This document shows, one piece after another, positions 1 to 60,249 of a DNA stretch of 60,249 nt (the first letter of the stretch is position 1; each line of letters opens with the position of its first letter). The position numbers and the translations under genes are program-made. The notes under the pieces are model-generated. The model was not told the DNA's origin and did no database searches. It was given only the letters and a program-made list of their open reading frames with translations. Origin of the DNA: Gemmatimonadota bacterium (GTDB lineage Bacteria; JAAXHH01); NCBI GenBank assembly GCA_026706345.1, contig JAPOYX010000011.1, positions 405 to 60,653 of the forward strand, read 5' to 3'.

Positions 1-201
1 CGCACCGATTGAAGTGGTTATGAACCATATCTTGGCGTTTGAAATGTCGGTTTTTGTCGCGTGGTGTTTGAGTTCGGATTCCAACGATGCGATTCTCTCC
101 CCAATGACAATGAGTTGGTCCATCAGCCACTGATCGTAACCGCCTTGAGGTTTCTGGTTTGAGTGGTCTGCCTTGGCAACTCTGTCAGTGTATTCAGTCA
201 T
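1..201 (-). CDS. small coiled-coil/membrane-anchored protein, 3' end cut by window edge
   Basis: An ATG at 201 opens a frame that is still open at base 1 (67 codons visible). The visible protein begins MTEYTDRVAKADHSNQKP, continues with an acidic/leucine heptad-like stretch (QLIVIGERIASLESELKHH), and at the edge enters a hydrophobic segment (KIWFITTSIGA). This layout of a short N-terminus, a coiled coil, a 'TKxDI' step and one C-terminal membrane helix resembles the small DUF1640/XhlA-like proteins, but I do not recognise a specific family. Only a weak GGGAT Shine-Dalgarno (SD) precedes the ATG. It is transcribed in the same direction as the radical SAM gene but lies 344 bp from it. Confidence 0.5.
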   Translation of the reverse strand, partial: MTEYTDRVAKADHSNQKPQGGYDQWLMDQLIVIGERIASLESELKHHATKTDISNAKIWFITTSIGA

Positions 202-545
202 TTCATCCCTGATCCATTTCCCCAGATTCACCCGGTCCAAAGCCTGAGTAACGGAGAACAGGGCATATGACCTCACGCCCGGTTCTCGTCATTGAATCCT
301 ATGTCGTATTAGTCGCGGCCGAGAACGATTTCTCGCACCGGTCGCGCATTTTGTTTTAAACGCAACGATGGACCGCGCGCCGCAGGATGATGCGAGCGAT
401 AGCTGCGTACTATGAGTGGTTTTCGGGTGGTGTGGACTTAGTCGGGTCGCAATGCAGATACATGGACCCTGAGGACCGGAATATCCGGTACATCGCGAGG
501 ACGTTCAGGTCTGCCGGAAGAGCGGATGAGTAACTACGGAGTGCT
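202..545. other. intergenic region with one short hairpin
   Basis: No supported gene lies in these 344 bases. There is a short perfect hairpin (ACCGGA-ATA-TCCGGT) at 475-489 with no T tract, so it is not a convincing terminator. A 48-codon frame on the plus strand (387-533) is too short and lacks a ribosome site. Confidence 0.5.
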
Positions 546-1658
546 TCAGGCTCTTTTCCCCGGGGACAGGCCCAGGCCTTCCCATACTCTTCCCAGGCCT
601 TCCCATACCCGGTCGAACCTCAGCGACGCTTCCGTTTCGCCCCGGCAACTGTACCAGCACCGGTTGCAGTCGATCTTGCGGGAAACCGGTTTGTAGTCGG
701 CGTATCCGGACTGTACGGGCAGTTCCGCGCAGGGCTTTACGTCGCCGTCGGGGGTCAGCTGCACCAGCCACTTGCCCGCCGCCGTGCAGGTCCGTGGGAG
801 GGAATTCTGGAAATAGGCGGGGATGCGGCGCAGGTACCAGTCGGAATTGACGATGTTGCCCAGACGGGACTTCTGGTAGATCAGATCCTCGATCACGGAT
901 TCCAGCCGTTCGGCGTGACCGGTATCCACCAGGTGGGTTTCGTTCCCGTTCTTGAAGTCGCTGTAGCAGCTGTAGGAGACCTTAGCGCCCATGGTTCGCG
1001 CCAGATGCGCTATGGGGACGACGTGGTCCAGGTTGTCGCGCATGATTACGGTGTTGAAGATCACGTTGATTCCCCGGGCCGTCAACTGGGGCACGAGCGT
1101 GGAGATATGCTCGTACAGGCCCGCGATCCCCCGTTCCTCGTCATGTTCGCGGCCGATGTAGTTCAACGAAATCGAGATGTGGTCCATGCCGGCTTCCCAC
1201 AGCGCCATGGCTTTTTCCACGGTCAGGAGAGATCCGTGGGTGACCATGCCGATATAGATGAAACCCAGGGACTCCTTGATGCGCCTGACCGCCTCGGGCA
1301 ACTGCTTGTTGATCGTCGGTTCCCCGCCAGTCAGCGTGACCGTCAAGGGGTTCAACTTCCTGAGCGCGTCCACGTAATCGTAGTCGCCCAGCTTGCCCGA
1401 ACGCTTCGTTTTCCAGTAGTCACAGAAATCGCAGGTGGCGTTGCAGAGGTACGTCACCTCCATGTTCACCGCCATCGGTCCGCCCTTCAGCCGCACCCAG
1501 AGGTACTTGAGCACGGAACGAAGCTTCCTGACGGGGGACATGGGACGCAACAAGGCCCGGTCGTACCCGAGATAGCCGGCATCCGGCTGCAATACGGGCG
1601 GCGCGGGAGGCGGCGGATAGCTTTCCACCGTCGGAGCGACCTGGATCTGTTCGGACAT
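546..1658 (-). CDS. radical SAM protein with SPASM-like C-terminal cysteines
   Basis: 370 residues. The radical SAM cluster motif CxxxCxxC is present as C72-NAT-C76-DF-C79, followed by TLTGGEPT, the usual GGE motif for S-adenosylmethionine binding. The C-terminus has several further cysteines (CTAAGKW, KPCAE, DCNRCWYSC) as in SPASM/Twitch proteins that carry auxiliary Fe-S clusters. These enzymes modify peptides, sugars or lipids by radical chemistry; the substrate cannot be read from the sequence. A proline-rich N-terminal segment (about residues 15-25) precedes the core. The start is supported by AAGGAG 9 bases upstream. It is the last gene of the envelope/CDP-alcohol run, 63 bp after the phosphatase. 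The C-terminus carries an in-frame 7-residue duplication (RVWEGLG twice). Confidence 0.85.
   Translation of the reverse strand: MSEQIQVAPTVESYPPPPAPPVLQPDAGYLGYDRALLRPMSPVRKLRSVLKYLWVRLKGGPMAVNMEVTYLCNATCDFCDYWKTKRSGKLGDYDYVDALRKLNPLTVTLTGGEPTINKQLPEAVRRIKESLGFIYIGMVTHGSLLTVEKAMALWEAGMDHISISLNYIGREHDEERGIAGLYEHISTLVPQLTARGINVIFNTVIMRDNLDHVVPIAHLARTMGAKVSYSCYSDFKNGNETHLVDTGHAERLESVIEDLIYQKSRLGNIVNSDWYLRRIPAYFQNSLPRTCTAAGKWLVQLTPDGDVKPCAELPVQSGYADYKPVSRKIDCNRCWYSCRGETEASLRFDRVWEGLGRVWEGLGLSPGKRA
571..607. repeat. 21-bp in-frame tandem duplication at the 3' end of the radical SAM gene
   Basis: The 16-mer cccaggccttcccata occurs at 571-586 and again at 592-607, an offset of 21 bp. Because 21 is a multiple of 3 the frame is preserved and the protein gains a second RVWEGLG. 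Confidence 0.9.
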
Positions 1659-1684
1659 GGACTGCTACTCCTTCATCGCCGCAT

Positions 1685-1740
1685 TCAGGCGGCGGCGACG
1701 AAACAGGTGCTATGCCGTACCTCAGGCGGCGGCGACGAAA
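1685..1740. repeat. 19-bp direct repeat spanning the phosphatase stop codon
   Basis: tcaggcggcggcgacgaaa occurs at 1685-1703 and 1722-1740 (offset 37 bp). The second copy encodes the last residues FVAAA and the stop of the phosphatase. The first is a non-coding echo of the same 3' end lying between the phosphatase and the radical SAM gene. Confidence 0.9.
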
Positions 1741-3172
1741 TCGGTACCGTCTATCTCGCCTTCGACCGAATGCCCCGTGAGACTCAACATGGAGGGAAAC
1801 AGGTCCACGGTGCGTACGTAGTCTGCCGAAATCTGCGCATTCATGAACAACGGGACGTGCATGTGTTCGCGATGGAGCGAACCATGGGACGCCCTGTGTT
1901 CGGGATGCTCGTGCCGGATCCTCAGATCGTATCCCTTTCGGGCGCTGACGATCACGTCACCCGACCGGGCCGACCCAATGACCTTCAGGAGTTGGTATGG
2001 CGCGTCCGGATAGTCCGTGTCGAACGTGGCGGAAAGCGCCTCTTCCTGGGACATCTCTACCGGCATGTCGTCGTAGCCGAAGGGATCCTCACCCTCGCGC
2101 ACCCGGTAGGACAGGCCGTTCCGCGTCTCCCGGATCTCGGCCATTCCCCGGCGTCCCCATACGACAACCCCCTGGTCGTGGGTTCTGACCGCCAGTCGTG
2201 GGTTCTGACCGCCACCAGGTCGATCGCTTCCTGTGAGAGCAGGGCTTCGACCAGGTCCGTATCCCCCATGGAACGGATCTCGTCACAGGAAGGCCGCTCC
2301 GCCCACGTATCGCCCTTCTTGAGGTAGATATGGGCCATTCCATTGCCGGACACCATCGAGGCCGCGTTGCATCCTTTACGCAGGATCTTCGGATAATACA
2401 GCGTGTTGAACCCCAGTTCGTCCAGAAACGACCAGAGTTCGAAGTGCGTGTGGGTGGTGGTCAGGCCATGGTCGCTGGAGACCACGAACAGCGTGTCGTC
2501 CAGCCTGCCTTTACGGCTGAGCCGTTCCGCCAGTCTGCCGAGCCCCCGGTCGAACGCGCGGTACGCATCCAGGGTCTCGTCCGAAAAAGGATCGGTGTAA
2601 TGCGAATACTCGTCCACCGCGGGGAACACGACCGACAGGAAATCCGCCTCCCGGTCGATCGCACGGTCCACGTAACGCCACGCCGCGTCGTCCACGGCCT
2701 GCCAGCGGCCGGAGTAATGGGCATAGAGCCAGTACCAGTTCTTGACCAGCAGCGTCTGGTTCGCGAAAACATCCAGGCCTCGGTTCAGAAAACTGAAGAC
2801 TCCGGCGGGCTGTTCGAAGTATTCGAATATGGTGCGGATATCCTCCCTGAGGTCCCTGTCCATATACAACCCGCCCGGGCCCACGTAACTGCGCGACTGG
2901 TTGAAATGGGTGAACCCATGGGACCTGGACCGGTCAAACCAGCGAATGCCGGGAAGATTGGATGAACCGGGCGTACAACCCGTAAGAAAGGGGACATGGG
3001 CCGGGCCGGTCGTGGACGGGAAGGAAGTCACCGTCTTCCGGTAGTCTCCCCGGTCGAGCACGAATCGCCGCAGGTTCGGAAACTCGCCCGCCTCGATGAA
3101 ATCTTCCATCACATCCGCGCGGGCGCCGTCGACCAGGAAGAAGACACACCGCTTGAACGGCGTTCTCGCCAT
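1722..3172 (-). pseudogene. AlkP-superfamily phosphatase/phosphodiesterase, frameshifted by a 20-bp duplication
   Basis: Start ATG at 3172 (MARTPFKRC), with AGGAG six bases upstream. The N-terminus shows the type I phosphodiesterase/nucleotide pyrophosphatase signature: metal-binding Asp in LVDGARAD (about residue 15), the nucleophile region SFPSTTGPAH (T54/T55) and later SSDHG. The reading frame runs into a different frame near 2195 and continues out of register to 2057. The true C-terminus (MAEIRETRNGLSYRV to the stop at 1722, including VRTVDLFPSMLSLTG) is in another frame. Deleting one copy of the 20-bp tandem repeat at 2175-2214 restores a continuous frame (VAVRTHDQGVVVWGRRGMAEI). The intact protein would be about 476 residues. 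It may be a real inactivation, a phase-variable state or an assembly error. It sits within the envelope cluster, and a candidate BlaI operator overlaps its ribosome site. Confidence 0.85.
2175..2214. repeat. perfect 20-bp tandem duplication causing a frameshift
   Basis: gtcgtgggttctgaccgcca is present twice head to tail (2175-2194, 2195-2214). Twenty is not a multiple of three, so the extra copy breaks the phosphatase frame; removing one copy joins both halves perfectly. Confidence 0.95.
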
Positions 3173-3179
3173 GCTGTCT

Positions 3180-3193
3180 CCTAAAAACTTAGG
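3180..3193. promoter_or_regulatory. candidate BlaI-type operator in front of the phosphatase gene
   Basis: CCTAA-AAAC-TTAGG is a perfect 5-bp inverted repeat. Read on the minus strand its core is CTAAGTTTTTAG, exactly the 12 bases found upstream of blaI at 13936-13947. It abuts and overlaps the AGGAG ribosome site of the phosphatase (start 3172), where a bound repressor would block transcription. Function is inferred. Confidence 0.55.
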
Positions 3194-3254
3194 ACATGGT
3201 CTTATGAAAAACGATCGAATCCTGCTATACAGGCTGCAGAATATACATGGTTTC

Positions 3255-3854
3255 TCATTCAGTTTCAAGGGTTTTCGCACGGAGGGTGCTGAGGAGTTCC
3301 TCGTAAGAGGACTGCCTGATCTTCTTGTAAAAGGCGTCCCGGTTGGCCAGCGCCACGCTCGCCCCGTCTATCACCATGTCATAGATGAGCCACTCTCCCT
3401 GCTTAAGCTCCATCTTGTAGTCGACGAGCGTTTTGGTGCCCTTGTACCATACCGTGGTTCTCACCAGCGACCGGCTGCCCCGCGTTTCCTCTCCGTCATA
3501 CGTCGTATTGTCCGATCGCTTGCGCAGCTTCTCGAGCGCCCTGTTCTCCGTCCATAGACGCAGGACCGAAACGAATTCTTCCCGCTCGGCCGCGGTCCGC
3601 TCCCGCCAGTACCTGCCGAGGGAAATCCGGCTGTGCCGTTCGAAATCGAAACCCGAGACGACGGACTGGCGCACCAGGCTGTCCCGGACGGCTTCGGTCG
3701 TCGACCCGTCCACGGCGCGTAACGCGGCATCCCGTCGCTTCAGTGTCTCGACAGGCGAGGATACCTGCGCGTAACTCCCGAAAGCCGGCAAAGACACCGC
3801 CGCCCAGGCGGCCAGGCAGGCTATCCGGCGAATCTCACGGCGTAGCAAGTGCAT
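3255..3854 (-). CDS. MlaC/HpnM-like periplasmic lipid-binding protein
   Basis: 199 residues with an N-terminal signal peptide (RREIRRIACLAAWAAVSLPAFGSYAQ). The mature part matches the MlaC/Ttg2D (toluene tolerance) family: a helical N-terminus, then VSGFDFERHSRISLGRYWRE, an 'LR.W..NRALEKLRKR' helix, and the strand run RTTVWYKGTKTLVDYKMELKQGEWLIYDMVIDG. The family carries phospholipids between membranes in the periplasm; a relative (HpnM) accompanies hopanoid genes. GGAGGG precedes the ATG. It lies 26 bp from the DUF3047 gene upstream and 82 bp before the phosphatase, the interval that contains the candidate operator. No MlaBDEF partners are in the window, so its cargo is unknown. Confidence 0.8.
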   Translation of the reverse strand: MHLLRREIRRIACLAAWAAVSLPAFGSYAQVSSPVETLKRRDAALRAVDGSTTEAVRDSLVRQSVVSGFDFERHSRISLGRYWRERTAAEREEFVSVLRLWTENRALEKLRKRSDNTTYDGEETRGSRSLVRTTVWYKGTKTLVDYKMELKQGEWLIYDMVIDGASVALANRDAFYKKIRQSSYEELLSTLRAKTLETE

Positions 3855-3880
3855 GTCTTCCCTCCATCCATCCGCCCGGG

Positions 3881-4720
3881 TCAGGACCCGCGGCGATGAA
3901 CCACGAAGTCGTCGTAATCCCCCTGCGAATCCGTCCCCGTCGCGTTGCCATCCGTCAGAATACCGATCCCCACGGCTTTACGGGGCGGTTTCTTCCCGAA
4001 GATCCGGACATAATCCGCATGCACGTCGACCGACTCCTCTACCCAGCGGCCGAGCTTCTCCTCCCCGCTTTCGAGCACGATCACGTGGGGACGGCCGATG
4101 CCGTCGCGCCGGTGGTACGTGCCCACCGGCAGTGTGGTGCTCCAGACGTACTTCAGGGTCTTGGGCACGCCGACGAAATTCTGGTCCAGGACCACGTATA
4201 CGGCAACCGCGCTGTCGTTCCTGGAACCGATACGTTCATCCCCGCCTTCGGGCAGGACCTGCGCCCTCCAGCGCCAGGAAAGCACCGGATATTCGTTTGC
4301 GTCCCACTCTCTCAGTTGCTTGCGAATGATGATGGAGGAACCGTCGTCGGCTGCGTGGAGATACCGGTTGCCGTTTTCTTCCTGGACCGTGTACGTGTTG
4401 CGGGCCAGTCCATCGTCTCCCCGCCAGGCCTTCCAGGTCAGGGGGAAGCCGCCCGTGTCCGAACCACCGAAGTCTTCGATGATGATAGACTGTTGAAGAT
4501 CATCACGGCGCTGGGGATGGTCCGCAGGGGCCGCCCGGGCGACGGCCGGAGTGAACGGATCAGTCCCGGTCCGGGGCCACGTAGAGACGGGTGCCGGCCT
4601 CATGTCCTCCGGAATGGGACGCAGGACGGAAGACGGATCGATGACCGCGGCGCAGCATAGAAGAACGCCTCCGGCCAGCCAACTAAGCGTCCTGCCCGCC
4701 CCCTTGCGTCGTTTTTTCAT
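3881..4720 (-). CDS. DUF3047 family exported protein
   Basis: 279 residues. A basic start (MKKRRKGAGRTLSW) leads into a hydrophobic segment (LAGGVLLCCAAV), a signal peptide or anchor. The body carries the DUF3047 pattern: an early IIIEDF strand, then VLSWRWR, a 'DSAVAVYVVLDQ' strand, KTLKYVWSTTLPVGT, and the ending VGIGILTDGNATG..DYDDFVVH. The fold is probably jelly-roll-like and the family has no defined biochemical function that I know of. The start is supported by GGAG. It sits between the TolC-like gene (21 bp) and the MlaC-like gene (26 bp), so a cell-envelope role is inferred from context. Confidence 0.8.
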   Translation of the reverse strand: MKKRRKGAGRTLSWLAGGVLLCCAAVIDPSSVLRPIPEDMRPAPVSTWPRTGTDPFTPAVARAAPADHPQRRDDLQQSIIIEDFGGSDTGGFPLTWKAWRGDDGLARNTYTVQEENGNRYLHAADDGSSIIIRKQLREWDANEYPVLSWRWRAQVLPEGGDERIGSRNDSAVAVYVVLDQNFVGVPKTLKYVWSTTLPVGTYHRRDGIGRPHVIVLESGEEKLGRWVEESVDVHADYVRIFGKKPPRKAVGIGILTDGNATGTDSQGDYDDFVVHRRGS

Positions 4721-4741
4721 GATCCTGCTCCGTTTCTTCCG

Positions 4742-6127
4742 CTAGCGCTGCGTATTTGAAACTCCGTTACCCGTTACGTGGTCGAGTTCAGCCAGCGAGA
4801 CCCGGTATTCAAACAGGGACTGCCGGTACGCATGCTGCATTTTAGCGTGCGCGGTATAGGCGTCCAGCAATTCCGAACTGTCCCCGGTCACGTCGAAACC
4901 CAGTGTCGCGGCCGTCAGCCAGGCCCTGGCGGAGCGGAGCGCCCGGTCGCTGTTGACTACGTTTGCCCGGGCCTCGATCACGTCCCTGTAGGTCTGTTCC
5001 ACCTGCAGTTCAATCGCGTTCAAGGCCTGCGATTCCCTGCTCGCCAGAGACTCCAACTCCGCCTTCCGGGCCAGGTACTTGGCGCGGGTCAGGCCGAAAT
5101 TGAAGTTCTGCCGCAACGTGATCACCGCGCCGCCGCGAATGAAATTGAACTCGTCCCTGAGAAACGGATTGTCGAGTTCCGGCCTGTGGGGCGCGATACC
5201 CCACTGGAGCGACCCCGCCAGGGCGATCTGGGGGTAGAAGTCGCTCTTGGCCACCTTCAGCAGCGCCCGGCGCGCCAGCACCCCCGCCCTGAGCTGCCGG
5301 ATGTCGTGCCGCCGGCTCTTCGCCTGTTCGATGTAAACGTGCAGTCCCTCGAGCTTTGCCGGATCGGTCCCGGCGGCCACGTAGACGATATCGAAATCGC
5401 TGGAGCGATCGATTCCGAGGAGGGCCATCAGCGCCGCCTTCCCCATTTCGATCGACTTCTCGGCACGCGCACGGCTCTGTTGCACTTCGAATTCGAAGAC
5501 GTCGATTTTCAGGAGGTCGTTCTGGCCTACATCTTCTGAATCCTCCTCGATCATCTCGTTTACGCGCTGTCTGGCTTCCCGCACTTTCTCTTCGCTTTCC
5601 AGGATGATCTCTCTGAGCTCCCTGGCCAGCACCAGACCGTAGAACAGCTTCTTAACCTGTAGCACCACGTCGCTTTTCTTCGATTCCAAGGCCGCCTCGC
5701 CCGCTTCGAGACCGAAACCGGCCGCCTTCTTCGCATTGCCGAGTTTTCCGAAGGTATACAGCGGCTGGACCAGTTCGATGTGTGTACGGGAGAAAACGCC
5801 CAGATCGGAGAGATCGCTCCGGATAGTCTCGATCTGTTCCGTATCGCCTTTTATTCCAGGCGCCGGTCCGAATATGTTGGTCCACTGCAACTGAGGCATT
5901 ATACCGGCGAATCTCGCCTCGCTCAGCCTGGCTTCCAGGCCCTCTACGGCAAGGACAGCCTGTTCGATATCCGGACTGACCATCAACGCGCGGTCCACGC
6001 ACTGTTCCAGCGTCATCCGGACCGCCTGGACGGTCCGGGGCGGTCCCTGCGCGATGACAGGCCCTGTAATCAGCAATGTCGCCAGCAGGTGGGTCAGCAG
6101 ACGAAACACGATGCCTCCGCTTGGCAT
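4742..6127 (-). CDS. TolC-family outer-membrane efflux channel
   Basis: 461 residues from the ATG at 6127. An alternative GTG at 6109 (VFRLLTHLLATLLITG) has a GGAGG just before it and makes a cleaner signal peptide. The protein has the two-repeat TolC layout: helical hairpins (LEQCVDRALMVSPDIEQAV near the start; LQVKKLFYGLVLARELREII; second repeat with YRDVIEARANVVNSDRALRSARAWL) with strand segments such as ALAGSLQWGIAP and ITLRQNFNFGL between them. TolC trimers form the exit duct for type I or RND-type exporters; no periplasmic adaptor or pump is encoded nearby. Its place among lipid-headgroup genes suggests export of that product. The 143-bp gap upstream contains a 17-bp direct repeat. Confidence 0.88.
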   Translation of the reverse strand: MPSGGIVFRLLTHLLATLLITGPVIAQGPPRTVQAVRMTLEQCVDRALMVSPDIEQAVLAVEGLEARLSEARFAGIMPQLQWTNIFGPAPGIKGDTEQIETIRSDLSDLGVFSRTHIELVQPLYTFGKLGNAKKAAGFGLEAGEAALESKKSDVVLQVKKLFYGLVLARELREIILESEEKVREARQRVNEMIEEDSEDVGQNDLLKIDVFEFEVQQSRARAEKSIEMGKAALMALLGIDRSSDFDIVYVAAGTDPAKLEGLHVYIEQAKSRRHDIRQLRAGVLARRALLKVAKSDFYPQIALAGSLQWGIAPHRPELDNPFLRDEFNFIRGGAVITLRQNFNFGLTRAKYLARKAELESLASRESQALNAIELQVEQTYRDVIEARANVVNSDRALRSARAWLTAATLGFDVTGDSSELLDAYTAHAKMQHAYRQSLFEYRVSLAELDHVTGNGVSNTQR

Positions 6128-6170
6128 AGTCGTCGAATTTCTTCCTGACTTAAGTATATTAGACGCCGCT

Positions 6171-6219
6171 GTTCTCCAGTTGATCCAATAATTAATGCCG
6201 CCGTTCTCCAGTTGATCCA
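6171..6219. repeat. 17-bp direct repeat in the gap between two envelope genes
   Basis: gttctccagttgatcca occurs at 6171-6187 and 6203-6219 (offset 32 bp), with similar flanks (gccgct/gccgcc upstream). It is non-coding, upstream of the TolC-like gene. Confidence 0.85.
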
Positions 6220-6270
6220 GGTAATTCCCGCTGACTAAGCCCGCGGAGATCGAGATCGGCAGCCGACAGC

Positions 6271-7557
6271 CTAAACAGACCGGTTCTCCTCGTCAGCTGC
6301 CGCGGGCTTCGACATCAGCCAGATCGCCCGCGTCCAGTGAAATGCCGCCGTGATCACCGTCCAGATGGCCACGAAGGTAAACGCCTCCTCCAGCATGCCG
6401 GCCGCCGTACCTCCCAGCAGCAGGAGGACGTTGGTGTTTCGCCGGGCGCCGATGCGACGAAAGAAGCGGTCCACGGGTTCGCAGTCGAACAGCTCGATAC
6501 CCTGCCTGGACTTGAACATCCCCGTCGCGGTCTTGTCAAGCAGATAAAACAGGGTGATCACGGTACTCAGCACGAAAGGGCCGACCAGGGCTCCGCCGCC
6601 GCTGAGCATCCACCCCAGAGCCCAGTACCAGGTCAGTTCCCAGACCACGTCCAGGATGTGTTCGTAGCGGTCCCCGAACCGGGTGCATCGCACCGTCACG
6701 CGGGCCAGCTTGCCGTCGACTCCGTCCAGTACGCCGACGATGAAGGCGATGACCAGTCCGGCGATCAGGTAACCCGACGCCAGTTGCCCCGCGGCCAGCA
6801 GACCGGTAGTCAGAAAGGCGAGCACGATGGTGAGAGTGGTTACCTGGTTGGGCGTGACGGGACCGGCCGAAACCCATTTCGTAAGCACGTTCTCCAGGGG
6901 CGGGTGGATGAATTCCGCGGGGAAGTCCAGCGTACCCTTCTGCGCGGCGTCGATCAACAGCATTTCCGCCTGTTGGACCTTCCGGTCCGAATCGAGGACC
7001 AGCCAAAAGGGGGGCAGGCTGCGGCGGAGATCCACGATATAGGGATCCATATCGCGGAGATCGTAGACAGAACAGGCCGACTCCGGCGCCGTGTCCAGCG
7101 CCGACCACAGCGATTCGGAGCCGGTCCATGATGCCGCGAGCTCCGTAAGCAGATCCGCGTCGGCCACCAGGAGCCTGCAGGATGCCCGGACCGCCTGATC
7201 GACGGCCCTTCTGTTCGAACCGCCGTCGATCAAGTCCCGCAATACGCGGGGATCGTACAGGTGATGGGCGTCCAGGACCAGGGCCGTTTCGTCCTTTCCA
7301 GGCAGCCAGCGGGCTGGGCTTTCGTCGGTCCGTACGCAGTCGACAGCGCCAAGCTCCCGGAACCAGCGCCCGTCAAACCCGTCGATCCGGACACTCGATC
7401 CCCGCCCGGGTGCGGGTCCGACCACCGAAACCCGCCGGGCTCCCAGGGAGGCAAAGACCCTAAGGTGCCGTTCGAGCAAGGGAATGCCGTAAACCGGCCG
7501 CGCGGCTCCGGCCGCGGTGGCGTCCGTATCGGCGAATAAGACCACGCTGAATTTCAA
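6271..7557 (-). CDS. CDP-alcohol phosphatidyltransferase fused to a degenerate nucleotidyltransferase-like domain
   Basis: 428 residues from a TTG start (weak SD, GAGAG). Residues 1-220 have the outline of a sugar-nucleotidyltransferase (VVLFADTD, GIPLLERHLRVFASLGARRVSVVG, LVLDAHHLYDP) but lack the GGxGxR loop and catalytic Lys. Residues 225-420 are a multi-pass CDP-alcohol phosphatidyltransferase with D278-xx-D281-G-xx-A-R286, then G295-xxx-E299-xxx-D303; the third motif Asp is Glu. The order matches the inositol-phosphate cytidylyltransferase/di-inositol-phosphate-phosphate synthase fusion, here with a decayed first half. The enzyme would transfer a phospho-alcohol from a CDP-alcohol at the inner membrane. 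It is 61 bp downstream of the flippase and pairs with the intact fusion at 9965-11413. Confidence 0.82.
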   Translation of the reverse strand: MKFSVVLFADTDATAAGAARPVYGIPLLERHLRVFASLGARRVSVVGPAPGRGSSVRIDGFDGRWFRELGAVDCVRTDESPARWLPGKDETALVLDAHHLYDPRVLRDLIDGGSNRRAVDQAVRASCRLLVADADLLTELAASWTGSESLWSALDTAPESACSVYDLRDMDPYIVDLRRSLPPFWLVLDSDRKVQQAEMLLIDAAQKGTLDFPAEFIHPPLENVLTKWVSAGPVTPNQVTTLTIVLAFLTTGLLAAGQLASGYLIAGLVIAFIVGVLDGVDGKLARVTVRCTRFGDRYEHILDVVWELTWYWALGWMLSGGGALVGPFVLSTVITLFYLLDKTATGMFKSRQGIELFDCEPVDRFFRRIGARRNTNVLLLLGGTAAGMLEEAFTFVAIWTVITAAFHWTRAIWLMSKPAAADEENRSV

Positions 7558-7618
7558 AACGATTCAGACTCTCTTTCGAGACTAACCCGCGGCACGCGCT
7601 CGTCCTCAGTTTCCCGGC

Positions 7619-9172
7619 TTATGCCGCCCTCTTCCTCAGAAAAGGCAGCGCGCCGCATTGCCCACGCAGGCGCCGGAGTACGGTCCGGTCATCCTCTTCC
7701 AGTCCCAGCAGGCTCAGAACGCCCAGGTAGACGGCCAGGAAGATCGAGGGCAACGCGGCCGTGCGCAGCCACGGAACATCGGGCACGTAGCTTCCCGCCA
7801 GTAACGCGCATCCGAAGGCGAGGACCGCGGCGGAGCAGGGCTTCAAAAGGCGCCAGGCCAGAGGATGGATCCGGAACAGGTAATATACTTCGAACAGGCG
7901 GATCAGCGTGAGCAGCATGAACGACGCCAGCGTTCCCAGGGCGGCGCCCAGGATGCCCAGACTCGGAATCAGCCACAGGTTCAGAACGAAATTCACGGCT
8001 ACGACCACGACCGTGTTGACGAGGTTGAGCCAGGGCCGGCCCGACATGATGAGCACGGTATCGCCCGAACCCATGGCGGCGTAGACGACCTGGCTCAGGG
8101 CCAGGACGACCATCGCCATGAACCCGGCGCCGAATTCGGGGCCGAACAGTCCAAGCAGTTCATTGCCGATCAACGACACGACGCAGAGGAAACCCACGCC
8201 GATGGTCAGCACCCACCGGGTGACCAGCCGCAGGTTGTGCTCCAGCCGCCGCAGGTCGTTCCGGTGGTTCAGTTCGGCGACGATGGGGCTGAAAATCGGG
8301 TCGAACCACTGGCGGACCTTCTTGGTCAGCAAGGCGATTTCGACTGCGATCACGTAAATGCCCACCTGCGCCGCCGGCAGAAAGTAGCCGACCATGAGCA
8401 CGTCGAGCCGGATCATGACCATGTAGACTAGCTCGTAGCCCATTACCGGCAGCGAGAAGCGGGTCAGCGGGGTGACGATACGCAGTTTGCGCAATTGGAC
8501 GAGGCATGCGCGCCAGGAATAGAACCTGGTGAACACGCGGACGGCGAACAGCAGGCCGCAGGCCAGCGCGGCCAGGTGGGCCGCGGCGATGCCATAGGTG
8601 CGCCAGCCCCAGTAGAACAATGCGCAGGCCGCCCCGAACAGCACCAGCGGCTCGACGACGCCCCGGACCATGGCATCGTATTTCATGACCTTGTGGGCCC
8701 GGGTAACGCCCAGGATGATGTGGGTCACGGCGATCAGCGGCAGGGCGACTGCAAGCAACCGCAGCATGCCGGTAAGCCGGGGTTTCTCAAGCAGGCCTTC
8801 CGCCAGCGCGGGCGCGCCAAGAAAGAGCGCGGCGCCGGTCACGGCACTCAGCAGCAACCCCACGCCCAAAGCCTGCGCGATGGTCCGATGGATGGCACCC
8901 GTATTTCCGTCCTCGCGCAGACGCGGGATGAAATTGACCAGCCCCTTGTCCAGCGAGAACTGACCGACCTTTGCCACGAGGTCCACGATGGTCCACCCGA
9001 GCATGTACAGGCCGAAGACCTCGGCCCCGAACAACCGCGTAAGGACGATGAACGAAACGGACTTTGTCAGTCGCGCCAGCGTTCCGATGAAATTGACGGC
9101 CGCGCCCCGGACGATGGTCAGTGCGTCGGATGCGGGCCGGACCGGAACCGGCTTCTCTCGGGTACGTGTCAT
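7619..9172 (-). CDS. polysaccharide/lipid flippase of the MOP superfamily
   Basis: 517 residues if started at the ATG at 9172, which overlaps the methyltransferase stop as ATGA. The frame is open further up to 9229 but that start would overlap 61 bp. The protein has about 12-14 hydrophobic helices typical of Wzx-like flippases, beginning with VRGAAVNFIGTLARLTKSVSFIVLTRLFGAEVFGLYML and including GYFLPAAQVGIYVIAVEIALL and MSGRPWLNLVNTVVVVAVNFVLNLWLIP. Such proteins move lipid-linked glycans or headgroups across the inner membrane. Lying between a methyltransferase and two CDP-alcohol transferases, it probably flips the product of those enzymes. I see no O-antigen polymerase or glycosyltransferases next to it. 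Confidence 0.87.
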   Translation of the reverse strand: MTRTREKPVPVRPASDALTIVRGAAVNFIGTLARLTKSVSFIVLTRLFGAEVFGLYMLGWTIVDLVAKVGQFSLDKGLVNFIPRLREDGNTGAIHRTIAQALGVGLLLSAVTGAALFLGAPALAEGLLEKPRLTGMLRLLAVALPLIAVTHIILGVTRAHKVMKYDAMVRGVVEPLVLFGAACALFYWGWRTYGIAAAHLAALACGLLFAVRVFTRFYSWRACLVQLRKLRIVTPLTRFSLPVMGYELVYMVMIRLDVLMVGYFLPAAQVGIYVIAVEIALLTKKVRQWFDPIFSPIVAELNHRNDLRRLEHNLRLVTRWVLTIGVGFLCVVSLIGNELLGLFGPEFGAGFMAMVVLALSQVVYAAMGSGDTVLIMSGRPWLNLVNTVVVVAVNFVLNLWLIPSLGILGAALGTLASFMLLTLIRLFEVYYLFRIHPLAWRLLKPCSAAVLAFGCALLAGSYVPDVPWLRTAALPSIFLAVYLGVLSLLGLEEDDRTVLRRLRGQCGALPFLRKRAA

Positions 9173-9951
9173 GACGGGGAACTCGCCGGTCGGGACGTCA
9201 TCCTGCTTGCTTCGATCAACAGGGTCCATCCCCGGTGGTTTCGGGTGAACAGGTTAAACGCGGCGGATACCATCCTGCCGATCGAGACCAGCCCCAGTCG
9301 GGTCACTGCCGCCGGTATCGCGTGCATGCGCTCCGTGGCATAACTCAGCCGGATCAGCGCCAGGTCCGGACTGGAACGAAGCAGGTATCGGTATCTTTCC
9401 AGTTTGAATCCACACGACTCGAGCAAAGACCCGACCTTCGGGTACGTGTAGAACTGCCGGACGGCGTGGAGTTCCCGGTGCTCGTCGCGCCACGCCTTGC
9501 CGATTCCCTCGAGGCTCAGGCTGTCCAGCGTCAACAGGATGCGTCCTCCGGGCCGCAGTACGCGCCACATCTCCAGCAGCGTTTGCCGGTCGTCGGGCAG
9601 ATGCTCGAAGACACACAGGCTGATGACCGTGTCGAACTGGCCCGAGCGGAGGGGGAACGCGCCGGCATCGGCGCAGAAGAAGCCCGTAGAGGGCGTCTTG
9701 TGACAGACCGCGGCACGGCGCAACTGGTCCCGGTTCAGATCGAAGCCGAAAATCCGGGCACCCCGCAAGGCGATCCGGTAATCATAGGTCCCCTCTCCGC
9801 AGCCGATATCGAGGATGCGCTCGTCCCGGCCCGGCCTCAGCCAGCGCAACGCCGGGACCGTTTCCTGGACCCTGCGGAAATTGAAGTCCTTTCTGATCCG
9901 GAGGGAGAAAAAACCCCGAACCCGGTACATCAGCCCGCTCTGTCCGCTCAT
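9169..9951 (-). CDS. class I SAM-dependent methyltransferase
   Basis: 260 residues. The S-adenosylmethionine-binding glycine loop is ILDIGCGEGTYDY, followed by acidic FGFDLNRDQL, the DAGAFPLRSGQFDTVISLCVFEHL segment and WRVLRPGGRILLTL, the Methyltransf_11 pattern. The target is unknown; in this operon a methylated headgroup or lipid is likely. The start ATG at 9951 lies in a 17-bp duplication that also contains the stop codon of the upstream gene. The 3' end overlaps the flippase start (ATGA), so the genes are probably translationally coupled. Confidence 0.85.
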   Translation of the reverse strand: MSGQSGLMYRVRGFFSLRIRKDFNFRRVQETVPALRWLRPGRDERILDIGCGEGTYDYRIALRGARIFGFDLNRDQLRRAAVCHKTPSTGFFCADAGAFPLRSGQFDTVISLCVFEHLPDDRQTLLEMWRVLRPGGRILLTLDSLSLEGIGKAWRDEHRELHAVRQFYTYPKVGSLLESCGFKLERYRYLLRSSPDLALIRLSYATERMHAIPAAVTRLGLVSIGRMVSAAFNLFTRNHRGWTLLIEASRMTSRPASSPS

Positions 9952-9973
9952 GTGCTCTGTCCGCTCATGTGCT
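9938..9973. repeat. 17-bp-offset duplication of a stop/start junction
   Basis: ctctgtccgctcatgtgct occurs at 9938-9956 and 9955-9973. On the minus strand each copy carries ATGA. The upstream copy's TGA ends the nucleotidyltransferase fusion gene and the downstream copy's ATG starts the methyltransferase, so an ancestral ATGA overlap appears to have been split by duplication. Confidence 0.85.
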
Positions 9974-11413
9974 CACATCCATAACCGGCCGGTCCCGCGC
10001 CAGCAGCCGGCCCGTCGAAATGAATATGGCGAGGCCCATGACCAGGCCGCCGGCCGTAACGGTCCAGAACATCCAGTTCAGGAGTCCCAGCGCGGCGAAG
10101 CACAGCAACAGCATGGTAAAGAAGTCTCTCTTACTCATCATCCGGAACACGTTGAGCAGCCGGGCGGCCAGGGCGCGGCGCCGGCCGACGGCATGCCGCT
10201 CGAAGGCCCGGTTGAACCGTACGAGACTGCCGCTCCCGCCGGTCTGCAGCAGATAGTAGTACATCACGAGGATCGACGCGGCCACGACGGCGACGGACCC
10301 TATCCCCAGAGACCGGACCACGGTCTCATCGGAGTCGCCCGCGTAAGCCCAGACCACGGCGGAAAAGAACGCCAGGTAGGTCAGGTTGTCCGTGATCGTG
10401 TCGAGCCACGACCCGTATTTCGATTCGCGGAAGGTCAGGACGGCCACCTCCCCGTCGCATCCGTCGAGAATGGACGAAACCTGGAAAAGAAAGGCGCCCA
10501 GCAGCACCGTCCAGTAGGTGCCGTCCAGCACGAACCAGGCTCCGAGCAGGCCGGAAAGAAACGTGACCAGGGTGACCATGTTGGGGGTGACCGGCACCTT
10601 GACCAGCCATCGGCTGATGCGGGTCGAAACCGGCCTGTTGACATACCGGGCAACCCAGCCGTCGGTGGGCTTCACGAGACGCCTGATCAGGGCCTTTTCA
10701 CCGTGCGCCAGCATTTCGGGCGTATCGACGTCCTGCCAGAAACCCTCGCCGATGTCGAAGGCGCGCATCCTTCCTTCCCCGGCCAGCGCCCGGATGCCGT
10801 CGCTCAACGCGCACCCCCCGGGGCCGTCCACGGCTTCGAGGGCGTCGAACAGGGCCGGCGTACAATGGAACATGCCGGTGTCGACCGCGTTGTACTCCCG
10901 AAGTTCCTTGTCGATTCGGACCACCCTGTCTTCACGCACCTCCACCTTGGTGGCGTCGTCCAGGTCGTACACGGTTTCGATTTTCCGGTCGACGGCGAGC
11001 AGACACTCCCCTTCGGCGACCGGTTCTTCGAGCAGTCGCTCCAGCGTCCGTTGCTCGAACAGGTGATCCGCCATGAGCAGGACAAAGGGCTCGGCCAGGA
11101 GAGACCGGGCGGCCAGGACGGAAACACCGTTGGGCATGTGCCATCGTTCGTTGTGCACCCATTCGATCCGGCAGCCGTCCAGGCCGGAATCATGCGACAG
11201 AGTCTCGTGAAAGCGGTCCGCTTCGTACCCCGTTACGATGACGAAGCGCGTTATGCCGGCCCTGCCGGCCGTCAGTATGATACGCTTGATCAAAGGCACG
11301 CCGCAGAGCTTCAACAGCGGTTTGGGCACCGGACCGGTTACCGTTTGAAGGCGCGCGCCCGCGCCGCCGGCGATGATGAGCGCCGAAGTCGCGCTGCTCA
11401 TATGCTGATCCAT
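9965..11413 (-). CDS. bifunctional nucleotidyltransferase/CDP-alcohol phosphatidyltransferase (IPCT-DIPPS-like)
   Basis: 482 residues. Residues 11-235 are an intact sugar-phosphate nucleotidyltransferase (GGAGARLQ loop at 16-23, PVPKPLLKLCG with the substrate-contacting Lys, LLMAD metal Asp near 115, and a second Asp in FWQDVD). Residues 260-470 are a multi-pass CDP-alcohol phosphatidyltransferase with D317-xx-D320-G-xx-A-V325-x8-G334-xxx-D338-xxx-D342; the normally conserved Arg of the motif is Val325. The architecture is that of the inositol-1-phosphate cytidylyltransferase/di-myo-inositol-phosphate-phosphate synthase fusion, which activates a polyol phosphate with CTP and condenses it with an acceptor alcohol. 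The acceptor here is unknown. MSSATS at 11401 is an alternative start. It lies 65 bp after the M56 gene. Confidence 0.85.
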   Translation of the reverse strand: MDQHMSSATSALIIAGGAGARLQTVTGPVPKPLLKLCGVPLIKRIILTAGRAGITRFVIVTGYEADRFHETLSHDSGLDGCRIEWVHNERWHMPNGVSVLAARSLLAEPFVLLMADHLFEQRTLERLLEEPVAEGECLLAVDRKIETVYDLDDATKVEVREDRVVRIDKELREYNAVDTGMFHCTPALFDALEAVDGPGGCALSDGIRALAGEGRMRAFDIGEGFWQDVDTPEMLAHGEKALIRRLVKPTDGWVARYVNRPVSTRISRWLVKVPVTPNMVTLVTFLSGLLGAWFVLDGTYWTVLLGAFLFQVSSILDGCDGEVAVLTFRESKYGSWLDTITDNLTYLAFFSAVVWAYAGDSDETVVRSLGIGSVAVVAASILVMYYYLLQTGGSGSLVRFNRAFERHAVGRRRALAARLLNVFRMMSKRDFFTMLLLCFAALGLLNWMFWTVTAGGLVMGLAIFISTGRLLARDRPVMDVST

Positions 11414-11478
11414 TTGTCGAGATTCAGATGGTCATGTGGACGGATGAAGGAACCAGAAGATGAGCCAGAAAAGACGAG

Positions 11479-13485
11479 CTAGAAGATTGCGGAAAAGCCC
11501 AAGGTCATCTCCGGGTAAAGAGGACGGGAGATGACATCCAGTTCCTTCCGGTAGGCCGCCTGTACCACCATGGCGACGTGCCGTTCCCAGAAGTAACGCA
11601 TCCCTACCCCGGCGTCGACCATGGCCATGTGGCGGTTTTGCGGTCTGATCTCCAGGCCGGTGCCGCAGCCGAAGAAGGGTGTGAAGGATCCGCCCGGGAC
11701 GGTAAGATTGTAGCGATAGAAAGCCCCGATTCGGGTAATCCGGTCGGCCTGCTCTTCTTCCTGGACTTCAAGCACGTCCCTGCGCAGGGACGTGCTGCCG
11801 AAACCGGCCAGTTTCCTGGCCCGAAGCAGATTGCCGGTGTATGAAACGCCGGGAGACCGCCCGGCATCGTCAAACGCCTCCGTATCATCCGGCCGGTGGA
11901 TGGAAAACACGCCGCCGAACTGGTGGGTGGGCGTAAGGAAGTAACCGGCGCTCAGGGAGACGGTGGCCGGATCGAACAAAGCGTTACCCGTCTGGCCCAC
12001 ACCCTGCACCTCGATACGTCCCTGCCTGAGCCTGTTCCCCGCGGACCGGGGTCGATCCGGCACGAGCGCGGCAACGGAAGGTCCGGGGGCGGCGGGGCTT
12101 ATACCCTGGTGTCCCACGGGCTCGAAAGCCCCGCTTGAGTAACCGGCGTTCGGTCTGATCATCATGGCAGCCGTGGACCTGCGCGGCGCGGGCCGGCCAT
12201 CGACCATGATCCTGGGAAAATCATTACGGGCGACCGAATCCGTCCTGCGCTCAACCAAGCCGGCCGGAGAATCCAATCCGCCGGATTCCACGGCGCCATG
12301 CTCCGGCCGGGACGGGACCGGCTCGATCCGGCGGGGTTCCGGCCCGGCGATGATACCGCCAGTCCGCGCGGCGGCAGGCATATCGACCGAGCCAGCCAGG
12401 CGGGCAGGGCCGACCAGGTCGACTGGACCGACTGCCTCGTGCGAGCCGTCCGGACCGATCGGGCTGACCGGGCTGACCAAGCCGCCCAGGCTGACCGGCG
12501 CATTCAAATCGGAATGGAACAGGGGCATAACCGCGATCAGCGTACAGAAACCGACGGCCAGCAAGGAGAAGAGGGCACTTTGCTTCTGGCTCACCGCCGA
12601 ACCGAGCAGGTCCCGGATACGTATGGCTACCACGGAGGCCGACCTCGCCAGTTCGAGGACCGCCTGCCAGTGCGTCCGGACCTTGCCCCCGGCAACCTTC
12701 AGCAGGGTGGAAGCGTAGCGCTCCGGATGACTGGATACACGGACGACGGCTGCGTCGCAGGCCCGTTCCGCTTCGATATCGATTCGGCGTGTAGCGTACC
12801 AGACCGCCGGATGGAAGAAAAAGAAGATCCTGGCGAACTGTACCAGGACGACCGTCAGGTGGTCCCGCCGGGCGTAGTGCGCCAATTCATGAAGCAGGAC
12901 CTGTCTGAGTTCCGCGTCGGAAAGTTCCAGGATGCACCATGAGGGGATCACGACGACAGGCCGCCCCACGGCGATCAGCGCGGGTCCTTCAAACTCGTCC
13001 GAGACCCGCAAGGCCACCTTACGCTTCAATCCCAATTCGGCCAGGCAACTGTCGAACGACGCGCGTACCCGGAGGACGGTGACCGGAACGGCCCTGCGCT
13101 TTCTCCGCGTCAGCATGATGACCGCGGATACGACTCGGATCACTCCGAGACCGGCAATGGCGATCCAGGCCAGTCCCGTACCGGCATAGATATAGGTTTC
13201 CAGGAAGTAGCGACCGCCCGGGGCGGGTCCTGCGGCGTGTACCACGGGCGCCCACGGGATCTCGAACGGACCCGGCCAGGGCAGCACGACGGAGAATATC
13301 AGTTTAGCCAGTACCAGCAGCCAGAGGAAATGCCTGATCCTGGGCGGACAGCCCGGGTTCAATAAAAGCAACGCCCAGACCAGAACGCCCAGGATCAACG
13401 CTTCCAGGCTTGGCAGCCACAACAGGTCCACGACCCCGCGGCCCAACCGGTCGAAGAGCGTGATTGCGTAGCCCGGGTCAGTCAT
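11479..13485 (-). CDS. M56 (BlaR1-like) membrane metallopeptidase with a C-terminal beta-barrel-like extension
   Basis: 668 residues. The N-terminal 330 residues form the M56 core: membrane helices (ALILGVLVWALLLL, FLWLLVLAKLIFSVVL, AWIAIAGLGVIRVVSAVIM), then the zinc motif HELAH at 199-203 and another helix before residue 330. BlaR1/MecR1 proteases cleave a partner repressor after sensing a signal. A low-complexity Pro/Gly/Ser linker of about 160 residues follows. Residues about 495-668 look like an outer-membrane beta-barrel (alternating strands such as SLSAGYFLTPTHQFGGVFSI, GAFYRYNLTVPGG, TPFFGCGTGLEI, DAGVGMRYFWERHVAMVVQAAYR) ending in Phe. No penicillin-binding sensor domain is visible. 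The ATG overlaps the blaI stop by 8 bp. Confidence 0.85.
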   Translation of the reverse strand: MTDPGYAITLFDRLGRGVVDLLWLPSLEALILGVLVWALLLLNPGCPPRIRHFLWLLVLAKLIFSVVLPWPGPFEIPWAPVVHAAGPAPGGRYFLETYIYAGTGLAWIAIAGLGVIRVVSAVIMLTRRKRRAVPVTVLRVRASFDSCLAELGLKRKVALRVSDEFEGPALIAVGRPVVVIPSWCILELSDAELRQVLLHELAHYARRDHLTVVLVQFARIFFFFHPAVWYATRRIDIEAERACDAAVVRVSSHPERYASTLLKVAGGKVRTHWQAVLELARSASVVAIRIRDLLGSAVSQKQSALFSLLAVGFCTLIAVMPLFHSDLNAPVSLGGLVSPVSPIGPDGSHEAVGPVDLVGPARLAGSVDMPAAARTGGIIAGPEPRRIEPVPSRPEHGAVESGGLDSPAGLVERRTDSVARNDFPRIMVDGRPAPRRSTAAMMIRPNAGYSSGAFEPVGHQGISPAAPGPSVAALVPDRPRSAGNRLRQGRIEVQGVGQTGNALFDPATVSLSAGYFLTPTHQFGGVFSIHRPDDTEAFDDAGRSPGVSYTGNLLRARKLAGFGSTSLRRDVLEVQEEEQADRITRIGAFYRYNLTVPGGSFTPFFGCGTGLEIRPQNRHMAMVDAGVGMRYFWERHVAMVVQAAYRKELDVISRPLYPEMTLGFSAIF

Positions 13486-13873
13486 CCGATGCCTCCGAGG
13501 CCAACCGGTCCAGCAGATTGCGCAGGCTTTCGGCTTCTTCCGCGGTCAACGCGTCCGATTCGATCAGGTGCAGCACCAGGGACTGCGGCGATCCGGCGAA
13601 CAATTTGTCCACGACCGCCGTTATGACTTCCTGGCGCACGCCTTCCGGCTTCACGATGGCGGTGTATACGAAGGCCCGACCTTCGCGGCTATGCCGCACT
13701 ACGCCCTTCTGGGTGAGTATGGACAGGACCGTCTGAACGGTCGTGTACGCCAGGGGACGCTGGTCTCGAAGCGAATCGACGATCTGGCGCACCGTCGCCC
13801 GCCTCAGGCGCCAGACGACATTCATGATGTCGATTTCCAGGTCCGTCAGCGAAGACAGCTTCTTTCTGGCCAT
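13478..13873 (-). CDS. blaI: BlaI/MecI-family transcriptional repressor
   Basis: 131 residues from ATG 13873 (MARKKLSSLTDLEIDIMNVVW), which has AAGGGA upstream; an in-frame extension to 13933 is less likely. The winged-helix pattern of the family is clear: LTDLEIDIMNVVWRLRRATVRQIVDSL, then YTTVQTVLSILTQKGVVRHSREGRAFVYTAIV, and a helical dimerisation tail. BlaI proteins repress their own operon and targets until the BlaR1 protease cleaves them. The partner M56 gene overlaps directly. A dyad at 13935-13948, 62 bp upstream of the start, is the likely autoregulatory operator; the same core occurs before the phosphatase gene. Confidence 0.9.
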   Translation of the reverse strand: MARKKLSSLTDLEIDIMNVVWRLRRATVRQIVDSLRDQRPLAYTTVQTVLSILTQKGVVRHSREGRAFVYTAIVKPEGVRQEVITAVVDKLFAGSPQSLVLHLIESDALTAEEAESLRNLLDRLASEASDD

Positions 13874-13934
13874 CCGGTCCCTTGTCCAGTGCACCGCGTC
13901 CGCACGCCGAAGCCGTGGCCGGCGCGAACGCATG

Positions 13935-13948
13935 ACTAAGTTTTTAGT
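13935..13948. promoter_or_regulatory. candidate BlaI operator upstream of blaI
   Basis: ACTAA-GTTT-TTAGT is a perfect 5-bp inverted repeat in an AT-rich strip between blaI and lpxH. Its core CTAAGTTTTTAG recurs at 3181-3192 (opposite strand). It resembles the ACTA/TAGT-type half-sites of BlaI/MecI operators. Binding is inferred. Confidence 0.6.
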
Positions 13949-14074
13949 AGTTAAATATATGGCCCCATGTATCTTAATTAACGCGCTGGACGTGAATTGT
14001 CAATGCAAACGTTGTCCTCCCGGACGCCGGGAAAACCGACCGGTTCCGGACAAAATTCAGGTCTGATACCGGCC

Positions 14075-14815
14075 ATGATGGAAGACCCCGTCTACTTCAT
14101 TTCCGATGCCCACCTGGGGATCGAAGATTACGCGGCGGAGGAAGGTAGAAGAGCGCGCCTGCTGACCTTCCTGCGAAGCCTCCGGGGCAAGACCCGGCAA
14201 TTGTACATCGTGGGCGATCTGTTCGATTTCTGGTTCGAGTACCGCACTGTCGTGCCGCGCCAGCACTACACGGTGCTGCACGCGCTGAGTTCGCTGGTCG
14301 AGAGCGGGGTCCGGGTAATCTACCTTGCCGGCAATCACGATTTCTGGCTGGGTACGTTCCTGAACGAGCAGGTCGGTGTGGAAACGGCCGACGGACCGCT
14401 GACCGTCACTCACCACGGCCGGAAGATCTATATCGCCCACGGCCACGGGCTCATATCCAGGGACCTTGGATACCGCCTGCTTGCGAAGATCATGCACAGC
14501 GCTTTCAGCATCCGCCTGTTTCAGCTGATTCATCCGGACTGCGGTTTCAGGATCGGCCGCCTGGTATCGCGGTTGAGCAGGCGCCACGGCACACCCACGG
14601 CGTGGGACCCGCGGGAAGCCTACCGGGACCTGGCCTTCTCACTGCTCGACCAGGGCTACGACGCAGTGGTCTTCGGGCACAACCACTACCCGACGCTGCA
14701 GCATAAGGGGGACAAGGTGTATATCAACCTCGGGGACTGGCTCCGGCACGATACCTATGGCGTGTTGCGCGACGGGGAGATGACCCTGGAGAAGCACGGG
14801 GCCGCGGGGAGGTAG
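14075..14815 (+). CDS. lpxH: UDP-2,3-diacylglucosamine diphosphatase
   Basis: 246 residues from ATG 14075 (MMEDPVYF); ATG 14078 is equally possible. All calcineurin-type metal motifs of the family are present in order: SDAHLG, GDLFDFWFEY, GNHDFW, AHGHG and GHNHYP. LpxH hydrolyses UDP-2,3-diacylglucosamine to lipid X in the lipid A pathway at the cytoplasmic face of the inner membrane. Its presence shows a lipopolysaccharide-type outer membrane. It is divergent from blaI and stands alone, with a terminator hairpin about 100 bp downstream. Length is normal for the family. Confidence 0.88.
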   Translation: MMEDPVYFISDAHLGIEDYAAEEGRRARLLTFLRSLRGKTRQLYIVGDLFDFWFEYRTVVPRQHYTVLHALSSLVESGVRVIYLAGNHDFWLGTFLNEQVGVETADGPLTVTHHGRKIYIAHGHGLISRDLGYRLLAKIMHSAFSIRLFQLIHPDCGFRIGRLVSRLSRRHGTPTAWDPREAYRDLAFSLLDQGYDAVVFGHNHYPTLQHKGDKVYINLGDWLRHDTYGVLRDGEMTLEKHGAAGR

Positions 14816-14912
14816 TACGGGACGAGATAACTGGAAAGCGGGGGCGGTACCCGGGTGCAATCGCGATTGACCCTGTCACTCCAGGCTACCTGCAAGCATT
14901 CCGAAGAATGAA

Positions 14913-14938
14913 GCCCCGGCGCGTTCCTGCACCGGGGC
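14913..14938. terminator. bidirectional hairpin between lpxH and the collagen-like gene
   Basis: GCCCCGG (14913-14919) pairs with CCGGGGC (14932-14938) across a 12-base loop between two convergent genes. There is no long T tract; the flanks AAG and CTT extend the stem slightly. Confidence 0.55.
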
Positions 14939-14990
14939 CTTGCCGTTACCCCCGACTACGGACCGGGGTTGTTCCGAACGGTGTGAAAGA

Positions 14991-16890
<1,900 letters not shown>

Positions 16891-17040
16891 ATGAATAAAG
16901 ACCATCACTTCAGGGTGCTCGAGAAAAACCAGGAGAAGCTGCTGGCACTCGTCGTCAGGTTGGAACACGAGGTGAGAGACTTGCGTATCCTTGTAAGGGA
17001 GATACTGCACGCCATGAAGAAGACGGAAAACCGCCGCTAG
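16891..17040 (+). CDS. small coiled-coil protein of unknown function
   Basis: 49 residues starting MNKDHHFRVLEKNQEKLLALVV. The composition is coding-like, rich in Lys, Glu, Leu and Arg. The heptad spacing (LEKNQEKLLALVVRLEHEVRDLRILVREIL) predicts one amphipathic helix or coiled coil. No family is recognised. There is no strong ribosome site, so this could be an unused frame; its non-random amino acid use is the only support. Confidence 0.35.
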   Translation: MNKDHHFRVLEKNQEKLLALVVRLEHEVRDLRILVREILHAMKKTENRR

Positions 17041-17135
17041 GAGAAGACCTGAATGACGTGAGCGTGAGCGTGAGCGTCTGCGTCGGGTTGCGACCCGGTC
17101 GCGGGTGCGCCGGGTCTGTAGCGGACGCCCGGAAC

Positions 17136-18149
17136 CTATGACCTGGGCGCTACCCCGATTCCCGGTCTCTCCGGCAGAACCAGGCGGCCCCGGCACACGG
17201 CCGCCCCGCTGAAAGGATCGTTGGAAATCAACAGGTTGCCGTCCAGGTCGGCATAATCCGCCAGGGGGGACAGGTGGGCCGCCGCGGTGATGGCGACGGA
17301 TGTTTCGATCATGCATCCGATCATGACCCGCATCCCGTGGGCCCGCGCCGTATGGATGAGACGCAGCGCCTCGCGGATACCGCCGCACTTCATCAGCTTG
17401 ACGTTGACGCCGTCCACGAGACCGGCCATGGCCGGAACATCGGTAGAGACCAGCACGCTTTCATCGGCGATGATCGGCATAGGCGCCGCCTCGCGCACCC
17501 TGCGCCAGTCTCCCGGCGAACCCGGGGGAAGGGGTTGCTCCACGAGTTCCACGTCGAACTCTTCAAGGCACTTCACCATTTCCACGGCCTGATCCACCGT
17601 CCACCCCGCGTTGGCGTCGATCCGGATTCGCGCATCCGTTTCGCTCCGGATCGCCCGCATTATATCGAGGTCCCTTTCCGATCCGAGCTTGACTTTCAAT
17701 GCGGGGTATCCGGCGGCTTCGCCAACCTTCCGGCGCACCGTTTCCGGTTCGTCGATACCGATGGTGAAGGAAGTAACGGGCGTTTTTCCGGGATCGAGGC
17801 CAAGCCATTTGTAGAGGGGTACGTCAAGCCGCTGCGCGGCGAGGTCGTGGAGTGCGATATCCACCGCCGCGCACGCCGCGGGATTGCCCGGAATCCGCGA
17901 CACGAGGCGGCCCATCGTGGCCTCCAGTTCGAAGGGATCGCCGCCCAGCAGTACCGGCGCCTCCTCGAGCGCACCCAGCACCGACCCGGCGGATTCGCCA
18001 TAGAAGCGGGAAGGCGCGGCTTCGCCTATGCCGGTCTGCCCGCCGCCGGAGATGCGTACGAGCACGTTTTTCTTGTGGGCGCTGACCTCGCGGGCGATAC
18101 GAAAGGGATGGATGAGGTCCAGGCGGATCGTCTCGGTGCTGAAACGCAT
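17136..18149 (-). CDS. L-Ala-D/L-Glu (dipeptide) epimerase, enolase superfamily
   Basis: 337 residues. Catalytic and metal residues of the muconate-lactonising-enzyme subgroup are all visible: KVK (ALKVKLG), Asp in RIDANAGW, Glu in VELVEQPL, Asp in IIADESV, Lys in VNVKLMKCGG, and the C-terminal ADLDGN of dipeptide epimerases. The likely reaction is epimerisation of L-Ala-D/L-Glu released from murein during peptidoglycan recycling; exact dipeptide preference cannot be read. It is the last gene of a four-gene minus-strand group, 18 bp after the site-2 protease. Confidence 0.87.
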   Translation of the reverse strand: MRFSTETIRLDLIHPFRIAREVSAHKKNVLVRISGGGQTGIGEAAPSRFYGESAGSVLGALEEAPVLLGGDPFELEATMGRLVSRIPGNPAACAAVDIALHDLAAQRLDVPLYKWLGLDPGKTPVTSFTIGIDEPETVRRKVGEAAGYPALKVKLGSERDLDIMRAIRSETDARIRIDANAGWTVDQAVEMVKCLEEFDVELVEQPLPPGSPGDWRRVREAAPMPIIADESVLVSTDVPAMAGLVDGVNVKLMKCGGIREALRLIHTARAHGMRVMIGCMIETSVAITAAAHLSPLADYADLDGNLLISNDPFSGAAVCRGRLVLPERPGIGVAPRS

Positions 18150-18167
18150 TGCGGCGGGAACCTTCGT

Positions 18168-18815
18168 CTAGAGACTCGTGAAGAGATTGGTCATGAGATC
18201 CAGGCAGATCTGCATCGGAATCAGGATCCAGGTCCGGATGATGCCCAGCCTGAGCATCTGGTCCGAGATGATCAACCCGATCAGCAGGATGGGGCCGTAC
18301 ATCTCCAGCTGGCCGTACCGTTGCGCCTGCGCCGGGGGCAGCAGTCCTTTGAGCACCCGCGATCCGTCCAGCGGAGGGATCGGCAGCATGTTGAAAAATG
18401 CCAGCGCCAGGTTGATGATGATGCCGTACCGGATCATCTGGCGCAGCGTATCGGTCAGGGCGCCGTCCGACGGAAAATGGGTGAAGACCCCCACCAGGAT
18501 GAAGGCGAGGATGATATTGGACACCGGTCCGGCCAGGGCGATCCAGAGCATGTCCTTCCGGGGATTGCGCAGGTAGCGGGGATCCACCGGTACGGGTTTC
18601 GCCCAGCCGATGCCGAATCCGCTCATAACCGTAATGATCAGCATGATGGTACCGGCCGGGTCCAGATGCACCAGGGGGTTAAGCGACAGCCGCCCCATGC
18701 TGCGCGCCGTGGGATCGCCCAGTTTCCACGCCGCCCAGGCATGGGCGTATTCGTGAAAGGTCAGGGCGAAGAGGATCGCGGGCATGGCGATAAACAGGAT
18801 GGTAAAATCAAACAT
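18168..18815 (-). CDS. site-2 protease family (M50) membrane metallopeptidase
   Basis: 215 residues from ATG 18815, preceded by AAGGAG six bases away; a longer frame to 18893 overlaps the cca gene and is not needed. The zinc motif HEYAH is at residues 21-25 in the first helix (ILFALTFHEYAHAWAAWKLGD). The third ligand region is NMLPIPPLDGSRVL. Four or more helices and the short length fit the YwhC/S2P-like group without a PDZ domain. These proteases cut membrane proteins within the bilayer. The substrate is unknown. Confidence 0.88.
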   Translation of the reverse strand: MFDFTILFIAMPAILFALTFHEYAHAWAAWKLGDPTARSMGRLSLNPLVHLDPAGTIMLIITVMSGFGIGWAKPVPVDPRYLRNPRKDMLWIALAGPVSNIILAFILVGVFTHFPSDGALTDTLRQMIRYGIIINLALAFFNMLPIPPLDGSRVLKGLLPPAQAQRYGQLEMYGPILLIGLIISDQMLRLGIIRTWILIPMQICLDLMTNLFTSL

Positions 18816-18846
18816 GCGTACTCCTTCGCTTCGACCGCGGGTCCGT

Positions 18847-20121
18847 TCAGGTCGAGATATGGTTCCGGCGCGACCAGATTTCCCGCGCCGCACGGCGTTC
18901 CTCCTCCGCGGTCCCGATTTCGCCGTTTATCTTCATCGAAAGGACTTCGTCCAGGATCCGGCCGTATGCCGGACCCTCGGGGATTTCCAGCTCCTTGAGC
19001 GTTCCTCCGTCGATGGACAGGCGCATATGCCGGTGGTGGCGGTAGTAGGACTCGCAACGCCGTCGCAGCGCGTCGTCCGGATGGGTCAGGGTAAGGAACA
19101 GCATCGTGTCCTCCGAGATCGTCCGGACCGCGCGGCAGAAGTCCGCGGGCGTGTCGATCCGGTCCGATTCGACGGCCTGCTCGACGGAGGACCAGCGGGA
19201 CATGTCTTCGATGGCCTTCCGGAGCCGCCGGTTGGGCTTCAGCCGGTCCACGACGCCTTCCAGGGTTTCCGCCCGGCGGGGCCTGAACAGCGCGACCAGG
19301 TACAGGATCCACCAGCCGTCATACGTGGAAGACGCCAGGTCGACGGACTGGCTGATCTCCCGGACCAGCGATTCCAGCCCATCGTCGGACGCGAGGGCGG
19401 GGTGGATGGCCTTGAGCGCGTCGAGTCGTCCCAGCCGGTTGAATACGGGCCAAGGATCGGGTTCGACGCAGATCAGCCTCAACTGCTCCAGCAGCCTGGG
19501 ACCGGAAAGGCTCTCGATCATACCGTCCGAGACCGCTTCCCGAAAACTGTGCGCCGTCCCGCGCTCCAGCCTGAACCGCAGGCGCTGTTCGAACCGGATC
19601 GCCCGGAAAAGCCGGGTCGGGTCATCGACAAAGCTCCGGTCGTGGAGGATGCGGACCAGGCGCTTCCGCAGGTCGTCCCGGCCGTTGAAGGGATCGACCA
19701 GTTCGCCGAAGCTTCGCCCGTTCAACGAGACCGCCATGGCATTGATGGTAAAGTCGCGGCGCGCCAGGTCGACGTCCATCGACGCGGGCGCCACCCGGGG
19801 CAACGCGCCCGGGCGTTCATAGGTCTCGCCGCGGGCCGTGGCCACGTCCAGGCTGTTCCCTTCGGGCAGATCCACGGTGGCCGTCAGGAACCGGGAATGG
19901 GGCGTGCAGCGGCCTCCGACCCCGCGGGCCAGGCGGCCGGCGAATCCCATCCCGTCCCCGTCCACCACCAGGTCTATGTCCGTCCTGGAACGGCCCAGGA
20001 GCATATCCCGCACGGTCCCGCCGACCAGATACAGGTCCAGTCCCGATTCATCGGCGAGGCGCCCGGCCTGGCGCAGCCGCTCCCGGACTTCCTCCGGCAA
20101 CTGGGCGATGGTTTCTTTCAT
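18847..20121 (-). CDS. cca: CCA tRNA nucleotidyltransferase / poly(A) polymerase family
   Basis: 424 residues. Class II nucleotidyltransferase features: LVGGTVRDMLLGR (GG at 34-35), the catalytic pair D48-I-D50 in TDIDLVV, then RRDFTINAMAV, DPFNGRDDLRKRLVR and the neck motif FVDDPTRLFRAIRFEQRLRF. It adds CCA to tRNA 3' ends (or part of it in split-activity lineages). It has no HD domain. It is 20 bp downstream of the methyltransferase and 31 bp before the site-2 protease, so likely co-transcribed. No second nucleotidyltransferase is in the window to tell CCA- from A-adding activity. Confidence 0.9.
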   Translation of the reverse strand: MKETIAQLPEEVRERLRQAGRLADESGLDLYLVGGTVRDMLLGRSRTDIDLVVDGDGMGFAGRLARGVGGRCTPHSRFLTATVDLPEGNSLDVATARGETYERPGALPRVAPASMDVDLARRDFTINAMAVSLNGRSFGELVDPFNGRDDLRKRLVRILHDRSFVDDPTRLFRAIRFEQRLRFRLERGTAHSFREAVSDGMIESLSGPRLLEQLRLICVEPDPWPVFNRLGRLDALKAIHPALASDDGLESLVREISQSVDLASSTYDGWWILYLVALFRPRRAETLEGVVDRLKPNRRLRKAIEDMSRWSSVEQAVESDRIDTPADFCRAVRTISEDTMLFLTLTHPDDALRRRCESYYRHHRHMRLSIDGGTLKELEIPEGPAYGRILDEVLSMKINGEIGTAEEERRAAREIWSRRNHIST

Positions 20122-20141
20122 ATCCGATCCGGGTCAGGGGT

Positions 20142-20825
20142 TCAGGCCTCTTTCAGAAACCGGTGAACGATGATCCTGTTGTCGTTCCCTTCGAACTTGA
20201 TCCTTCGAGGCTGCGTGCTGTGGCGGTATCCCCGGGCGATCATGGATTCGACGAAGGGGACGGCCGCCCGGCGGTCCGGATCGCTCGCGAGGAACATGCC
20301 CCCCGGTTCCAGCGCGTCGCTCAGCAACCGCTGGATCGGTTCGTGATTCGGCCTTTCGTACAGGATGTCCGAACCGATTACAATGGCGTACCTGCGGTCG
20401 AGATCCGGGTTTCTCCAGTCCAGGAAGCGGAAGGACACGCGTTCTTCCAGGCGATTCATACGGGCATTGTGCCGGGCGAAGGCCAGGGCGTCTTCCTCGT
20501 AATCGCACGCGGTGACCGCCAGGCCGGCCGCGGCCGCCGCGATGCCGGCCACGCCGATGCCGCAGCCCAGTTCGAGAATCTCCGATCCGGCAGGAGCGGG
20601 GTACTCGAAGAGGTGCCGGCCCAGCCCGATCGCCGAGGGCCAGATTTCAGCCCAATAGGGCAGGCGTTCGTCTTCATCGTAGCATTCCGGGTCGATTTCG
20701 TCGATGAGCACATCGGGATCGCGCACCGCCAGAATGTCCAGGTTCACCCACTTGCCAATGGCTATGGACTTGAGACAGACGTCGTAACGGCGGGCCAGCT
20801 CGGCGGGTGCGGCGAACGGTGGCAT
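20142..20825 (-). CDS. METTL21/ETFB-lysine-type methyltransferase (Methyltransf_16)
   Basis: 227 residues. The SAM loop is ILELGCGIGVAGIAAA, preceded by the family-typical RLPYWAEIWPSAIGLGRHL, and followed by VTACDYEEDALAFARHNARMN and an IGSDILYE motif close to the catalytic region of protein-lysine methyltransferases of this family. The protein target is unknown. It starts the four-gene group MT-cca-S2P-epimerase, and its start at 20825 is 50 bp from the divergent ferredoxin promoter. Confidence 0.8.
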   Translation of the reverse strand: MPPFAAPAELARRYDVCLKSIAIGKWVNLDILAVRDPDVLIDEIDPECYDEDERLPYWAEIWPSAIGLGRHLFEYPAPAGSEILELGCGIGVAGIAAAAAGLAVTACDYEEDALAFARHNARMNRLEERVSFRFLDWRNPDLDRRYAIVIGSDILYERPNHEPIQRLLSDALEPGGMFLASDPDRRAAVPFVESMIARGYRHSTQPRRIKFEGNDNRIIVHRFLKEA

Positions 20826-20874
20826 GGCCTTTGAACTTAACGGGGATCGACCCCGCGGTCAATCGAATTCAGGC

Positions 20875-20903
20875 TTGACACGGCGTGCCGGCCGGACTAT
20901 TAT
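20875..20903 (+). promoter_or_regulatory. sigma-70-type promoter of the ferredoxin gene
   Basis: TTGACA (20875-20880), 17-bp spacer, TATTAT (20898-20903). The 5' leader to the ferredoxin ATG would be about 115 bases. Confidence 0.7.
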
Positions 20904-21026
20904 GTTACGGTATTTTGGCGACGGAACCGCTGCCCGGCTCCGTTTTGACCGATACTGCTTCGTACTGTTTCGACGCATCCGCAAAGCCGGTTGTTTCAAG
21001 ATGGCATGTTAAGCGAGGAGACTCGT

Positions 21027-21269
21027 ATGACCTACATTATCGCAGAGCCATGCATTGACGTAATGGACAAGGGCTGTGTCGATGTATGCCCGGTGGACTG
21101 CATTCACACCAAGGACGGTGAACGCATGCTGTACATCGATCCTGAAGAGTGCATAGACTGCGGCGCCTGCGAGCCCGAATGTCCGGTCGAGGCCATTTTT
21201 GCCGAAGAAGACACCCCGGACGAATGGCAGGAATACATCCAGATCAACGCGGACTTCTTCAACGACTGA
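21027..21269 (+). CDS. 7Fe/8Fe ferredoxin (FdxA type)
   Basis: 80 residues from ATG 21027 with AGGAG six bases upstream. The cysteine pattern is C9-x7-C17-x3-C21-P plus C25, and C42-xx-C45-xx-C48-xxx-C52-P. The longer C9-x7-C17 spacing is typical of the 3Fe-4S + 4Fe-4S ferredoxins. The C-terminus is acidic. It is a low-potential electron carrier in the cytoplasm; the adjacent korAB 2-oxoacid:ferredoxin oxidoreductase is a plausible partner. Confidence 0.92.
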   Translation: MTYIIAEPCIDVMDKGCVDVCPVDCIHTKDGERMLYIDPEECIDCGACEPECPVEAIFAEEDTPDEWQEYIQINADFFND

Positions 21270-21600
21270 CAGGTCTCCGGGCAGGGCGCTCGCCGCTGCC
21301 CGGGCGGTCAGGGCAGTTCGGGCAGTCCCGGGCTATTCGGCCGACGCACCGGCGCAGCCGGGCCCGGCGGAAGGCCGCCTTCCAGCTTTCTACACCATCG
21401 ATCGATTCCCACCGAAGAGGATCGCGGTACGGCCGGGACCGTGCGGGGCCGAAAACGGATATGCCACATATCGGTTCTGCCGTGCACGGCCCGGGGCGCC
21501 GGCCGGCGCCATCTCAGACTACTTTGTCGAATATTATATCCCCAGGCACGTAAAGCAGCACAAAGCCACCCCCGTAAACCCACGGTAACGGTCTCCATTC
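21270..21600. other. intergenic region after the ferredoxin
   Basis: 331 bases without a supported gene. A hairpin GCCCGGG (21298-21304) / CCCGGGC (21327-21333) lies just after the ferredoxin stop and may end its transcript, though no T run follows. Confidence 0.5.
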
Positions 21601-22458
21601 ATGAAGGCACGCACCGTAAAGAACTTCCTGCTGGCCCTGTCCTGTCCAAAGCGCACCGGATTGATCTACACGGTGACCCGCTGGCTGGCGGAGCAGGGCT
21701 GCCACGTCATCGAAAGTGATACGTACATCGATCCGTACAGCGAGCGGTTCTTCATGCGCGTGCATTTCGGCGGTCCGGTAACCCTGGGATCCCTGTGGCG
21801 GACCTTCGCGCCCCTGGCGGAAGAGCTGGAGATGCAGTGGGACCTGTCGGCCGACGACACCCGGCCCCGTGCCCTGATCATGGTGTCGCGGGAACTGCAC
21901 TGCCTGCTGGACCTGCTGAATCGCACGCGCATGGACAAGCTTCGGCTGGATACTCCCCTGATCATCTCCAACCACACGGACGCCGAACAACTGGCGAAGG
22001 AATCGGCCATCGACTTTCTGCATCTTCCGATTACGCCCGAGAACAAGGAGGAGCAGGAGGAACGCCTGATCGACGAAATCGAGGAAAACAATATCGACTT
22101 CGTCGTACTGGCCCGGTACATGCGCATCCTCGGCCCCGAGGTCTGCGCGCGGATGGCGGGACGCATCATCAACATCCACCACTCCTTCCTGCCCGGATTC
22201 AAGGGCACCCGCCCCTACCACCAGGCGCACCGGCGCGGCGTGAAGCTGATCGGCGCAACCGCCCATTACGTGACGGCCGACCTCGACGAGGGTCCGATCA
22301 TCGAGCAGGACGTGGAAGCGGTGACCCACCGCATGTCGCCGGCGGAACTGACGGCCGTGGGACACGACATCGAACGCATCGTGCTCGCGCGGGCCGTGCT
22401 CTACCATATCCAGCGCCGGGTCCTGATCAACGGACGCCGTACCGTCGTGTTTCGATGA
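21601..22458 (+). CDS. purU: formyltetrahydrofolate deformylase
   Basis: 285 residues. An N-terminal ACT domain (LLALSCPKRTGLIYTVTRWLAEQGCHVIES) is followed by a formyl-transferase hydrolase domain: ALIMVSRELHCLLDLL, LIISNHTDA, DFVVLARYMRIL, and the catalytic region NIHHSFLPGFKG with HYVTADLDEGPIIEQD. PurU hydrolyses 10-formyl-THF to formate and THF, balancing one-carbon pools and supplying formate for purine synthesis. Length is normal. It is monocistronic; the next gene is convergent. Confidence 0.93.
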   Translation: MKARTVKNFLLALSCPKRTGLIYTVTRWLAEQGCHVIESDTYIDPYSERFFMRVHFGGPVTLGSLWRTFAPLAEELEMQWDLSADDTRPRALIMVSRELHCLLDLLNRTRMDKLRLDTPLIISNHTDAEQLAKESAIDFLHLPITPENKEEQEERLIDEIEENNIDFVVLARYMRILGPEVCARMAGRIINIHHSFLPGFKGTRPYHQAHRRGVKLIGATAHYVTADLDEGPIIEQDVEAVTHRMSPAELTAVGHDIERIVLARAVLYHIQRRVLINGRRTVVFR

Positions 22459-22540
22459 ATATACGGATTGAAAGCGAAGACCGGCCGGGTCTAGCGGCTT
22501 TGGAAAAGCGGGGGTGTGAATCCCGGGGTGAGCGGCTAAA

Positions 22541-22611
22541 TTGAGCGCGGGAGTGTTAAGCGCGGGTCGAGCGCCGCCGGGAAGGAGCGGGAGTGTTAGC
22601 GCGGGTCGACA
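22541..22611. repeat. imperfect direct repeat between purU and korB
   Basis: gagcgcgggagtgttaagcg and a near-copy gagcgggagtgttagcgcgg are about 42 bp apart in the convergent gap. Both continue into a matching gcgggtcga. Confidence 0.6.
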
Positions 22612-22640
22612 GGCTTGGGGCAGAATGGGGAGCTGCCGGC

Positions 22641-23597
22641 TCAGGCGTACTGGTCCATCAGGGCGTCAATGGTCGCCTGCTCCGTGCCGTAGGCCTTGGC
22701 GTACACGTCCTGCAGCTTGTCGGTATAGGTACGGTATTCGTCCTGGAAGAACACGCCGCTGTGGAAAACCCCCTCGCCCACCTCTTCCATGGCCATGTCG
22801 ATCGCCTTGATCCGGTCGCCGGTGTTCCAGCCGTCCGGCAGCGGCATGAAGGACTCCTTCCAGGGGTCGTAGGTGTTGTAGAAGGTGGGGCAGGGACTCA
22901 TGGCGTGGACGAAGCCGAACCCGGGATGATCGAGCCCCTGGCCGATGATCTTCGCCATTTCCGTCGCCTGGCTCGAGAAGGTGCGCGCGACGAAACTGCA
23001 ACCGTACACGATCACCATGGCCAGAATGTTCAACTGGCCTTCCAGCACTCCTTCGTAGGGCGCCATCTTGGGCATGGACACGCTGCGCCGCAGCGCCTGC
23101 ATCCCCGGGGGCGTGCTGGGTGACGGCTGGCCCTTGGTCAGTCCGTAGACCTGGTTGTCCATCACGATGTAGGTGATGTCCTGGTTGCGGCGCACGGCAT
23201 GGGGCACGTGGCCGCCGCCGATGGCGAACCCGTCGCCGTCGCCGCCGACGGCGATGACCGTCAGGTCGGGATTTGCCGCCTTGACGCCCTGGGCCGCGGG
23301 CAGCGCGCGGCCGTGGACCACGTGCAGGCCGTAGGCGTTGACGAATTCGGGCAACCGGCCGGAACAGCCGATACCCGATACGATGACCACGTCCCTGGGA
23401 TCCAGGTTGCGTTCGGCGAGGGCGCGCTGCAGCGCGGCAAGCACGCCGAAATCTCCGCATCCGGGGCACCACGTCGGCTTGACTTCGCTGCGGTAATCCT
23501 TGAGCGTGCGCTTGACCGGTTGTGTTGCTCCGTCAGCCTGTTCGGTCCGCTCGGGCGCCTTGGTTTTGGCGGTGTCGGCCGTACGGACTTCAGCCAT
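22641..23597 (-). CDS. korB: 2-oxoacid:ferredoxin oxidoreductase, beta (TPP-binding) subunit
   Basis: 318 residues from ATG 23597 (MAEVRTADTAK), with AAGGAG upstream, overlapping the alpha gene stop by 8 bp. It shows the conserved WCPGCGD and SGIGCSGRLP cysteine motifs and the thiamine-diphosphate motif GGDGDGFAIGGGH...NQDITYIVMDNQVYGLTKGQ. With KorA it decarboxylates a 2-oxoacid (commonly 2-oxoglutarate) to the acyl-CoA and reduces ferredoxin. A proline/alanine-rich N-terminal 35 residues precede the core. Substrate (2-oxoglutarate or branched chain) is inferred from the family. Confidence 0.9.
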   Translation of the reverse strand: MAEVRTADTAKTKAPERTEQADGATQPVKRTLKDYRSEVKPTWCPGCGDFGVLAALQRALAERNLDPRDVVIVSGIGCSGRLPEFVNAYGLHVVHGRALPAAQGVKAANPDLTVIAVGGDGDGFAIGGGHVPHAVRRNQDITYIVMDNQVYGLTKGQPSPSTPPGMQALRRSVSMPKMAPYEGVLEGQLNILAMVIVYGCSFVARTFSSQATEMAKIIGQGLDHPGFGFVHAMSPCPTFYNTYDPWKESFMPLPDGWNTGDRIKAIDMAMEEVGEGVFHSGVFFQDEYRTYTDKLQDVYAKAYGTEQATIDALMDQYA

Positions 23598-25326
23598 ACT
23601 GTAGCACTCCTTCGATGTACTCCTCGATTTCACCCGCCTTGAAGGGCAATCCCGTTATGATGTTGAACCGCTGCAGCGAAACGGCGAGACGGCCCTGCAG
23701 GTAATTCGCGAACTGGCCGCTGGCGTTCAGTTCCACCACCGAGACCACCGGGATGGACTCGATGAAGGCGCGCGCTTCTTTTTCCGGCAGGGGATGCAGC
23801 ATCTTGAAAATCAGGGCGGCCACCTTGTACCCCTTCGCCAGGGTCCGGTCCAGGGCTTCCAGAATGGGACCCTCCGACGATCCCCAGCCGATCAGGCCCA
23901 ACTGGGCGTCCTCCGCGCCGTACCGCTGCACGAATCCGGGTTCGTTCACGGCGGACTCGATTTTCTGATGCCGTTTTTCCGTCATGCGGATATGGGCTTC
24001 GGGCGAGTAGTCGATGTGGGCGTGCTCGTCGTGTTCCAGGCCCGTCGCCACGTAGTGCTGGCCATGACGGCCCGGCAGGGGCATGGGAGAAACGTAGTCG
24101 TCCGTCATCTCGTACCGGTCGAATTCCTGCGGGGAGACCTCGCCGTTCAGTTCGGGCTGCTTACGTTCGACGATCTCGATCCGGCTCAGATCGGGGCGGG
24201 ACATGACCTGCGCCCGCTGCGAAAGATGCTGGTCGCTGAGCAGGATGACCGGAGTCTGGTATTTCTCCGCGAGATTGAAGGCCTTGACCGCCGTGTAGAA
24301 ACAATCCTCGGTGTTGGTGGCCGCGATCACGATGCGGGGCGCCTCTCCGTGCGCGCCGTGAATGGCCAGGTTCAGGTCCGACTGCTCCGTCTTGGTGGGC
24401 ATGCCGGTACTCGGTCCGCCGCGCTGGACGTCGACGACCACGAGAGGGATCTCTTCCATGGTGGCCAGGCCGAGCGCCTCGACCATGAGGGACAGCCCCG
24501 GGCCCGCCGTGGCGGTCATGACCTTCGCACCCGTGAAGGAAGCCCCGATGGAGGCGGTAATGGCCGCGATCTCGTCTTCGGTCTGCATCAGGACGCCGCC
24601 CACCCGGGGCATCGCTTTCGCCAGCGTCTCCATCACGTCGCTGGCGGGCGTGATGGGATAGCCCGCGTAATACCGGCATCCAGCGGCCAGCGCGCCCATG
24701 CACAGCGCGTCGTTTCCCGTCATGATCAGCTGGGCATGGCCGTTCTTGCGCTCGACGGCAACCCGCAGACCCAGGTCGATGCCGTTTTCGTCCACGTATA
24801 CATAGGCCTGCTTCAGCGCGTTTATGTTGGACTCGAGAAACTCCTTACGGCGGCCCCACCGGCTTTCGGCCACCATCTGCTTCGCCGAATCGAAGGGAAT
24901 GCCCAGGCAAACGGTCAGGATCCCGAAGGCCAGCACGTTCTTCGACTTCATCGTCTTGATGACGGTCTTCGTGATCTTCTGGAGCGGCACGCCGATCTGG
25001 GTCAGCGCCAGGCTTTCGTCCGCCTCGCATTCGTCCGGATCGTATATAACGACGCCGGTGGGCTTGACCTCGCCCACGTGAATGTCGTAATTCTCCTGGT
25101 TCCAGACCATCAGGATGTCGAGCGCGTCGCCGGGCGAACGGACCGGCGTGTCCTGCACCCTGACCTGGGTCATGGAGGCCCCGCCCTTGATCTCGGCCGG
25201 GAGGTTCTTGAAGGTATAGATATAGAGACCCGACCGGGCCAGCGCTTCGGCCAGCACGTCGCCGACGGTAAGCACGCCTTCGCCGTTCTCTCCGGCAATG
25301 CGTATGGTCAGATCCAGTTGATCCAT
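23590..25326 (-). CDS. korA: 2-oxoacid:ferredoxin oxidoreductase, fused gamma-alpha subunit
   Basis: 578 residues from ATG 25326 (MDQLDLTIRIAGENGEGV, AAGGG upstream); a GTG at 25341 is also in frame. Residues 1-190 are the gamma domain (GENGEGVLTVGDVLAEAL...NLPAEIKGGASMTQVR). Residues 200-570 are the alpha domain (GNDALCMGALAAGCRYYAGYPITPASDVMETLA, QTEDEIAAITASIGASFTGAKVMTATAGPG, DVQRGGPSTGMPTKTEQSDL). The gamma-alpha fusion is the standard form of the two-subunit enzyme. It heads the korAB operon, behind a good promoter at 25377-25406. Confidence 0.92.
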   Translation of the reverse strand: MDQLDLTIRIAGENGEGVLTVGDVLAEALARSGLYIYTFKNLPAEIKGGASMTQVRVQDTPVRSPGDALDILMVWNQENYDIHVGEVKPTGVVIYDPDECEADESLALTQIGVPLQKITKTVIKTMKSKNVLAFGILTVCLGIPFDSAKQMVAESRWGRRKEFLESNINALKQAYVYVDENGIDLGLRVAVERKNGHAQLIMTGNDALCMGALAAGCRYYAGYPITPASDVMETLAKAMPRVGGVLMQTEDEIAAITASIGASFTGAKVMTATAGPGLSLMVEALGLATMEEIPLVVVDVQRGGPSTGMPTKTEQSDLNLAIHGAHGEAPRIVIAATNTEDCFYTAVKAFNLAEKYQTPVILLSDQHLSQRAQVMSRPDLSRIEIVERKQPELNGEVSPQEFDRYEMTDDYVSPMPLPGRHGQHYVATGLEHDEHAHIDYSPEAHIRMTEKRHQKIESAVNEPGFVQRYGAEDAQLGLIGWGSSEGPILEALDRTLAKGYKVAALIFKMLHPLPEKEARAFIESIPVVSVVELNASGQFANYLQGRLAVSLQRFNIITGLPFKAGEIEEYIEGVLQYG

Positions 25327-25376
25327 CAAACGGCCCTTCACATCCGTCCATCCGGCGGATTCGGCAAAATCATTTG

Positions 25377-25430
25377 ATTATACAGGGTTGAACACCCGAA
25401 AGTCAATTCTAATCGTTACGGAATCGTAAC
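25377..25430 (-). promoter_or_regulatory. korA promoter with upstream inverted repeat
   Basis: On the minus strand TTGACT (25406-25401), 18-bp spacer, TATAAT (25382-25377). Directly upstream of the -35 is a perfect hairpin GTTACG-GAAT-CGTAAC (25415-25430), placed where an activator or repressor could bind. Confidence 0.65.
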
Positions 25431-25548
25431 ATCTTTACCTATTCGCACTTATCTGTACGCTGGACCTCCGGCGGGCTCCTCGTGGGTGGTCCGGGGGCGG
25501 CTGCCGGCGGGGCGGGCCCTTCGCACCGGACAACGGGACACACGGCAG

Positions 25549-27489
25549 CTACCAGCCGTGTATCCGGTGGCCCTGTCCCGGAAACCATATGATGTCCACG
25601 AGGTTGGACAGGACCAGTCCTGTGCAGAACCCGACCAGCATCCCCATGATCAGCGGCTGGGCGCGCCGGAACAGGCTTATGCCGCCGGAGCGGAGCAACA
25701 GGACCTTGACCGCCCAGGCCAGGAAGAGGGTGAACGCCCCGTTGTCTATCGCCACGCCCCGCGCGATCATAAGTCCCACGGGATGCAGCGGCCATCCCGG
25801 AAACTTGTAGCGGAGGAAGATCAGCGCCATCATGAGGAATCCCCCCAGGAAGAACCAGGCCGTTTCCATGGCCGACATCCGGGTCGGGTTCTGGATCCAT
25901 ATCTTGACGCTCTCGAAAAAGTGGATGTTCCCCGTGGTGAAGGCCCACTGGTCGAACTGCGACGCGCCGACGGTCTCGTATCCGGAATAGACGGTATAGG
26001 CGACACCGACCAGGAACGCCAGGGCAAAGGCCCCGCAGATCACGGCGAACATCAGTTTCTTGTCGGTCCAGACCCGGTCCCCTAACCGGGTGATATGCGA
26101 AACGGAGACCATGGTAAAGGTCTTCCAGTTGCGGGCGAAGGCATTGCTCAGGCCGAAGGCCGTAAGGGACGACGGATCGATGCCGGAGGAGCCCACCCCG
26201 CGTATGAGGAACTCGTGGGAGTTCATGGGGAGGTCGAGGGCGACCAGGCCGGTTTCCGCCACGATCCGGGCCACGCCGACGTAGAAGATGAACAGCAGCA
26301 GCAGGAAAGGCACCATGATGACGAGATCCATGCCGGCCATGTGCAGGAAGGCCGCCATGTAGGCCACGCCCAGCAGCACACCCAGGACGGCCGCCCGATA
26401 AGAAAAGAACTCGCCGGAATCGTCCACTTCCGGCGCCCGGCCCAGGGCCTTCCGCACCACGTCCCACAGGTGGCGCCGGGCGATCCAGAACCCCCAGAGC
26501 ACGAAGACGATCAGGGCGCCGATCTCCTGCAGCCGCACCGCGGCGTCCGGCGAAGCCCCGGTTTCGAGCAGGCCGACCGCGTTCATGCCGCCCGATTCGA
26601 GGATGGCGAACAGGTGGAAGACCCAGATGCTGAACAGGATGTCCACCGGGGAAAAGAGCGCGAAGCAGAACAGGTAGATGTTGACCTTGATCTTGATGGC
26701 GGGGAAGAGGTGGCCGATGACGAGGTCCGTCGCGTAGGGCTGTCCGATGGGGATCACGCCCACGGGGGTGAAGTAGTCCACCATGTTCCAGCCGATCACG
26801 CCCAGCGGCAGGGAAAACCCGATCCAGAAGAGCCGTCCCCGCATGAAGGACGGCAGGAACGAGCGGCCGCCGGGATCCTCGATGACCCGGGAGAGGACCT
26901 GGGCCAGCGGGAAGCTGAGCTTTTCGTGGACGATCCACTGTTTGCGCAGGATCACCACCAGGCAGGACCCCGCGAAGAACAGGGCGAGGAAGAACGTGCC
27001 CCACCAGAAGAGCGGGACGATCCAGGGGCGCCACGGGAACCGGGCGTAGGCGGGCAGCCCTTCGTAGAACCATCGTACGGTCTGGTCGGCGGGGTCGACC
27101 AGCAGCCAGGCCGGAAGGTATTGAAAGAAAACCTCTACCCACTGGTTTTCGGGCGACGCAAAATAGTATGGCGTGGTAATCACGCCGATGAAGTAGCTCA
27201 TGAAGGCGTGGGACGGCACGGTGGACGCGATCAGGCCGAAGGTCAGAATGACGAGCAGTTCCGAAGTGCTGAACGTCGAGACCGGCCGGTACTTGCGCAG
27301 CAGGCCGTTTACGACGATGACGAAGAACAGGAAGGGCGCCATCAGGGACGCGGAGACGTGCTCGAAATCCATGAAGGTCCCCCGTACGACCCAGACGTTG
27401 TACGGGATCCAGAGGCTGATGAAAACGGCCAGGACGATCCCGATCAGGATCGAGCGGGGGGTCACGCGGCGGGGGTTTTCTTGTCGCAT
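25549..27489 (-). CDS. DUF6785-family polytopic membrane protein
   Basis: 646 residues, with more than a dozen hydrophobic helices (SILIGIVLAVFISLWIPYNVWVV, LMAPFLFFVIVVNGLL, ILTFGLIASTVPSHAFMSYFIGVI, and so on to the C-terminal IDNGAFTLFLAWAVKVLLL). The N-terminal PRSILIGIVLAVFISLWIPYNVW...GTFMDFEH...RKYRPVSTFSTSELLVI and the mid-protein GLVALDLPMNSHEFLIRG are features of the DUF6785 family known mainly from environmental bacteria. It may be a transporter: the topology and paired charged loops suggest this, but no activity is known. Start MRQENPRRVTPR. A long frame on the same strand (25439-27718) is an out-of-frame shadow. It is divergent from the hydrolase gene, 62 bp away. Confidence 0.8.
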   Translation of the reverse strand: MRQENPRRVTPRSILIGIVLAVFISLWIPYNVWVVRGTFMDFEHVSASLMAPFLFFVIVVNGLLRKYRPVSTFSTSELLVILTFGLIASTVPSHAFMSYFIGVITTPYYFASPENQWVEVFFQYLPAWLLVDPADQTVRWFYEGLPAYARFPWRPWIVPLFWWGTFFLALFFAGSCLVVILRKQWIVHEKLSFPLAQVLSRVIEDPGGRSFLPSFMRGRLFWIGFSLPLGVIGWNMVDYFTPVGVIPIGQPYATDLVIGHLFPAIKIKVNIYLFCFALFSPVDILFSIWVFHLFAILESGGMNAVGLLETGASPDAAVRLQEIGALIVFVLWGFWIARRHLWDVVRKALGRAPEVDDSGEFFSYRAAVLGVLLGVAYMAAFLHMAGMDLVIMVPFLLLLFIFYVGVARIVAETGLVALDLPMNSHEFLIRGVGSSGIDPSSLTAFGLSNAFARNWKTFTMVSVSHITRLGDRVWTDKKLMFAVICGAFALAFLVGVAYTVYSGYETVGASQFDQWAFTTGNIHFFESVKIWIQNPTRMSAMETAWFFLGGFLMMALIFLRYKFPGWPLHPVGLMIARGVAIDNGAFTLFLAWAVKVLLLRSGGISLFRRAQPLIMGMLVGFCTGLVLSNLVDIIWFPGQGHRIHGW

Positions 27490-27551
27490 GTTCGGTTAGT
27501 CGGGATTCGGGTCTTCTGCGTGCCGGACAGACCTTGAGGAGACGGTTTTTG

Positions 27552-28727
27552 ATGTCCGGAAATGTATACGAGCCCGATACGCTGAACAGGCTGTACCGGA
27601 CGGGCGGCGATCCCGTGGACGACGGACGCTGCCGGTTGCGCCGCCCAAGGTTCGATTCCCGCTGGACCGGCCTGCTGCTGCCGGAAGACCGGGACATCCC
27701 GGAAAACCGCGGCTTCAACTACCTCATGGTGGAACCGGTCGACCTGCCCGCCGGCGGCGGGGACGAAGTCCTCGTCATCTTCCACGGGCTGAACGAGGGC
27801 AGTTATGCCAGGATGCTGCCCTGGGCCTGCAGTTTCGCCCTGCGGCTCGGCATCCCCGTCATCCTCTTCCCCCTGTCCTTCCACGTGGGGAGGCGTTCCG
27901 ACCTCTGGCGCACGCAGGACCAGACCCGGATCGCCGCGCAACGCGCCGCCATGGACGGCAACGGGCGGACGAGTCCCTTCAACGGCCGCATAAGCGAACG
28001 GCTGTGCCGGTCGCCCGAACGCTACCTGCTCGGCGGCCTGCAGTCCTATTTCGACGCCGTGGACCTGGCCGCGCGGATTGAAGCGGGCGACCACGAATCC
28101 TGCCGGGCAGGGGCGCGCCCGCGTTTTCTGGGTTACTCGGCCGGCGGCTACCTGGCCCTGGTCCTGTTGCTGGCCGATCCCGGCGGCCGGTTTTCCGACT
28201 GCCGCACCGCGCTCTTCGCTTCCGGCGCTCCCCTCGACGGCATCCGGCCCGGAAGCCTGTTCATCATGGACGATGCGGCCGCGAAGCGCCTGTCGGCGTA
28301 CCTTCGGGGCCGGTCTTTCCCGGACGGCGCGGTCGATGGCCGTCGCGGGGAACCGGCCGATGCGCCCGGCCGCTGGCTCGCGGAGGTGCTGTTCCACGGC
28401 GACGGGCTGGCGGAGCGCCTGAAGGCCATGCGGGACCGGCTGCTGGTCGTGGTCAATCCCTCCGACCGGGTCATATCCGCCGAACAGGCGGCCTGGAACC
28501 TGCACCCGTCGCCCGTCCTGCGACTGGACCTGGGCGTGCACGAGTTTCCCTTTACCACGGGAGATCCGCTGCCCGCCGTCTACGACCGGAGCGACCCGGA
28601 GACCCGGACCCTGATCAGGAACGTCCGGAACGTCCACCACATCGGCCCGGACTACCGGGACGCCTTCGACCGTTTCATCCGCGAGGTATCGGCCTTCCTG
28701 TTCCCCGGCGGACCAAATCCGGCTTGA
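27552..28727 (+). CDS. alpha/beta-hydrolase (DUF6051-like)
   Basis: 391 residues from ATG 27552, with AGGAG about 12 bases upstream. The oxyanion strand LVIFHGLNEGSYARMLPWA is followed by IPVILFPLSFHVGR, the nucleophile elbow FLGYSAGGYLALVLLLA (Ser), a late Asp in NPSDRVIS and the His in HHIGPDYRDAF. The HGLNE...LPWA...LFPLSFH arrangement resembles the DUF6051 hydrolases; substrate is unknown. The gene is followed by the promoter of the (p)ppGpp enzyme, whose -35 overlaps its stop codon. Confidence 0.75.
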   Translation: MSGNVYEPDTLNRLYRTGGDPVDDGRCRLRRPRFDSRWTGLLLPEDRDIPENRGFNYLMVEPVDLPAGGGDEVLVIFHGLNEGSYARMLPWACSFALRLGIPVILFPLSFHVGRRSDLWRTQDQTRIAAQRAAMDGNGRTSPFNGRISERLCRSPERYLLGGLQSYFDAVDLAARIEAGDHESCRAGARPRFLGYSAGGYLALVLLLADPGGRFSDCRTALFASGAPLDGIRPGSLFIMDDAAAKRLSAYLRGRSFPDGAVDGRRGEPADAPGRWLAEVLFHGDGLAERLKAMRDRLLVVVNPSDRVISAEQAAWNLHPSPVLRLDLGVHEFPFTTGDPLPAVYDRSDPETRTLIRNVRNVHHIGPDYRDAFDRFIREVSAFLFPGGPNPA

Positions 28728-28753
28728 CAACGGCCCTTCGCGCTTCTTATCTA
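28724..28753 (+). promoter_or_regulatory. candidate promoter of the rel gene
   Basis: TTGACA (28724-28729), 18-bp spacer, TATCTA (28748-28753), in a locally AT-rich strip 150 bp before the rel start. Confidence 0.55.
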
Positions 28754-28904
28754 TTAAGATACTAAGGTAACCTATTGTAAATAGCCGATGTTACACACGC
28801 ATTGCACACCGGATGACTGAAGAGGACAGCAAGTAGTGTAAATCGGCCCATGGCCCTGTCAAGCGACTTCAGGCCGCCTTTCGGCTGGCCGGGCGAGTAT
28901 CCCG

Positions 28905-31178
28905 ATGACTGCCACGGTTGAAAACGCCCTTACGAGCTTCGCGATCGTTCCGGTCCAGGTACTGCTGGAACAATACGCCATTTCCCATCCGGAGATCGAT
29001 TCCGACGAAGCGCTGGAAGCCCAGCTGGACCTCATCGAACGGGCCTACCACTTCAGCACCCTGCACCACGCCGGACAGGTACGCAAGTCGGGCGAGCCCT
29101 TCATGGTGCACTGCACGCAGGTCGTACTCACGCTGATCGGCCTGCAGCTGGACGCCGTGACCATCGCGGCGGGCCTGTTGCACGACGTCGTGGAAGACGT
29201 GGAAGACGTGTCCATCGAGCAACTGGCCGCGGAATTCGGCGAGGAAGTGGCCGTCCTGGTGAACGGCGTAACGAAGATCACCGGGCTGTCCTTCAGAAGC
29301 CAGGAGGAACTCCAGGCCGAATATTTCCGCAAGATGCTCGTATCCATGGCGAAGGACGTACGGGTCATCCTCATCAAACTCGCGGACCGGCTCCACAACA
29401 TGCGAACCCTGTCCTTCCTGGAAGACGAAAAACAGCAGCGCATTTCCCTCGAAACCCGCGAGATCTACGCCCCCCTCGCCCACCGGTTCGGCATGGCCAA
29501 GATCAAATCGGAACTGGAAGACCTGAGCCTGAAATACCTCTCGCCTGAAGTCTACCGCGATCTCGCGAGTAAACTGGACCAGAAACGGGCAGAGCGGGAA
29601 AAGCTGATCGACGAGATCCGCCAGCCCATCGTCAAGGCCCTGAAGGACGCGGGCATCGACGCCACGGTGAACGGCCGGGCGAAGCATTTCCACAGCATCT
29701 ACACGAAGATGCAGCGCCGCAACCGTCCTTTCGAGGAGATCTACGACCTCCTGGCGCTTCGCGTCGTGACCGACACGGTGCCCAACTGCTACCACGCGCT
29801 CGGGATCATCCATACCCTCTACACCCCCATCTTCGACCGCTTTAAAGACTACGTATCCCGCCCCAAGATGAACATGTACCAGTCCCTGCACACCACGATC
29901 ATCGCGTCCAACGGGGAAACGGCCGAGATCCAGATCCGCACGCGGGAAATGGACCGGATCGCCGAAGTGGGGATCGCCGCCCACTGGCTCTACAAGGAAG
30001 GGCGGGAAGAGGCCCAGCACGGCCAGGCTCGGCAGGACGGGGACCGGGAAGACTGGCTCAGCCAGGCGCTGGACTGGCAGACCGACATGACCGATCCGAA
30101 GGAATTCATGAATTACCTCCGCATGGACCTGTACGACGACGCCATCTTCGTATTCACCCCGCGCGGGGATCTCAAGGAGCTGCCGCAGGGCGCGAGCGTG
30201 CTGGACTTCGCCTTCGCCATTCACACCGATATCGGACTCCACTGCAGCGGAGCGAAGGTGAACGGCAACATCGCGCCGCTGGCCGGGAAGCTGAACAACG
30301 GCGACACGGTCACCGTTTTCACTTCCCCCCACCAGACGCCGAGTTCGTACTGGCTGGATATCGTCAAGACGACCAAGGCTTCGTCCAAGATCCGGGCATG
30401 GTTCAGAAAGGCCACGCTGGAACAGAGCATCAGCCTGGGCGAAGACCTGCTGGACCGGGAATTGAAGCGGCTCAAGGTCAAGCGCAAGGTGGGCGACGAG
30501 CTGGAGGCTCTCGCGAAGGAGTACGGGCTGTCAGACGCGAGCCGGCTCTACGCCGCGATCGGGCGCGGTGAGTATTCGGCCGCCCAGGTCGCCCAGAGAC
30601 TGCTTCCCGAAGAACCCGCCGCCGAAGAAGAACCCCCAAAAGAGTCGGTACTGACCCGGTTCGTGGACCGGATGCGCCGGTCCCGCGGCGGGGTCAAGGT
30701 CACGGGCATCGACAACCTGATGATCCGCTTCGCGCAGTGCTGCCAGCCGGTCCCGGGAGATCCCATCATCGGCTTCATCACTCGCGGGCGCGGCGTGACG
30801 GTGCATAACAAGGAATGCGCGAACATCGTGGACGACCTGGAACGGCGCCTCGAGGTGCACTGGGACGTGGAGAAGGACCAGTTCTTCGTCGTTGGGCTGC
30901 GCATCTACGGCAACGACCGGCCCGGCCTGCTGGGCGAGATATCCAGGACGATCACCGAGGCCGGCATCAACATCACCCACGCCGCGATGGACACGACGGA
31001 CGGGCTGGCGGACGGCAATTTCGGCATCGAGGTGGAGCATCTCAACCAGCTGGAACGCCTGATCGTCCGTATCAACAAGATCAAGGGCGTGGACCGGGTG
31101 GAGCGGGAAACGGGCGTGAGACACGGCGGCGTGTCGGAAGACGTCTTCGATCATCTCGAGCAGGATCCCGGCAATTGA
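28905..31178 (+). CDS. rel: bifunctional (p)ppGpp synthetase/hydrolase
   Basis: 757 residues, normal for long RSH proteins. The HD hydrolase has HH at 54-55, H69 in GEPFMVHC and HD 93-94 in LLHDVVEDVED, all intact. The synthetase domain has the G-loop region MYQSLHTTI with RPKMN before it. A TGS domain (IFVFTPRGDLKELPQGASVLDFAFAIHTDIG) and a conserved Cys-rich segment (RFAQCCQPVPGDPIIGFITRGRGVTVH) follow. A C-terminal ACT domain (GNDRPGLLGEISRTITEAGINITHA) ends it. It makes and degrades the stringent-response alarmone. The next gene starts 83 bp later on the same strand. Confidence 0.95.
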   Translation: MTATVENALTSFAIVPVQVLLEQYAISHPEIDSDEALEAQLDLIERAYHFSTLHHAGQVRKSGEPFMVHCTQVVLTLIGLQLDAVTIAAGLLHDVVEDVEDVSIEQLAAEFGEEVAVLVNGVTKITGLSFRSQEELQAEYFRKMLVSMAKDVRVILIKLADRLHNMRTLSFLEDEKQQRISLETREIYAPLAHRFGMAKIKSELEDLSLKYLSPEVYRDLASKLDQKRAEREKLIDEIRQPIVKALKDAGIDATVNGRAKHFHSIYTKMQRRNRPFEEIYDLLALRVVTDTVPNCYHALGIIHTLYTPIFDRFKDYVSRPKMNMYQSLHTTIIASNGETAEIQIRTREMDRIAEVGIAAHWLYKEGREEAQHGQARQDGDREDWLSQALDWQTDMTDPKEFMNYLRMDLYDDAIFVFTPRGDLKELPQGASVLDFAFAIHTDIGLHCSGAKVNGNIAPLAGKLNNGDTVTVFTSPHQTPSSYWLDIVKTTKASSKIRAWFRKATLEQSISLGEDLLDRELKRLKVKRKVGDELEALAKEYGLSDASRLYAAIGRGEYSAAQVAQRLLPEEPAAEEEPPKESVLTRFVDRMRRSRGGVKVTGIDNLMIRFAQCCQPVPGDPIIGFITRGRGVTVHNKECANIVDDLERRLEVHWDVEKDQFFVVGLRIYGNDRPGLLGEISRTITEAGINITHAAMDTTDGLADGNFGIEVEHLNQLERLIVRINKIKGVDRVERETGVRHGGVSEDVFDHLEQDPGN

Positions 31179-31261
31179 TCCCGGTCCGCAACGGGCCGTC
31201 CGTTCTGAGCGTTTTCTTCAGAGTTTTTCGTCCGCGATCACTATTTCGATGGATCAACCGC

Positions 31262-32647
31262 GTGCCTTTCCCGAACAGACCTGACGACTCCGAACATCCC
31301 TTGCAGGACCACCCGAACGAATTCCCGTCGGACGAGTACCCGCCGGACGAATTCAACGGGGACGATCCGGTATCTCGGAGGGACTTCCTCCGGGGCGGCC
31401 TGGGCGGACTGGCGGGCGCGGCCGCCCTGACGGCGGGGCTGGCGGAACCGGCCGCCCTGGCAGCGGGACCAAGCGGACCGGGCGGACCAGGCGGACCGGG
31501 CAGACCAGGCGGACCGCATGCTCCCGAATCGGTCGCGGCACAGCTTTCGGGCCGCAGGCCCGCGGACGTACAGAGCGTCGGGGTCGAGCCGGGCCGGGTA
31601 CGGCTGGCCTTCAACGAGAATCCCCTGGGCGCCTCTCCCGCAGCCATAGAAGCCGTGCTGAGGCACCAGGACTGGATGAACCGGTACGACTACACGACCA
31701 CCCTGCAGCAGGCGATCATCCGGCACCACGGCCTGGACATCCCCCGCCCGTCGGGCTTCGATTTCAAGGCCACCGGCGACCGCCACGGGGTGATGCTGGG
31801 CGTGGGAACGACCGAACTGCTCCAGATCCTGGCCCTGCAGGCCCTGGTGAAACACGGCGAAGTCGTGGAAGCCCACCCTTCCTACGGCCAGATCACGCGC
31901 GTCGGCGACGAACTCCGCGACGCGGGGCACGAGGTACAGGCGCACAAGTCGCCCGTCCTTCCGGACGGGAACCACGATCTCCAAGACATAAGCAAACGGA
32001 TCGGCGACCGCACCGGCCTGGTCATCATCTGCAACCCCCACAACCCCACCGGGGCCCTGCTGCCCCACCAACAGATCCTGGATTTCATCGACCGGGTGCC
32101 CCCGCACGTCCTCGTGGCCATAGACGAGGTCTACGTCCATTTCGTCCGCGACCCGGGATACCGGGACTTCATCTCCGTCGCCAAGGAGCGGGAAAACGTG
32201 ATCGTGCTCCGGACGTTCTCCAAGGTGTACGGTCTTGGGGGCATCCGTGTCGGTTACGCTGTCGCCCACCGCGACGTGATCTATCAGCTGGCGCCATTCT
32301 CCATAGGCCTCCTGGGCCGAAACGTCCTGTCCGTCCACGCGGCCGCCGCGGCCCTGGGCGACGGGGAGCACGTCAGGCGGTCCCGGCAGGCCGTATGGGA
32401 CGGGAACGACTACCTGACCGCCGAGCTAGAGCGGCTCGGCGCCCGGGTCATACCCAGCCACGCGTGTTTTCTCTGGGCCGACTTCGACCGGGAGACGCAA
32501 GGCATCGTACGCCAATTATGGTCCAGGCGGGTCATGATCCGCGCGGGCGCCGGCCAATGGGACTCACCGAACCACATCCGCGTTTCGACGGGTTCGAGGG
32601 AAGAAAATGAAGCCTTCGTCTGGGCATTGGAACGGACCCTCGGCTAA
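31262..32647 (+). CDS. Tat-exported PLP-dependent aminotransferase (histidinol-phosphate aminotransferase-like)
   Basis: 461 residues if started at GTG 31262; a TTG at 31301 is also in frame, and no ATG is available before the signal. A twin-arginine motif (SRRDFLRGG) leads a hydrophobic Ala-rich segment ending PAALA. A collagen-like linker [17 protein letters not shown] follows, then a complete fold-type I aminotransferase: LAFNENPLG, NPHNPTG, VAIDEVYVHF and the PLP lysine in RTFSKVYGLGGIRVGYA, ending in RVSTGS. Folded, cofactor-loaded enzymes use Tat export, so this one likely works in the periplasm. Substrate is unknown. It overlaps the glycosyltransferase gene by 41 bp. Confidence 0.8.
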   Translation: MPFPNRPDDSEHPLQDHPNEFPSDEYPPDEFNGDDPVSRRDFLRGGLGGLAGAAALTAGLAEPAALAAGPSGPGGPGGPGRPGGPHAPESVAAQLSGRRPADVQSVGVEPGRVRLAFNENPLGASPAAIEAVLRHQDWMNRYDYTTTLQQAIIRHHGLDIPRPSGFDFKATGDRHGVMLGVGTTELLQILALQALVKHGEVVEAHPSYGQITRVGDELRDAGHEVQAHKSPVLPDGNHDLQDISKRIGDRTGLVIICNPHNPTGALLPHQQILDFIDRVPPHVLVAIDEVYVHFVRDPGYRDFISVAKERENVIVLRTFSKVYGLGGIRVGYAVAHRDVIYQLAPFSIGLLGRNVLSVHAAAAALGDGEHVRRSRQAVWDGNDYLTAELERLGARVIPSHACFLWADFDRETQGIVRQLWSRRVMIRAGAGQWDSPNHIRVSTGSREENEAFVWALERTLG

Positions 32648-33524
32648 GCCAGCCTCATCGACCCCGGCATCTCTGCCTCTGCCCGACCATGGCACGCCCG
32701 GGCACGGGGATGAGTATCGCGCCGGGGACCCCAGGATCAGCATCATCATCCCCACGCTCAACGAAGCCACGACGATCACAGCCTGCCTGGACCAGTTCGC
32801 ATGCGACTTGGATGGATCGAGCATACCCGGCGAATCGGATGGACCGGTCGGACAGGACGGATCGGGCGTACACGGCGGCCGGGGGCACCGTGAAAGTACG
32901 GACCGCCCGGATGGAACGGCATCCCTGGAGATCATCGTCGTGGACGGCGGAAGCGACGACGGCACGCCGGAGATCGTCCGGTCGTGGCCGGGGGCAAGGC
33001 TCATCGAGTCCAGCATACGGGGCAGAGCGATCCAGATGAACGCGGGCGCCGCGGCCTCGTCAGGAGACGTGCTGCTGTTTCTTCACTCCGATACCAGGCT
33101 TCCGGTTCGCTGGCGGGAGCTCGTGACCGAATCGATCTTCGGGCGCGGCAAAACGGGAGGACGGTTCCGTTTCGACATCGCCCATGCAAAGGGGATATAC
33201 CGATGGATCGCGCGGGGCACCAATTTCCGGTCGCGCTTTCTGGGCATTACCTACGGCGACCAGGCGATCTATACCACGCGGGAGGCGTTCGAAGCCGTGG
33301 GAGGATTTCCGGGTATTCCGGTCTTCGAAGACGCCCGGTTCGCCGACCGGCTGAAGAACGCCGGCGGGCTGGACTGGATCGACGAAGCCGTGCTGACATC
33401 CGCGCGGCGCTGGGAACGCCGCGGACCGGTGCGCACGCTGCTGCTGACCTGGCTCCTGCGCCTGCTCTATACCCTTTTCGTCCCGCCCAGGTTCCTGGCA
33501 CGGTTCTACGGGGTGGTCAGGTGA
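32607..33524 (+). CDS. TIGR04283-like family 2 glycosyltransferase with an inserted loop
   Basis: 305 residues from ATG 32607 (AGGGA upstream), overlapping the aminotransferase end by 41 bp. GT-A core: ISIIIPTLNEATTITACL, then EIIVVDGGSDDGT, RGRAIQMNAGAAASSGDVLLFLHSDTRLP (DxD-like) and GITYGDQAIYTTREAFEAVGGFPGIPVFEDARFADRL, all typical of the TIGR04283 group. Between the first two strands is a roughly 40-residue Gly/Asp/Ser-rich insertion (CDLDGSSIPGESDG...) absent from usual members. The N-terminal 40 residues are also Pro/Ser-rich. Acceptor is unknown. Confidence 0.82.
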   Translation: MKPSSGHWNGPSAKPASSTPASLPLPDHGTPGHGDEYRAGDPRISIIIPTLNEATTITACLDQFACDLDGSSIPGESDGPVGQDGSGVHGGRGHRESTDRPDGTASLEIIVVDGGSDDGTPEIVRSWPGARLIESSIRGRAIQMNAGAAASSGDVLLFLHSDTRLPVRWRELVTESIFGRGKTGGRFRFDIAHAKGIYRWIARGTNFRSRFLGITYGDQAIYTTREAFEAVGGFPGIPVFEDARFADRLKNAGGLDWIDEAVLTSARRWERRGPVRTLLLTWLLRLLYTLFVPPRFLARFYGVVR

Positions 33525-33612
33525 CGGTTTCAGTCCCTGCAATCTGGCGATCTCCGCGACGGAACGGTCCGGTCCGAGGCCGCATGTGGAATCCAACACA
33601 CGGGAGGATCAC

Positions 33613-34170
33613 GTGAACAGAACGTCTTTCTTATTGGTGCTGCTGCTGGTCGGAGGATGCGGAAGCGAGTCCGAGGAACCCATGGTTCATGCGCAGGTCA
33701 TGGCGGATGCACTGCACGCGGTCATGGAGGCCGACAGAACGGTTTACGCAAGCCAGGTCGCCCATCATCTGGAGACCGAAGAGGCGGTTATCAATACGAG
33801 CGAGCACTGGATGGAAGACGGGTCCTTGCCGCTTCCGGCCCAGATGTTCCGCATGGGGGCCGAACTCGTTTCGAAGAACACCGATACGTTCAGTTATTCG
33901 TTGCTTTCCAAGTGGCCTGTAAACAAAGACAATGGACCCAGGTCCGAACTGGAGGCAGCCGGTCTGGACAGCGTGGCCAGAGACCAGTCAAGGCCATTTT
34001 ATGGTCGAGAAACGCTGGACGGTGTCGAATACTTCACTGCCGTCTATGCGGATATAGCGGATTCACCGGCCTGTGTAACGTGCCATAACACGCACCCGGA
34101 CAGCCCGAGGAACGACTTCGTACTTGGCGAGACGATGGGCGGCGTGGTCATTCGAATCCCCTTGCGATAG
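33613..34170 (+). CDS. DUF3365 (Tll0287-like) heme-binding lipoprotein
   Basis: 185 residues from GTG 33613, which has GGGAGG five bases upstream. Lipobox LLVGGC gives Cys at about residue 16. The C-terminal part has a c-type heme motif CVTCH inside ACVTCHNTHPDSPRNDF, preceded by RDQSRPFYGRETLDGVEYFTAVYADIA, the DUF3365/Tll0287-like pattern. Such proteins are periplasmic redox or sensor heme proteins; here it is a lipid-anchored stand-alone domain. It is convergent with cbiB. Confidence 0.8.
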   Translation: MNRTSFLLVLLLVGGCGSESEEPMVHAQVMADALHAVMEADRTVYASQVAHHLETEEAVINTSEHWMEDGSLPLPAQMFRMGAELVSKNTDTFSYSLLSKWPVNKDNGPRSELEAAGLDSVARDQSRPFYGRETLDGVEYFTAVYADIADSPACVTCHNTHPDSPRNDFVLGETMGGVVIRIPLR

Positions 34171-34207
34171 TGCGGGTGAAGATGCGTTAGGGATTCGGTC
34201 GACCGGT

Positions 34208-35191
34208 TCAAGGACCGCTTGTTCCGGCAGCCAGGACGAGCGCCGCGAGGATGATCGCAACCAAACAGGTAACCACGACCAGTACGCACATGCGGAGCAG
34301 GTCGCCGGCCTGGCCGCCTTCCGGATCGTTTTCGTCGCCTATCCAGATCTCCGTGACCAACTTGCCGTCCTGCCGGACCGGTCCGACCAATCGCCGCTGC
34401 ACGGCGCCTGCCGCCGCCGCTTCGCTCCAGCCTGAATTCGGACCCGGAACCAGCGCATGCTGCCGCCAACCCACCACCAGGGCCTTGCGGCCCGAATATC
34501 CGGGCAGGAGAAACGCTACCCCCGCCATCAGCAAACAGGTGAGCCTGGCGGGTATGAGATTGAACAGATCATCCAGCCGCGCCCCGCACCAACCGAAGCG
34601 CGCATACCGGGGCGTCCGGTACCCCACCATGGAATCCATCGTGCTGATCACCTTGTAGAGCACGATGCCCGGCAACCCCAGCAGGGCATACCAGAACAGC
34701 GGCGCAATGAACCCGTCCACCGCGTTCTCGCTCAGGCTTTCCATGCCCGCCCGACGGCAGGCCGCGGCGTCCATGGCGGACGTATCCCGGCCGACCAGCA
34801 TGGACACGGCCCGGCGCGCGCCTTCCAGGTCCCCGGCGCGCTCGATGGCCATGCCGTGGCGGCACAGATCCCTGAGCGCCACCATGCTGTAAATCACGAA
34901 GACCTGGAAGACGCCGTTCAGGATTGGATGCTGGTCGTTCAGCACGAGGGCCAGCGCCGCGCTGACGCCGATCCAGAAAGCGGAGAGCGCCAGGAACAGC
35001 ATGCATCCGCCGGCGTACCCATCCAGTCCGGTCCGGCGGAGCACGCGCTCCATTCCCGTTAGCGTGTGGCCCATCAGGCGCACCGGGTGCCACCGGTAGA
35101 CCGGATCTCCCAGGATGCCATCCAGTACCACCGCGCAGAGGAGCAGAACGGGATCCGGCGCAAGTACCGTCAGGTCCATTTCAGACGCCAT
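34208..35191 (-). CDS. cbiB: adenosylcobinamide-phosphate synthase
   Basis: 327 residues. Family signatures: LDGILGDPVYRWHPVRLMGHTL near the N-terminus, GRDTSAMDAAACRRAGMESLSENAVDGFIAPLFWY and YKVISTMDSMVGYRTPRYARFGWCGARLDDLFNLIPARLT. CbiB joins aminopropanol (phosphate) to adenosylcobyric acid in the inner membrane. The ATG at 35191 overlaps cbiZ by 22 bp (ATG 35179 is an alternative). It is the last gene of the cobalamin riboswitch operon. C-terminal to the core is an RRLVGPVRQDGKLVTEIWIGDENDPEGG segment that precedes the final helix. Confidence 0.92.
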   Translation of the reverse strand: MASEMDLTVLAPDPVLLLCAVVLDGILGDPVYRWHPVRLMGHTLTGMERVLRRTGLDGYAGGCMLFLALSAFWIGVSAALALVLNDQHPILNGVFQVFVIYSMVALRDLCRHGMAIERAGDLEGARRAVSMLVGRDTSAMDAAACRRAGMESLSENAVDGFIAPLFWYALLGLPGIVLYKVISTMDSMVGYRTPRYARFGWCGARLDDLFNLIPARLTCLLMAGVAFLLPGYSGRKALVVGWRQHALVPGPNSGWSEAAAAGAVQRRLVGPVRQDGKLVTEIWIGDENDPEGGQAGDLLRMCVLVVVTCLVAIILAALVLAAGTSGP

Positions 35192-36309
35192 CCCAGGGCG
35201 ATTGCGTCGTAAACGGTGTCCAGCAACGCGTCTTCATGTACGACAAGCTTTTCGTAACAGGTCGGCCAGGCCTCCGGTTTCGCCGCGACCGAGGACGCCA
35301 GGACCGCCGCCTGCTGTCGCAGTAACGGGGCGGCCAGTTCAGTAGAAAGCGTCCCGTGTCTCAGCCGGTCCCATACCGCCGCAAAGGCGTACGCGGCGGC
35401 CGAAACGCCCGGGTCGTGGACGACCGACCGGATGTTTTTGTCCAGGAACGCGAACTCGTCGGTTTCCAGGCGGCTTTTCATGGCGGGCAGAAACAGTTCC
35501 GCTTTAAACCCGTATCGTCTCAAAGCGTGATAGAGGCTCCGAGTGCTCGATGCTTCCAGTCCGTTCTGCCATCGAAGCGCTTCCATGGTCGCCCTGCGGA
35601 CGGACCTGCCGATCAATTCGCCCAGTTTCGCGTGGTGGCCCGCCCTGGCCTTGGGCCGTTTCGCGTCGTCCAGGGGCGCGGCGATACAGTACTGGTCCGT
35701 GCCCGTCCCGGTCGCCAGGTCCCGGGAGTACCGGCTTGAAACGGCCAGGTCCCGGAGGGCCGCCGACTTGCCCTCCGTCATGGTGACGACCGCGCGCGCC
35801 ATGGCGCCGGGGGTAAGCGGCCAGTTGACGAGCAGCATCGTGTTGATCGTACCGTCGTGGGGATGTCTCTCGTGGGAATGTCTCTCCATCTGCCCGGATT
35901 CCGTTTCATGCCAGTTCGCGGGATCGCCCGCGCATCCGGCGTTTCCCTCGACCCCGGCGGTCACGACGGCGCACACGCGCAGTTCCGCGAAGGTCTCCAC
36001 GATCCGGGCGGCATAGTTCATGTTCGCGGCCGTGCCCATCATCGCGACGGCTTCCGGTTCCAGTCCAAGCTCTTCACAAACGTGGTGATGGTATCCCGTC
36101 TCGCCGATTTCCATCATCCATTCGAAACGCTCCAGGTGGCCCTGGCCCTCGACGCTCTGGTGGTTTACGAGGAAACGGACTCCGTCGGCCATTCCGCCGC
36201 TGCGGGCGGAGGTGCTCAGCACCTGGTGGGGCGTCTGAAGATCCACAACGAGGAATCGCCCATCCCTTCTGAGTACGTAGTGCTCGTGTTGGTCGAGCGT
36301 TTCTTCCAC
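35170..36309 (-). CDS. cbiZ: adenosylcobinamide amidohydrolase
   Basis: 379 residues from GTG 36309, chosen because GGAGG sits five bases upstream and the frame above it overlaps pduO. CbiZ hallmarks: VVDLQTPHQVLSTSARSGGM, VAMMGTAANMNYAARIVE, VCAVVTAGVEGNAGCAGDPANWHE, TINTMLLVNWPLTPGAMARAVVTMTEGKSAAL and GTGTDQYCIAAP. It hydrolyses adenosylcobinamide to adenosylcobyric acid so that salvaged cobinamide can be rebuilt by CbiB, the next gene. The C-terminal 130 residues form an extra helical domain. A 15-bp in-frame tandem repeat encodes the RHSHERHPHDG loop. Confidence 0.9.
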   Translation of the reverse strand: MEETLDQHEHYVLRRDGRFLVVDLQTPHQVLSTSARSGGMADGVRFLVNHQSVEGQGHLERFEWMMEIGETGYHHHVCEELGLEPEAVAMMGTAANMNYAARIVETFAELRVCAVVTAGVEGNAGCAGDPANWHETESGQMERHSHERHPHDGTINTMLLVNWPLTPGAMARAVVTMTEGKSAALRDLAVSSRYSRDLATGTGTDQYCIAAPLDDAKRPKARAGHHAKLGELIGRSVRRATMEALRWQNGLEASSTRSLYHALRRYGFKAELFLPAMKSRLETDEFAFLDKNIRSVVHDPGVSAAAYAFAAVWDRLRHGTLSTELAAPLLRQQAAVLASSVAAKPEAWPTCYEKLVVHEDALLDTVYDAIALGWRLKWT

Positions 36310-36334
36310 ATTCACCTCCGAATGCGATTCAACC

Positions 36335-36898
36335 CTACAGCCTGCTGTCCCAAAGCGGTTCCTCGACGCCCCGTTCCTTGTTTTCATACCGCGACATGAC
36401 GAAGAGCAGGTCGGAAAGCCGGTTCAGGTAGGCCAGTACGTACTCCCCGATCGCCTCGTCACGGGACAGGGCGGCCACGTCCCGTTCCGCACGCCGGCAG
36501 ACGGTTCGTGCCAGATGCAGGTACGCGGCGCCCGGGCACCCACCGGGAAGGATGAAGTTCTCGAGCCGTCCGACGATGGGATTCAGTTCGTCGATGATCG
36601 CCTCGAGTTTCTCGACGTGCCGCGCTTCGATCAGCGGGATCTGGTACTTCACCTTGTCCTCTTCGGTGAAGCACAGGTCCGATCCCAGGTGAAACAGCTC
36701 GTTCTGGATGACCGGAAGCGTGCTGGCCAGCCGGGGCGTCAGTCCGTGCGCCAGTGCGATACCGATGACGGAGTTGAGCTCGTCCACGGTGCCGTAGCTC
36801 GACACCCTGGGTGATTCCTTGGGTACGCGCTGCCGGCTTCCAAGGGCGGTGGTCCCGTCGTCGCCTTTGCGGGTATAGATCTTTGTAAGCCTGGGCAT
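36335..36898 (-). CDS. pduO: PduO-type ATP:cob(I)alamin adenosyltransferase
   Basis: 187 residues from ATG 36898 with AAGGAG upstream. Signature sequences [48 protein letters not shown] and [17 protein letters not shown] are all present. The enzyme attaches the 5'-deoxyadenosyl ligand to cobalt. It lies 25 bp before cbiZ and 91 bp after btuC, inside the corrinoid salvage operon. Confidence 0.93.
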
Positions 36899-36960
36899 GC
36901 GATCTCCTTGGTTCAGGTGCGGCGTAGTCGCTAAAGAAGGCGTTGCCGGTTCAATCCGGC

Positions 36961-37000
36961 GCAGCCGATTCAGACCCGGCGCAGCCGATTCAGACCCGGC
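36961..37000. repeat. perfect 20-bp tandem duplication at the btuC 3' end
   Basis: gcagccgattcagacccggc occurs at 36961-36980 and 36981-37000. The second copy contains the btuC stop codon (36990-36992), so the duplication created a second stop region without changing the protein. Confidence 0.9.
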
Positions 37001-38006
37001 GTTGCCGGTGCAGCAGGTACAGGAAGAACGGGGCCCCGAGCAACGTGGTCAGGATGCCAATGGGCATTTCGGCCGGAGCCATGGCTGTCCGGGCGACCAG
37101 GTCGGCCAGCACCAGCAGCAGAGCGCCAGCCAGCGCGGCCATGGGCGTCAGGATGCGGTAGTCGGGTCCCACGATCAGCCGGACCATGTGCGGCGCCAGC
37201 AGGCCGACGAAACCGATGATGCCGCTCACCGATACCGCGGCGGCGGCGAGGCAGGCGGCAGCCGTCAGCAGGATCAGTTTGACCCGTTCGACGTGCACGC
37301 CCAGCTGGGACGCCTGCTCATCCCCCAGCAGCAGCACGTTCAGTTCCCGCGCGTATACGAGCACGACGGCCAGACCCACCGCTGCGTAGGGCAGAAGCAT
37401 CCAGACGTGGTCCCATCGCCTGGCGGACAGGCTGCCCATGAGCCAGAAGAGCAACTGGCGCTGGTTCTCGCCGCCCATCACGAGCATGTAGGACGTGAAG
37501 GAAGTCGCCATAGCGCCGATGGCGATGCCGGTCAGAAGCAGGGTGGTCGAAGCCACGCGGCCTCCCCGGCGGGAAAAGGCGTACACCACCATGGTCACGG
37601 CCAGTCCGCAGAGGAACGCCGCGATGGATACGGCGTTCAGCCCGAACATCCAGAACTGCAAGTCCAGGGTGACCGCGACCGTGGCGCCCAGCGCGGCGCC
37701 GGCCGATATGCCCATGATATAGGGATCGGCCATGGGATTCTGAAAGAAGCCCTGCATCACCCCGCCCGAACTGGCCAGGGCGGCCCCTACAAGCACCGCC
37801 AGGAGGGTTCTCGGCAGGCGGATCTCCCAGACGATCGTGTCCGTCGCCGTCTTCGCCGTCTCGAGCGTGCCACCTGGCCACAGGTGATCCGCCAGCACCT
37901 GCAGCACGGCGCCGGCCGGGATATACACGGCGCCCACCCCCATGGAGAATACACAGGCGGCGAAGAGGATTACGGCCGTCAAGACCAGTATGAAGGGTCG
38001 TTTCAT
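36990..38006 (-). CDS. btuC: FecCD-family ABC permease for cobamides
   Basis: 338 residues from ATG 38006 ([17 protein letters not shown]). The family core [46 protein letters not shown] is conserved, followed by about ten helices and [25 protein letters not shown] near the end. With BtuD it imports vitamin B12 or cobinamide across the inner membrane. BtuC rather than iron-siderophore function is assigned from the cobalamin riboswitch and salvage genes. No BtuF binding protein is in the window. The start is 11 bp from the btuD stop. Confidence 0.85.
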
Positions 38007-38017
38007 CGTCAAGCCGG

Positions 38018-38803
38018 TCAGTCTCCCGGTTTCAGGATGATCTGCGGCGAACCCGAATAGGGGCTTTTTATGACGGTCACATCGGTCTCGAAGACCGCCT
38101 TGATGTGTCCCTGGGTAAGGATGTGCTCGGGCGGACCGTCGGTGTAGATACGCCCTTCTTTCAGCATCATCAGCCTGTGGCAGTATTCTGACGAGAGATT
38201 GAGATCGTGGGACACGCACAGCACGGCGAGCCCGTCACGGGCGCACACGTGGCGGAGCAGATCGAATATCTCGACCTGGTGGTTCAGATCCAGGAAAGAG
38301 GTCGGTTCGTCCAGGAGAAGGATCGACGGCTGCTGCGCCAGCGCCCGGGCGATGATGACCCGCTGCCTTTCGCCTCCGGACAGTTCGTGTATGGGACGAT
38401 CTCTGAACGCGAGGCAGTCGGTCCGCCTCATGGCTTCGAGGGCGATGTCGAGGTCTTCGGGGCCCTCTCTCCTGAAACGCTTCAGGTGGGGCGTCCTGCC
38501 CATCATGACGACGTCCAGCGAGGAGAAGGCGAAGGTAACGGGCGTCTGCTGGGGAATGACGGCGACCTCGCGCGCGATCTCGCGGACCGTGTAATCCTGA
38601 AGCGGCGTCCCGTAGAGCGCGATGCGTCCCCGGCTCAGCGGCAGGATCCGCGTGAGCGCGCGTATCAACGTGCTTTTCCCCGATCCATTCGGCCCGATCA
38701 CCCCCAGCATCTCGCCCTGGCGCAGGTCGAACGACAGGCCCTCCAGCACCGGGCGACGATCATAACCACAGGAGAGGTTTTCTACGCGGATGGCGGTTTC
38801 CAT
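38018..38803 (-). CDS. btuD: ABC transporter ATP-binding protein for cobamides
   Basis: 261 residues from ATG 38803 (METAIRVENLSCGYDRRPVL). Walker A GPNGSGKST, Q-loop VIPQQTPV, signature LSGGERQRV, Walker B ILLLDEPTSFLD and the switch His in CVSHDLN are all present. It is the first gene of the operon. The frame extends to 38908, but the extra codons run through the terminator hairpin and are not translated in my view. Confidence 0.9.
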   Translation of the reverse strand: METAIRVENLSCGYDRRPVLEGLSFDLRQGEMLGVIGPNGSGKSTLIRALTRILPLSRGRIALYGTPLQDYTVREIAREVAVIPQQTPVTFAFSSLDVVMMGRTPHLKRFRREGPEDLDIALEAMRRTDCLAFRDRPIHELSGGERQRVIIARALAQQPSILLLDEPTSFLDLNHQVEIFDLLRHVCARDGLAVLCVSHDLNLSSEYCHRLMMLKEGRIYTDGPPEHILTQGHIKAVFETDVTVIKSPYSGSPQIILKPGD

Positions 38804-38825
38804 GCTGCCCCGTCCCCATCTGGCT

Positions 38826-38862
38826 AAAAAAAAAACCAGCCGCTCCGCAAGGGAAGGGCTGG
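38826..38862 (-). terminator. rho-independent terminator between the cobalamin aptamer and btuD
   Basis: On the minus strand CCAGCC pairs with GGCTGG, followed by ten T (A run at 38826-38835 on the plus strand). It sits between the riboswitch and btuD, the expected expression platform for transcriptional control. Confidence 0.85.
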
Positions 38863-38930
38863 GTCGGGACGGCAGGCATGCGCATCCGCGCTCGGCCTCT
38901 CTGCTCACGGAGAAGCGTTCGCACAGCGTG

Positions 38931-39105
38931 CAGGCAGGTCTCCTGACTGACGGATCGTCCTACTCCTCAAGTCTTCCCGCCGGTCCATGGACTCAGCCTG
39001 ACCGGCAGTGACGAGTTTGAGTTTCGTCCCCGAACACAGTGGCGGGACCGTGATGGATTCGCACCATCTTCCCTTTTCAGCGTATGAGCTTACCGCCACC
39101 TGCGG
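38931..39105 (-). promoter_or_regulatory. cobalamin riboswitch
   Basis: Read on the minus strand the leader contains the conserved elements in order: GGGAAGATGGTGCGAATCC, CCCGCCACTG, and the B12 box AGTCAGGAGACCTGCC (complement of 38933-38949). The helices between them match the class. It controls btuD-btuC-pduO-cbiZ-cbiB; adenosylcobalamin binding would favour the downstream terminator. Confidence 0.93.
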
Positions 39106-39264
39106 CTGTATTCGATTGTCCTGTTAATTTACGATTTGCGTTCATTTATGCAATGCAATTTGTAACCCGTCGTCGAATCTGACAGAATAAAAACACCATG
39201 GCAACAGAACAGTTGTAGCGGTTTGACCTATTGACCTCCTACGGCAATGCCGTATATTATCCCT

Positions 39265-39405
39265 ATGTACAGCTTTATTGAGACAAGGCTCTTTACCCGT
39301 TTTATTCGGGAATACCTGACCGATCATGAGTACTCGGAATCTGTGAGGGACAACATCGCCACTGATGTCCTGCGCCAGATCCGCAAGGAGGTGGAAGATG
39401 AATGA
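39265..39405 (+). pseudogene. HigB/RelE-type toxin with an internal in-frame deletion
   Basis: 46 residues. The first 25 (MYSFIETRLFTRFIREYLTD) match the usual start of HigB-like toxins and the last 20 (DNIATDVLRQIRKEVEDE) match the usual end, but about 60 central residues that hold the fold and active site are missing. The stop overlaps the antitoxin start by 8 bp, so the operon arrangement survives. The toxin should be inactive. The call rests on family knowledge of both ends. Confidence 0.65.
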
Positions 39406-39670
39406 AATAGATCGTGATGTAGCCAAGGGGGTTCTTGAAGGACTTCAGGAAATCAAACGAGGTGAACACGGCCGCGTAATCAATGTGCCTGATGTTATCG
39501 GGATTCGAAAGGAAGCGGGGCTTTCACAGGTTAAGTTCGCCCGCTTGTTAGGTGTATCGGTTCGAACGTTGCAAGATTGGGAGCAAGGCCGGCGGCGCCC
39601 GTCGGGTGCCGCCCGAACATAGATGGTGATCGCGTCGAAGAATCTCCAGACGGTTCTGGACGTGGCGTGA
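39398..39670 (+). pseudogene. HigA/XRE-type antitoxin interrupted by an amber codon
   Basis: From ATG 39398 the protein reads to TAG at 39620-39622 (74 residues): a helix-turn-helix domain (IRKEAGLSQVKFARLLGVSVRTLQDWEQGRRRPSGAART). After the amber codon the same frame continues 15 codons (MVIASKNLQTVLDVA) to a natural stop at 39670. That tail is what such antitoxins normally have after SGAART, so a single TTG-to-TAG change probably shortened it. DNA binding may survive. Confidence 0.65.
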
Positions 39671-39718
39671 GGAACTGCGATAGTTGTACAATTGTACAAC
39701 TGAATGACCAAAAACGCT

Positions 39719-40561
39719 TCACGACCAGACGTAGACTTCCGGGTCGTCGGGGGAGTAGCCGATGAAGGTGGCCAGGACGATGCGCGGCAGGTCGCCCTCC
39801 ACGGCGGGGACCTCGTGGATGAGGCGGGTGTTGAAGAAATAGAGATCGCCCTGCTCGAGGTCGACGGTGTAGCTGCTGACGCCGTTGCGCCGGGCGTATT
39901 CGGGGAAAGTATCGGTGGCGATGGACTCCTGCACCTCGGGCGTCCACATGCACCGGTGCAGGATGGCCTGGGTGCTGCGACCCTCGTGCAGGGCGTTCTG
40001 GAAGCAGAGGACCCCGGCGAACTGGTGGCCGAAACGGGTCACGTCGTAGTCGAACCGCTTTTCCCGGAGCGTGACGTGGTCGATGTGGGGCTTGTAGGTA
40101 TGCCCCCCGTAGTGGATGCGGAAGATGGCCGGGCCGTACTTGCGGCCGTCCGGCTCCCGGGCGGTCATGACGCGCTTCTCTCCCGCGAGCGTGTCCAGCG
40201 CCCCGTACAGTAGCTTCACGGGATCGTCATACCCGTTGAACAGGGTCTCGTACAGGAGGCGCGTTCCGACCGCGTGAGTCAGGAATGCCTCCTTGTCGGA
40301 ACCCCGGTTCGCCAGGCTCGTGCCGATGTCGATCCGCGTACGGTTGTCTTTTTCCGCGGCCTCCGCGTCGTCAGGATCCCGCATCAGCCCGCGATCGATA
40401 AACCGCTCGATCAGGGCCTGGCAATGGGCGGGCGAATAGGCCTGCCGGCATATGATCGCGGGAATCCGGCCCTCCGACAGGGCCAGGAGCGGATCGCTTT
40501 CGGCGGCCAGGATGGACTCCACGTCGGGACCGAGGGGCTCCCACCGGTGATTCTCCGTCAT
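39719..40561 (-). CDS. Fe(II)/2-oxoglutarate-dependent dioxygenase
   Basis: 280 residues, start ATG 40561 with GGAGA upstream. The 2-His-1-carboxylate facial triad is visible as HID in YKPHIDHV and the distal His in NTRLIHEV, with the 2-oxoglutarate-binding Arg in LPRIVLATFIGY. The substrate is unknown; the family hydroxylates or halogenates small molecules. It is 84 bp downstream of the second oxygenase gene and on the same strand, so the two are probably co-transcribed, divergent from the E1/PKS operon. Confidence 0.83.
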   Translation of the reverse strand: MTENHRWEPLGPDVESILAAESDPLLALSEGRIPAIICRQAYSPAHCQALIERFIDRGLMRDPDDAEAAEKDNRTRIDIGTSLANRGSDKEAFLTHAVGTRLLYETLFNGYDDPVKLLYGALDTLAGEKRVMTAREPDGRKYGPAIFRIHYGGHTYKPHIDHVTLREKRFDYDVTRFGHQFAGVLCFQNALHEGRSTQAILHRCMWTPEVQESIATDTFPEYARRNGVSSYTVDLEQGDLYFFNTRLIHEVPAVEGDLPRIVLATFIGYSPDDPEVYVWS

Positions 40562-40645
40562 TTAAATCTCCTTACAATGCGCACACCTTACGTTCGACCT
40601 CGGCCTACCTGCATTCCCTTTACGCGACCGGGCGCAACGCGATTC

Positions 40646-41431
40646 CTACACCCGCATCCGCAGCATGGGATGTGAAAAAGAAACATCGATGTATTCCCCG
40701 TCCCGCATCCGCTTCGTGCCGGGCGTCATGTAGTGGATGGCGAAGGCCCTGCGCGGCCGGTCGGTGACGTTCTCCGGGGTATGGTGCATCGTCTGGCAGT
40801 GGTGGAACATGACGCCGCCCGCGGGCAGGTCCACTACCGTCGCCCTCTGCGAATCGGCCTGATCGCCCAGATCAAGGAGGGCGCCGGTCTCGGCCGACCG
40901 TTCGTGGGAAACCAGGTGCCGGTGGGACCCCGGTATCAGGTGCATGGCCCCGTTCGACACGTCCACGTCGTCCAGGGTGAGCCAGCAACTCACCAGGTTA
41001 GCCGGGGTGCATTGCCAGTAGCCGTTGTCCTGGTGCCAGAAGACAGGACCGCCCTGCCGGGGCGGCTTGTACAGCGCCTGGTCGTGAAACAGTTGGATGT
41101 TCGGCCCCAACAGGGACTCCACGATGTCCAGGATGGGCTCGTGGTACAGCAGTTTCCTGAACTCGATGCTCCGCTCGCACATCTGCATGATCTGCAGCAT
41201 CTGCGACCGGGCTTTACGCTTACGCGCCTTGTCCTCCGTATCGTCGATGGACAGGTTCCGGTACCGGCCGCTTTCGCGGGCATTTTCGAACAACCTGTCA
41301 TACTCCGCCCTGAGGACCGTGACGTGATCGTCGTCCAGCAGCTTGCCGGCCACCAGGAACCCCTGGTCGTGGAAGCGTCCGACCTGATCCACGGTCAACC
41401 CGCGGTGCGTTTCGGACTGTTCCGCAGCCAT
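40646..41431 (-). CDS. phytanoyl-CoA dioxygenase family protein
   Basis: 261 residues, start ATG 41431 with AAGGGAG upstream. PhyH pattern: FHDQGFLVAGKLLDDD, metal ligands in FWHQDNGYW (H-x-D), WLTLDDVDVSNGAMHLIPGSHR, and the distal His in MHHTPENVTDRPRRAFAIHYM with the 2-oxoglutarate Arg. PhyH proteins hydroxylate acyl-CoAs or secondary metabolites. It shares a 151-bp divergent promoter region with E1-alpha, so a tailoring role on the PKS product is plausible. Confidence 0.88.
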   Translation of the reverse strand: MAAEQSETHRGLTVDQVGRFHDQGFLVAGKLLDDDHVTVLRAEYDRLFENARESGRYRNLSIDDTEDKARKRKARSQMLQIMQMCERSIEFRKLLYHEPILDIVESLLGPNIQLFHDQALYKPPRQGGPVFWHQDNGYWQCTPANLVSCWLTLDDVDVSNGAMHLIPGSHRHLVSHERSAETGALLDLGDQADSQRATVVDLPAGGVMFHHCQTMHHTPENVTDRPRRAFAIHYMTPGTKRMRDGEYIDVSFSHPMLRMRV

Positions 41432-41484
41432 GTCTGTCTCCCTTCGGAATGAAGCCGGGACACGGCACGCCGCGAGGGAAAATC

Positions 41485-41506
41485 GATCTTGCCCCGCGGT
41501 AAGATC
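41485..41506. promoter_or_regulatory. inverted repeat in the divergent oxygenase/E1-PKS promoter
   Basis: GATCTTGCC (41485-41493) and GGTAAGATC (41498-41506) are inverted with one mismatch and a 4-bp spacer. It lies midway between the two starts and could bind a regulator of both transcripts. A second pair, CCTGTA (41509-41514) with TACAGG (41537-41542), is just downstream. Confidence 0.45.
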
Positions 41507-41582
41507 TGCCTGTATTTTTTAAGGACATTCGACAATGTACAGGGCCATGTGCAACAGGCAAGTTTTTTAGCCGGAGATGGTT

Positions 41583-42569
41583 ATGCCCGTCGAACGCGGA
41601 GACCAGTTCGAACTGTATCGATGGCTGTACCGGAACATGTTCACGATCCGGACCGTGGAAGAACGGCTGGCGCGGTCCTTCATGGCCGGACTGATACACG
41701 GCGCGTGCCATACCTACGTCGGAGAGGAAGCGGTCGCCGCCGGGGTATGCGCCGGCCTGAAGGACGAAGACGCGGTCTTCAGCACGCACCGGGGCCATGG
41801 ACACGCGCTGGCGAAAGGAGTATCTCCGGCGGCGCTCATCGCCGAGCTGTACGGCCGGGAGACCGGCATCTCTCACGGACGGGGCGGGAGCATGCATCTC
41901 TTCGCCCCCGAAATCGGTCTTATGGGCACCAGCGGAGTCGTAGGCCCATGCATCCTGCAGGCCGCCGGTGCCGGATACAGTGCGAAGCTGCTGGACAACG
42001 GCGGGGTGGGCGTCGCCTTCTTCGGCGACGGGGCCGTGGGGAACGGCGCCTTTCACGAAGGCCTGAACCTGGCCGCCATTTACGACCTTCCCGTATTGTT
42101 CGTCTGTGAAAACAACCTGTACGCGACCGAGGTCGCCTTTTCCTACGCCTCCCGGAACCCGGACGTGGCCTCGCGCGCGGCCAATTACGGCATGCCGGGC
42201 GTGGGAGTCGACGGCAACGACGTACTGGCCGTGCACGAGGCGGCCACTGAGGCGATACGACGCGCCCGGGCTGGGGAAGGACCGACGCTGCTAGAAGCGA
42301 AGACGTACCGGACACGGCCCCATGCCGAGGGTATGGGCCTTACCGGCGTGTATCGGACGGACGAGGAAATCGCGGCGTGGCGGGAGAAAGACCCCATCGC
42401 CAGATTTCGGAGCCGCATCCTGTCGGAGGGAACGATGACGGAGTCCGACGTGGACCGTATCGAGTCCGATGTCCGGGCGGAAGTCGATGAAGCGGAAAGG
42501 GAAGCGTCCGCCAGTCCGTGGCCCGACGGCGGAACGGCGGACAGGCACGTGTACCGGGAGACGACATGA
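41583..42569 (+). CDS. 2-oxoacid dehydrogenase E1 component, alpha subunit
   Basis: 328 residues from ATG 41583 (MPVERGDQFELY, GGAG six bases upstream); ATG 41577 is also in frame. It matches pyruvate/acetoin dehydrogenase E1-alpha: CHTYVGEEAVAAGVCAGL, THRGHGHALAKG, GGSMHLFAPEIGLMGTSGVVG and the TPP motif GDG (148-150) ...ENN. It would decarboxylate a 2-oxoacid and reductively acylate a lipoyl carrier with E1-beta. The stop overlaps the E1-beta start (ATGA). It heads the operon E1-alpha/E1-beta/lipoyl protein/PKS. Confidence 0.9.
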   Translation: MPVERGDQFELYRWLYRNMFTIRTVEERLARSFMAGLIHGACHTYVGEEAVAAGVCAGLKDEDAVFSTHRGHGHALAKGVSPAALIAELYGRETGISHGRGGSMHLFAPEIGLMGTSGVVGPCILQAAGAGYSAKLLDNGGVGVAFFGDGAVGNGAFHEGLNLAAIYDLPVLFVCENNLYATEVAFSYASRNPDVASRAANYGMPGVGVDGNDVLAVHEAATEAIRRARAGEGPTLLEAKTYRTRPHAEGMGLTGVYRTDEEIAAWREKDPIARFRSRILSEGTMTESDVDRIESDVRAEVDEAEREASASPWPDGGTADRHVYRETT

Positions 42570-43543
42570 CCGAGCGTACCTTCACGGAAGCCGCGCGCGA
42601 AGCCCTGGCCAGCGCCATGGACGCGGACCCCACCATATTCGTGGTCGGCGAAGGCGCGGGCGAACGCGGGGGCAACTTCGAGACCACGGCCGGTCTCTAC
42701 GAAAAACACGGTCCCCTGCGGCTCTGCGACACGCCCATCTGCGAGCGGGGGTTCATCGGGATGTGCACGGGTGCGGCCATGACCGGAACCCGGCCCGTCG
42801 TGGACTTCATGTTCACGGATTTCATTCTGGACGGCCTAGGCGAGTTGATCAACCAGACCTCCAAGATGCAGTATATGAGCAGCGGCCGGTTGAAGATGCC
42901 CATGATCCTTCGGGGCTGCATCGGCATCGGCCACTCCGCGGCGACCCACCATTCCGGAAGCTACTATCCCTTCTTCGTCCATATCCCGGGGTTCCGCGTG
43001 GCGCTGCCGTCCAATCCGGCGGACGCGAAGGGCCTGTTCGCCACGTCGCTGCGCAGCGAGGACCCGGTTTTATTCATGGAGCACCGGCATCTGCTGAACA
43101 TGAAGGGACCCGTACCGGACGGCGAGCACCGGGTGCCTTTCGGACAGGCCGCCGTGGTGCGTGAGGGGACCGACGCCACGGTCGTGGCGCTGACCGTCAT
43201 GGTCCACCATGCCCGTCAGATCGGGGAAGAACTGTCCGGCAAGGGGATTTCCCTGGAGATCATCGATCCGCGCACCGTGGCGCCCCTGGACGTGGAGACT
43301 ATCCTGTCGTCCGTGCGGAAGACCGGCAGGCTGCTCATCGTGGACGAGACCTTCATGCCCTGCGGGATCGGCGCCGAGATTTCGGCTCATGTGACCGAAC
43401 ACGGCTTCGACGAACTCGACGCGCCGATCAAGCGCCTGAACGGGGCGCACGTGCCCACGCCCTACAGTCCTTCGCTCGAGCAGGCCGTTGTTCCGGACAG
43501 GGCGTCAATCCGGCAGGCCGTCCTCGATCTGCTCGCGGAATAG
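42566..43543 (+). CDS. 2-oxoacid dehydrogenase E1 component, beta subunit
   Basis: 325 residues. ATG 42566 forms an ATGA overlap with the E1-alpha stop and has CGGGAG upstream. Transketolase pyrimidine and C-terminal domains are clear: TFTEAAREALASAMDADPTIFVVGEGAGERGG, TPICERGFIGMCTGAAMTGTRPVVDFMF, SSGRLKMPMILRG, then ISLEIIDPRTVAPLDVETILSSVRKTGRLLIVDE. It pairs with E1-alpha. The 2-oxoacid substrate cannot be decided from sequence alone. The lipoyl protein begins 7 bp later. Confidence 0.92.
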   Translation: MTERTFTEAAREALASAMDADPTIFVVGEGAGERGGNFETTAGLYEKHGPLRLCDTPICERGFIGMCTGAAMTGTRPVVDFMFTDFILDGLGELINQTSKMQYMSSGRLKMPMILRGCIGIGHSAATHHSGSYYPFFVHIPGFRVALPSNPADAKGLFATSLRSEDPVLFMEHRHLLNMKGPVPDGEHRVPFGQAAVVREGTDATVVALTVMVHHARQIGEELSGKGISLEIIDPRTVAPLDVETILSSVRKTGRLLIVDETFMPCGIGAEISAHVTEHGFDELDAPIKRLNGAHVPTPYSPSLEQAVVPDRASIRQAVLDLLAE

Positions 43544-43550
43544 GTATGCC

Positions 43551-44129
43551 ATGTCCTACGAAATCGTTATGCCCCGTCTGGGCTGGAACATGGAAGAAGG
43601 CACGCTGGTCGAATGGCTGAAGCAGGACGGCGAGACCGTCCACCAGGGCGAAACGGTGTGCACCATCGAGGGCGACAAGGCCGCGACGGATATCGAATCC
43701 TTCGATAGCGGGATCCTGAAAATCCCGGATGCTTCGCCGCCTCCGGGCAAGACGGTGCCGGTGGGGACGTTGCTGGGGTACATTGTTGCCGAACACGAAA
43801 TAGAGGCCTTTGATCCGAACAAGGTCCAGTCGGTCAATATGCATGGGGCAACATCCGCGGGGGTATCTTCTCCGGAGCCCGCGATCAGGGTCGAACATGA
43901 ACGGGCCGCGTCGGCGGCGACGGGCCGCGAAAGCGGCGTACCCGCGATCAGCCCACGGGCCCGGCGAGCGGCAAGAAGCGCGGGGATCGACTGGCGCCGG
44001 CTCAAGGGTACCGGGCGATCGGGCCGGATCGTGGAGCGGGACGTACTTGAGGCCGCCCGGTTCCTGCAGCGGATCAGGCAGTTGGATGAAAAACCGGAAA
44101 TAGGTTTCGGGGAAAGCAAGGAACTGTAA
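43551..44129 (+). CDS. lipoyl/peripheral-subunit-binding protein: E2 without its acyltransferase domain
   Basis: 192 residues from ATG 43551 (MSYEIVMPRLGWNMEEGTL). Residues 2-78 are a lipoyl domain with the lipoylated Lys43 in GDKAATD. Residues 131-168 are an E1/E3-binding domain (VPAISPRARRAARSAGIDWRRLKGTGRSGRIVERDV). The protein then ends after a 24-residue tail. The roughly 230-residue catalytic acyltransferase domain with its HxxxDG motif, which passes the acyl group to CoA in a normal E2, is missing, and the next gene starts 30 bp later, so no remnant exists. It is a carrier that can be acylated but has no built-in CoA transfer. Confidence 0.9.
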   Translation: MSYEIVMPRLGWNMEEGTLVEWLKQDGETVHQGETVCTIEGDKAATDIESFDSGILKIPDASPPPGKTVPVGTLLGYIVAEHEIEAFDPNKVQSVNMHGATSAGVSSPEPAIRVEHERAASAATGRESGVPAISPRARRAARSAGIDWRRLKGTGRSGRIVERDVLEAARFLQRIRQLDEKPEIGFGESKEL

Positions 44130-44159
44130 ACCCGATCCTCTTGAAGAAAGGGGACGACC

Positions 44160-47100
44160 ATGTCGTCAGACTTACTATCACGAACGGCCGAATCCCCGGC
44201 TGATCGATCCGGGGATAAAAACAGGGGAAAGGCCGTGGTCGAACAGTCGATCGCGATCATCGGCATGGCGTGCCGGTTCCCCGGCGCACCGGACCTGGAT
44301 TCATTCTGGCAGCTGCTTGAAGCGGGTGGGAATGCGGTTACCGAGGGCGTTCCCGGATCGGGCATCGGACGAATCGGCACCCTTTTCCCCGAAGGCGCGG
44401 TGATCAGCGACGGCTGCAGGTACGGCGCCTTCGTGGACGACATAGACCAGTTCGACGAGTCCTTCTTCCGTATTTCTCCGGTCGAAGCACAGTTGCTGGA
44501 CCCGCAGCAGCGGATGACGCTGGAGACAAGCTGGCAGGCCCTGGAGGACGCGGGGATCGAACCGGACAGCCTGAAAGGCAGCCGTACCGGGGTCTACACC
44601 GGGATCAGCAACGACGAATATCGCATGCTGGTCCTGGAATCCACCCGGCCCACCGACGCGGCCTCCTGTCTTTACGCCCTGAGCGGCACGAATCTGAACG
44701 GTACCTGCGGCAGGGTCGCCTTCGTACTGGGTCTGATGGGTCCCGTAAAGGCGGTGGACGCCGCCTGCGCATCATCGCTGGTGTCGATCCATGACGCCGT
44801 GTCGGACCTGCAGCACGGCAAGGCGGACCTTGCCCTTGCGGGCGGCGTGCAGGCGCTCCTGAATCCGCGTATCTACGAATTGCGCGCCGACGCGATGATG
44901 CTGTCTCCGGACGGACAGTGCAAGACGTTCGACGCAACGGCGAACGGTTACGTACGAGGCGAAGGGTGCGGCGTGGTGGTCCTGAAGCGGCTGAGCGAGG
45001 CGGAGGCCGATGGCGACCGGATCTGGGGCGTAATCCGCGGTTCGGCGATAAACCACGGCGGCGCCAGCACCGGTTTGACCGTCCCCCATACCCCCGCACT
45101 CATCCGGGTGATCGAAGACGCGCTGGACCAGGCGGGGGTATCTCCTTCCGATGTGGAATACCTTGAGGCGCACGGAACCGGAACGACCGTCGGCGACCCG
45201 ATAGAGATCGATGCCGTGTCCGAGGTCTACTGCCGGGGACGCGACGCCGACCGTCCGCTGCTGACGGGTTCCGTTAAGACAAACGTAGGCCACCTGGAGT
45301 CGGCCGCGGGGGTCGCCGGACTGATCAAGGCCGCCCTGGTGGTAAGGCACGGAGTGATCCCGAAGCACCTTCACTTCCACGACCCGAACCCCGGTATCGA
45401 TTGGGAAAACCTTCCCTTGCGGGTTACATCGGAGATGACGGACTGGCCGCGTACCGGTGGACGTAAGCGCATGGCGGGTGTGAACTCCTTCGGCATTTCC
45501 GGTACCAACGCCCACATCGTGGTGGAAGAATACCGCCCGCAGGATGAAAACCAGGACAGCGGACGCGAGGTTGCCGGCTCGCCCATCGCTCTGGCCGTTT
45601 CGTTGCCTGAAGCGATGGATACCGTATCCGGTCCGCCGGGCGACATGGAACCGCGCAAGGCCCGTCTGCTTCCGCTTTCAGGCAAATCGGAAAACGCGTT
45701 GCGCGAACTGGCGGGCCGTTACCTGTCCTGGCTCGACCAACGTGCCGCCGATTCGACCGCCGGCGATGCCGGCCTGGAAGAGCACCTTGCAGACATGGCT
45801 TGGACGTCCGGTGTGGGCAGGAGCCATTTCGATCACCGTGCGGGCATTGCCTTCCACGACCTCGGCTCTTTGCGCGAACGGCTCACCGGACTGACTGAAG
45901 ACGGCCCCATCGAGATCTCCCCGAAACCGGCGAAGGTCGCGTTTGTCTACACCGGACAGGGAAGCCAGTGGGTCGGCATGGGCAAGGCGCTGTACGAACA
46001 GGAGCCCGTAGCGCGGGCAGTGCTGGATCGATGTGAGGCGGTATTTCACGAGGTCCGCGGCACCTCCCTCCTGGACGTGATGTTCGGCCGTAACGATGCG
46101 GAAGGGCCGCTGAATGACACGGCCTGGGAGCAGCCGGCGCTTTTCGCGTTGGAAAGCGCGCTGACGGCCCTCTGGTCGAGCGTGGGCGTACGGCCCGGCG
46201 TGGTCATGGGACACAGTGTCGGCGAACTGGCCGCGGCCCATGCCGCGGGCGTATTCAGCCTGGAGGACGGGATGCGGTTCGCCTCCGCACGCGGCATCCT
46301 GCTGTCCGGAACCGAAGAGGGCGCCATGGCCGCGGTCTTCGCTCCGGTGGAACGGGTCGCATCGGAATTGGAAGCATTGAACGGGGAGAACGGCGCGGAC
46401 GGCGGAATCGGATGCAATGTCTCTGCGGACAACGGTTCGCACCAGGTGGTGAGCGGGACGCTCGCCGGCATCGAAGCCGTCCTGCGTCACTTCGAATCGA
46501 AGGAGATCCGTGTAAGGCGGTTGAACACCACCCGGGCATTCCACAGCGCCCTGGTGGAACCGGCCCTGGATGCCCTGGAATCCTCCCTCGATGGGGTAAC
46601 CATCCATTCCCCTTCGATCACCGTCGTCAGCAATCTCACCGGCCAGGCGGTGGAGCCGGAACACGCATTTGACGGGGCCTATTGGAAACGGCACGCGCGG
46701 GAACCCGTGGCTTTCGCACGGAGTGCCGGCACGCTGGCCGGACTCGGCGTGGACCTGGTCGTCGAGATCGGTCCGCATGCGATCCTGACGCCCATGACGG
46801 TCTCGGCGTGGCCGGATTCGCCACAGTCCCCCGCACCTTCGATAGTACCCAGTCTAAGCAGGCCCTCCAGTGATACCCCCGAGACGGAAAAAGGCAGTTT
46901 CCTGAAAGCGATAGCGTCGGTGTACGAAGCCGGACAGCCGATACGCTTCGAGGGACTCTTCGCCGGGGAATCCAGGCGAAGAGTTTCCTTGCCGGGATAT
47001 CCTTTCCAACGCCAGCGTCACTGGGTCGAAACGTCCAGGCAGCATAGGAGCTCCGCCGGACACCCCCTGCTGGGCGAACGCCGCGAGTCCGCCCGCGGAG

Positions 47101-50100
47101 AGATTACGTTCGAGACCGAGATTTTCCCCACTGATCCCGTATGGCTGGACGACCACCGGGTGTTTAATCGCGTCCTGGCACCCGGCGCCCTATATGGATC
47201 CATGGCATGCGCCGTGTCGATGCTTGAGGAGAGTGGGCCGATCACCTTGGAAGACATGCAGTTGCACAACGCCATGGTCTTCGAGGATGACGAGACGGGA
47301 GAGAACGGCCGAAGCGTACAGGTCGTACTCGATGCTGCCGAAACGGCCTCAGCCAGGAACCTGCAGATATACAGCAAGGGGAATGAGGGCGTTTGGACGG
47401 TCCACGTGGAAGGACGCCTGGCACAAGGCGTTCCGGATCCGGAAGCCGGCAGGCGGTTCGACCTGGAATCGCTGAAAGCCGGACTCGCGTCCGTGGACGC
47501 CGCGGACTACTACCGGCACAGAGCGAGTACGGGAGTCGATCTCGGTCCCAACTTCCGCACGCTCGGGAACGCATGGTCCCGGCCGGGCGAGGCGGTAGCG
47601 GAGGTATCTTTACCGGAATCCCACGCCAGGGACGGACTGGACGTGCACCCACTCGTTTTGGACGGTTGCTTCCAGGTCATGGGCGTGGCGCGAAACGTGA
47701 CGGGAACCGAGGGCGGCGTCACTTATCTTCCCTTCGGCTGGGACCGGATGTGGCTGGCCGGGCGGCTTCCGGACCGGGTAGTCTGCCACGTGGCGCTCAG
47801 CGAATCTTCGCGCGATGCCGAAGCCAACCCGGATGAGACGCCGGAGGTACTGAGCGGGGAAATGCGCATCTTCGACCCGACCGGAATGCTGGTCGGTCGC
47901 CTGAGTGGCTACACGGTGAAACGGGCGACCCAGTCGGCCCTGCTGGCGGCGGTCGAAGGGGTCCAGGACCTGCTGTACGAGGTGGTGTGGCGAGAGCGCG
48001 CTTTGCCGCAGGGTATCGAAGCGGCGGATTTCTTCCCGAGTCCATCCGCGGTAGCGGATAACGCGCAGCTGTTTACGGGCTACCTGACAGACGCCGAGGT
48101 CGATCCGGAGAACCGAAGCGCCCTGCTGGCGGATCTGGAGCGATGGTCGCGGTCCCGTGCGCTCGCGACACTGGGGGAACTGGGCTGGCAGCGTGAAAAA
48201 GGGGCCGTGGTGGACCCGGAGGATCTCAGGCAGAAGTTAGACGTACAGCCCGAGCACACCCGCCTCTTTCGCCGGCTCTTCGAGATGCTCGCAAAATCGG
48301 GCGTGATGGAGGAGCGGGATGACGGATTCCTCGTGGTCGTGGGTCCGGAGGATCCGCTCCCGGAGCACATGCCCGCCGACCTCGAGGAGTTCGCCGACTG
48401 GATGAAGGACACGTATGCCCAGGGACAGATCGAGATCGGACTGTTTCGCCGGTCCGGCCTCGCCCTGGCGGAAGTGCTTCGCGGAAGGGAGGACCCCCTT
48501 ACCCTCCTGTTCAGCAGCGGAGAACCGACGGCGGGAGACCTGTATCTGAAGGCCCCCGTCGCCCATGCGGCAAACAAGATGCTGTCGGAGGCGGTCCAGA
48601 CGTTGGTGTCCGCACAGCCGGAAGGCCGACGCCTCAGGGTGATCGAAGTCGGTGCCGGCACGGGGTCCGCGACCGCGTCCGTACTTCCGGAGCTTCCGGA
48701 GGGGCGGTTCACCTACACCTATACGGATATCTCCGCGGGCTTCTTCTCCGAGGCGGAGGCACGGTTCGGCGATAGTGGCGGGTCCATCGACTATCGACCG
48801 CTGGATATCGAGAAGGATCCGATCGAACAGGGATTCGAACCGCACGGCTACGACCTGCTGATCGCGTCAAATGTATTGCACGCGACACGGTACCTGCAGG
48901 AGACGCTCGGTCACTGCAGGGATCTGCTCGCGCCGTCCGGCCATCTGATCGCGCTCGAGAACCTCAGTGGACTGGGTTGGATGGACCTCACCTTCGGTCA
49001 GCTCGACGGCTGGTGGCGGTTCGCGGATGACTACCGGCCGCATCATGCCCTGGCAAGCCCCGAGGTCTGGCGGCAGGCCCTTGGCGACGCGGGTTTCGCG
49101 GAAGCGGAAGTGCTGGGACCTGGCGGACCGGACGATTCGGAGGCGTCCAGGACGCTGGACAAGGGGGTCATCGTAGCCCAGGGTCCGGCGAAGGTGTCCG
49201 AGCCTGCCGGCGCCTGGATTCTCACCGAGGACCGGGGAGGACGCGCAGCGGAACTCGCCTCCGCGCTGGCGGCGCGGAACCAGACGGTATACCTGGTGCG
49301 GCATGGCACATCGCAAGGCGCACCCCCTGCCTCGACCGGACCCGGCATCATCCGGACCAACCTGGAAAGTGTTCGCCGCGAATCCTGGCGATCGCTGATA
49401 GAAAGCATACCGCGGGAAACCTCATTCAGCGGCGTGGTTCATCTCGCGGGAATGGATGGCAACGGTGTGCAGTCCACTACAGATGAAATGGCGGAGGATG
49501 TCAAGCGCGTCGGCGCCAGCGCCTTAGCCATCGTTCAGGGACTGATAGACGCCGATTCGAACCCCTCCAGCGGGGTCTGGTTCGTCACCCGCGGCTCGCA
49601 AGTACTGGAACGTGAAATCGGCGGTGAGATCGTTGGCGCCGCCCTGTGGGGATTCGGCAAAGGCGTAGCCCGGGAGGCGCCCCATCTGCAACCCAGGATG
49701 CTGGATCTGGATCCCGCTGAGATGGCGCCGGCCCCCGACCTCGTCAACGAACTCATGTACCCCGACGATGAAAACCACATCGTCTACCGGCGGGAACGCC
49801 GGATGGTGGCACGGCTGGTTCGACTGGGAGACGGAGCAGACCGCCTGGACTTTCCGGAAGATCCGGACTGGGTGCTGGCTCCCGACACGGCGGGCGTGTT
49901 CGACCAACCCTTTGTACAGCCGTTGCCGCCGCGTCCCCTCGAGCCCTGGGAAGTCCGCGTCGCCGTCGAGGCGGCCGGCCTTAACTTCTGGGATGTATTC
50001 CGGTCTCTCGGTTTTATCGAGGAGGGGCTGCTGGGCCGCGAGATGTGCGGCTACATCATGGAGGTGGGCTCCGAGGTCTCGTCCGTAACCGTTGGCGACC

Positions 50101-53100
50101 ATGTGGTGGGACTGGGATTCGGCGCTTTCGGGCCCCGGATGATTACCCATGAGGAACTCGTGGCGCCCGCGCCGACTGGTTTTTCAGTCACTGGACTCGC
50201 CACCATTCCGAGCGCTTTCGTATCGGCCGCGCTGTCCTTCGAGTATTCGGGACTCGAGGCCGGGGAGAAGGTACTCATCCACGCCGGGGCGGGTGGCGTG
50301 GGCCTGGCGGCAGTCCAGCTGGTACAGGCCGCCGGGGCGGAGGTTCATGCCACGGCAAGCGCGCCGAAACAGGCGTACCTGCGGTCGCTGGGCGTTGAGC
50401 ACATTTACGACAGCCGCACGACGGAATTCGGCCAGGATATCCTCGATGCCACGGACGGCGAAGGGGTGGACGTGGTGCTGAACAGCCTGACTGGAGAGGG
50501 TTTCATCGAAGCCAGCCTGTCCTGTCTCAAACCCGACGGCCGTTTCGTGGAAATGGCCCGGCGGGATATCCTGAGCGAGGACGAGATGGCCGCGTTGCGT
50601 CCTGACGTGGCCTACGACATCTTGGAACTGGATGTGCTGAAAAAGACGGATCCCGCATGGGTGGGCCGCGTTCTCAGGAAAATCATGGAGCGCCTGGAAG
50701 CGGGAGAACTGAAGCCGATCATACACAGCCGGTGGCCGCTGGCCGAGGCAGGAGCCGCCCTGTCGTTCATGCGATCCGCCCGGCACCTTGGAAAGATTGT
50801 CGTAACTCCTCCACCCCTGGTCACTGGCCGATTGAAGCAGGATCGCACTTACCTGGTGACGGGGGGCCTGGGAGGCATCGGATGCGCTGTGGCGGGCTGG
50901 CTGGCGGACCGGGGCGCGGGCACGATCGTGCTGAACGGACGTCGCAGTCCGGACGCGGAAGCCGAGGAGGCCATCGAGGCGCTCCGGAAACAGGGTGTAA
51001 CGGTTAACGTGGAATTGGCGGACGTGACGGACCAGGCCGCGGTGGATGCCATGCTTGAGCGCATGGATCGGGAACTGCCTCCCCTGGGAGGGGTGATCCA
51101 CAGCGTGGGCGTCCTATCGGACGGCGCCCTGGGGAATCAGAGCTGGGAGAAATTCGAGACCGTGCTGTGGCCAAAGATCCTCGGCGCCTGGCATTTGCAC
51201 CGGGCGACCCTGGACCGGGATCTGGACCTGTTCGTACTGTTCTCGAGCAGAGTCGGCGTCATGGGCAACCCGGGCCAGTCAAACCACGCCTCGGCCAATG
51301 CGTTCCTGGATCAGCTTGCCGGCTACCGACGGGCAATGGGGCTTCCGGGCCAGGCCATTGCCTGGGGCGCCTGGTCGGAGATCGGCGAGGCGGCGGAGCA
51401 GAAGGAACGGATCGAAAGCCAGCGCGCGGCGCTAGGCGGCCGCTGGTTTACCCCGCAGCAGGGCCTGAGGGCGCTGGACCGGCTGGTCCGGCAGAATGGA
51501 ACCCATTCCGTGGTCATGGCGATGGACTGGTCCGTGTTCGAAGAAGCGGCGGAAAGCCGGCCGCCCTTGCTCGAGGACCTGCTTACGGCTGCCCAGGAGG
51601 CGATTGAAGAGGCTCCGGATTCATCCGATGACGTGCTGACGCGCCTGCAGCGTTCACCGTCGGGGGAGCGCGAAGGCCTGTTGACTTCCTTCCTGCAACA
51701 GGAAGTGCAATCGGTGCTTCGGCTGCCATCCGCACCCGCTCCTTCGGTGGGGTTTTTCGACCTGGGCATGGATTCGCTGATGGCGGTCGAACTGCGGAAC
51801 CGGTTGAACCGCGCCCTTGCGGGCAGCTATACGGCGCCCAACACCCTGGTCTTCGACTATCCGGATATCGCGTCGCTTGCCACCCACTTGATGGATGAGA
51901 TCGGTGACGCGGAAGTGGACAGCGGTGATCCTGTATCCAGCGGCAGTGGCGGAAGCGAAACCTCGGCTTCGGAGGCACCCGCCGAATCCGGCCGCTTTGC
52001 CATCGCCTCCCCGGAATCGCCCCCTGGGAAGGAGAGCGTTTCCTCTGCCGCCCCGGCGGCGCCCACCGGGACCGCGAGCGGTACCGTTTCTCGGACCGAA
52101 AACGAAGGCATCGCCATCATAGGCATGGCGTGCCGTTTTCCCGGCGCACCGGACTTGAACGCCTTCTGGAGCATGCTGGAAAAAGGTACGGATGCCGTCG
52201 TGGACGTGCGTCCCGACACCGAATCGGCGAATGTATCGCCAGACGGGTCGGACCCGGGCGGCGAAGGTTGGCGCCGGGCGGGATTCATAGAAGGCATCGA
52301 CCGGTTCGACGCGAGATTCTTCAGGGTATCGCCCCTGGAAGCGCGCAGCATGGATCCCCAGCAGCGGCTCCTGCTGGAGACGAGCTGGCACGCGATCGAC
52401 GACGCGGGAATCAATCCCGACCGGCTCCGGGGTTCGCGTACGGGCGTGTACACGGGCATATCTTCCAGCGAGTACCGCGATCTGATGCAGAGCCGGGGAG
52501 GCGGGGTCAATTACCTGGGTACCGCAAGAAGCCTGGCCGTAAGCCGGATATCCTTCCTGTTGGGCCTGGAGGGTCCCTCGGTACCCGTGGAACTGAACTG
52601 CGCCTCGGCGCTGTTCGCCGTACACCAGGCCGTGGCCAGCCTTCGTCTCGGAGAAGTGGACCTTGCCCTTGCCGGCGGCGTGAATACGATACTGTCCCCC
52701 GATATCACGTCGGAAATGGCCTACCTGGGCATGCTGTCCAATCAAGGTCGTTGCTACGCCTTCGACGCCAGGGCTGACGGTTTCGTGCGCGGCGAAGGCT
52801 GCGGCGTGGTGGTGTTGAAACGATTAAGCGATGCGCAGGCGGACGGCGACCGCATCTGGGGGGTCATCCGGGGTTCAGCAACCAATCAGAACGGCGCGAC
52901 CGCTGGTCCCACCGTGCCCAACGGTCCCGCGCAGGAACGCGTGATCGAAGACGCGCTGGCGCAGACGGGCTTTGATCCTGCGGAAGTGGACTACCTGGAA
53001 GCCCACGGCGCCGGCTCGGCGCTGGGCGACCCGATCGAAGTGCAGGCGGCCGCCGCGGTTTACGGCAAGGGCCGCGCGCCGGACCGGCCGCTCCTGGTCG

Positions 53101-54689
53101 GGTCGGTGAAGACCAATATCGGCCATCTCGAGTCAGCTGCCGGTCTCGCCGGACTGATCAAAGTGGTTATGGCGATTCGCCACAGGCGCATTCCGAAACA
53201 ACTGCATTTTGAAAACCCGAACCCGAACGTGGATTGGGATCGACTTCCCGTGCGAGTGGCCTCGGAAGCGGTGGACTGGCCCACCCATCCCGACCGGCCG
53301 CATCGCGCGGCGGTCAGCGCCTTCGGCATATCCGGGGCGAACGCCCACGTGGTGGTCGAAGGTTATGGGTCGCGCGACGACGGCGCGCAATCGGCGGAAG
53401 CGGAGATCGATGCGGCCGGCGCCCGGCAGACCGTCGCGGTGAAACTGCCCGCGGGCGTCCCGGAATCGCAGGGGGGCAAGACCGGTCCCGGAGCGCGGGC
53501 GAACCGCCTCCTGCCGCTCTCGGGCAAGAACCCGGCGGCGCTCAGGGAACTTGCGGAAAGTTACCTGTCCTGGCTGGATCGATATCTCGCGGACGGTTCA
53601 AACGCGGAGTCGGAAGAAGAGTTCCTGGCAGACATAACCTGGACCGCGAGCGTGGGAAGAAGCCACTTCAATTGCCGGAACGGCGTGGTGTTTCGCGATG
53701 TCGCGACGCTCCGAGAAGCGCTGGAGAAACTCGCGTCGAATGAAGGCCGTTCAGATGCTGTCGAGTCGAACTGGATAAACATGGCCGCGACCGCGCCGAA
53801 GGTGGCTTTCGTATATGATGGATGGGACGGCGGATGGCGGGATATCGGCAAGCGCCTGTACGATTCGGAACCCGTTGTGCGAGGCGTCCTGCATCACTGC
53901 GAAACGCTGTTCCGCGGCGTAACGGACGCCTCCCTGCTCGATCCCCTGTTCGACGGGGAAGGTACGGAGCATCCGATCGACGATCCGGCCTGGACGGATC
54001 CGGCGGCCTATGCGATCCAGTGCGCGATCACCGCGCTGTGGTCCAGCATGGATGTACGGCCCTCGGCAGTCTGTGGCCGAAACGCCGGGGAGATCGCCGC
54101 CGCGCAGGCTGCCGGAGCGTTCACACTCGACGAGGGACTCCGCATCGCACTGGCGCGCGGGGAGATCCTCAGGTCTATTGATGAAGCACGCGATGTACCG
54201 GCAGCCGCAGTAGCATCGAAGACCAAACTGGATGGGATATCCGTATCGACGCCTTCACTGACGATCATCAGCGGCGACACGGGTAACAGAGTGGGACCGG
54301 CGGAGATGGCGGACCTGGACCGCTGGATCCATCAGACGGTCGAGGACAAGGGCGAGGGATCGGGGGCTACCGCGCGAGGCCTGGTCGACCTTGCTGTGGA
54401 TACGCTGATAGAGATTGGCCCGATTTCGAAGTTCGCGTCGAGTATCACCGAAGCATGGCCGAAAAAGTCGGCGGATGAAACCGAAGCGGTTCCCACCCTG
54501 TTCGGCAGCGTCTCTCATGCATCTGATGAAATCGACGGCGAGGAAGGAGACGGTTTCCTGCAAGCCGTGAAGACGGCCTACGAAATCGGATTGCCGGTAT
54601 CACCTGGAGGGCTGTTCGCGGGCGAATCCCGTCGAAGACGCTCCCTGCCCGGCTATCCGTTCCAGCGCATGAGCTTCTGGATTCGCTAA
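44160..54689 (+). CDS. type I polyketide synthase, KS-AT-DH-MT-ER-KR-ACP-KS-(inactive AT)
   Basis: 3509 residues, ATG 44160 with AAGGGG upstream. KS1 29-460 (C203, H338, H378 intact); AT1 about 593-885 (GHSVGE, S686; AFH motif suggests malonyl-CoA); DH about 965-1260 (H999, D1168); C-methyltransferase about 1480-1660 (EVGAGTG at 1496); ER about 1905-2220 (HAGAGGVG from 2041); KR about 2230-2410 (TGGLGGIG; catalytic Tyr position is H2376); ACP 2500-2580 (GMDSL, S2539). A second KS (2645-3070; C2814 in ELNCASAL, H2949, H2989) and a remnant AT (3205-3430; GRNAGE, so catalytic Ser is N3308 and the C-terminal half is gone) end the protein. No loading module, no thioesterase. The first module has the domain order described for sponge-symbiont sup PKSs proposed to make methyl-branched fatty acids. 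The operon partners are E1-alpha, E1-beta and the lipoyl protein. Confidence 0.95.
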   Translation: MSSDLLSRTAESPADRSGDKNRGKAVVEQSIAIIGMACRFPGAPDLDSFWQLLEAGGNAVTEGVPGSGIGRIGTLFPEGAVISDGCRYGAFVDDIDQFDESFFRISPVEAQLLDPQQRMTLETSWQALEDAGIEPDSLKGSRTGVYTGISNDEYRMLVLESTRPTDAASCLYALSGTNLNGTCGRVAFVLGLMGPVKAVDAACASSLVSIHDAVSDLQHGKADLALAGGVQALLNPRIYELRADAMMLSPDGQCKTFDATANGYVRGEGCGVVVLKRLSEAEADGDRIWGVIRGSAINHGGASTGLTVPHTPALIRVIEDALDQAGVSPSDVEYLEAHGTGTTVGDPIEIDAVSEVYCRGRDADRPLLTGSVKTNVGHLESAAGVAGLIKAALVVRHGVIPKHLHFHDPNPGIDWENLPLRVTSEMTDWPRTGGRKRMAGVNSFGISGTNAHIVVEEYRPQDENQDSGREVAGSPIALAVSLPEAMDTVSGPPGDMEPRKARLLPLSGKSENALRELAGRYLSWLDQRAADSTAGDAGLEEHLADMAWTSGVGRSHFDHRAGIAFHDLGSLRERLTGLTEDGPIEISPKPAKVAFVYTGQGSQWVGMGKALYEQEPVARAVLDRCEAVFHEVRGTSLLDVMFGRNDAEGPLNDTAWEQPALFALESALTALWSSVGVRPGVVMGHSVGELAAAHAAGVFSLEDGMRFASARGILLSGTEEGAMAAVFAPVERVASELEALNGENGADGGIGCNVSADNGSHQVVSGTLAGIEAVLRHFESKEIRVRRLNTTRAFHSALVEPALDALESSLDGVTIHSPSITVVSNLTGQAVEPEHAFDGAYWKRHAREPVAFARSAGTLAGLGVDLVVEIGPHAILTPMTVSAWPDSPQSPAPSIVPSLSRPSSDTPETEKGSFLKAIASVYEAGQPIRFEGLFAGESRRRVSLPGYPFQRQRHWVETSRQHRSSAGHPLLGERRESARGEITFETEIFPTDPVWLDDHRVFNRVLAPGALYGSMACAVSMLEESGPITLEDMQLHNAMVFEDDETGENGRSVQVVLDAAETASARNLQIYSKGNEGVWTVHVEGRLAQGVPDPEAGRRFDLESLKAGLASVDAADYYRHRASTGVDLGPNFRTLGNAWSRPGEAVAEVSLPESHARDGLDVHPLVLDGCFQVMGVARNVTGTEGGVTYLPFGWDRMWLAGRLPDRVVCHVALSESSRDAEANPDETPEVLSGEMRIFDPTGMLVGRLSGYTVKRATQSALLAAVEGVQDLLYEVVWRERALPQGIEAADFFPSPSAVADNAQLFTGYLTDAEVDPENRSALLADLERWSRSRALATLGELGWQREKGAVVDPEDLRQKLDVQPEHTRLFRRLFEMLAKSGVMEERDDGFLVVVGPEDPLPEHMPADLEEFADWMKDTYAQGQIEIGLFRRSGLALAEVLRGREDPLTLLFSSGEPTAGDLYLKAPVAHAANKMLSEAVQTLVSAQPEGRRLRVIEVGAGTGSATASVLPELPEGRFTYTYTDISAGFFSEAEARFGDSGGSIDYRPLDIEKDPIEQGFEPHGYDLLIASNVLHATRYLQETLGHCRDLLAPSGHLIALENLSGLGWMDLTFGQLDGWWRFADDYRPHHALASPEVWRQALGDAGFAEAEVLGPGGPDDSEASRTLDKGVIVAQGPAKVSEPAGAWILTEDRGGRAAELASALAARNQTVYLVRHGTSQGAPPASTGPGIIRTNLESVRRESWRSLIESIPRETSFSGVVHLAGMDGNGVQSTTDEMAEDVKRVGASALAIVQGLIDADSNPSSGVWFVTRGSQVLEREIGGEIVGAALWGFGKGVAREAPHLQPRMLDLDPAEMAPAPDLVNELMYPDDENHIVYRRERRMVARLVRLGDGADRLDFPEDPDWVLAPDTAGVFDQPFVQPLPPRPLEPWEVRVAVEAAGLNFWDVFRSLGFIEEGLLGREMCGYIMEVGSEVSSVTVGDHVVGLGFGAFGPRMITHEELVAPAPTGFSVTGLATIPSAFVSAALSFEYSGLEAGEKVLIHAGAGGVGLAAVQLVQAAGAEVHATASAPKQAYLRSLGVEHIYDSRTTEFGQDILDATDGEGVDVVLNSLTGEGFIEASLSCLKPDGRFVEMARRDILSEDEMAALRPDVAYDILELDVLKKTDPAWVGRVLRKIMERLEAGELKPIIHSRWPLAEAGAALSFMRSARHLGKIVVTPPPLVTGRLKQDRTYLVTGGLGGIGCAVAGWLADRGAGTIVLNGRRSPDAEAEEAIEALRKQGVTVNVELADVTDQAAVDAMLERMDRELPPLGGVIHSVGVLSDGALGNQSWEKFETVLWPKILGAWHLHRATLDRDLDLFVLFSSRVGVMGNPGQSNHASANAFLDQLAGYRRAMGLPGQAIAWGAWSEIGEAAEQKERIESQRAALGGRWFTPQQGLRALDRLVRQNGTHSVVMAMDWSVFEEAAESRPPLLEDLLTAAQEAIEEAPDSSDDVLTRLQRSPSGEREGLLTSFLQQEVQSVLRLPSAPAPSVGFFDLGMDSLMAVELRNRLNRALAGSYTAPNTLVFDYPDIASLATHLMDEIGDAEVDSGDPVSSGSGGSETSASEAPAESGRFAIASPESPPGKESVSSAAPAAPTGTASGTVSRTENEGIAIIGMACRFPGAPDLNAFWSMLEKGTDAVVDVRPDTESANVSPDGSDPGGEGWRRAGFIEGIDRFDARFFRVSPLEARSMDPQQRLLLETSWHAIDDAGINPDRLRGSRTGVYTGISSSEYRDLMQSRGGGVNYLGTARSLAVSRISFLLGLEGPSVPVELNCASALFAVHQAVASLRLGEVDLALAGGVNTILSPDITSEMAYLGMLSNQGRCYAFDARADGFVRGEGCGVVVLKRLSDAQADGDRIWGVIRGSATNQNGATAGPTVPNGPAQERVIEDALAQTGFDPAEVDYLEAHGAGSALGDPIEVQAAAAVYGKGRAPDRPLLVGSVKTNIGHLESAAGLAGLIKVVMAIRHRRIPKQLHFENPNPNVDWDRLPVRVASEAVDWPTHPDRPHRAAVSAFGISGANAHVVVEGYGSRDDGAQSAEAEIDAAGARQTVAVKLPAGVPESQGGKTGPGARANRLLPLSGKNPAALRELAESYLSWLDRYLADGSNAESEEEFLADITWTASVGRSHFNCRNGVVFRDVATLREALEKLASNEGRSDAVESNWINMAATAPKVAFVYDGWDGGWRDIGKRLYDSEPVVRGVLHHCETLFRGVTDASLLDPLFDGEGTEHPIDDPAWTDPAAYAIQCAITALWSSMDVRPSAVCGRNAGEIAAAQAAGAFTLDEGLRIALARGEILRSIDEARDVPAAAVASKTKLDGISVSTPSLTIISGDTGNRVGPAEMADLDRWIHQTVEDKGEGSGATARGLVDLAVDTLIEIGPISKFASSITEAWPKKSADETEAVPTLFGSVSHASDEIDGEEGDGFLQAVKTAYEIGLPVSPGGLFAGESRRRRSLPGYPFQRMSFWIR

Positions 54690-54726
54690 GCGCCAACGGC
54701 AGGCCTACTACGCTAAACACACGAAA

Positions 54727-54762
54727 CCCGTCTGCGGATTCTCGGGTGAATTCACAGACGGG
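54727..54762. terminator. bidirectional hairpin between the PKS and ACP genes
   Basis: CCCGTCTG (54727-54734) pairs with CAGACGGG (54755-54762) across a 20-base loop, between two convergent genes. There is no T tract. Confidence 0.55.
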
Positions 54763-54811
54763 CTGGTATTTCGCACGACTAGTCGTAACGTGCGACAGTC
54801 GGAAGGAGTGC

Positions 54812-55054
54812 TCAGGCGGCGGCGTCCAGGCGGCTGACCAGCTCCTGCACCGTCTTGACGTCGACACAATCCTGAGGGGAGAATTCCATGTTGAATTCCT
54901 CGGCGACAAGCTTGGCAAACGCAAGAATGTCCACGGAGGAAACGCCAGCATCCGAAAGACTGATGTTGAGATCATCCGGCAACGCGATGGGTTGCCCGTC
55001 GACCTCCAGGTTGTCCTCGATGAGTTTTCTGATACGATCAGCGGTCGTTGCCAT
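54812..55054 (-). CDS. discrete acyl carrier protein
   Basis: 80 residues from ATG 55054 (MATTADRIRKLIEDNLEVDG, AAGGAAGG upstream). Four-helix carrier layout with phosphopantetheine Ser in DAGVSSVDILAFAKLVAEEFNME; the usual DSL is SSV, so the residue before the Ser is Ser not Asp. It is convergent with the PKS, 122 bp away, and has its own promoter. It is the only free carrier in the locus and the natural partner for the terminal KS of the PKS; that pairing is inferred. Confidence 0.85.
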   Translation of the reverse strand: MATTADRIRKLIEDNLEVDGQPIALPDDLNISLSDAGVSSVDILAFAKLVAEEFNMEFSPQDCVDVKTVQELVSRLDAAA

Positions 55055-55112
55055 AGACGCCTTCCTTTCAGTAAGGGAACGAACAATAACGATTAATTGA
55101 AGTACGAACAAT

Positions 55113-55141
55113 AGTATAATAACTGTACTTTACAAAAGCAA
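55113..55141 (-). promoter_or_regulatory. promoter of the discrete ACP gene
   Basis: On the minus strand TTGCTT (55141-55136), 17-bp spacer, TATACT (55118-55113). The same AT-rich strip holds the inverted repeat AAGTAC (55100-55105) / GTACTT (55125-55130) and a TATAAT on the plus strand, so it may serve the divergent permease too. Confidence 0.55.
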
Positions 55142-55201
55142 CTGAACTTTCAAAGAAATCGTGCAGACCATACGCAGGCGGCAGACAGGAGAAACTTCCA
55201 A

Positions 55202-56959
55202 ATGAGTTCCGGCGGATCCGTCGTCCGATCAGGCTTGCGGTATCAACCGGATGAACCTCCTCCGACGATGCTCGCGCTCGGCCTCGGACTGCAGTTGGCC
55301 CTGCTCAATATCGCCGCGGTGATGATTATCCCTACGATCGTCATGCGGGCGGCGGGACAATCGGAAGACTACGTCGCGTGGGCCGTGTTCGCCTCCGTCG
55401 CGGTCTGCGGCGCGACCACGATGCTGCAGGCCCTTCGCTTCGGCAGGATCGGTTCGGGCCGTCTCCTGGTCATGGGTACGTCCGCGGCGTATATATCGAT
55501 CTGCATCGAGGCATTGGCCGCAAGCGGTCCGGCCCTTCTCGCGGTACTCGTCGTCATATCCTCGCTTGTACCCATTGCGCTTTCCTGGCGGCTTTCGTTA
55601 TTCCAGCGGATCCTCACTCCGACGGTTTCCGGCACCGTGATCATGCTGATTCCGATTACGTTGATGCCTGTTATGGGCGATATGCTGTCGTCGACGCCGG
55701 ATGGCCGGATGTCGCTCGGCGCCATCCTCAGCGCCGCGATAACCGTGGTCGTCATTTCGGGACTTACGCTGAAAGGTACCGCCGGGCTGCGACTCTGGGC
55801 GCCCATCATTGGCGTGGTGGCAGGCTCTGTGGTGGCAGGCTCGTTCGGCCTGTATGACGTGCATCGCGTTCTCATGGCGGACTGGATCGACCTGCCCGCA
55901 ATGGAATGGCCTGGTTTCAACCTCGATTTCGGGACCGACTTCTGGGTGCTGTTTCCGGGCTTTCTGCTGGTGGCGGTGATCGTCTCGCTCCGAACGCTCA
56001 GCAGTTGCGTCGCCATACAGCGCGTCTCATGGAGACAGTCCAGGGCGGTGGATTTCAGATCGATTCAGGGCGCCATGACGGTTGACGGCGTCGGATCTTT
56101 TCTCTCCGGACTCGCGGGGACCGTACCGGGTACGACCTACACGACCAGCGTGCCGCTTATCGAACTCACCGGCGTCGCCGCCAGGAAGGTAGGTCTTTTC
56201 ACCGGCGGAGCGTTTGTGGTGCTCGTGTTCCTGCCGAAGGTGTTCGCCCTGGTCCTGGCGATTCCGGATCCGGTCTTCGCGGCGTACTTCATCGTGCTGC
56301 TGGCGATGCTCTTCATCGTGGGTCTCAAGATCGTCATCCAGGACGGACTCGACAAGAACAAGAGTTTCATCGTAGGCGCGGCGTTTCTGGTGGGATTCAG
56401 TTTGCAATACGAACTGATCTACCCGGAGTTTGTCTCGCAGTTCGCGGGCGGTCTGTTTCGGAACGGCATGACCGCGGGGGGCCTGGTGGCTATTCTCCTC
56501 AACCTGGCGCTCAGCGCCACGGGATATCGCCGCTACCGGATGGAAACGGAACTGGACATGTCCGCCTTGACTGAAATCCGATCGTTCCTCGGAGACTTCG
56601 CCTCCCGGTCCGGCTGGGACGCGGCCATGGCAGACCGGCTCGACGCCGTCGGCGAAGAGGCCCTGCTGACGCTCCTCCGGGAGGAAGAACGCGGAGAGCG
56701 TGAGCGGAGAAGTCTGCGGCTGGTAGTATTCAGGGAAGAAGGCGGGGCGGTACTCGAGTTCGTCGTTACACCGAGGGGCGGGAACATCCAGGACAGGCTC
56801 GCCATGTTACCCGACGAGTCTGACGAAACGTCCATCGAACAAGAGGTATCTCTTCGGCTCCTGCGGCACCTCGCGTCGTCCGTACGCCACCAGCAGTATC
56901 ACGACACGGATATCGTCACCGTGCGCGTTAAAGCCGCGGCGGCGGACCCTGACGGTTAA
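55202..56959 (+). CDS. NCS2/SLC23-type permease with a C-terminal HATPase-like domain
   Basis: 585 residues, ATG 55202 with AGGAG upstream. Residues 20-440 are a 12-14 helix xanthine/uracil permease-type transporter (ALGLGLQLALLNIAAVMIIPTIVMRAAG, SGRLLVMGTSAAYISICIEAL, GTVPGTTYTTSVPLIELTGVAARKVGLFTGGAFVVL). After residue 450 a soluble domain follows: MSALTEIRSFLGDFASRSGWDAAMADRLDAVGEEALLTLL, then LRLVVFREEGGAVLEFVVTPRGGNIQDRL. This resembles the RsbW-like HATPase_c_2 fold with the E..ALL.LL N-box region, but poorly conserved. Substrate is unknown. A 15-bp in-frame repeat encodes VVAGS twice. Confidence 0.78.
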   Translation: MSSGGSVVRSGLRYQPDEPPPTMLALGLGLQLALLNIAAVMIIPTIVMRAAGQSEDYVAWAVFASVAVCGATTMLQALRFGRIGSGRLLVMGTSAAYISICIEALAASGPALLAVLVVISSLVPIALSWRLSLFQRILTPTVSGTVIMLIPITLMPVMGDMLSSTPDGRMSLGAILSAAITVVVISGLTLKGTAGLRLWAPIIGVVAGSVVAGSFGLYDVHRVLMADWIDLPAMEWPGFNLDFGTDFWVLFPGFLLVAVIVSLRTLSSCVAIQRVSWRQSRAVDFRSIQGAMTVDGVGSFLSGLAGTVPGTTYTTSVPLIELTGVAARKVGLFTGGAFVVLVFLPKVFALVLAIPDPVFAAYFIVLLAMLFIVGLKIVIQDGLDKNKSFIVGAAFLVGFSLQYELIYPEFVSQFAGGLFRNGMTAGGLVAILLNLALSATGYRRYRMETELDMSALTEIRSFLGDFASRSGWDAAMADRLDAVGEEALLTLLREEERGERERRSLRLVVFREEGGAVLEFVVTPRGGNIQDRLAMLPDESDETSIEQEVSLRLLRHLASSVRHQQYHDTDIVTVRVKAAAADPDG

Positions 56960-56974
56960 AGCGCTCCAACCGGC

Positions 56975-57916
56975 TCAAGCCGGATGCGCCAGCCCGTTGC
57001 TTTCGAGGAAATCCCGGAGCAACGATACGCATTCCCCCGGCTGTTCCAGTGGAAAGAAATGGGTCGTTTCAGGCAGGAAGTCGTAGTCGACCGTCACCAT
57101 GTCGCGCAGGTCCAGGGTCGGCAGGTAGGAATAGGGGAGCGTGGGGTCCGCCCCGACGACCTTGGTCGGGCAGGCAAGTTCATCAAAATCCACAAGTACC
57201 GAGTAACTTCTCGAATAGTCGATGATCTGGGCCTCGTATTCCCGCGGACATCGCAATTCGAAACCGTCCCCCTTCTCGGTCTTTCGCAGCGTCGTCTTCG
57301 CCATGAGTTCCCGGCCCCCGGGTACGACATGGACGAAACTGGGCGAGTAACTGAGGATCTCCACGAAATCCTCTTCCGTCTGAAACAGATGCCCGCGGCG
57401 TCTCGTGGCGGCGGCGACCTGTTCCGCGGCGGCGTCGAATTCAACCTGGCTTATCCCTGGCTTGCAGAGGGGGGGATCGAATAGGACCAGTCCGGCGAAA
57501 TCAATCGCCGGGCCCGACGAAATCAGATCCTTGAAAGTCGAGATGGACAGCAGGGTGATCAATGCCGAGACGGAGTGGTATACGCCGACTTTCGGCTTCT
57601 GACCGAATTGATCATCGATGGCCTTGAGGATCAGGCACTGGTCGTGGATCAACGTCGGCACATCGTGTTTCTGCTGATCGCCGACGGTATTCCAGCCGTG
57701 ATTTCGCTGGTCGTATAGGATCAGATCGTAGTCGTCGGTGAGAAGAGACCAGAAAGGATAGTAAAGGTCAATGGCGAGTCCGTTGCCGTGGCTCAGGACG
57801 AGGCGTGGTCCTTGCGGATTCCCATGCCTGCGCAGCACGGTCACGGTCTCATCGTCGAGGCGGACTTCACACGATGAATGGGGATCGGGTACGATCCAGG
57901 TCTGTTCTAGCGCCAT
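56975..57916 (-). CDS. alpha/beta-hydrolase
   Basis: 313 residues. Oxyanion strand RLVLSHGNGLAIDLYYPFW, DLILYDQRNHGWN, nucleophile elbow VGVYHSVSALITLL (Ser in H-S-V-S), and a late acidic residue with His in LPETTHFFPLEQPGE. The elbow lacks the first Gly of GxSxG (YHSVS). Possible roles include product release or editing for the neighbouring PKS, since that enzyme lacks a thioesterase, but nothing in the sequence fixes the substrate. It is convergent with the permease. Confidence 0.75.
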   Translation of the reverse strand: MALEQTWIVPDPHSSCEVRLDDETVTVLRRHGNPQGPRLVLSHGNGLAIDLYYPFWSLLTDDYDLILYDQRNHGWNTVGDQQKHDVPTLIHDQCLILKAIDDQFGQKPKVGVYHSVSALITLLSISTFKDLISSGPAIDFAGLVLFDPPLCKPGISQVEFDAAAEQVAAATRRRGHLFQTEEDFVEILSYSPSFVHVVPGGRELMAKTTLRKTEKGDGFELRCPREYEAQIIDYSRSYSVLVDFDELACPTKVVGADPTLPYSYLPTLDLRDMVTVDYDFLPETTHFFPLEQPGECVSLLRDFLESNGLAHPA

Positions 57917-58119
57917 ATATTTTACGAGTTGCCCTTTCCGACTTCCGCCGAAGCCTTGAAATCCCTCCTGCTTGCAGCTTTTATCAGTAGTTGGGGGCAG
58001 ACGGTAACCTATTGCGCGACGTGGTAATCGTCAAGCGATAAACCACAGATACACCCACGACCGTAAATGGCCCCACTACCACCTCCGTCGTTGTTTCAAA
58101 GAAGCTCCAGACACCGTGA

Positions 58120-60249
58120 TCAGAAGCTCATGCGTGCGACGAGGCCGATGCGATGGTCGTATGCGCCGCGCCGGTCGATCCGCGTGCCGGAAAGCTCCAG
58201 GGACCCGGTGCGCCGACCGAGGTCCGCGGCGCCTAAGCGGGCGCCCAGCCGCAACTGACGGCGTTCATCCCCGTCGAGGTACAGGTCGCCGAAGGGGGTG
58301 AAGAGCACGCCCGTGGGCGATGAAGCGAGGCCGTATCCCACCTCGGCCTGCAGGGAACGGGCGCGGCTGCCGCCGCGCAGGGTGGAGCCGGCCAGGGGCT
58401 GTTCGCGCCACATCATGCCGGAGTCTGTGGTTCCGGCGCCCATGCGTGGCGCCACGGACATCGAAAGGCCCCGGCCGTCCGCCTGCGGCCTCAGATAGGC
58501 GACGAGTGAAACACCGTTCTCGCGGTAACCCTCGGCCGTATGGACCGCCAGGAAGCGGCCCCGGGCATTCAGGCCGACGCGACCGCCGGTCAGGCGGAGT
58601 CCGCCGGAGACCTCGAGGCCCTGTCCGGTCTGGCCGTCGCCTCCGTCGTAGCGTCCGGCCACCTGCGCGTAGGGCGTTATGGTGGTTCCGCCCGCGAGGG
58701 CGGTCGAACGCGATCCTTCCAGGCCGACGCGTATCCGCTGCACGCCGGTTGTAATATCGCTCAGCGCGGCCGATTCACTGTCGGAGGTGGAAAGGCGTAG
58801 CAACCCCGCGTCGCCCACCAGGTCGAGCCCCAGACCGCCCGAGGAGGCCAACCGGGACCGTGCGCCCAGCATACCCATGCGCATGGACAGGTCGCTCGTG
58901 CCATCCTCTACCTCGGCTTCGCCGGTACCGAGTCCCACGATCGACCACACTTCCGTGAATCCGGTGGGGCAGGTCCAATGCAAGTACGGCAGCACCGCGG
59001 TAAGACGCGATTCCAGGCTGCCGCTCGCCACGGTAACGTCGTAGTCGGACTCTCCCATTGCACGTGAAAAGGCGATACCCGCCAACCAGCTGCGCCCCGT
59101 GGCCACGTCAAACCCGAGATACGCCGTTCTGAGGTTTCCGTCGTAACTTTCTTCCGGCCCGGGTTCACCCTGGAAGTTCTGCAGGTCGCCGGCGCCCCAG
59201 ACGGACCATCTGAGCCCGCCGCTGCCGGTGTGATCCTCCATCGCGTAGGAGAACGAACTCGTCCGCAGCAGGTAGTCGCCGCTCGCGCCATGGCGGCGTT
59301 CCGCGCCCTGGAGCAACGCCATCTCCTTCGATGCGCTCTGCCTGCCGTGGCCGGTCAGTCCGGCCAGCGCCGTGATGCCCGAGGCGAGACCGTCGATCCT
59401 GCGGCCTCCCACGGTGATCTCCCGTCCACCAACCGCACTGAACCTGCCGCCAATGGTGGAGGAGACGCCGGACAGCATGCTCCGCCCCATGGCCGCCAGG
59501 ATGTTCGTGTAGGCCTCCCGTTCCGCCGCGACGGCCGTGACGGTCACGCTGACGGTCAGACTCGCCTCGCCCGCCGCGTTGCGGGCCGAGACGGTGACCG
59601 TGGCGCCACCTTTGCGCACCCCCGTTACCGTCAGCGCGGCGCCCGACATGACCGCTTCGACGACGCCGTTATCCGTCGAGGACGCCGAGTAGCTCAGATC
59701 CGTACCGCTGAACAGCGGACCCGCGTCTACCGTCTCGTCGTCTCCCGCCTCCAGCGTTACCGCGGGCGGGGTGCCAATCGTCGCGGGAGCATCGTAGGAA
59801 TCGGTCACCGAAATCGTGGCGGAATCGAGGTCCACATCCTCGCTGCGTGCGGTAATGACAATCGTCTCGCCCCCGGATTCATATACCGTGTCGTCCGTGA
59901 CCGTGAAGGTCAGTTCCGTCGACCCCTCCGTCGCTCTGGCGGGTATCGTGATGACCAGATCTCCCGTGACGCTGTAATCGTCGGCGGTGGCGGTGCCGGA
60001 CAGAGAAAGGTCGATCACCGACGCTACCGGAATCGGTGCGCTGGACTGCGTGGCCGTTACCGTCACCGTCTGGACCCCGCCATCCTCCATCAGCGTGGCG
60101 GGAGATACCGTCAGGGTGATCTCCAGCGGTTCATCGGGTGCAGGATTGTAAAGCCCCGACCCGATGATTACGTCGATCGGGAGGACGCTTCCGTCCGGCC
60201 TCGGGAATTCACCCTTGAACTGGCGGGCGTATCCCAACTTGGGGACGTC
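58120..60249 (-). CDS. autotransporter with Calx-beta/Ig-like passenger repeats, 5' end beyond window
   Basis: At least 709 codons; the frame is open at the right edge. The upstream end (TTG at 60237) is not a credible start. About residues 35-150 are a Calx-beta-like repeat (LTVSPATLMEDGGVQTVTVTAT...DDTVYESGGETIVI). A BIG-like domain follows (DNGVVEAVMSGAALTVTGVRKGGATVTVSARNAAG). About residues 240-300 (AMGRSMLSGVSSTIGGRFSAVGGREITVGGRR) lead into an autotransporter-type beta-barrel that ends with Phe (LVARMSF). Passenger repeats go to the surface; the barrel sits in the outer membrane. Substrate or ligand is unknown. Confidence 0.85.
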   Translation of the reverse strand, partial: DVPKLGYARQFKGEFPRPDGSVLPIDVIIGSGLYNPAPDEPLEITLTVSPATLMEDGGVQTVTVTATQSSAPIPVASVIDLSLSGTATADDYSVTGDLVITIPARATEGSTELTFTVTDDTVYESGGETIVITARSEDVDLDSATISVTDSYDAPATIGTPPAVTLEAGDDETVDAGPLFSGTDLSYSASSTDNGVVEAVMSGAALTVTGVRKGGATVTVSARNAAGEASLTVSVTVTAVAAEREAYTNILAAMGRSMLSGVSSTIGGRFSAVGGREITVGGRRIDGLASGITALAGLTGHGRQSASKEMALLQGAERRHGASGDYLLRTSSFSYAMEDHTGSGGLRWSVWGAGDLQNFQGEPGPEESYDGNLRTAYLGFDVATGRSWLAGIAFSRAMGESDYDVTVASGSLESRLTAVLPYLHWTCPTGFTEVWSIVGLGTGEAEVEDGTSDLSMRMGMLGARSRLASSGGLGLDLVGDAGLLRLSTSDSESAALSDITTGVQRIRVGLEGSRSTALAGGTTITPYAQVAGRYDGGDGQTGQGLEVSGGLRLTGGRVGLNARGRFLAVHTAEGYRENGVSLVAYLRPQADGRGLSMSVAPRMGAGTTDSGMMWREQPLAGSTLRGGSRARSLQAEVGYGLASSPTGVLFTPFGDLYLDGDERRQLRLGARLGAADLGRRTGSLELSGTRIDRRGAYDHRIGLVARMSF

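Follow-up and report, generated by a model that had tools for sequence, protein, structure and literature searches.

Does a bacterial operon that pairs nucleotidyltransferase-like/CDP-alcohol transferase fusion proteins with envelope transport genes make a membrane lipid or a soluble solute? In the window, the whole analysed stretch of 60,249 nucleotides, all nine genes listed by the earlier note were found, consecutive and on the minus strand (Table 1). The extent given for them (546-11413) holds for these genes but not for the upstream limit, since the unit starts with a BlaI-type repressor and an M56 protein (13933-11479). The eleven co-directional genes run from 13933 to 546 in the order BlaI–M56–A–B–C–D–E–F–G–H–I. 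C and B overlap by 61 bp, and the unit is flanked by a divergent metallophosphoesterase gene on its 5' side and a convergent UvrA-like gene on its 3' side. C-terminal alignment of the M56 protein showed a conserved C-terminal domain (terminus ...LGFSAIF) with no Pfam match and no PDB sequence match. The reading frame of H is broken here because of a 20-bp tandem duplication.

Table 1. Genes and motifs of the operon, with the evidence for each assignment.
Feature	Position	Strand	Evidence
BlaI-type repressor (Penicillinase_R)	13478..13933	-	Pfam PF03965, 113 bits; first gene of unit, conserved in genus
M56 (BlaR1-like) membrane protease	11479..13485	-	Pfam PF05569, 125 bits
A: IPCT/DIPPS-like fusion (NTP-transferase/CDP-OH)	9965..11413	-	Profile, motif and fold comparison
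A: nucleotide-binding motif GGAGARLQTVTGPVPK	11321..11368	-	Aligned with Tm IPCT 4jd0 and Af IPCT-DIPPS 4mnd
A: CDP-OH motif DGCDGEVAVLTFRESKYGSWLDTITD	10388..10465	-	Motif alignment
B: SAM-dependent methyltransferase (Methyltransf_11)	9169..9951	-	Domain match
C: MOP-superfamily flippase (Polysacc_synt)	7619..9229	-	Domain match
D: putative pseudo-cytidylyltransferase + CDP-alcohol phosphotransferase, lipid-acceptor type [DE]H motif	6271..7557	-	Domain, motif, predicted fold
D: motif DGVDGKLARVTVRCTRFGDRYEHILD (D278...D296, E299, H300, D303)	6649..6726	-	Motif alignment; equivalence to CHPT1 motif from PMC10182977
E: TolC-family outer membrane channel (OEP x2)	4742..6127	-	Domain match
F: DUF3047 protein	3881..4720	-	Domain match
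G: MlaC/HpnM-like periplasmic lipid-binding protein	3255..3854	-	MlaC domain PF05494, 101.6 bits
H: AlkP-superfamily phosphodiesterase/phosphatase (Phosphodiest), frameshifted	1722..3172	-	Domain match, relatives
H: 20-bp tandem duplication (2175-2194 + 2195-2214)	2175..2214	-	Absent in relatives L021, L023
I: radical SAM protein	546..1658	-	Domain match

The gene order was searched for in other genomes, as had been suggested earlier, and the neighbourhood proved to be conserved, with homologues not scattered. By tblastn, the whole ordered unit was found on a single contig in nine genomes of the same genus, a Latescibacterota genus (G001-G004, G006-G009, G011), and was truncated or split at contig ends in G005 and G010. 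In G012, G013 and G015, from other genera or families, A, C, D and E were kept, and F-G-H-I were also kept where the contig permits. Our favored reading, with a probability of about 0.5, is that the operon encodes a Kennedy-type route to an exported phospho-headgroup lipid, in which A supplies CDP-inositol and D acts as the transferase.

Protein A has an intact cytidylyltransferase site (R21, K31, D116 and D230). R21, K31 and D116 align with the catalytic Arg/Lys/Asp of 4jd0 and 4mnd, and the equivalent residues were named critical (PMC12275187). Its CDP-OH motif is altered. The four Asp and two Gly of DxxDGxxAR...GxxxDxxxD are retained, but the Arg (position 325), kept in both 4mnd and AF2299, is replaced by Val. 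By profile and fold, the best PDB relatives of A were 4mnd (TM 0.84 by target length, E 3e-25; the nearest solved relative) and the dedicated inositol-1-P cytidylyltransferases 4jd0 and 2xme, above other sugar-P nucleotidyltransferases. A might make di-myo-inositol phosphate as a compatible solute beside unrelated envelope genes, which would suit its IPCT/DIPPS architecture and the finding that DIPPS does not process lipids (PMC4634129). We consider this very unlikely. Besides lacking the motif Arg, A scored 245.7 bits against NF041135, the DIPPS model named for Thermococcales, whose cut-off is 580. A protein with a lipid-acceptor motif, D, is conserved beside A, and export genes are conserved alongside the A/D pair across phyla.

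Both A and D had been described as IPCT/DIPPS fusions, which fits A but not D, with its degenerate first domain and different active site. The N-terminal domain of D gave no Pfam match and has no GxGxR motif; it appears to be a degenerate nucleotidyltransferase, visible only in the predicted fold. The membrane domain carries the CHPT1/CEPT1 motif G2ExxD3HxxD4 as G295-D296-xx-E299-H300-xx-D303, where Asp takes the place of Glu and Glu that of D3. Within the D family, the [DE] residue was present in 50/50 members and the adjoining His in 43/50, the other seven having Cys or Asp instead. The spacing is one residue shorter before D3 in 27/50 homologues; this and the seven His replacements count against the favored route. 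Four relatives have Gly at D4 with the His retained, which counts in its favor. The [DE]H dyad was found in 0/22 proteins of the A family, in no other CDP-OH protein of the window's genome, and in 0/29 non-D best matches from 296 Bacteroidota genomes.

In CHPT1, His133 and Glu129 lie near the phosphate and their mutation nearly abolishes activity; the His/acid pair, proposed to activate the lipid alcohol in the eukaryotic cholinephosphotransferase, is missing from most bacterial CDP-APs (PMC10182977). A similar role of the His was proposed for CEPT1 (PMC10156783). Like these enzymes, D is predicted to join a soluble CDP-alcohol donor to a lipid alcohol acceptor. It differs from them in its low similarity beyond the motif region, its extra N-terminal pseudo-domain and its headgroup. 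Although the D profile matches CHPT1/CEPT1, AF2299 and 4mnd rank above them in both profile and fold, and in the tree CHPT1 falls outside the D group on a long branch. This greater nearness to AF2299/DIPPS counts against a lipid acceptor for D. D scored 20.7 bits against the PIP synthase model NF045883 (cut-off 170).

The domain order of D is also AF2299-like. In Archaeoglobus fulgidus, one active fusion (IPCT-DIPPS, 4mnd) and AF2299 (4o6m), which has a cytidylyltransferase-like domain fused to a CDP-alcohol transferase, parallel A and D. The archaeal enzymes act on soluble alcohols, AF2299-like ones taking polar alcohols (PMC4634129), and both are without the [DE]H of D, for which a lipid acceptor is predicted.

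The inositol headgroup is suggested by the distribution of MIPS (inositol-phosphate synthase). MIPS was found in 46/50 D genomes versus 43/98 background genomes (Fisher p 4e-9; bacteria only, 4e-8), counts that ignore shared ancestry and come mostly from MAGs. Since 44 of 99 background genomes have MIPS, its presence by itself is weak proof of inositol, and the argument rests on the contrast with D genomes. MIPS, a cytidylyltransferase and D occur together at L035, L078 and the Asgard loci L109, L110, L112 and L114, and MIPS is also adjacent at L037. In the window's own genome, MIPS (L121) is located outside the operon. The same genome encodes L004, a CDP-OH protein of ordinary PIP-synthase-like type that scored 146 bits against archaetidylinositol-P synthase (cut-off 180) and might be what MIPS supplies. 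Both points speak against the favored explanation, as does the fact that plain PI would need no such operon. No clear additional pathway genes were seen at the own-genome MIPS, MMPL and C289 loci, and a literature search on Latescibacterota inositol lipids gave no useful paper.

The unlinked MIPS would also suit a D that transfers another alcohol to lipid, such as glycerate, glycerol, an amino-alcohol or a modified cyclitol. COG1213-type cytidylyltransferases do vary in substrate: Caulobacter CpgD, which is Tm IPCT-like, yields the CDP-glycerate used for a ceramide lipid (PMC12275187). Aminotransferase genes are found in many D loci of Desulfobacterales, deltaproteobacteria and Verrucomicrobia, and Gfo/Idh genes in those of the first two. 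We judge a different headgroup unlikely, as the top structural and profile matches of A are inositol enzymes and MIPS is both associated with D genomes and adjacent to D at the bacterial and Asgard loci above.

D homologues are spread over many bacterial phyla and Asgard archaea; one carrier is Kordiimonas marina (L094). An active-type cytidylyltransferase lies close to D in 41/75 loci, and in L072 it is fused ahead of D in a single ORF. A flippase lies close in 47/75 loci (MOP in 29/75, UPF0104 in 18/75, never both, p 3e-5) and MMPL in 18/75; TolC, MlaC or AONS/SPT-like genes are further neighbours. The preference for a lipid or exported product over a soluble solute, put forward before this analysis, gains support from the [DE]H dyad of D and from these flippase, MMPL and AONS/SPT-like neighbours, with synthesis and export themselves as inferred functions.

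The flippase C is of the polysaccharide type, and D might instead load a phospho-alcohol on a carrier lipid or glycan, to be exported as part of a phospho-inositol glycan or of a teichoic-acid-like one. This would suit the polar alcohols taken by AF2299-like enzymes. In sister families the unit has an insert that encodes another radical SAM protein and a large polytopic protein resembling PMT/ArnT-type enzymes (no Pfam match), in one family together with an FkbM methyltransferase, and G014 has a tandem GT4 protein. We think such a polymer or glycolipid quite unlikely. The whole insert, including the PMT/ArnT-like gene, is absent in the window genus, whose unit contains no polymerase, Wza/Wzc-type export gene or glycosyltransferase, and the MlaC-like and MMPL neighbours suggest single lipids.

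For the favored lipid route, we infer the catalytic and transport steps, the inositol headgroup and the lipid acceptor from gene content and order, motif conservation, predicted folds and the MIPS association. MIPS encoded elsewhere in the genome would supply inositol-1-phosphate, and the intact domain of A would convert it with CTP to CDP-inositol. Given its degenerate first domain, D probably cannot produce a donor itself. The membrane domain of D would take phospho-inositol from CDP-inositol and attach it to a hydroxyl on a membrane lipid, either diacylglycerol or some other lipid alcohol, with H300, paired with D296, as the base activating this hydroxyl. In relatives with an AONS/SPT-like gene the acceptor may be ceramide; gammaproteobacterial D loci have an SPT-like gene. 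A sphingolipid acceptor was rejected for the window genus, as the own genome has no SPT-like gene. The altered CDP-OH domain of A may add a second phospho-alcohol, and B may modify the lipid product. C would turn it to the periplasmic face, and G, E, F and probably an unlinked MMPL (G000:C2:39176-41617) would help it towards the outer membrane or across it. BlaI and M56 may regulate the operon. That no step can be firmly assigned to B, F, H or I counts against this explanation; a literature search on DUF3047 gave no useful paper.

HpnN functions in hopanoid transport, and D loci share with the HpnN/HpnM system an MMPL (HpnN-like) protein and an MlaC/HpnM-like carrier. A hopanoid product, considered for the HpnM-like G and the weakly HpnH-like I, was rejected: model cut-offs were not reached (G scored 50.4 bits against the HpnM model, cut-off 160), no squalene-hopene cyclase above cut-off was found in the genus, and the own genome gave no PF13243 match. 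A lipid replacing absent LPS was weakened as a candidate, since LpxC was found in 14/16 genomes.

The operon would be a variant rather than the first Kennedy-type inositol-lipid route, because such a CDP-inositol + DAG route has been proposed, though not confirmed, for the Bacteroides vulgatus-type cluster (Heaver et al. 2022, PMC9246714). Both schemes use MIPS, a cytidylyltransferase and a CDP-alcohol transferase. Unlike that cluster, the operon has no HAD hydrolase and no MIPS within the unit, and has fused or pseudo domains and export genes; the non-D CDP-OH matches of Bacteroidota, probably including the Bacteroides vulgatus type, are without the His. The Caulobacter ceramide diphosphoglycerate pathway (CpgA-D) likewise relies on a COG1213 cytidylyltransferase, whose CDP-headgroup product is the donor for an anionic lipid of the envelope, with flippase and transport genes nearby, but its headgroup is glycerate, its route passes through ceramide-1-phosphate and its transport paralogues are Lpt-type.

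We tentatively suggest, as a possibility somewhat short of even odds, that D represents a widespread, previously undescribed prokaryotic family of Kennedy-type phospho-inositol:lipid transferases, Asgard archaea included, with a eukaryote-like His/acid dyad, a pseudo-cytidylyltransferase domain and, in Gram-negative phyla, its own outer-membrane export operon. On this tentative reading the known bacterial PI route, CDP-DAG + inositol phosphate, would be reversed to CDP-inositol + lipid alcohol. If true, many uncultivated bacteria and Asgard archaea would have an additional way of making inositol (or related) lipids from CDP-headgroups, and the residue-level prediction for H300/D296 could be checked by expression. 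The operon would be an envelope-lipid synthesis module tied to a likely flippase and outer-membrane carriers, and D is a candidate prokaryotic parallel for the eukaryotic CHPT1/CEPT1 active site.

The window is contig C11 in a draft genome of 4.49 Mb; the detailed examination was confined to its initial 16 kb. The nine consecutive minus-strand genes described in the earlier note were all found in the order claimed. As annotated here, they encode an IPCT/DIPPS-like fusion (A), a methyltransferase (B), a MOP flippase (C), a pseudo-cytidylyltransferase with a CDP-OH transferase domain (D), a TolC-type channel (E), a DUF3047 protein (F), an MlaC-like protein (G), an AlkP-type protein (H) and a radical SAM protein (I). 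Gaps among them are 13 to 143 bp, and B and C overlap by 61 bp. BlaI and M56 genes lie co-directionally upstream of A (M56-A gap 65 bp) and are kept as members in relatives, the flank past I in relatives is a convergent UvrA-like gene, and a metallophosphoesterase gene diverges past BlaI. Therefore, the unit consists of eleven genes over about 13.4 kb. Comparison with other genomes upheld the gene order: nine members of the genus have the complete eleven-gene series, in the same arrangement, on a single contig, and in two further genomes the order was interrupted by contig ends. Three genomes of other genera or families (G012, G013 and G015) retained A, C, D and E, with a second radical SAM gene and a gene for a large polytopic protein inserted between D and E, and G013 additionally retained F, G, H and I. 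G014 contained A, C, a tandem glycosyltransferase and DUF3047. A homologue of A was present in 16/16 genomes compared in the phylum.

The AlkP-type frame of H is split by a 20-bp tandem duplication, which is absent from loci L021 and L023; H is intact in relatives. Because the genome is a draft, the duplication could be either a genuine mutation or an artefact of assembly. The LpxH-like phosphoesterase gene is a conserved neighbour of the cluster in the genus and also in L031 and L032, and the collagen-like gene adjoins it also in L044, L046 and L048. The C-terminal domain of M56 (a BlaR1-like protease) gave no Pfam match and no PDB sequence match; it could be an outer-membrane-type sensor linked to the inner-membrane protease.

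Features of the unit, its flank and other loci
Feature	Location	Remarks
Eleven-gene unit	window 13933 to 546	minus strand, BlaI to I
Duplication in H	window 2175-2214	20 bp, tandem
M56 C-terminal domain	window 11482-12078	conserved, ~190 residues, beta-barrel-like look, end ...LGFS(A/T)IF
Calcineurin-like phosphoesterase	window 13997-14815	divergent, resembles lipid A enzyme LpxH
Collagen-like protein	window 14991-16343	Gly-X-Y repeats, lipoprotein-like start (MHYLIV...)
MMPL protein	G000:C2:39176-41617	own genome, unlinked
Second MMPL-like gene, small CDP-OH protein, epimerase	L122:5674-9071 (G000:C289)	own genome, in this order
Cytidylyltransferase (active-type), pseudo-cytidylyltransferase and CDP-OH	L072:1-2037	single chain, Chloroflexota (Anaerolineales)

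The model of D (pLDDT 92.8) has its best fold matches in 4q7c and 4mnd, and D is similar to AF2299 in both fold and architecture, but its first domain lacks the GxGxR motif. Its membrane domain carries DGVDGKLAR...GDRYEHILD. Among 50 aligned D homologues, D3 is Asp/Glu in all 50 and is followed by His in 43, Cys in 5 and Asp in 2. This His was observed in 0/22 A-family rows, in none of the other CDP-OH proteins of the own genome, and in 0/29 non-D proteins among the 30 best matches from 296 Bacteroidota genomes, the thirtieth being the D already known. In the eukaryotic cholinephosphotransferase CHPT1 (G2ExxD3HxxD4), His133 and Glu129 lie close to the phosphate and were proposed to deprotonate DAG, and mutating them leaves almost no activity; the pair was reported missing in most bacterial enzymes (PMC10182977). 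The D subgroup including the window protein has motif spacing identical to CHPT1, and the Glu129 position is mostly Asp. In the tree, a branch with SH-aLRT 88 has the D rows on one side, and the A rows cluster with 4mnd and AF2299; CHPT1 is on a long branch of unsure placement. The Cys-type homologues (L074, L084, L101, L102 and L104; Desulfobacterales/deltaproteobacterial) have genes for a class III aminotransferase and a Gfo/Idh protein nearby, and possibly use a different headgroup or acceptor.

For A, the first profile matches were Af IPCT-DIPPS (4mnd, 1e-71), AF2299, Af IPCT 2xme and Tm IPCT 4jd0, and the nearest folds to its AlphaFold model (pLDDT 85) were 4mnd, then 4jd0 and 2xme. R21, K31 and D116 of its cytidylyltransferase site align with these enzymes, and its CDP-OH motif retains four Asp and two Gly. 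However, the Arg of the 'AR' position, one of eight residues called absolutely conserved (PMC4634129), is Val in the genus, and A may therefore have lost its second activity or have it in altered form. The same position is Lys, Val or Ile in the relatives that stand beside D and contain a fused active-type cytidylyltransferase; Arg is retained in L037, which lies beside the inositol-phosphate synthase (MIPS) gene without D.

One contig scan gave 80 loci, whose titles name KSB1, Calditrichota, Gemmatimonadetes, Proteobacteria, Desulfobacterales, Verrucomicrobia, Chloroflexi, and Asgard and other archaea. In raw counts over 75 D loci, uncorrected for shared ancestry, the neighbours of D included an A-type cytidylyltransferase (41), an A-type second CDP-OH domain (23), a MOP flippase (29), UPF0104 (18), MMPL (18), TolC (9), MlaC (8), DUF3047 (8), an AONS/SPT-like gene (8) and MIPS (10). 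Subsets of D, MOP, MMPL, MlaC, TolC and DUF3047 recur in the KSB1, Calditrichota and Gemmatimonadetes loci. MOP and UPF0104 never shared a D locus (0 observed versus about 7 expected in 75 loci, p 3e-5; examples are L052, L080 and L101), as if either can act as the flippase, hinting that UPF0104 proteins may be flippases for D-type lipids. In L072, an active-type cytidylyltransferase and D are encoded in one 678-residue frame. One Kordiimonas marina locus (L094) contains D, MMPL, cytidylyltransferase, MOP flippase and MIPS; as a named strain it is probably cultivated, a practical organism for lipidomics.

MIPS was present in 46/50 D genomes versus 43/98 other-family bacterial genomes, a background drawn as relatives with D-bearing G042 left out. 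It adjoins the cytidylyltransferase in several D loci (L035, L078, L109, L110, L112 and L114) and is on a different contig from the unit in the own genome. Counting against the inositol link, this genome also encodes a PIP-synthase-like protein (score close to curated cut-offs); the unit therefore probably makes something other than ordinary PI, or a separate pool.

In the proposed pathway, A would make CDP-inositol, D would join this headgroup to a lipid alcohol, C would flip the product, and G, E, F and the unlinked MMPL protein would transfer it onward. A Kennedy-like route has been put forward before, unconfirmed, for Bacteroides vulgatus-type clusters (Heaver et al., PMC9246714), and in Caulobacter the CDP-glycerate that is made serves an anionic ceramide lipid (PMC12275187). 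Compared with the open-licence literature searched, and with an earlier description elsewhere possible, what appears new is D as a family marked by an active-site dyad and a pseudo-domain, the cytidylyltransferase-D fusion with the trans-partner evidence, and the predicted coupling to an export operon.
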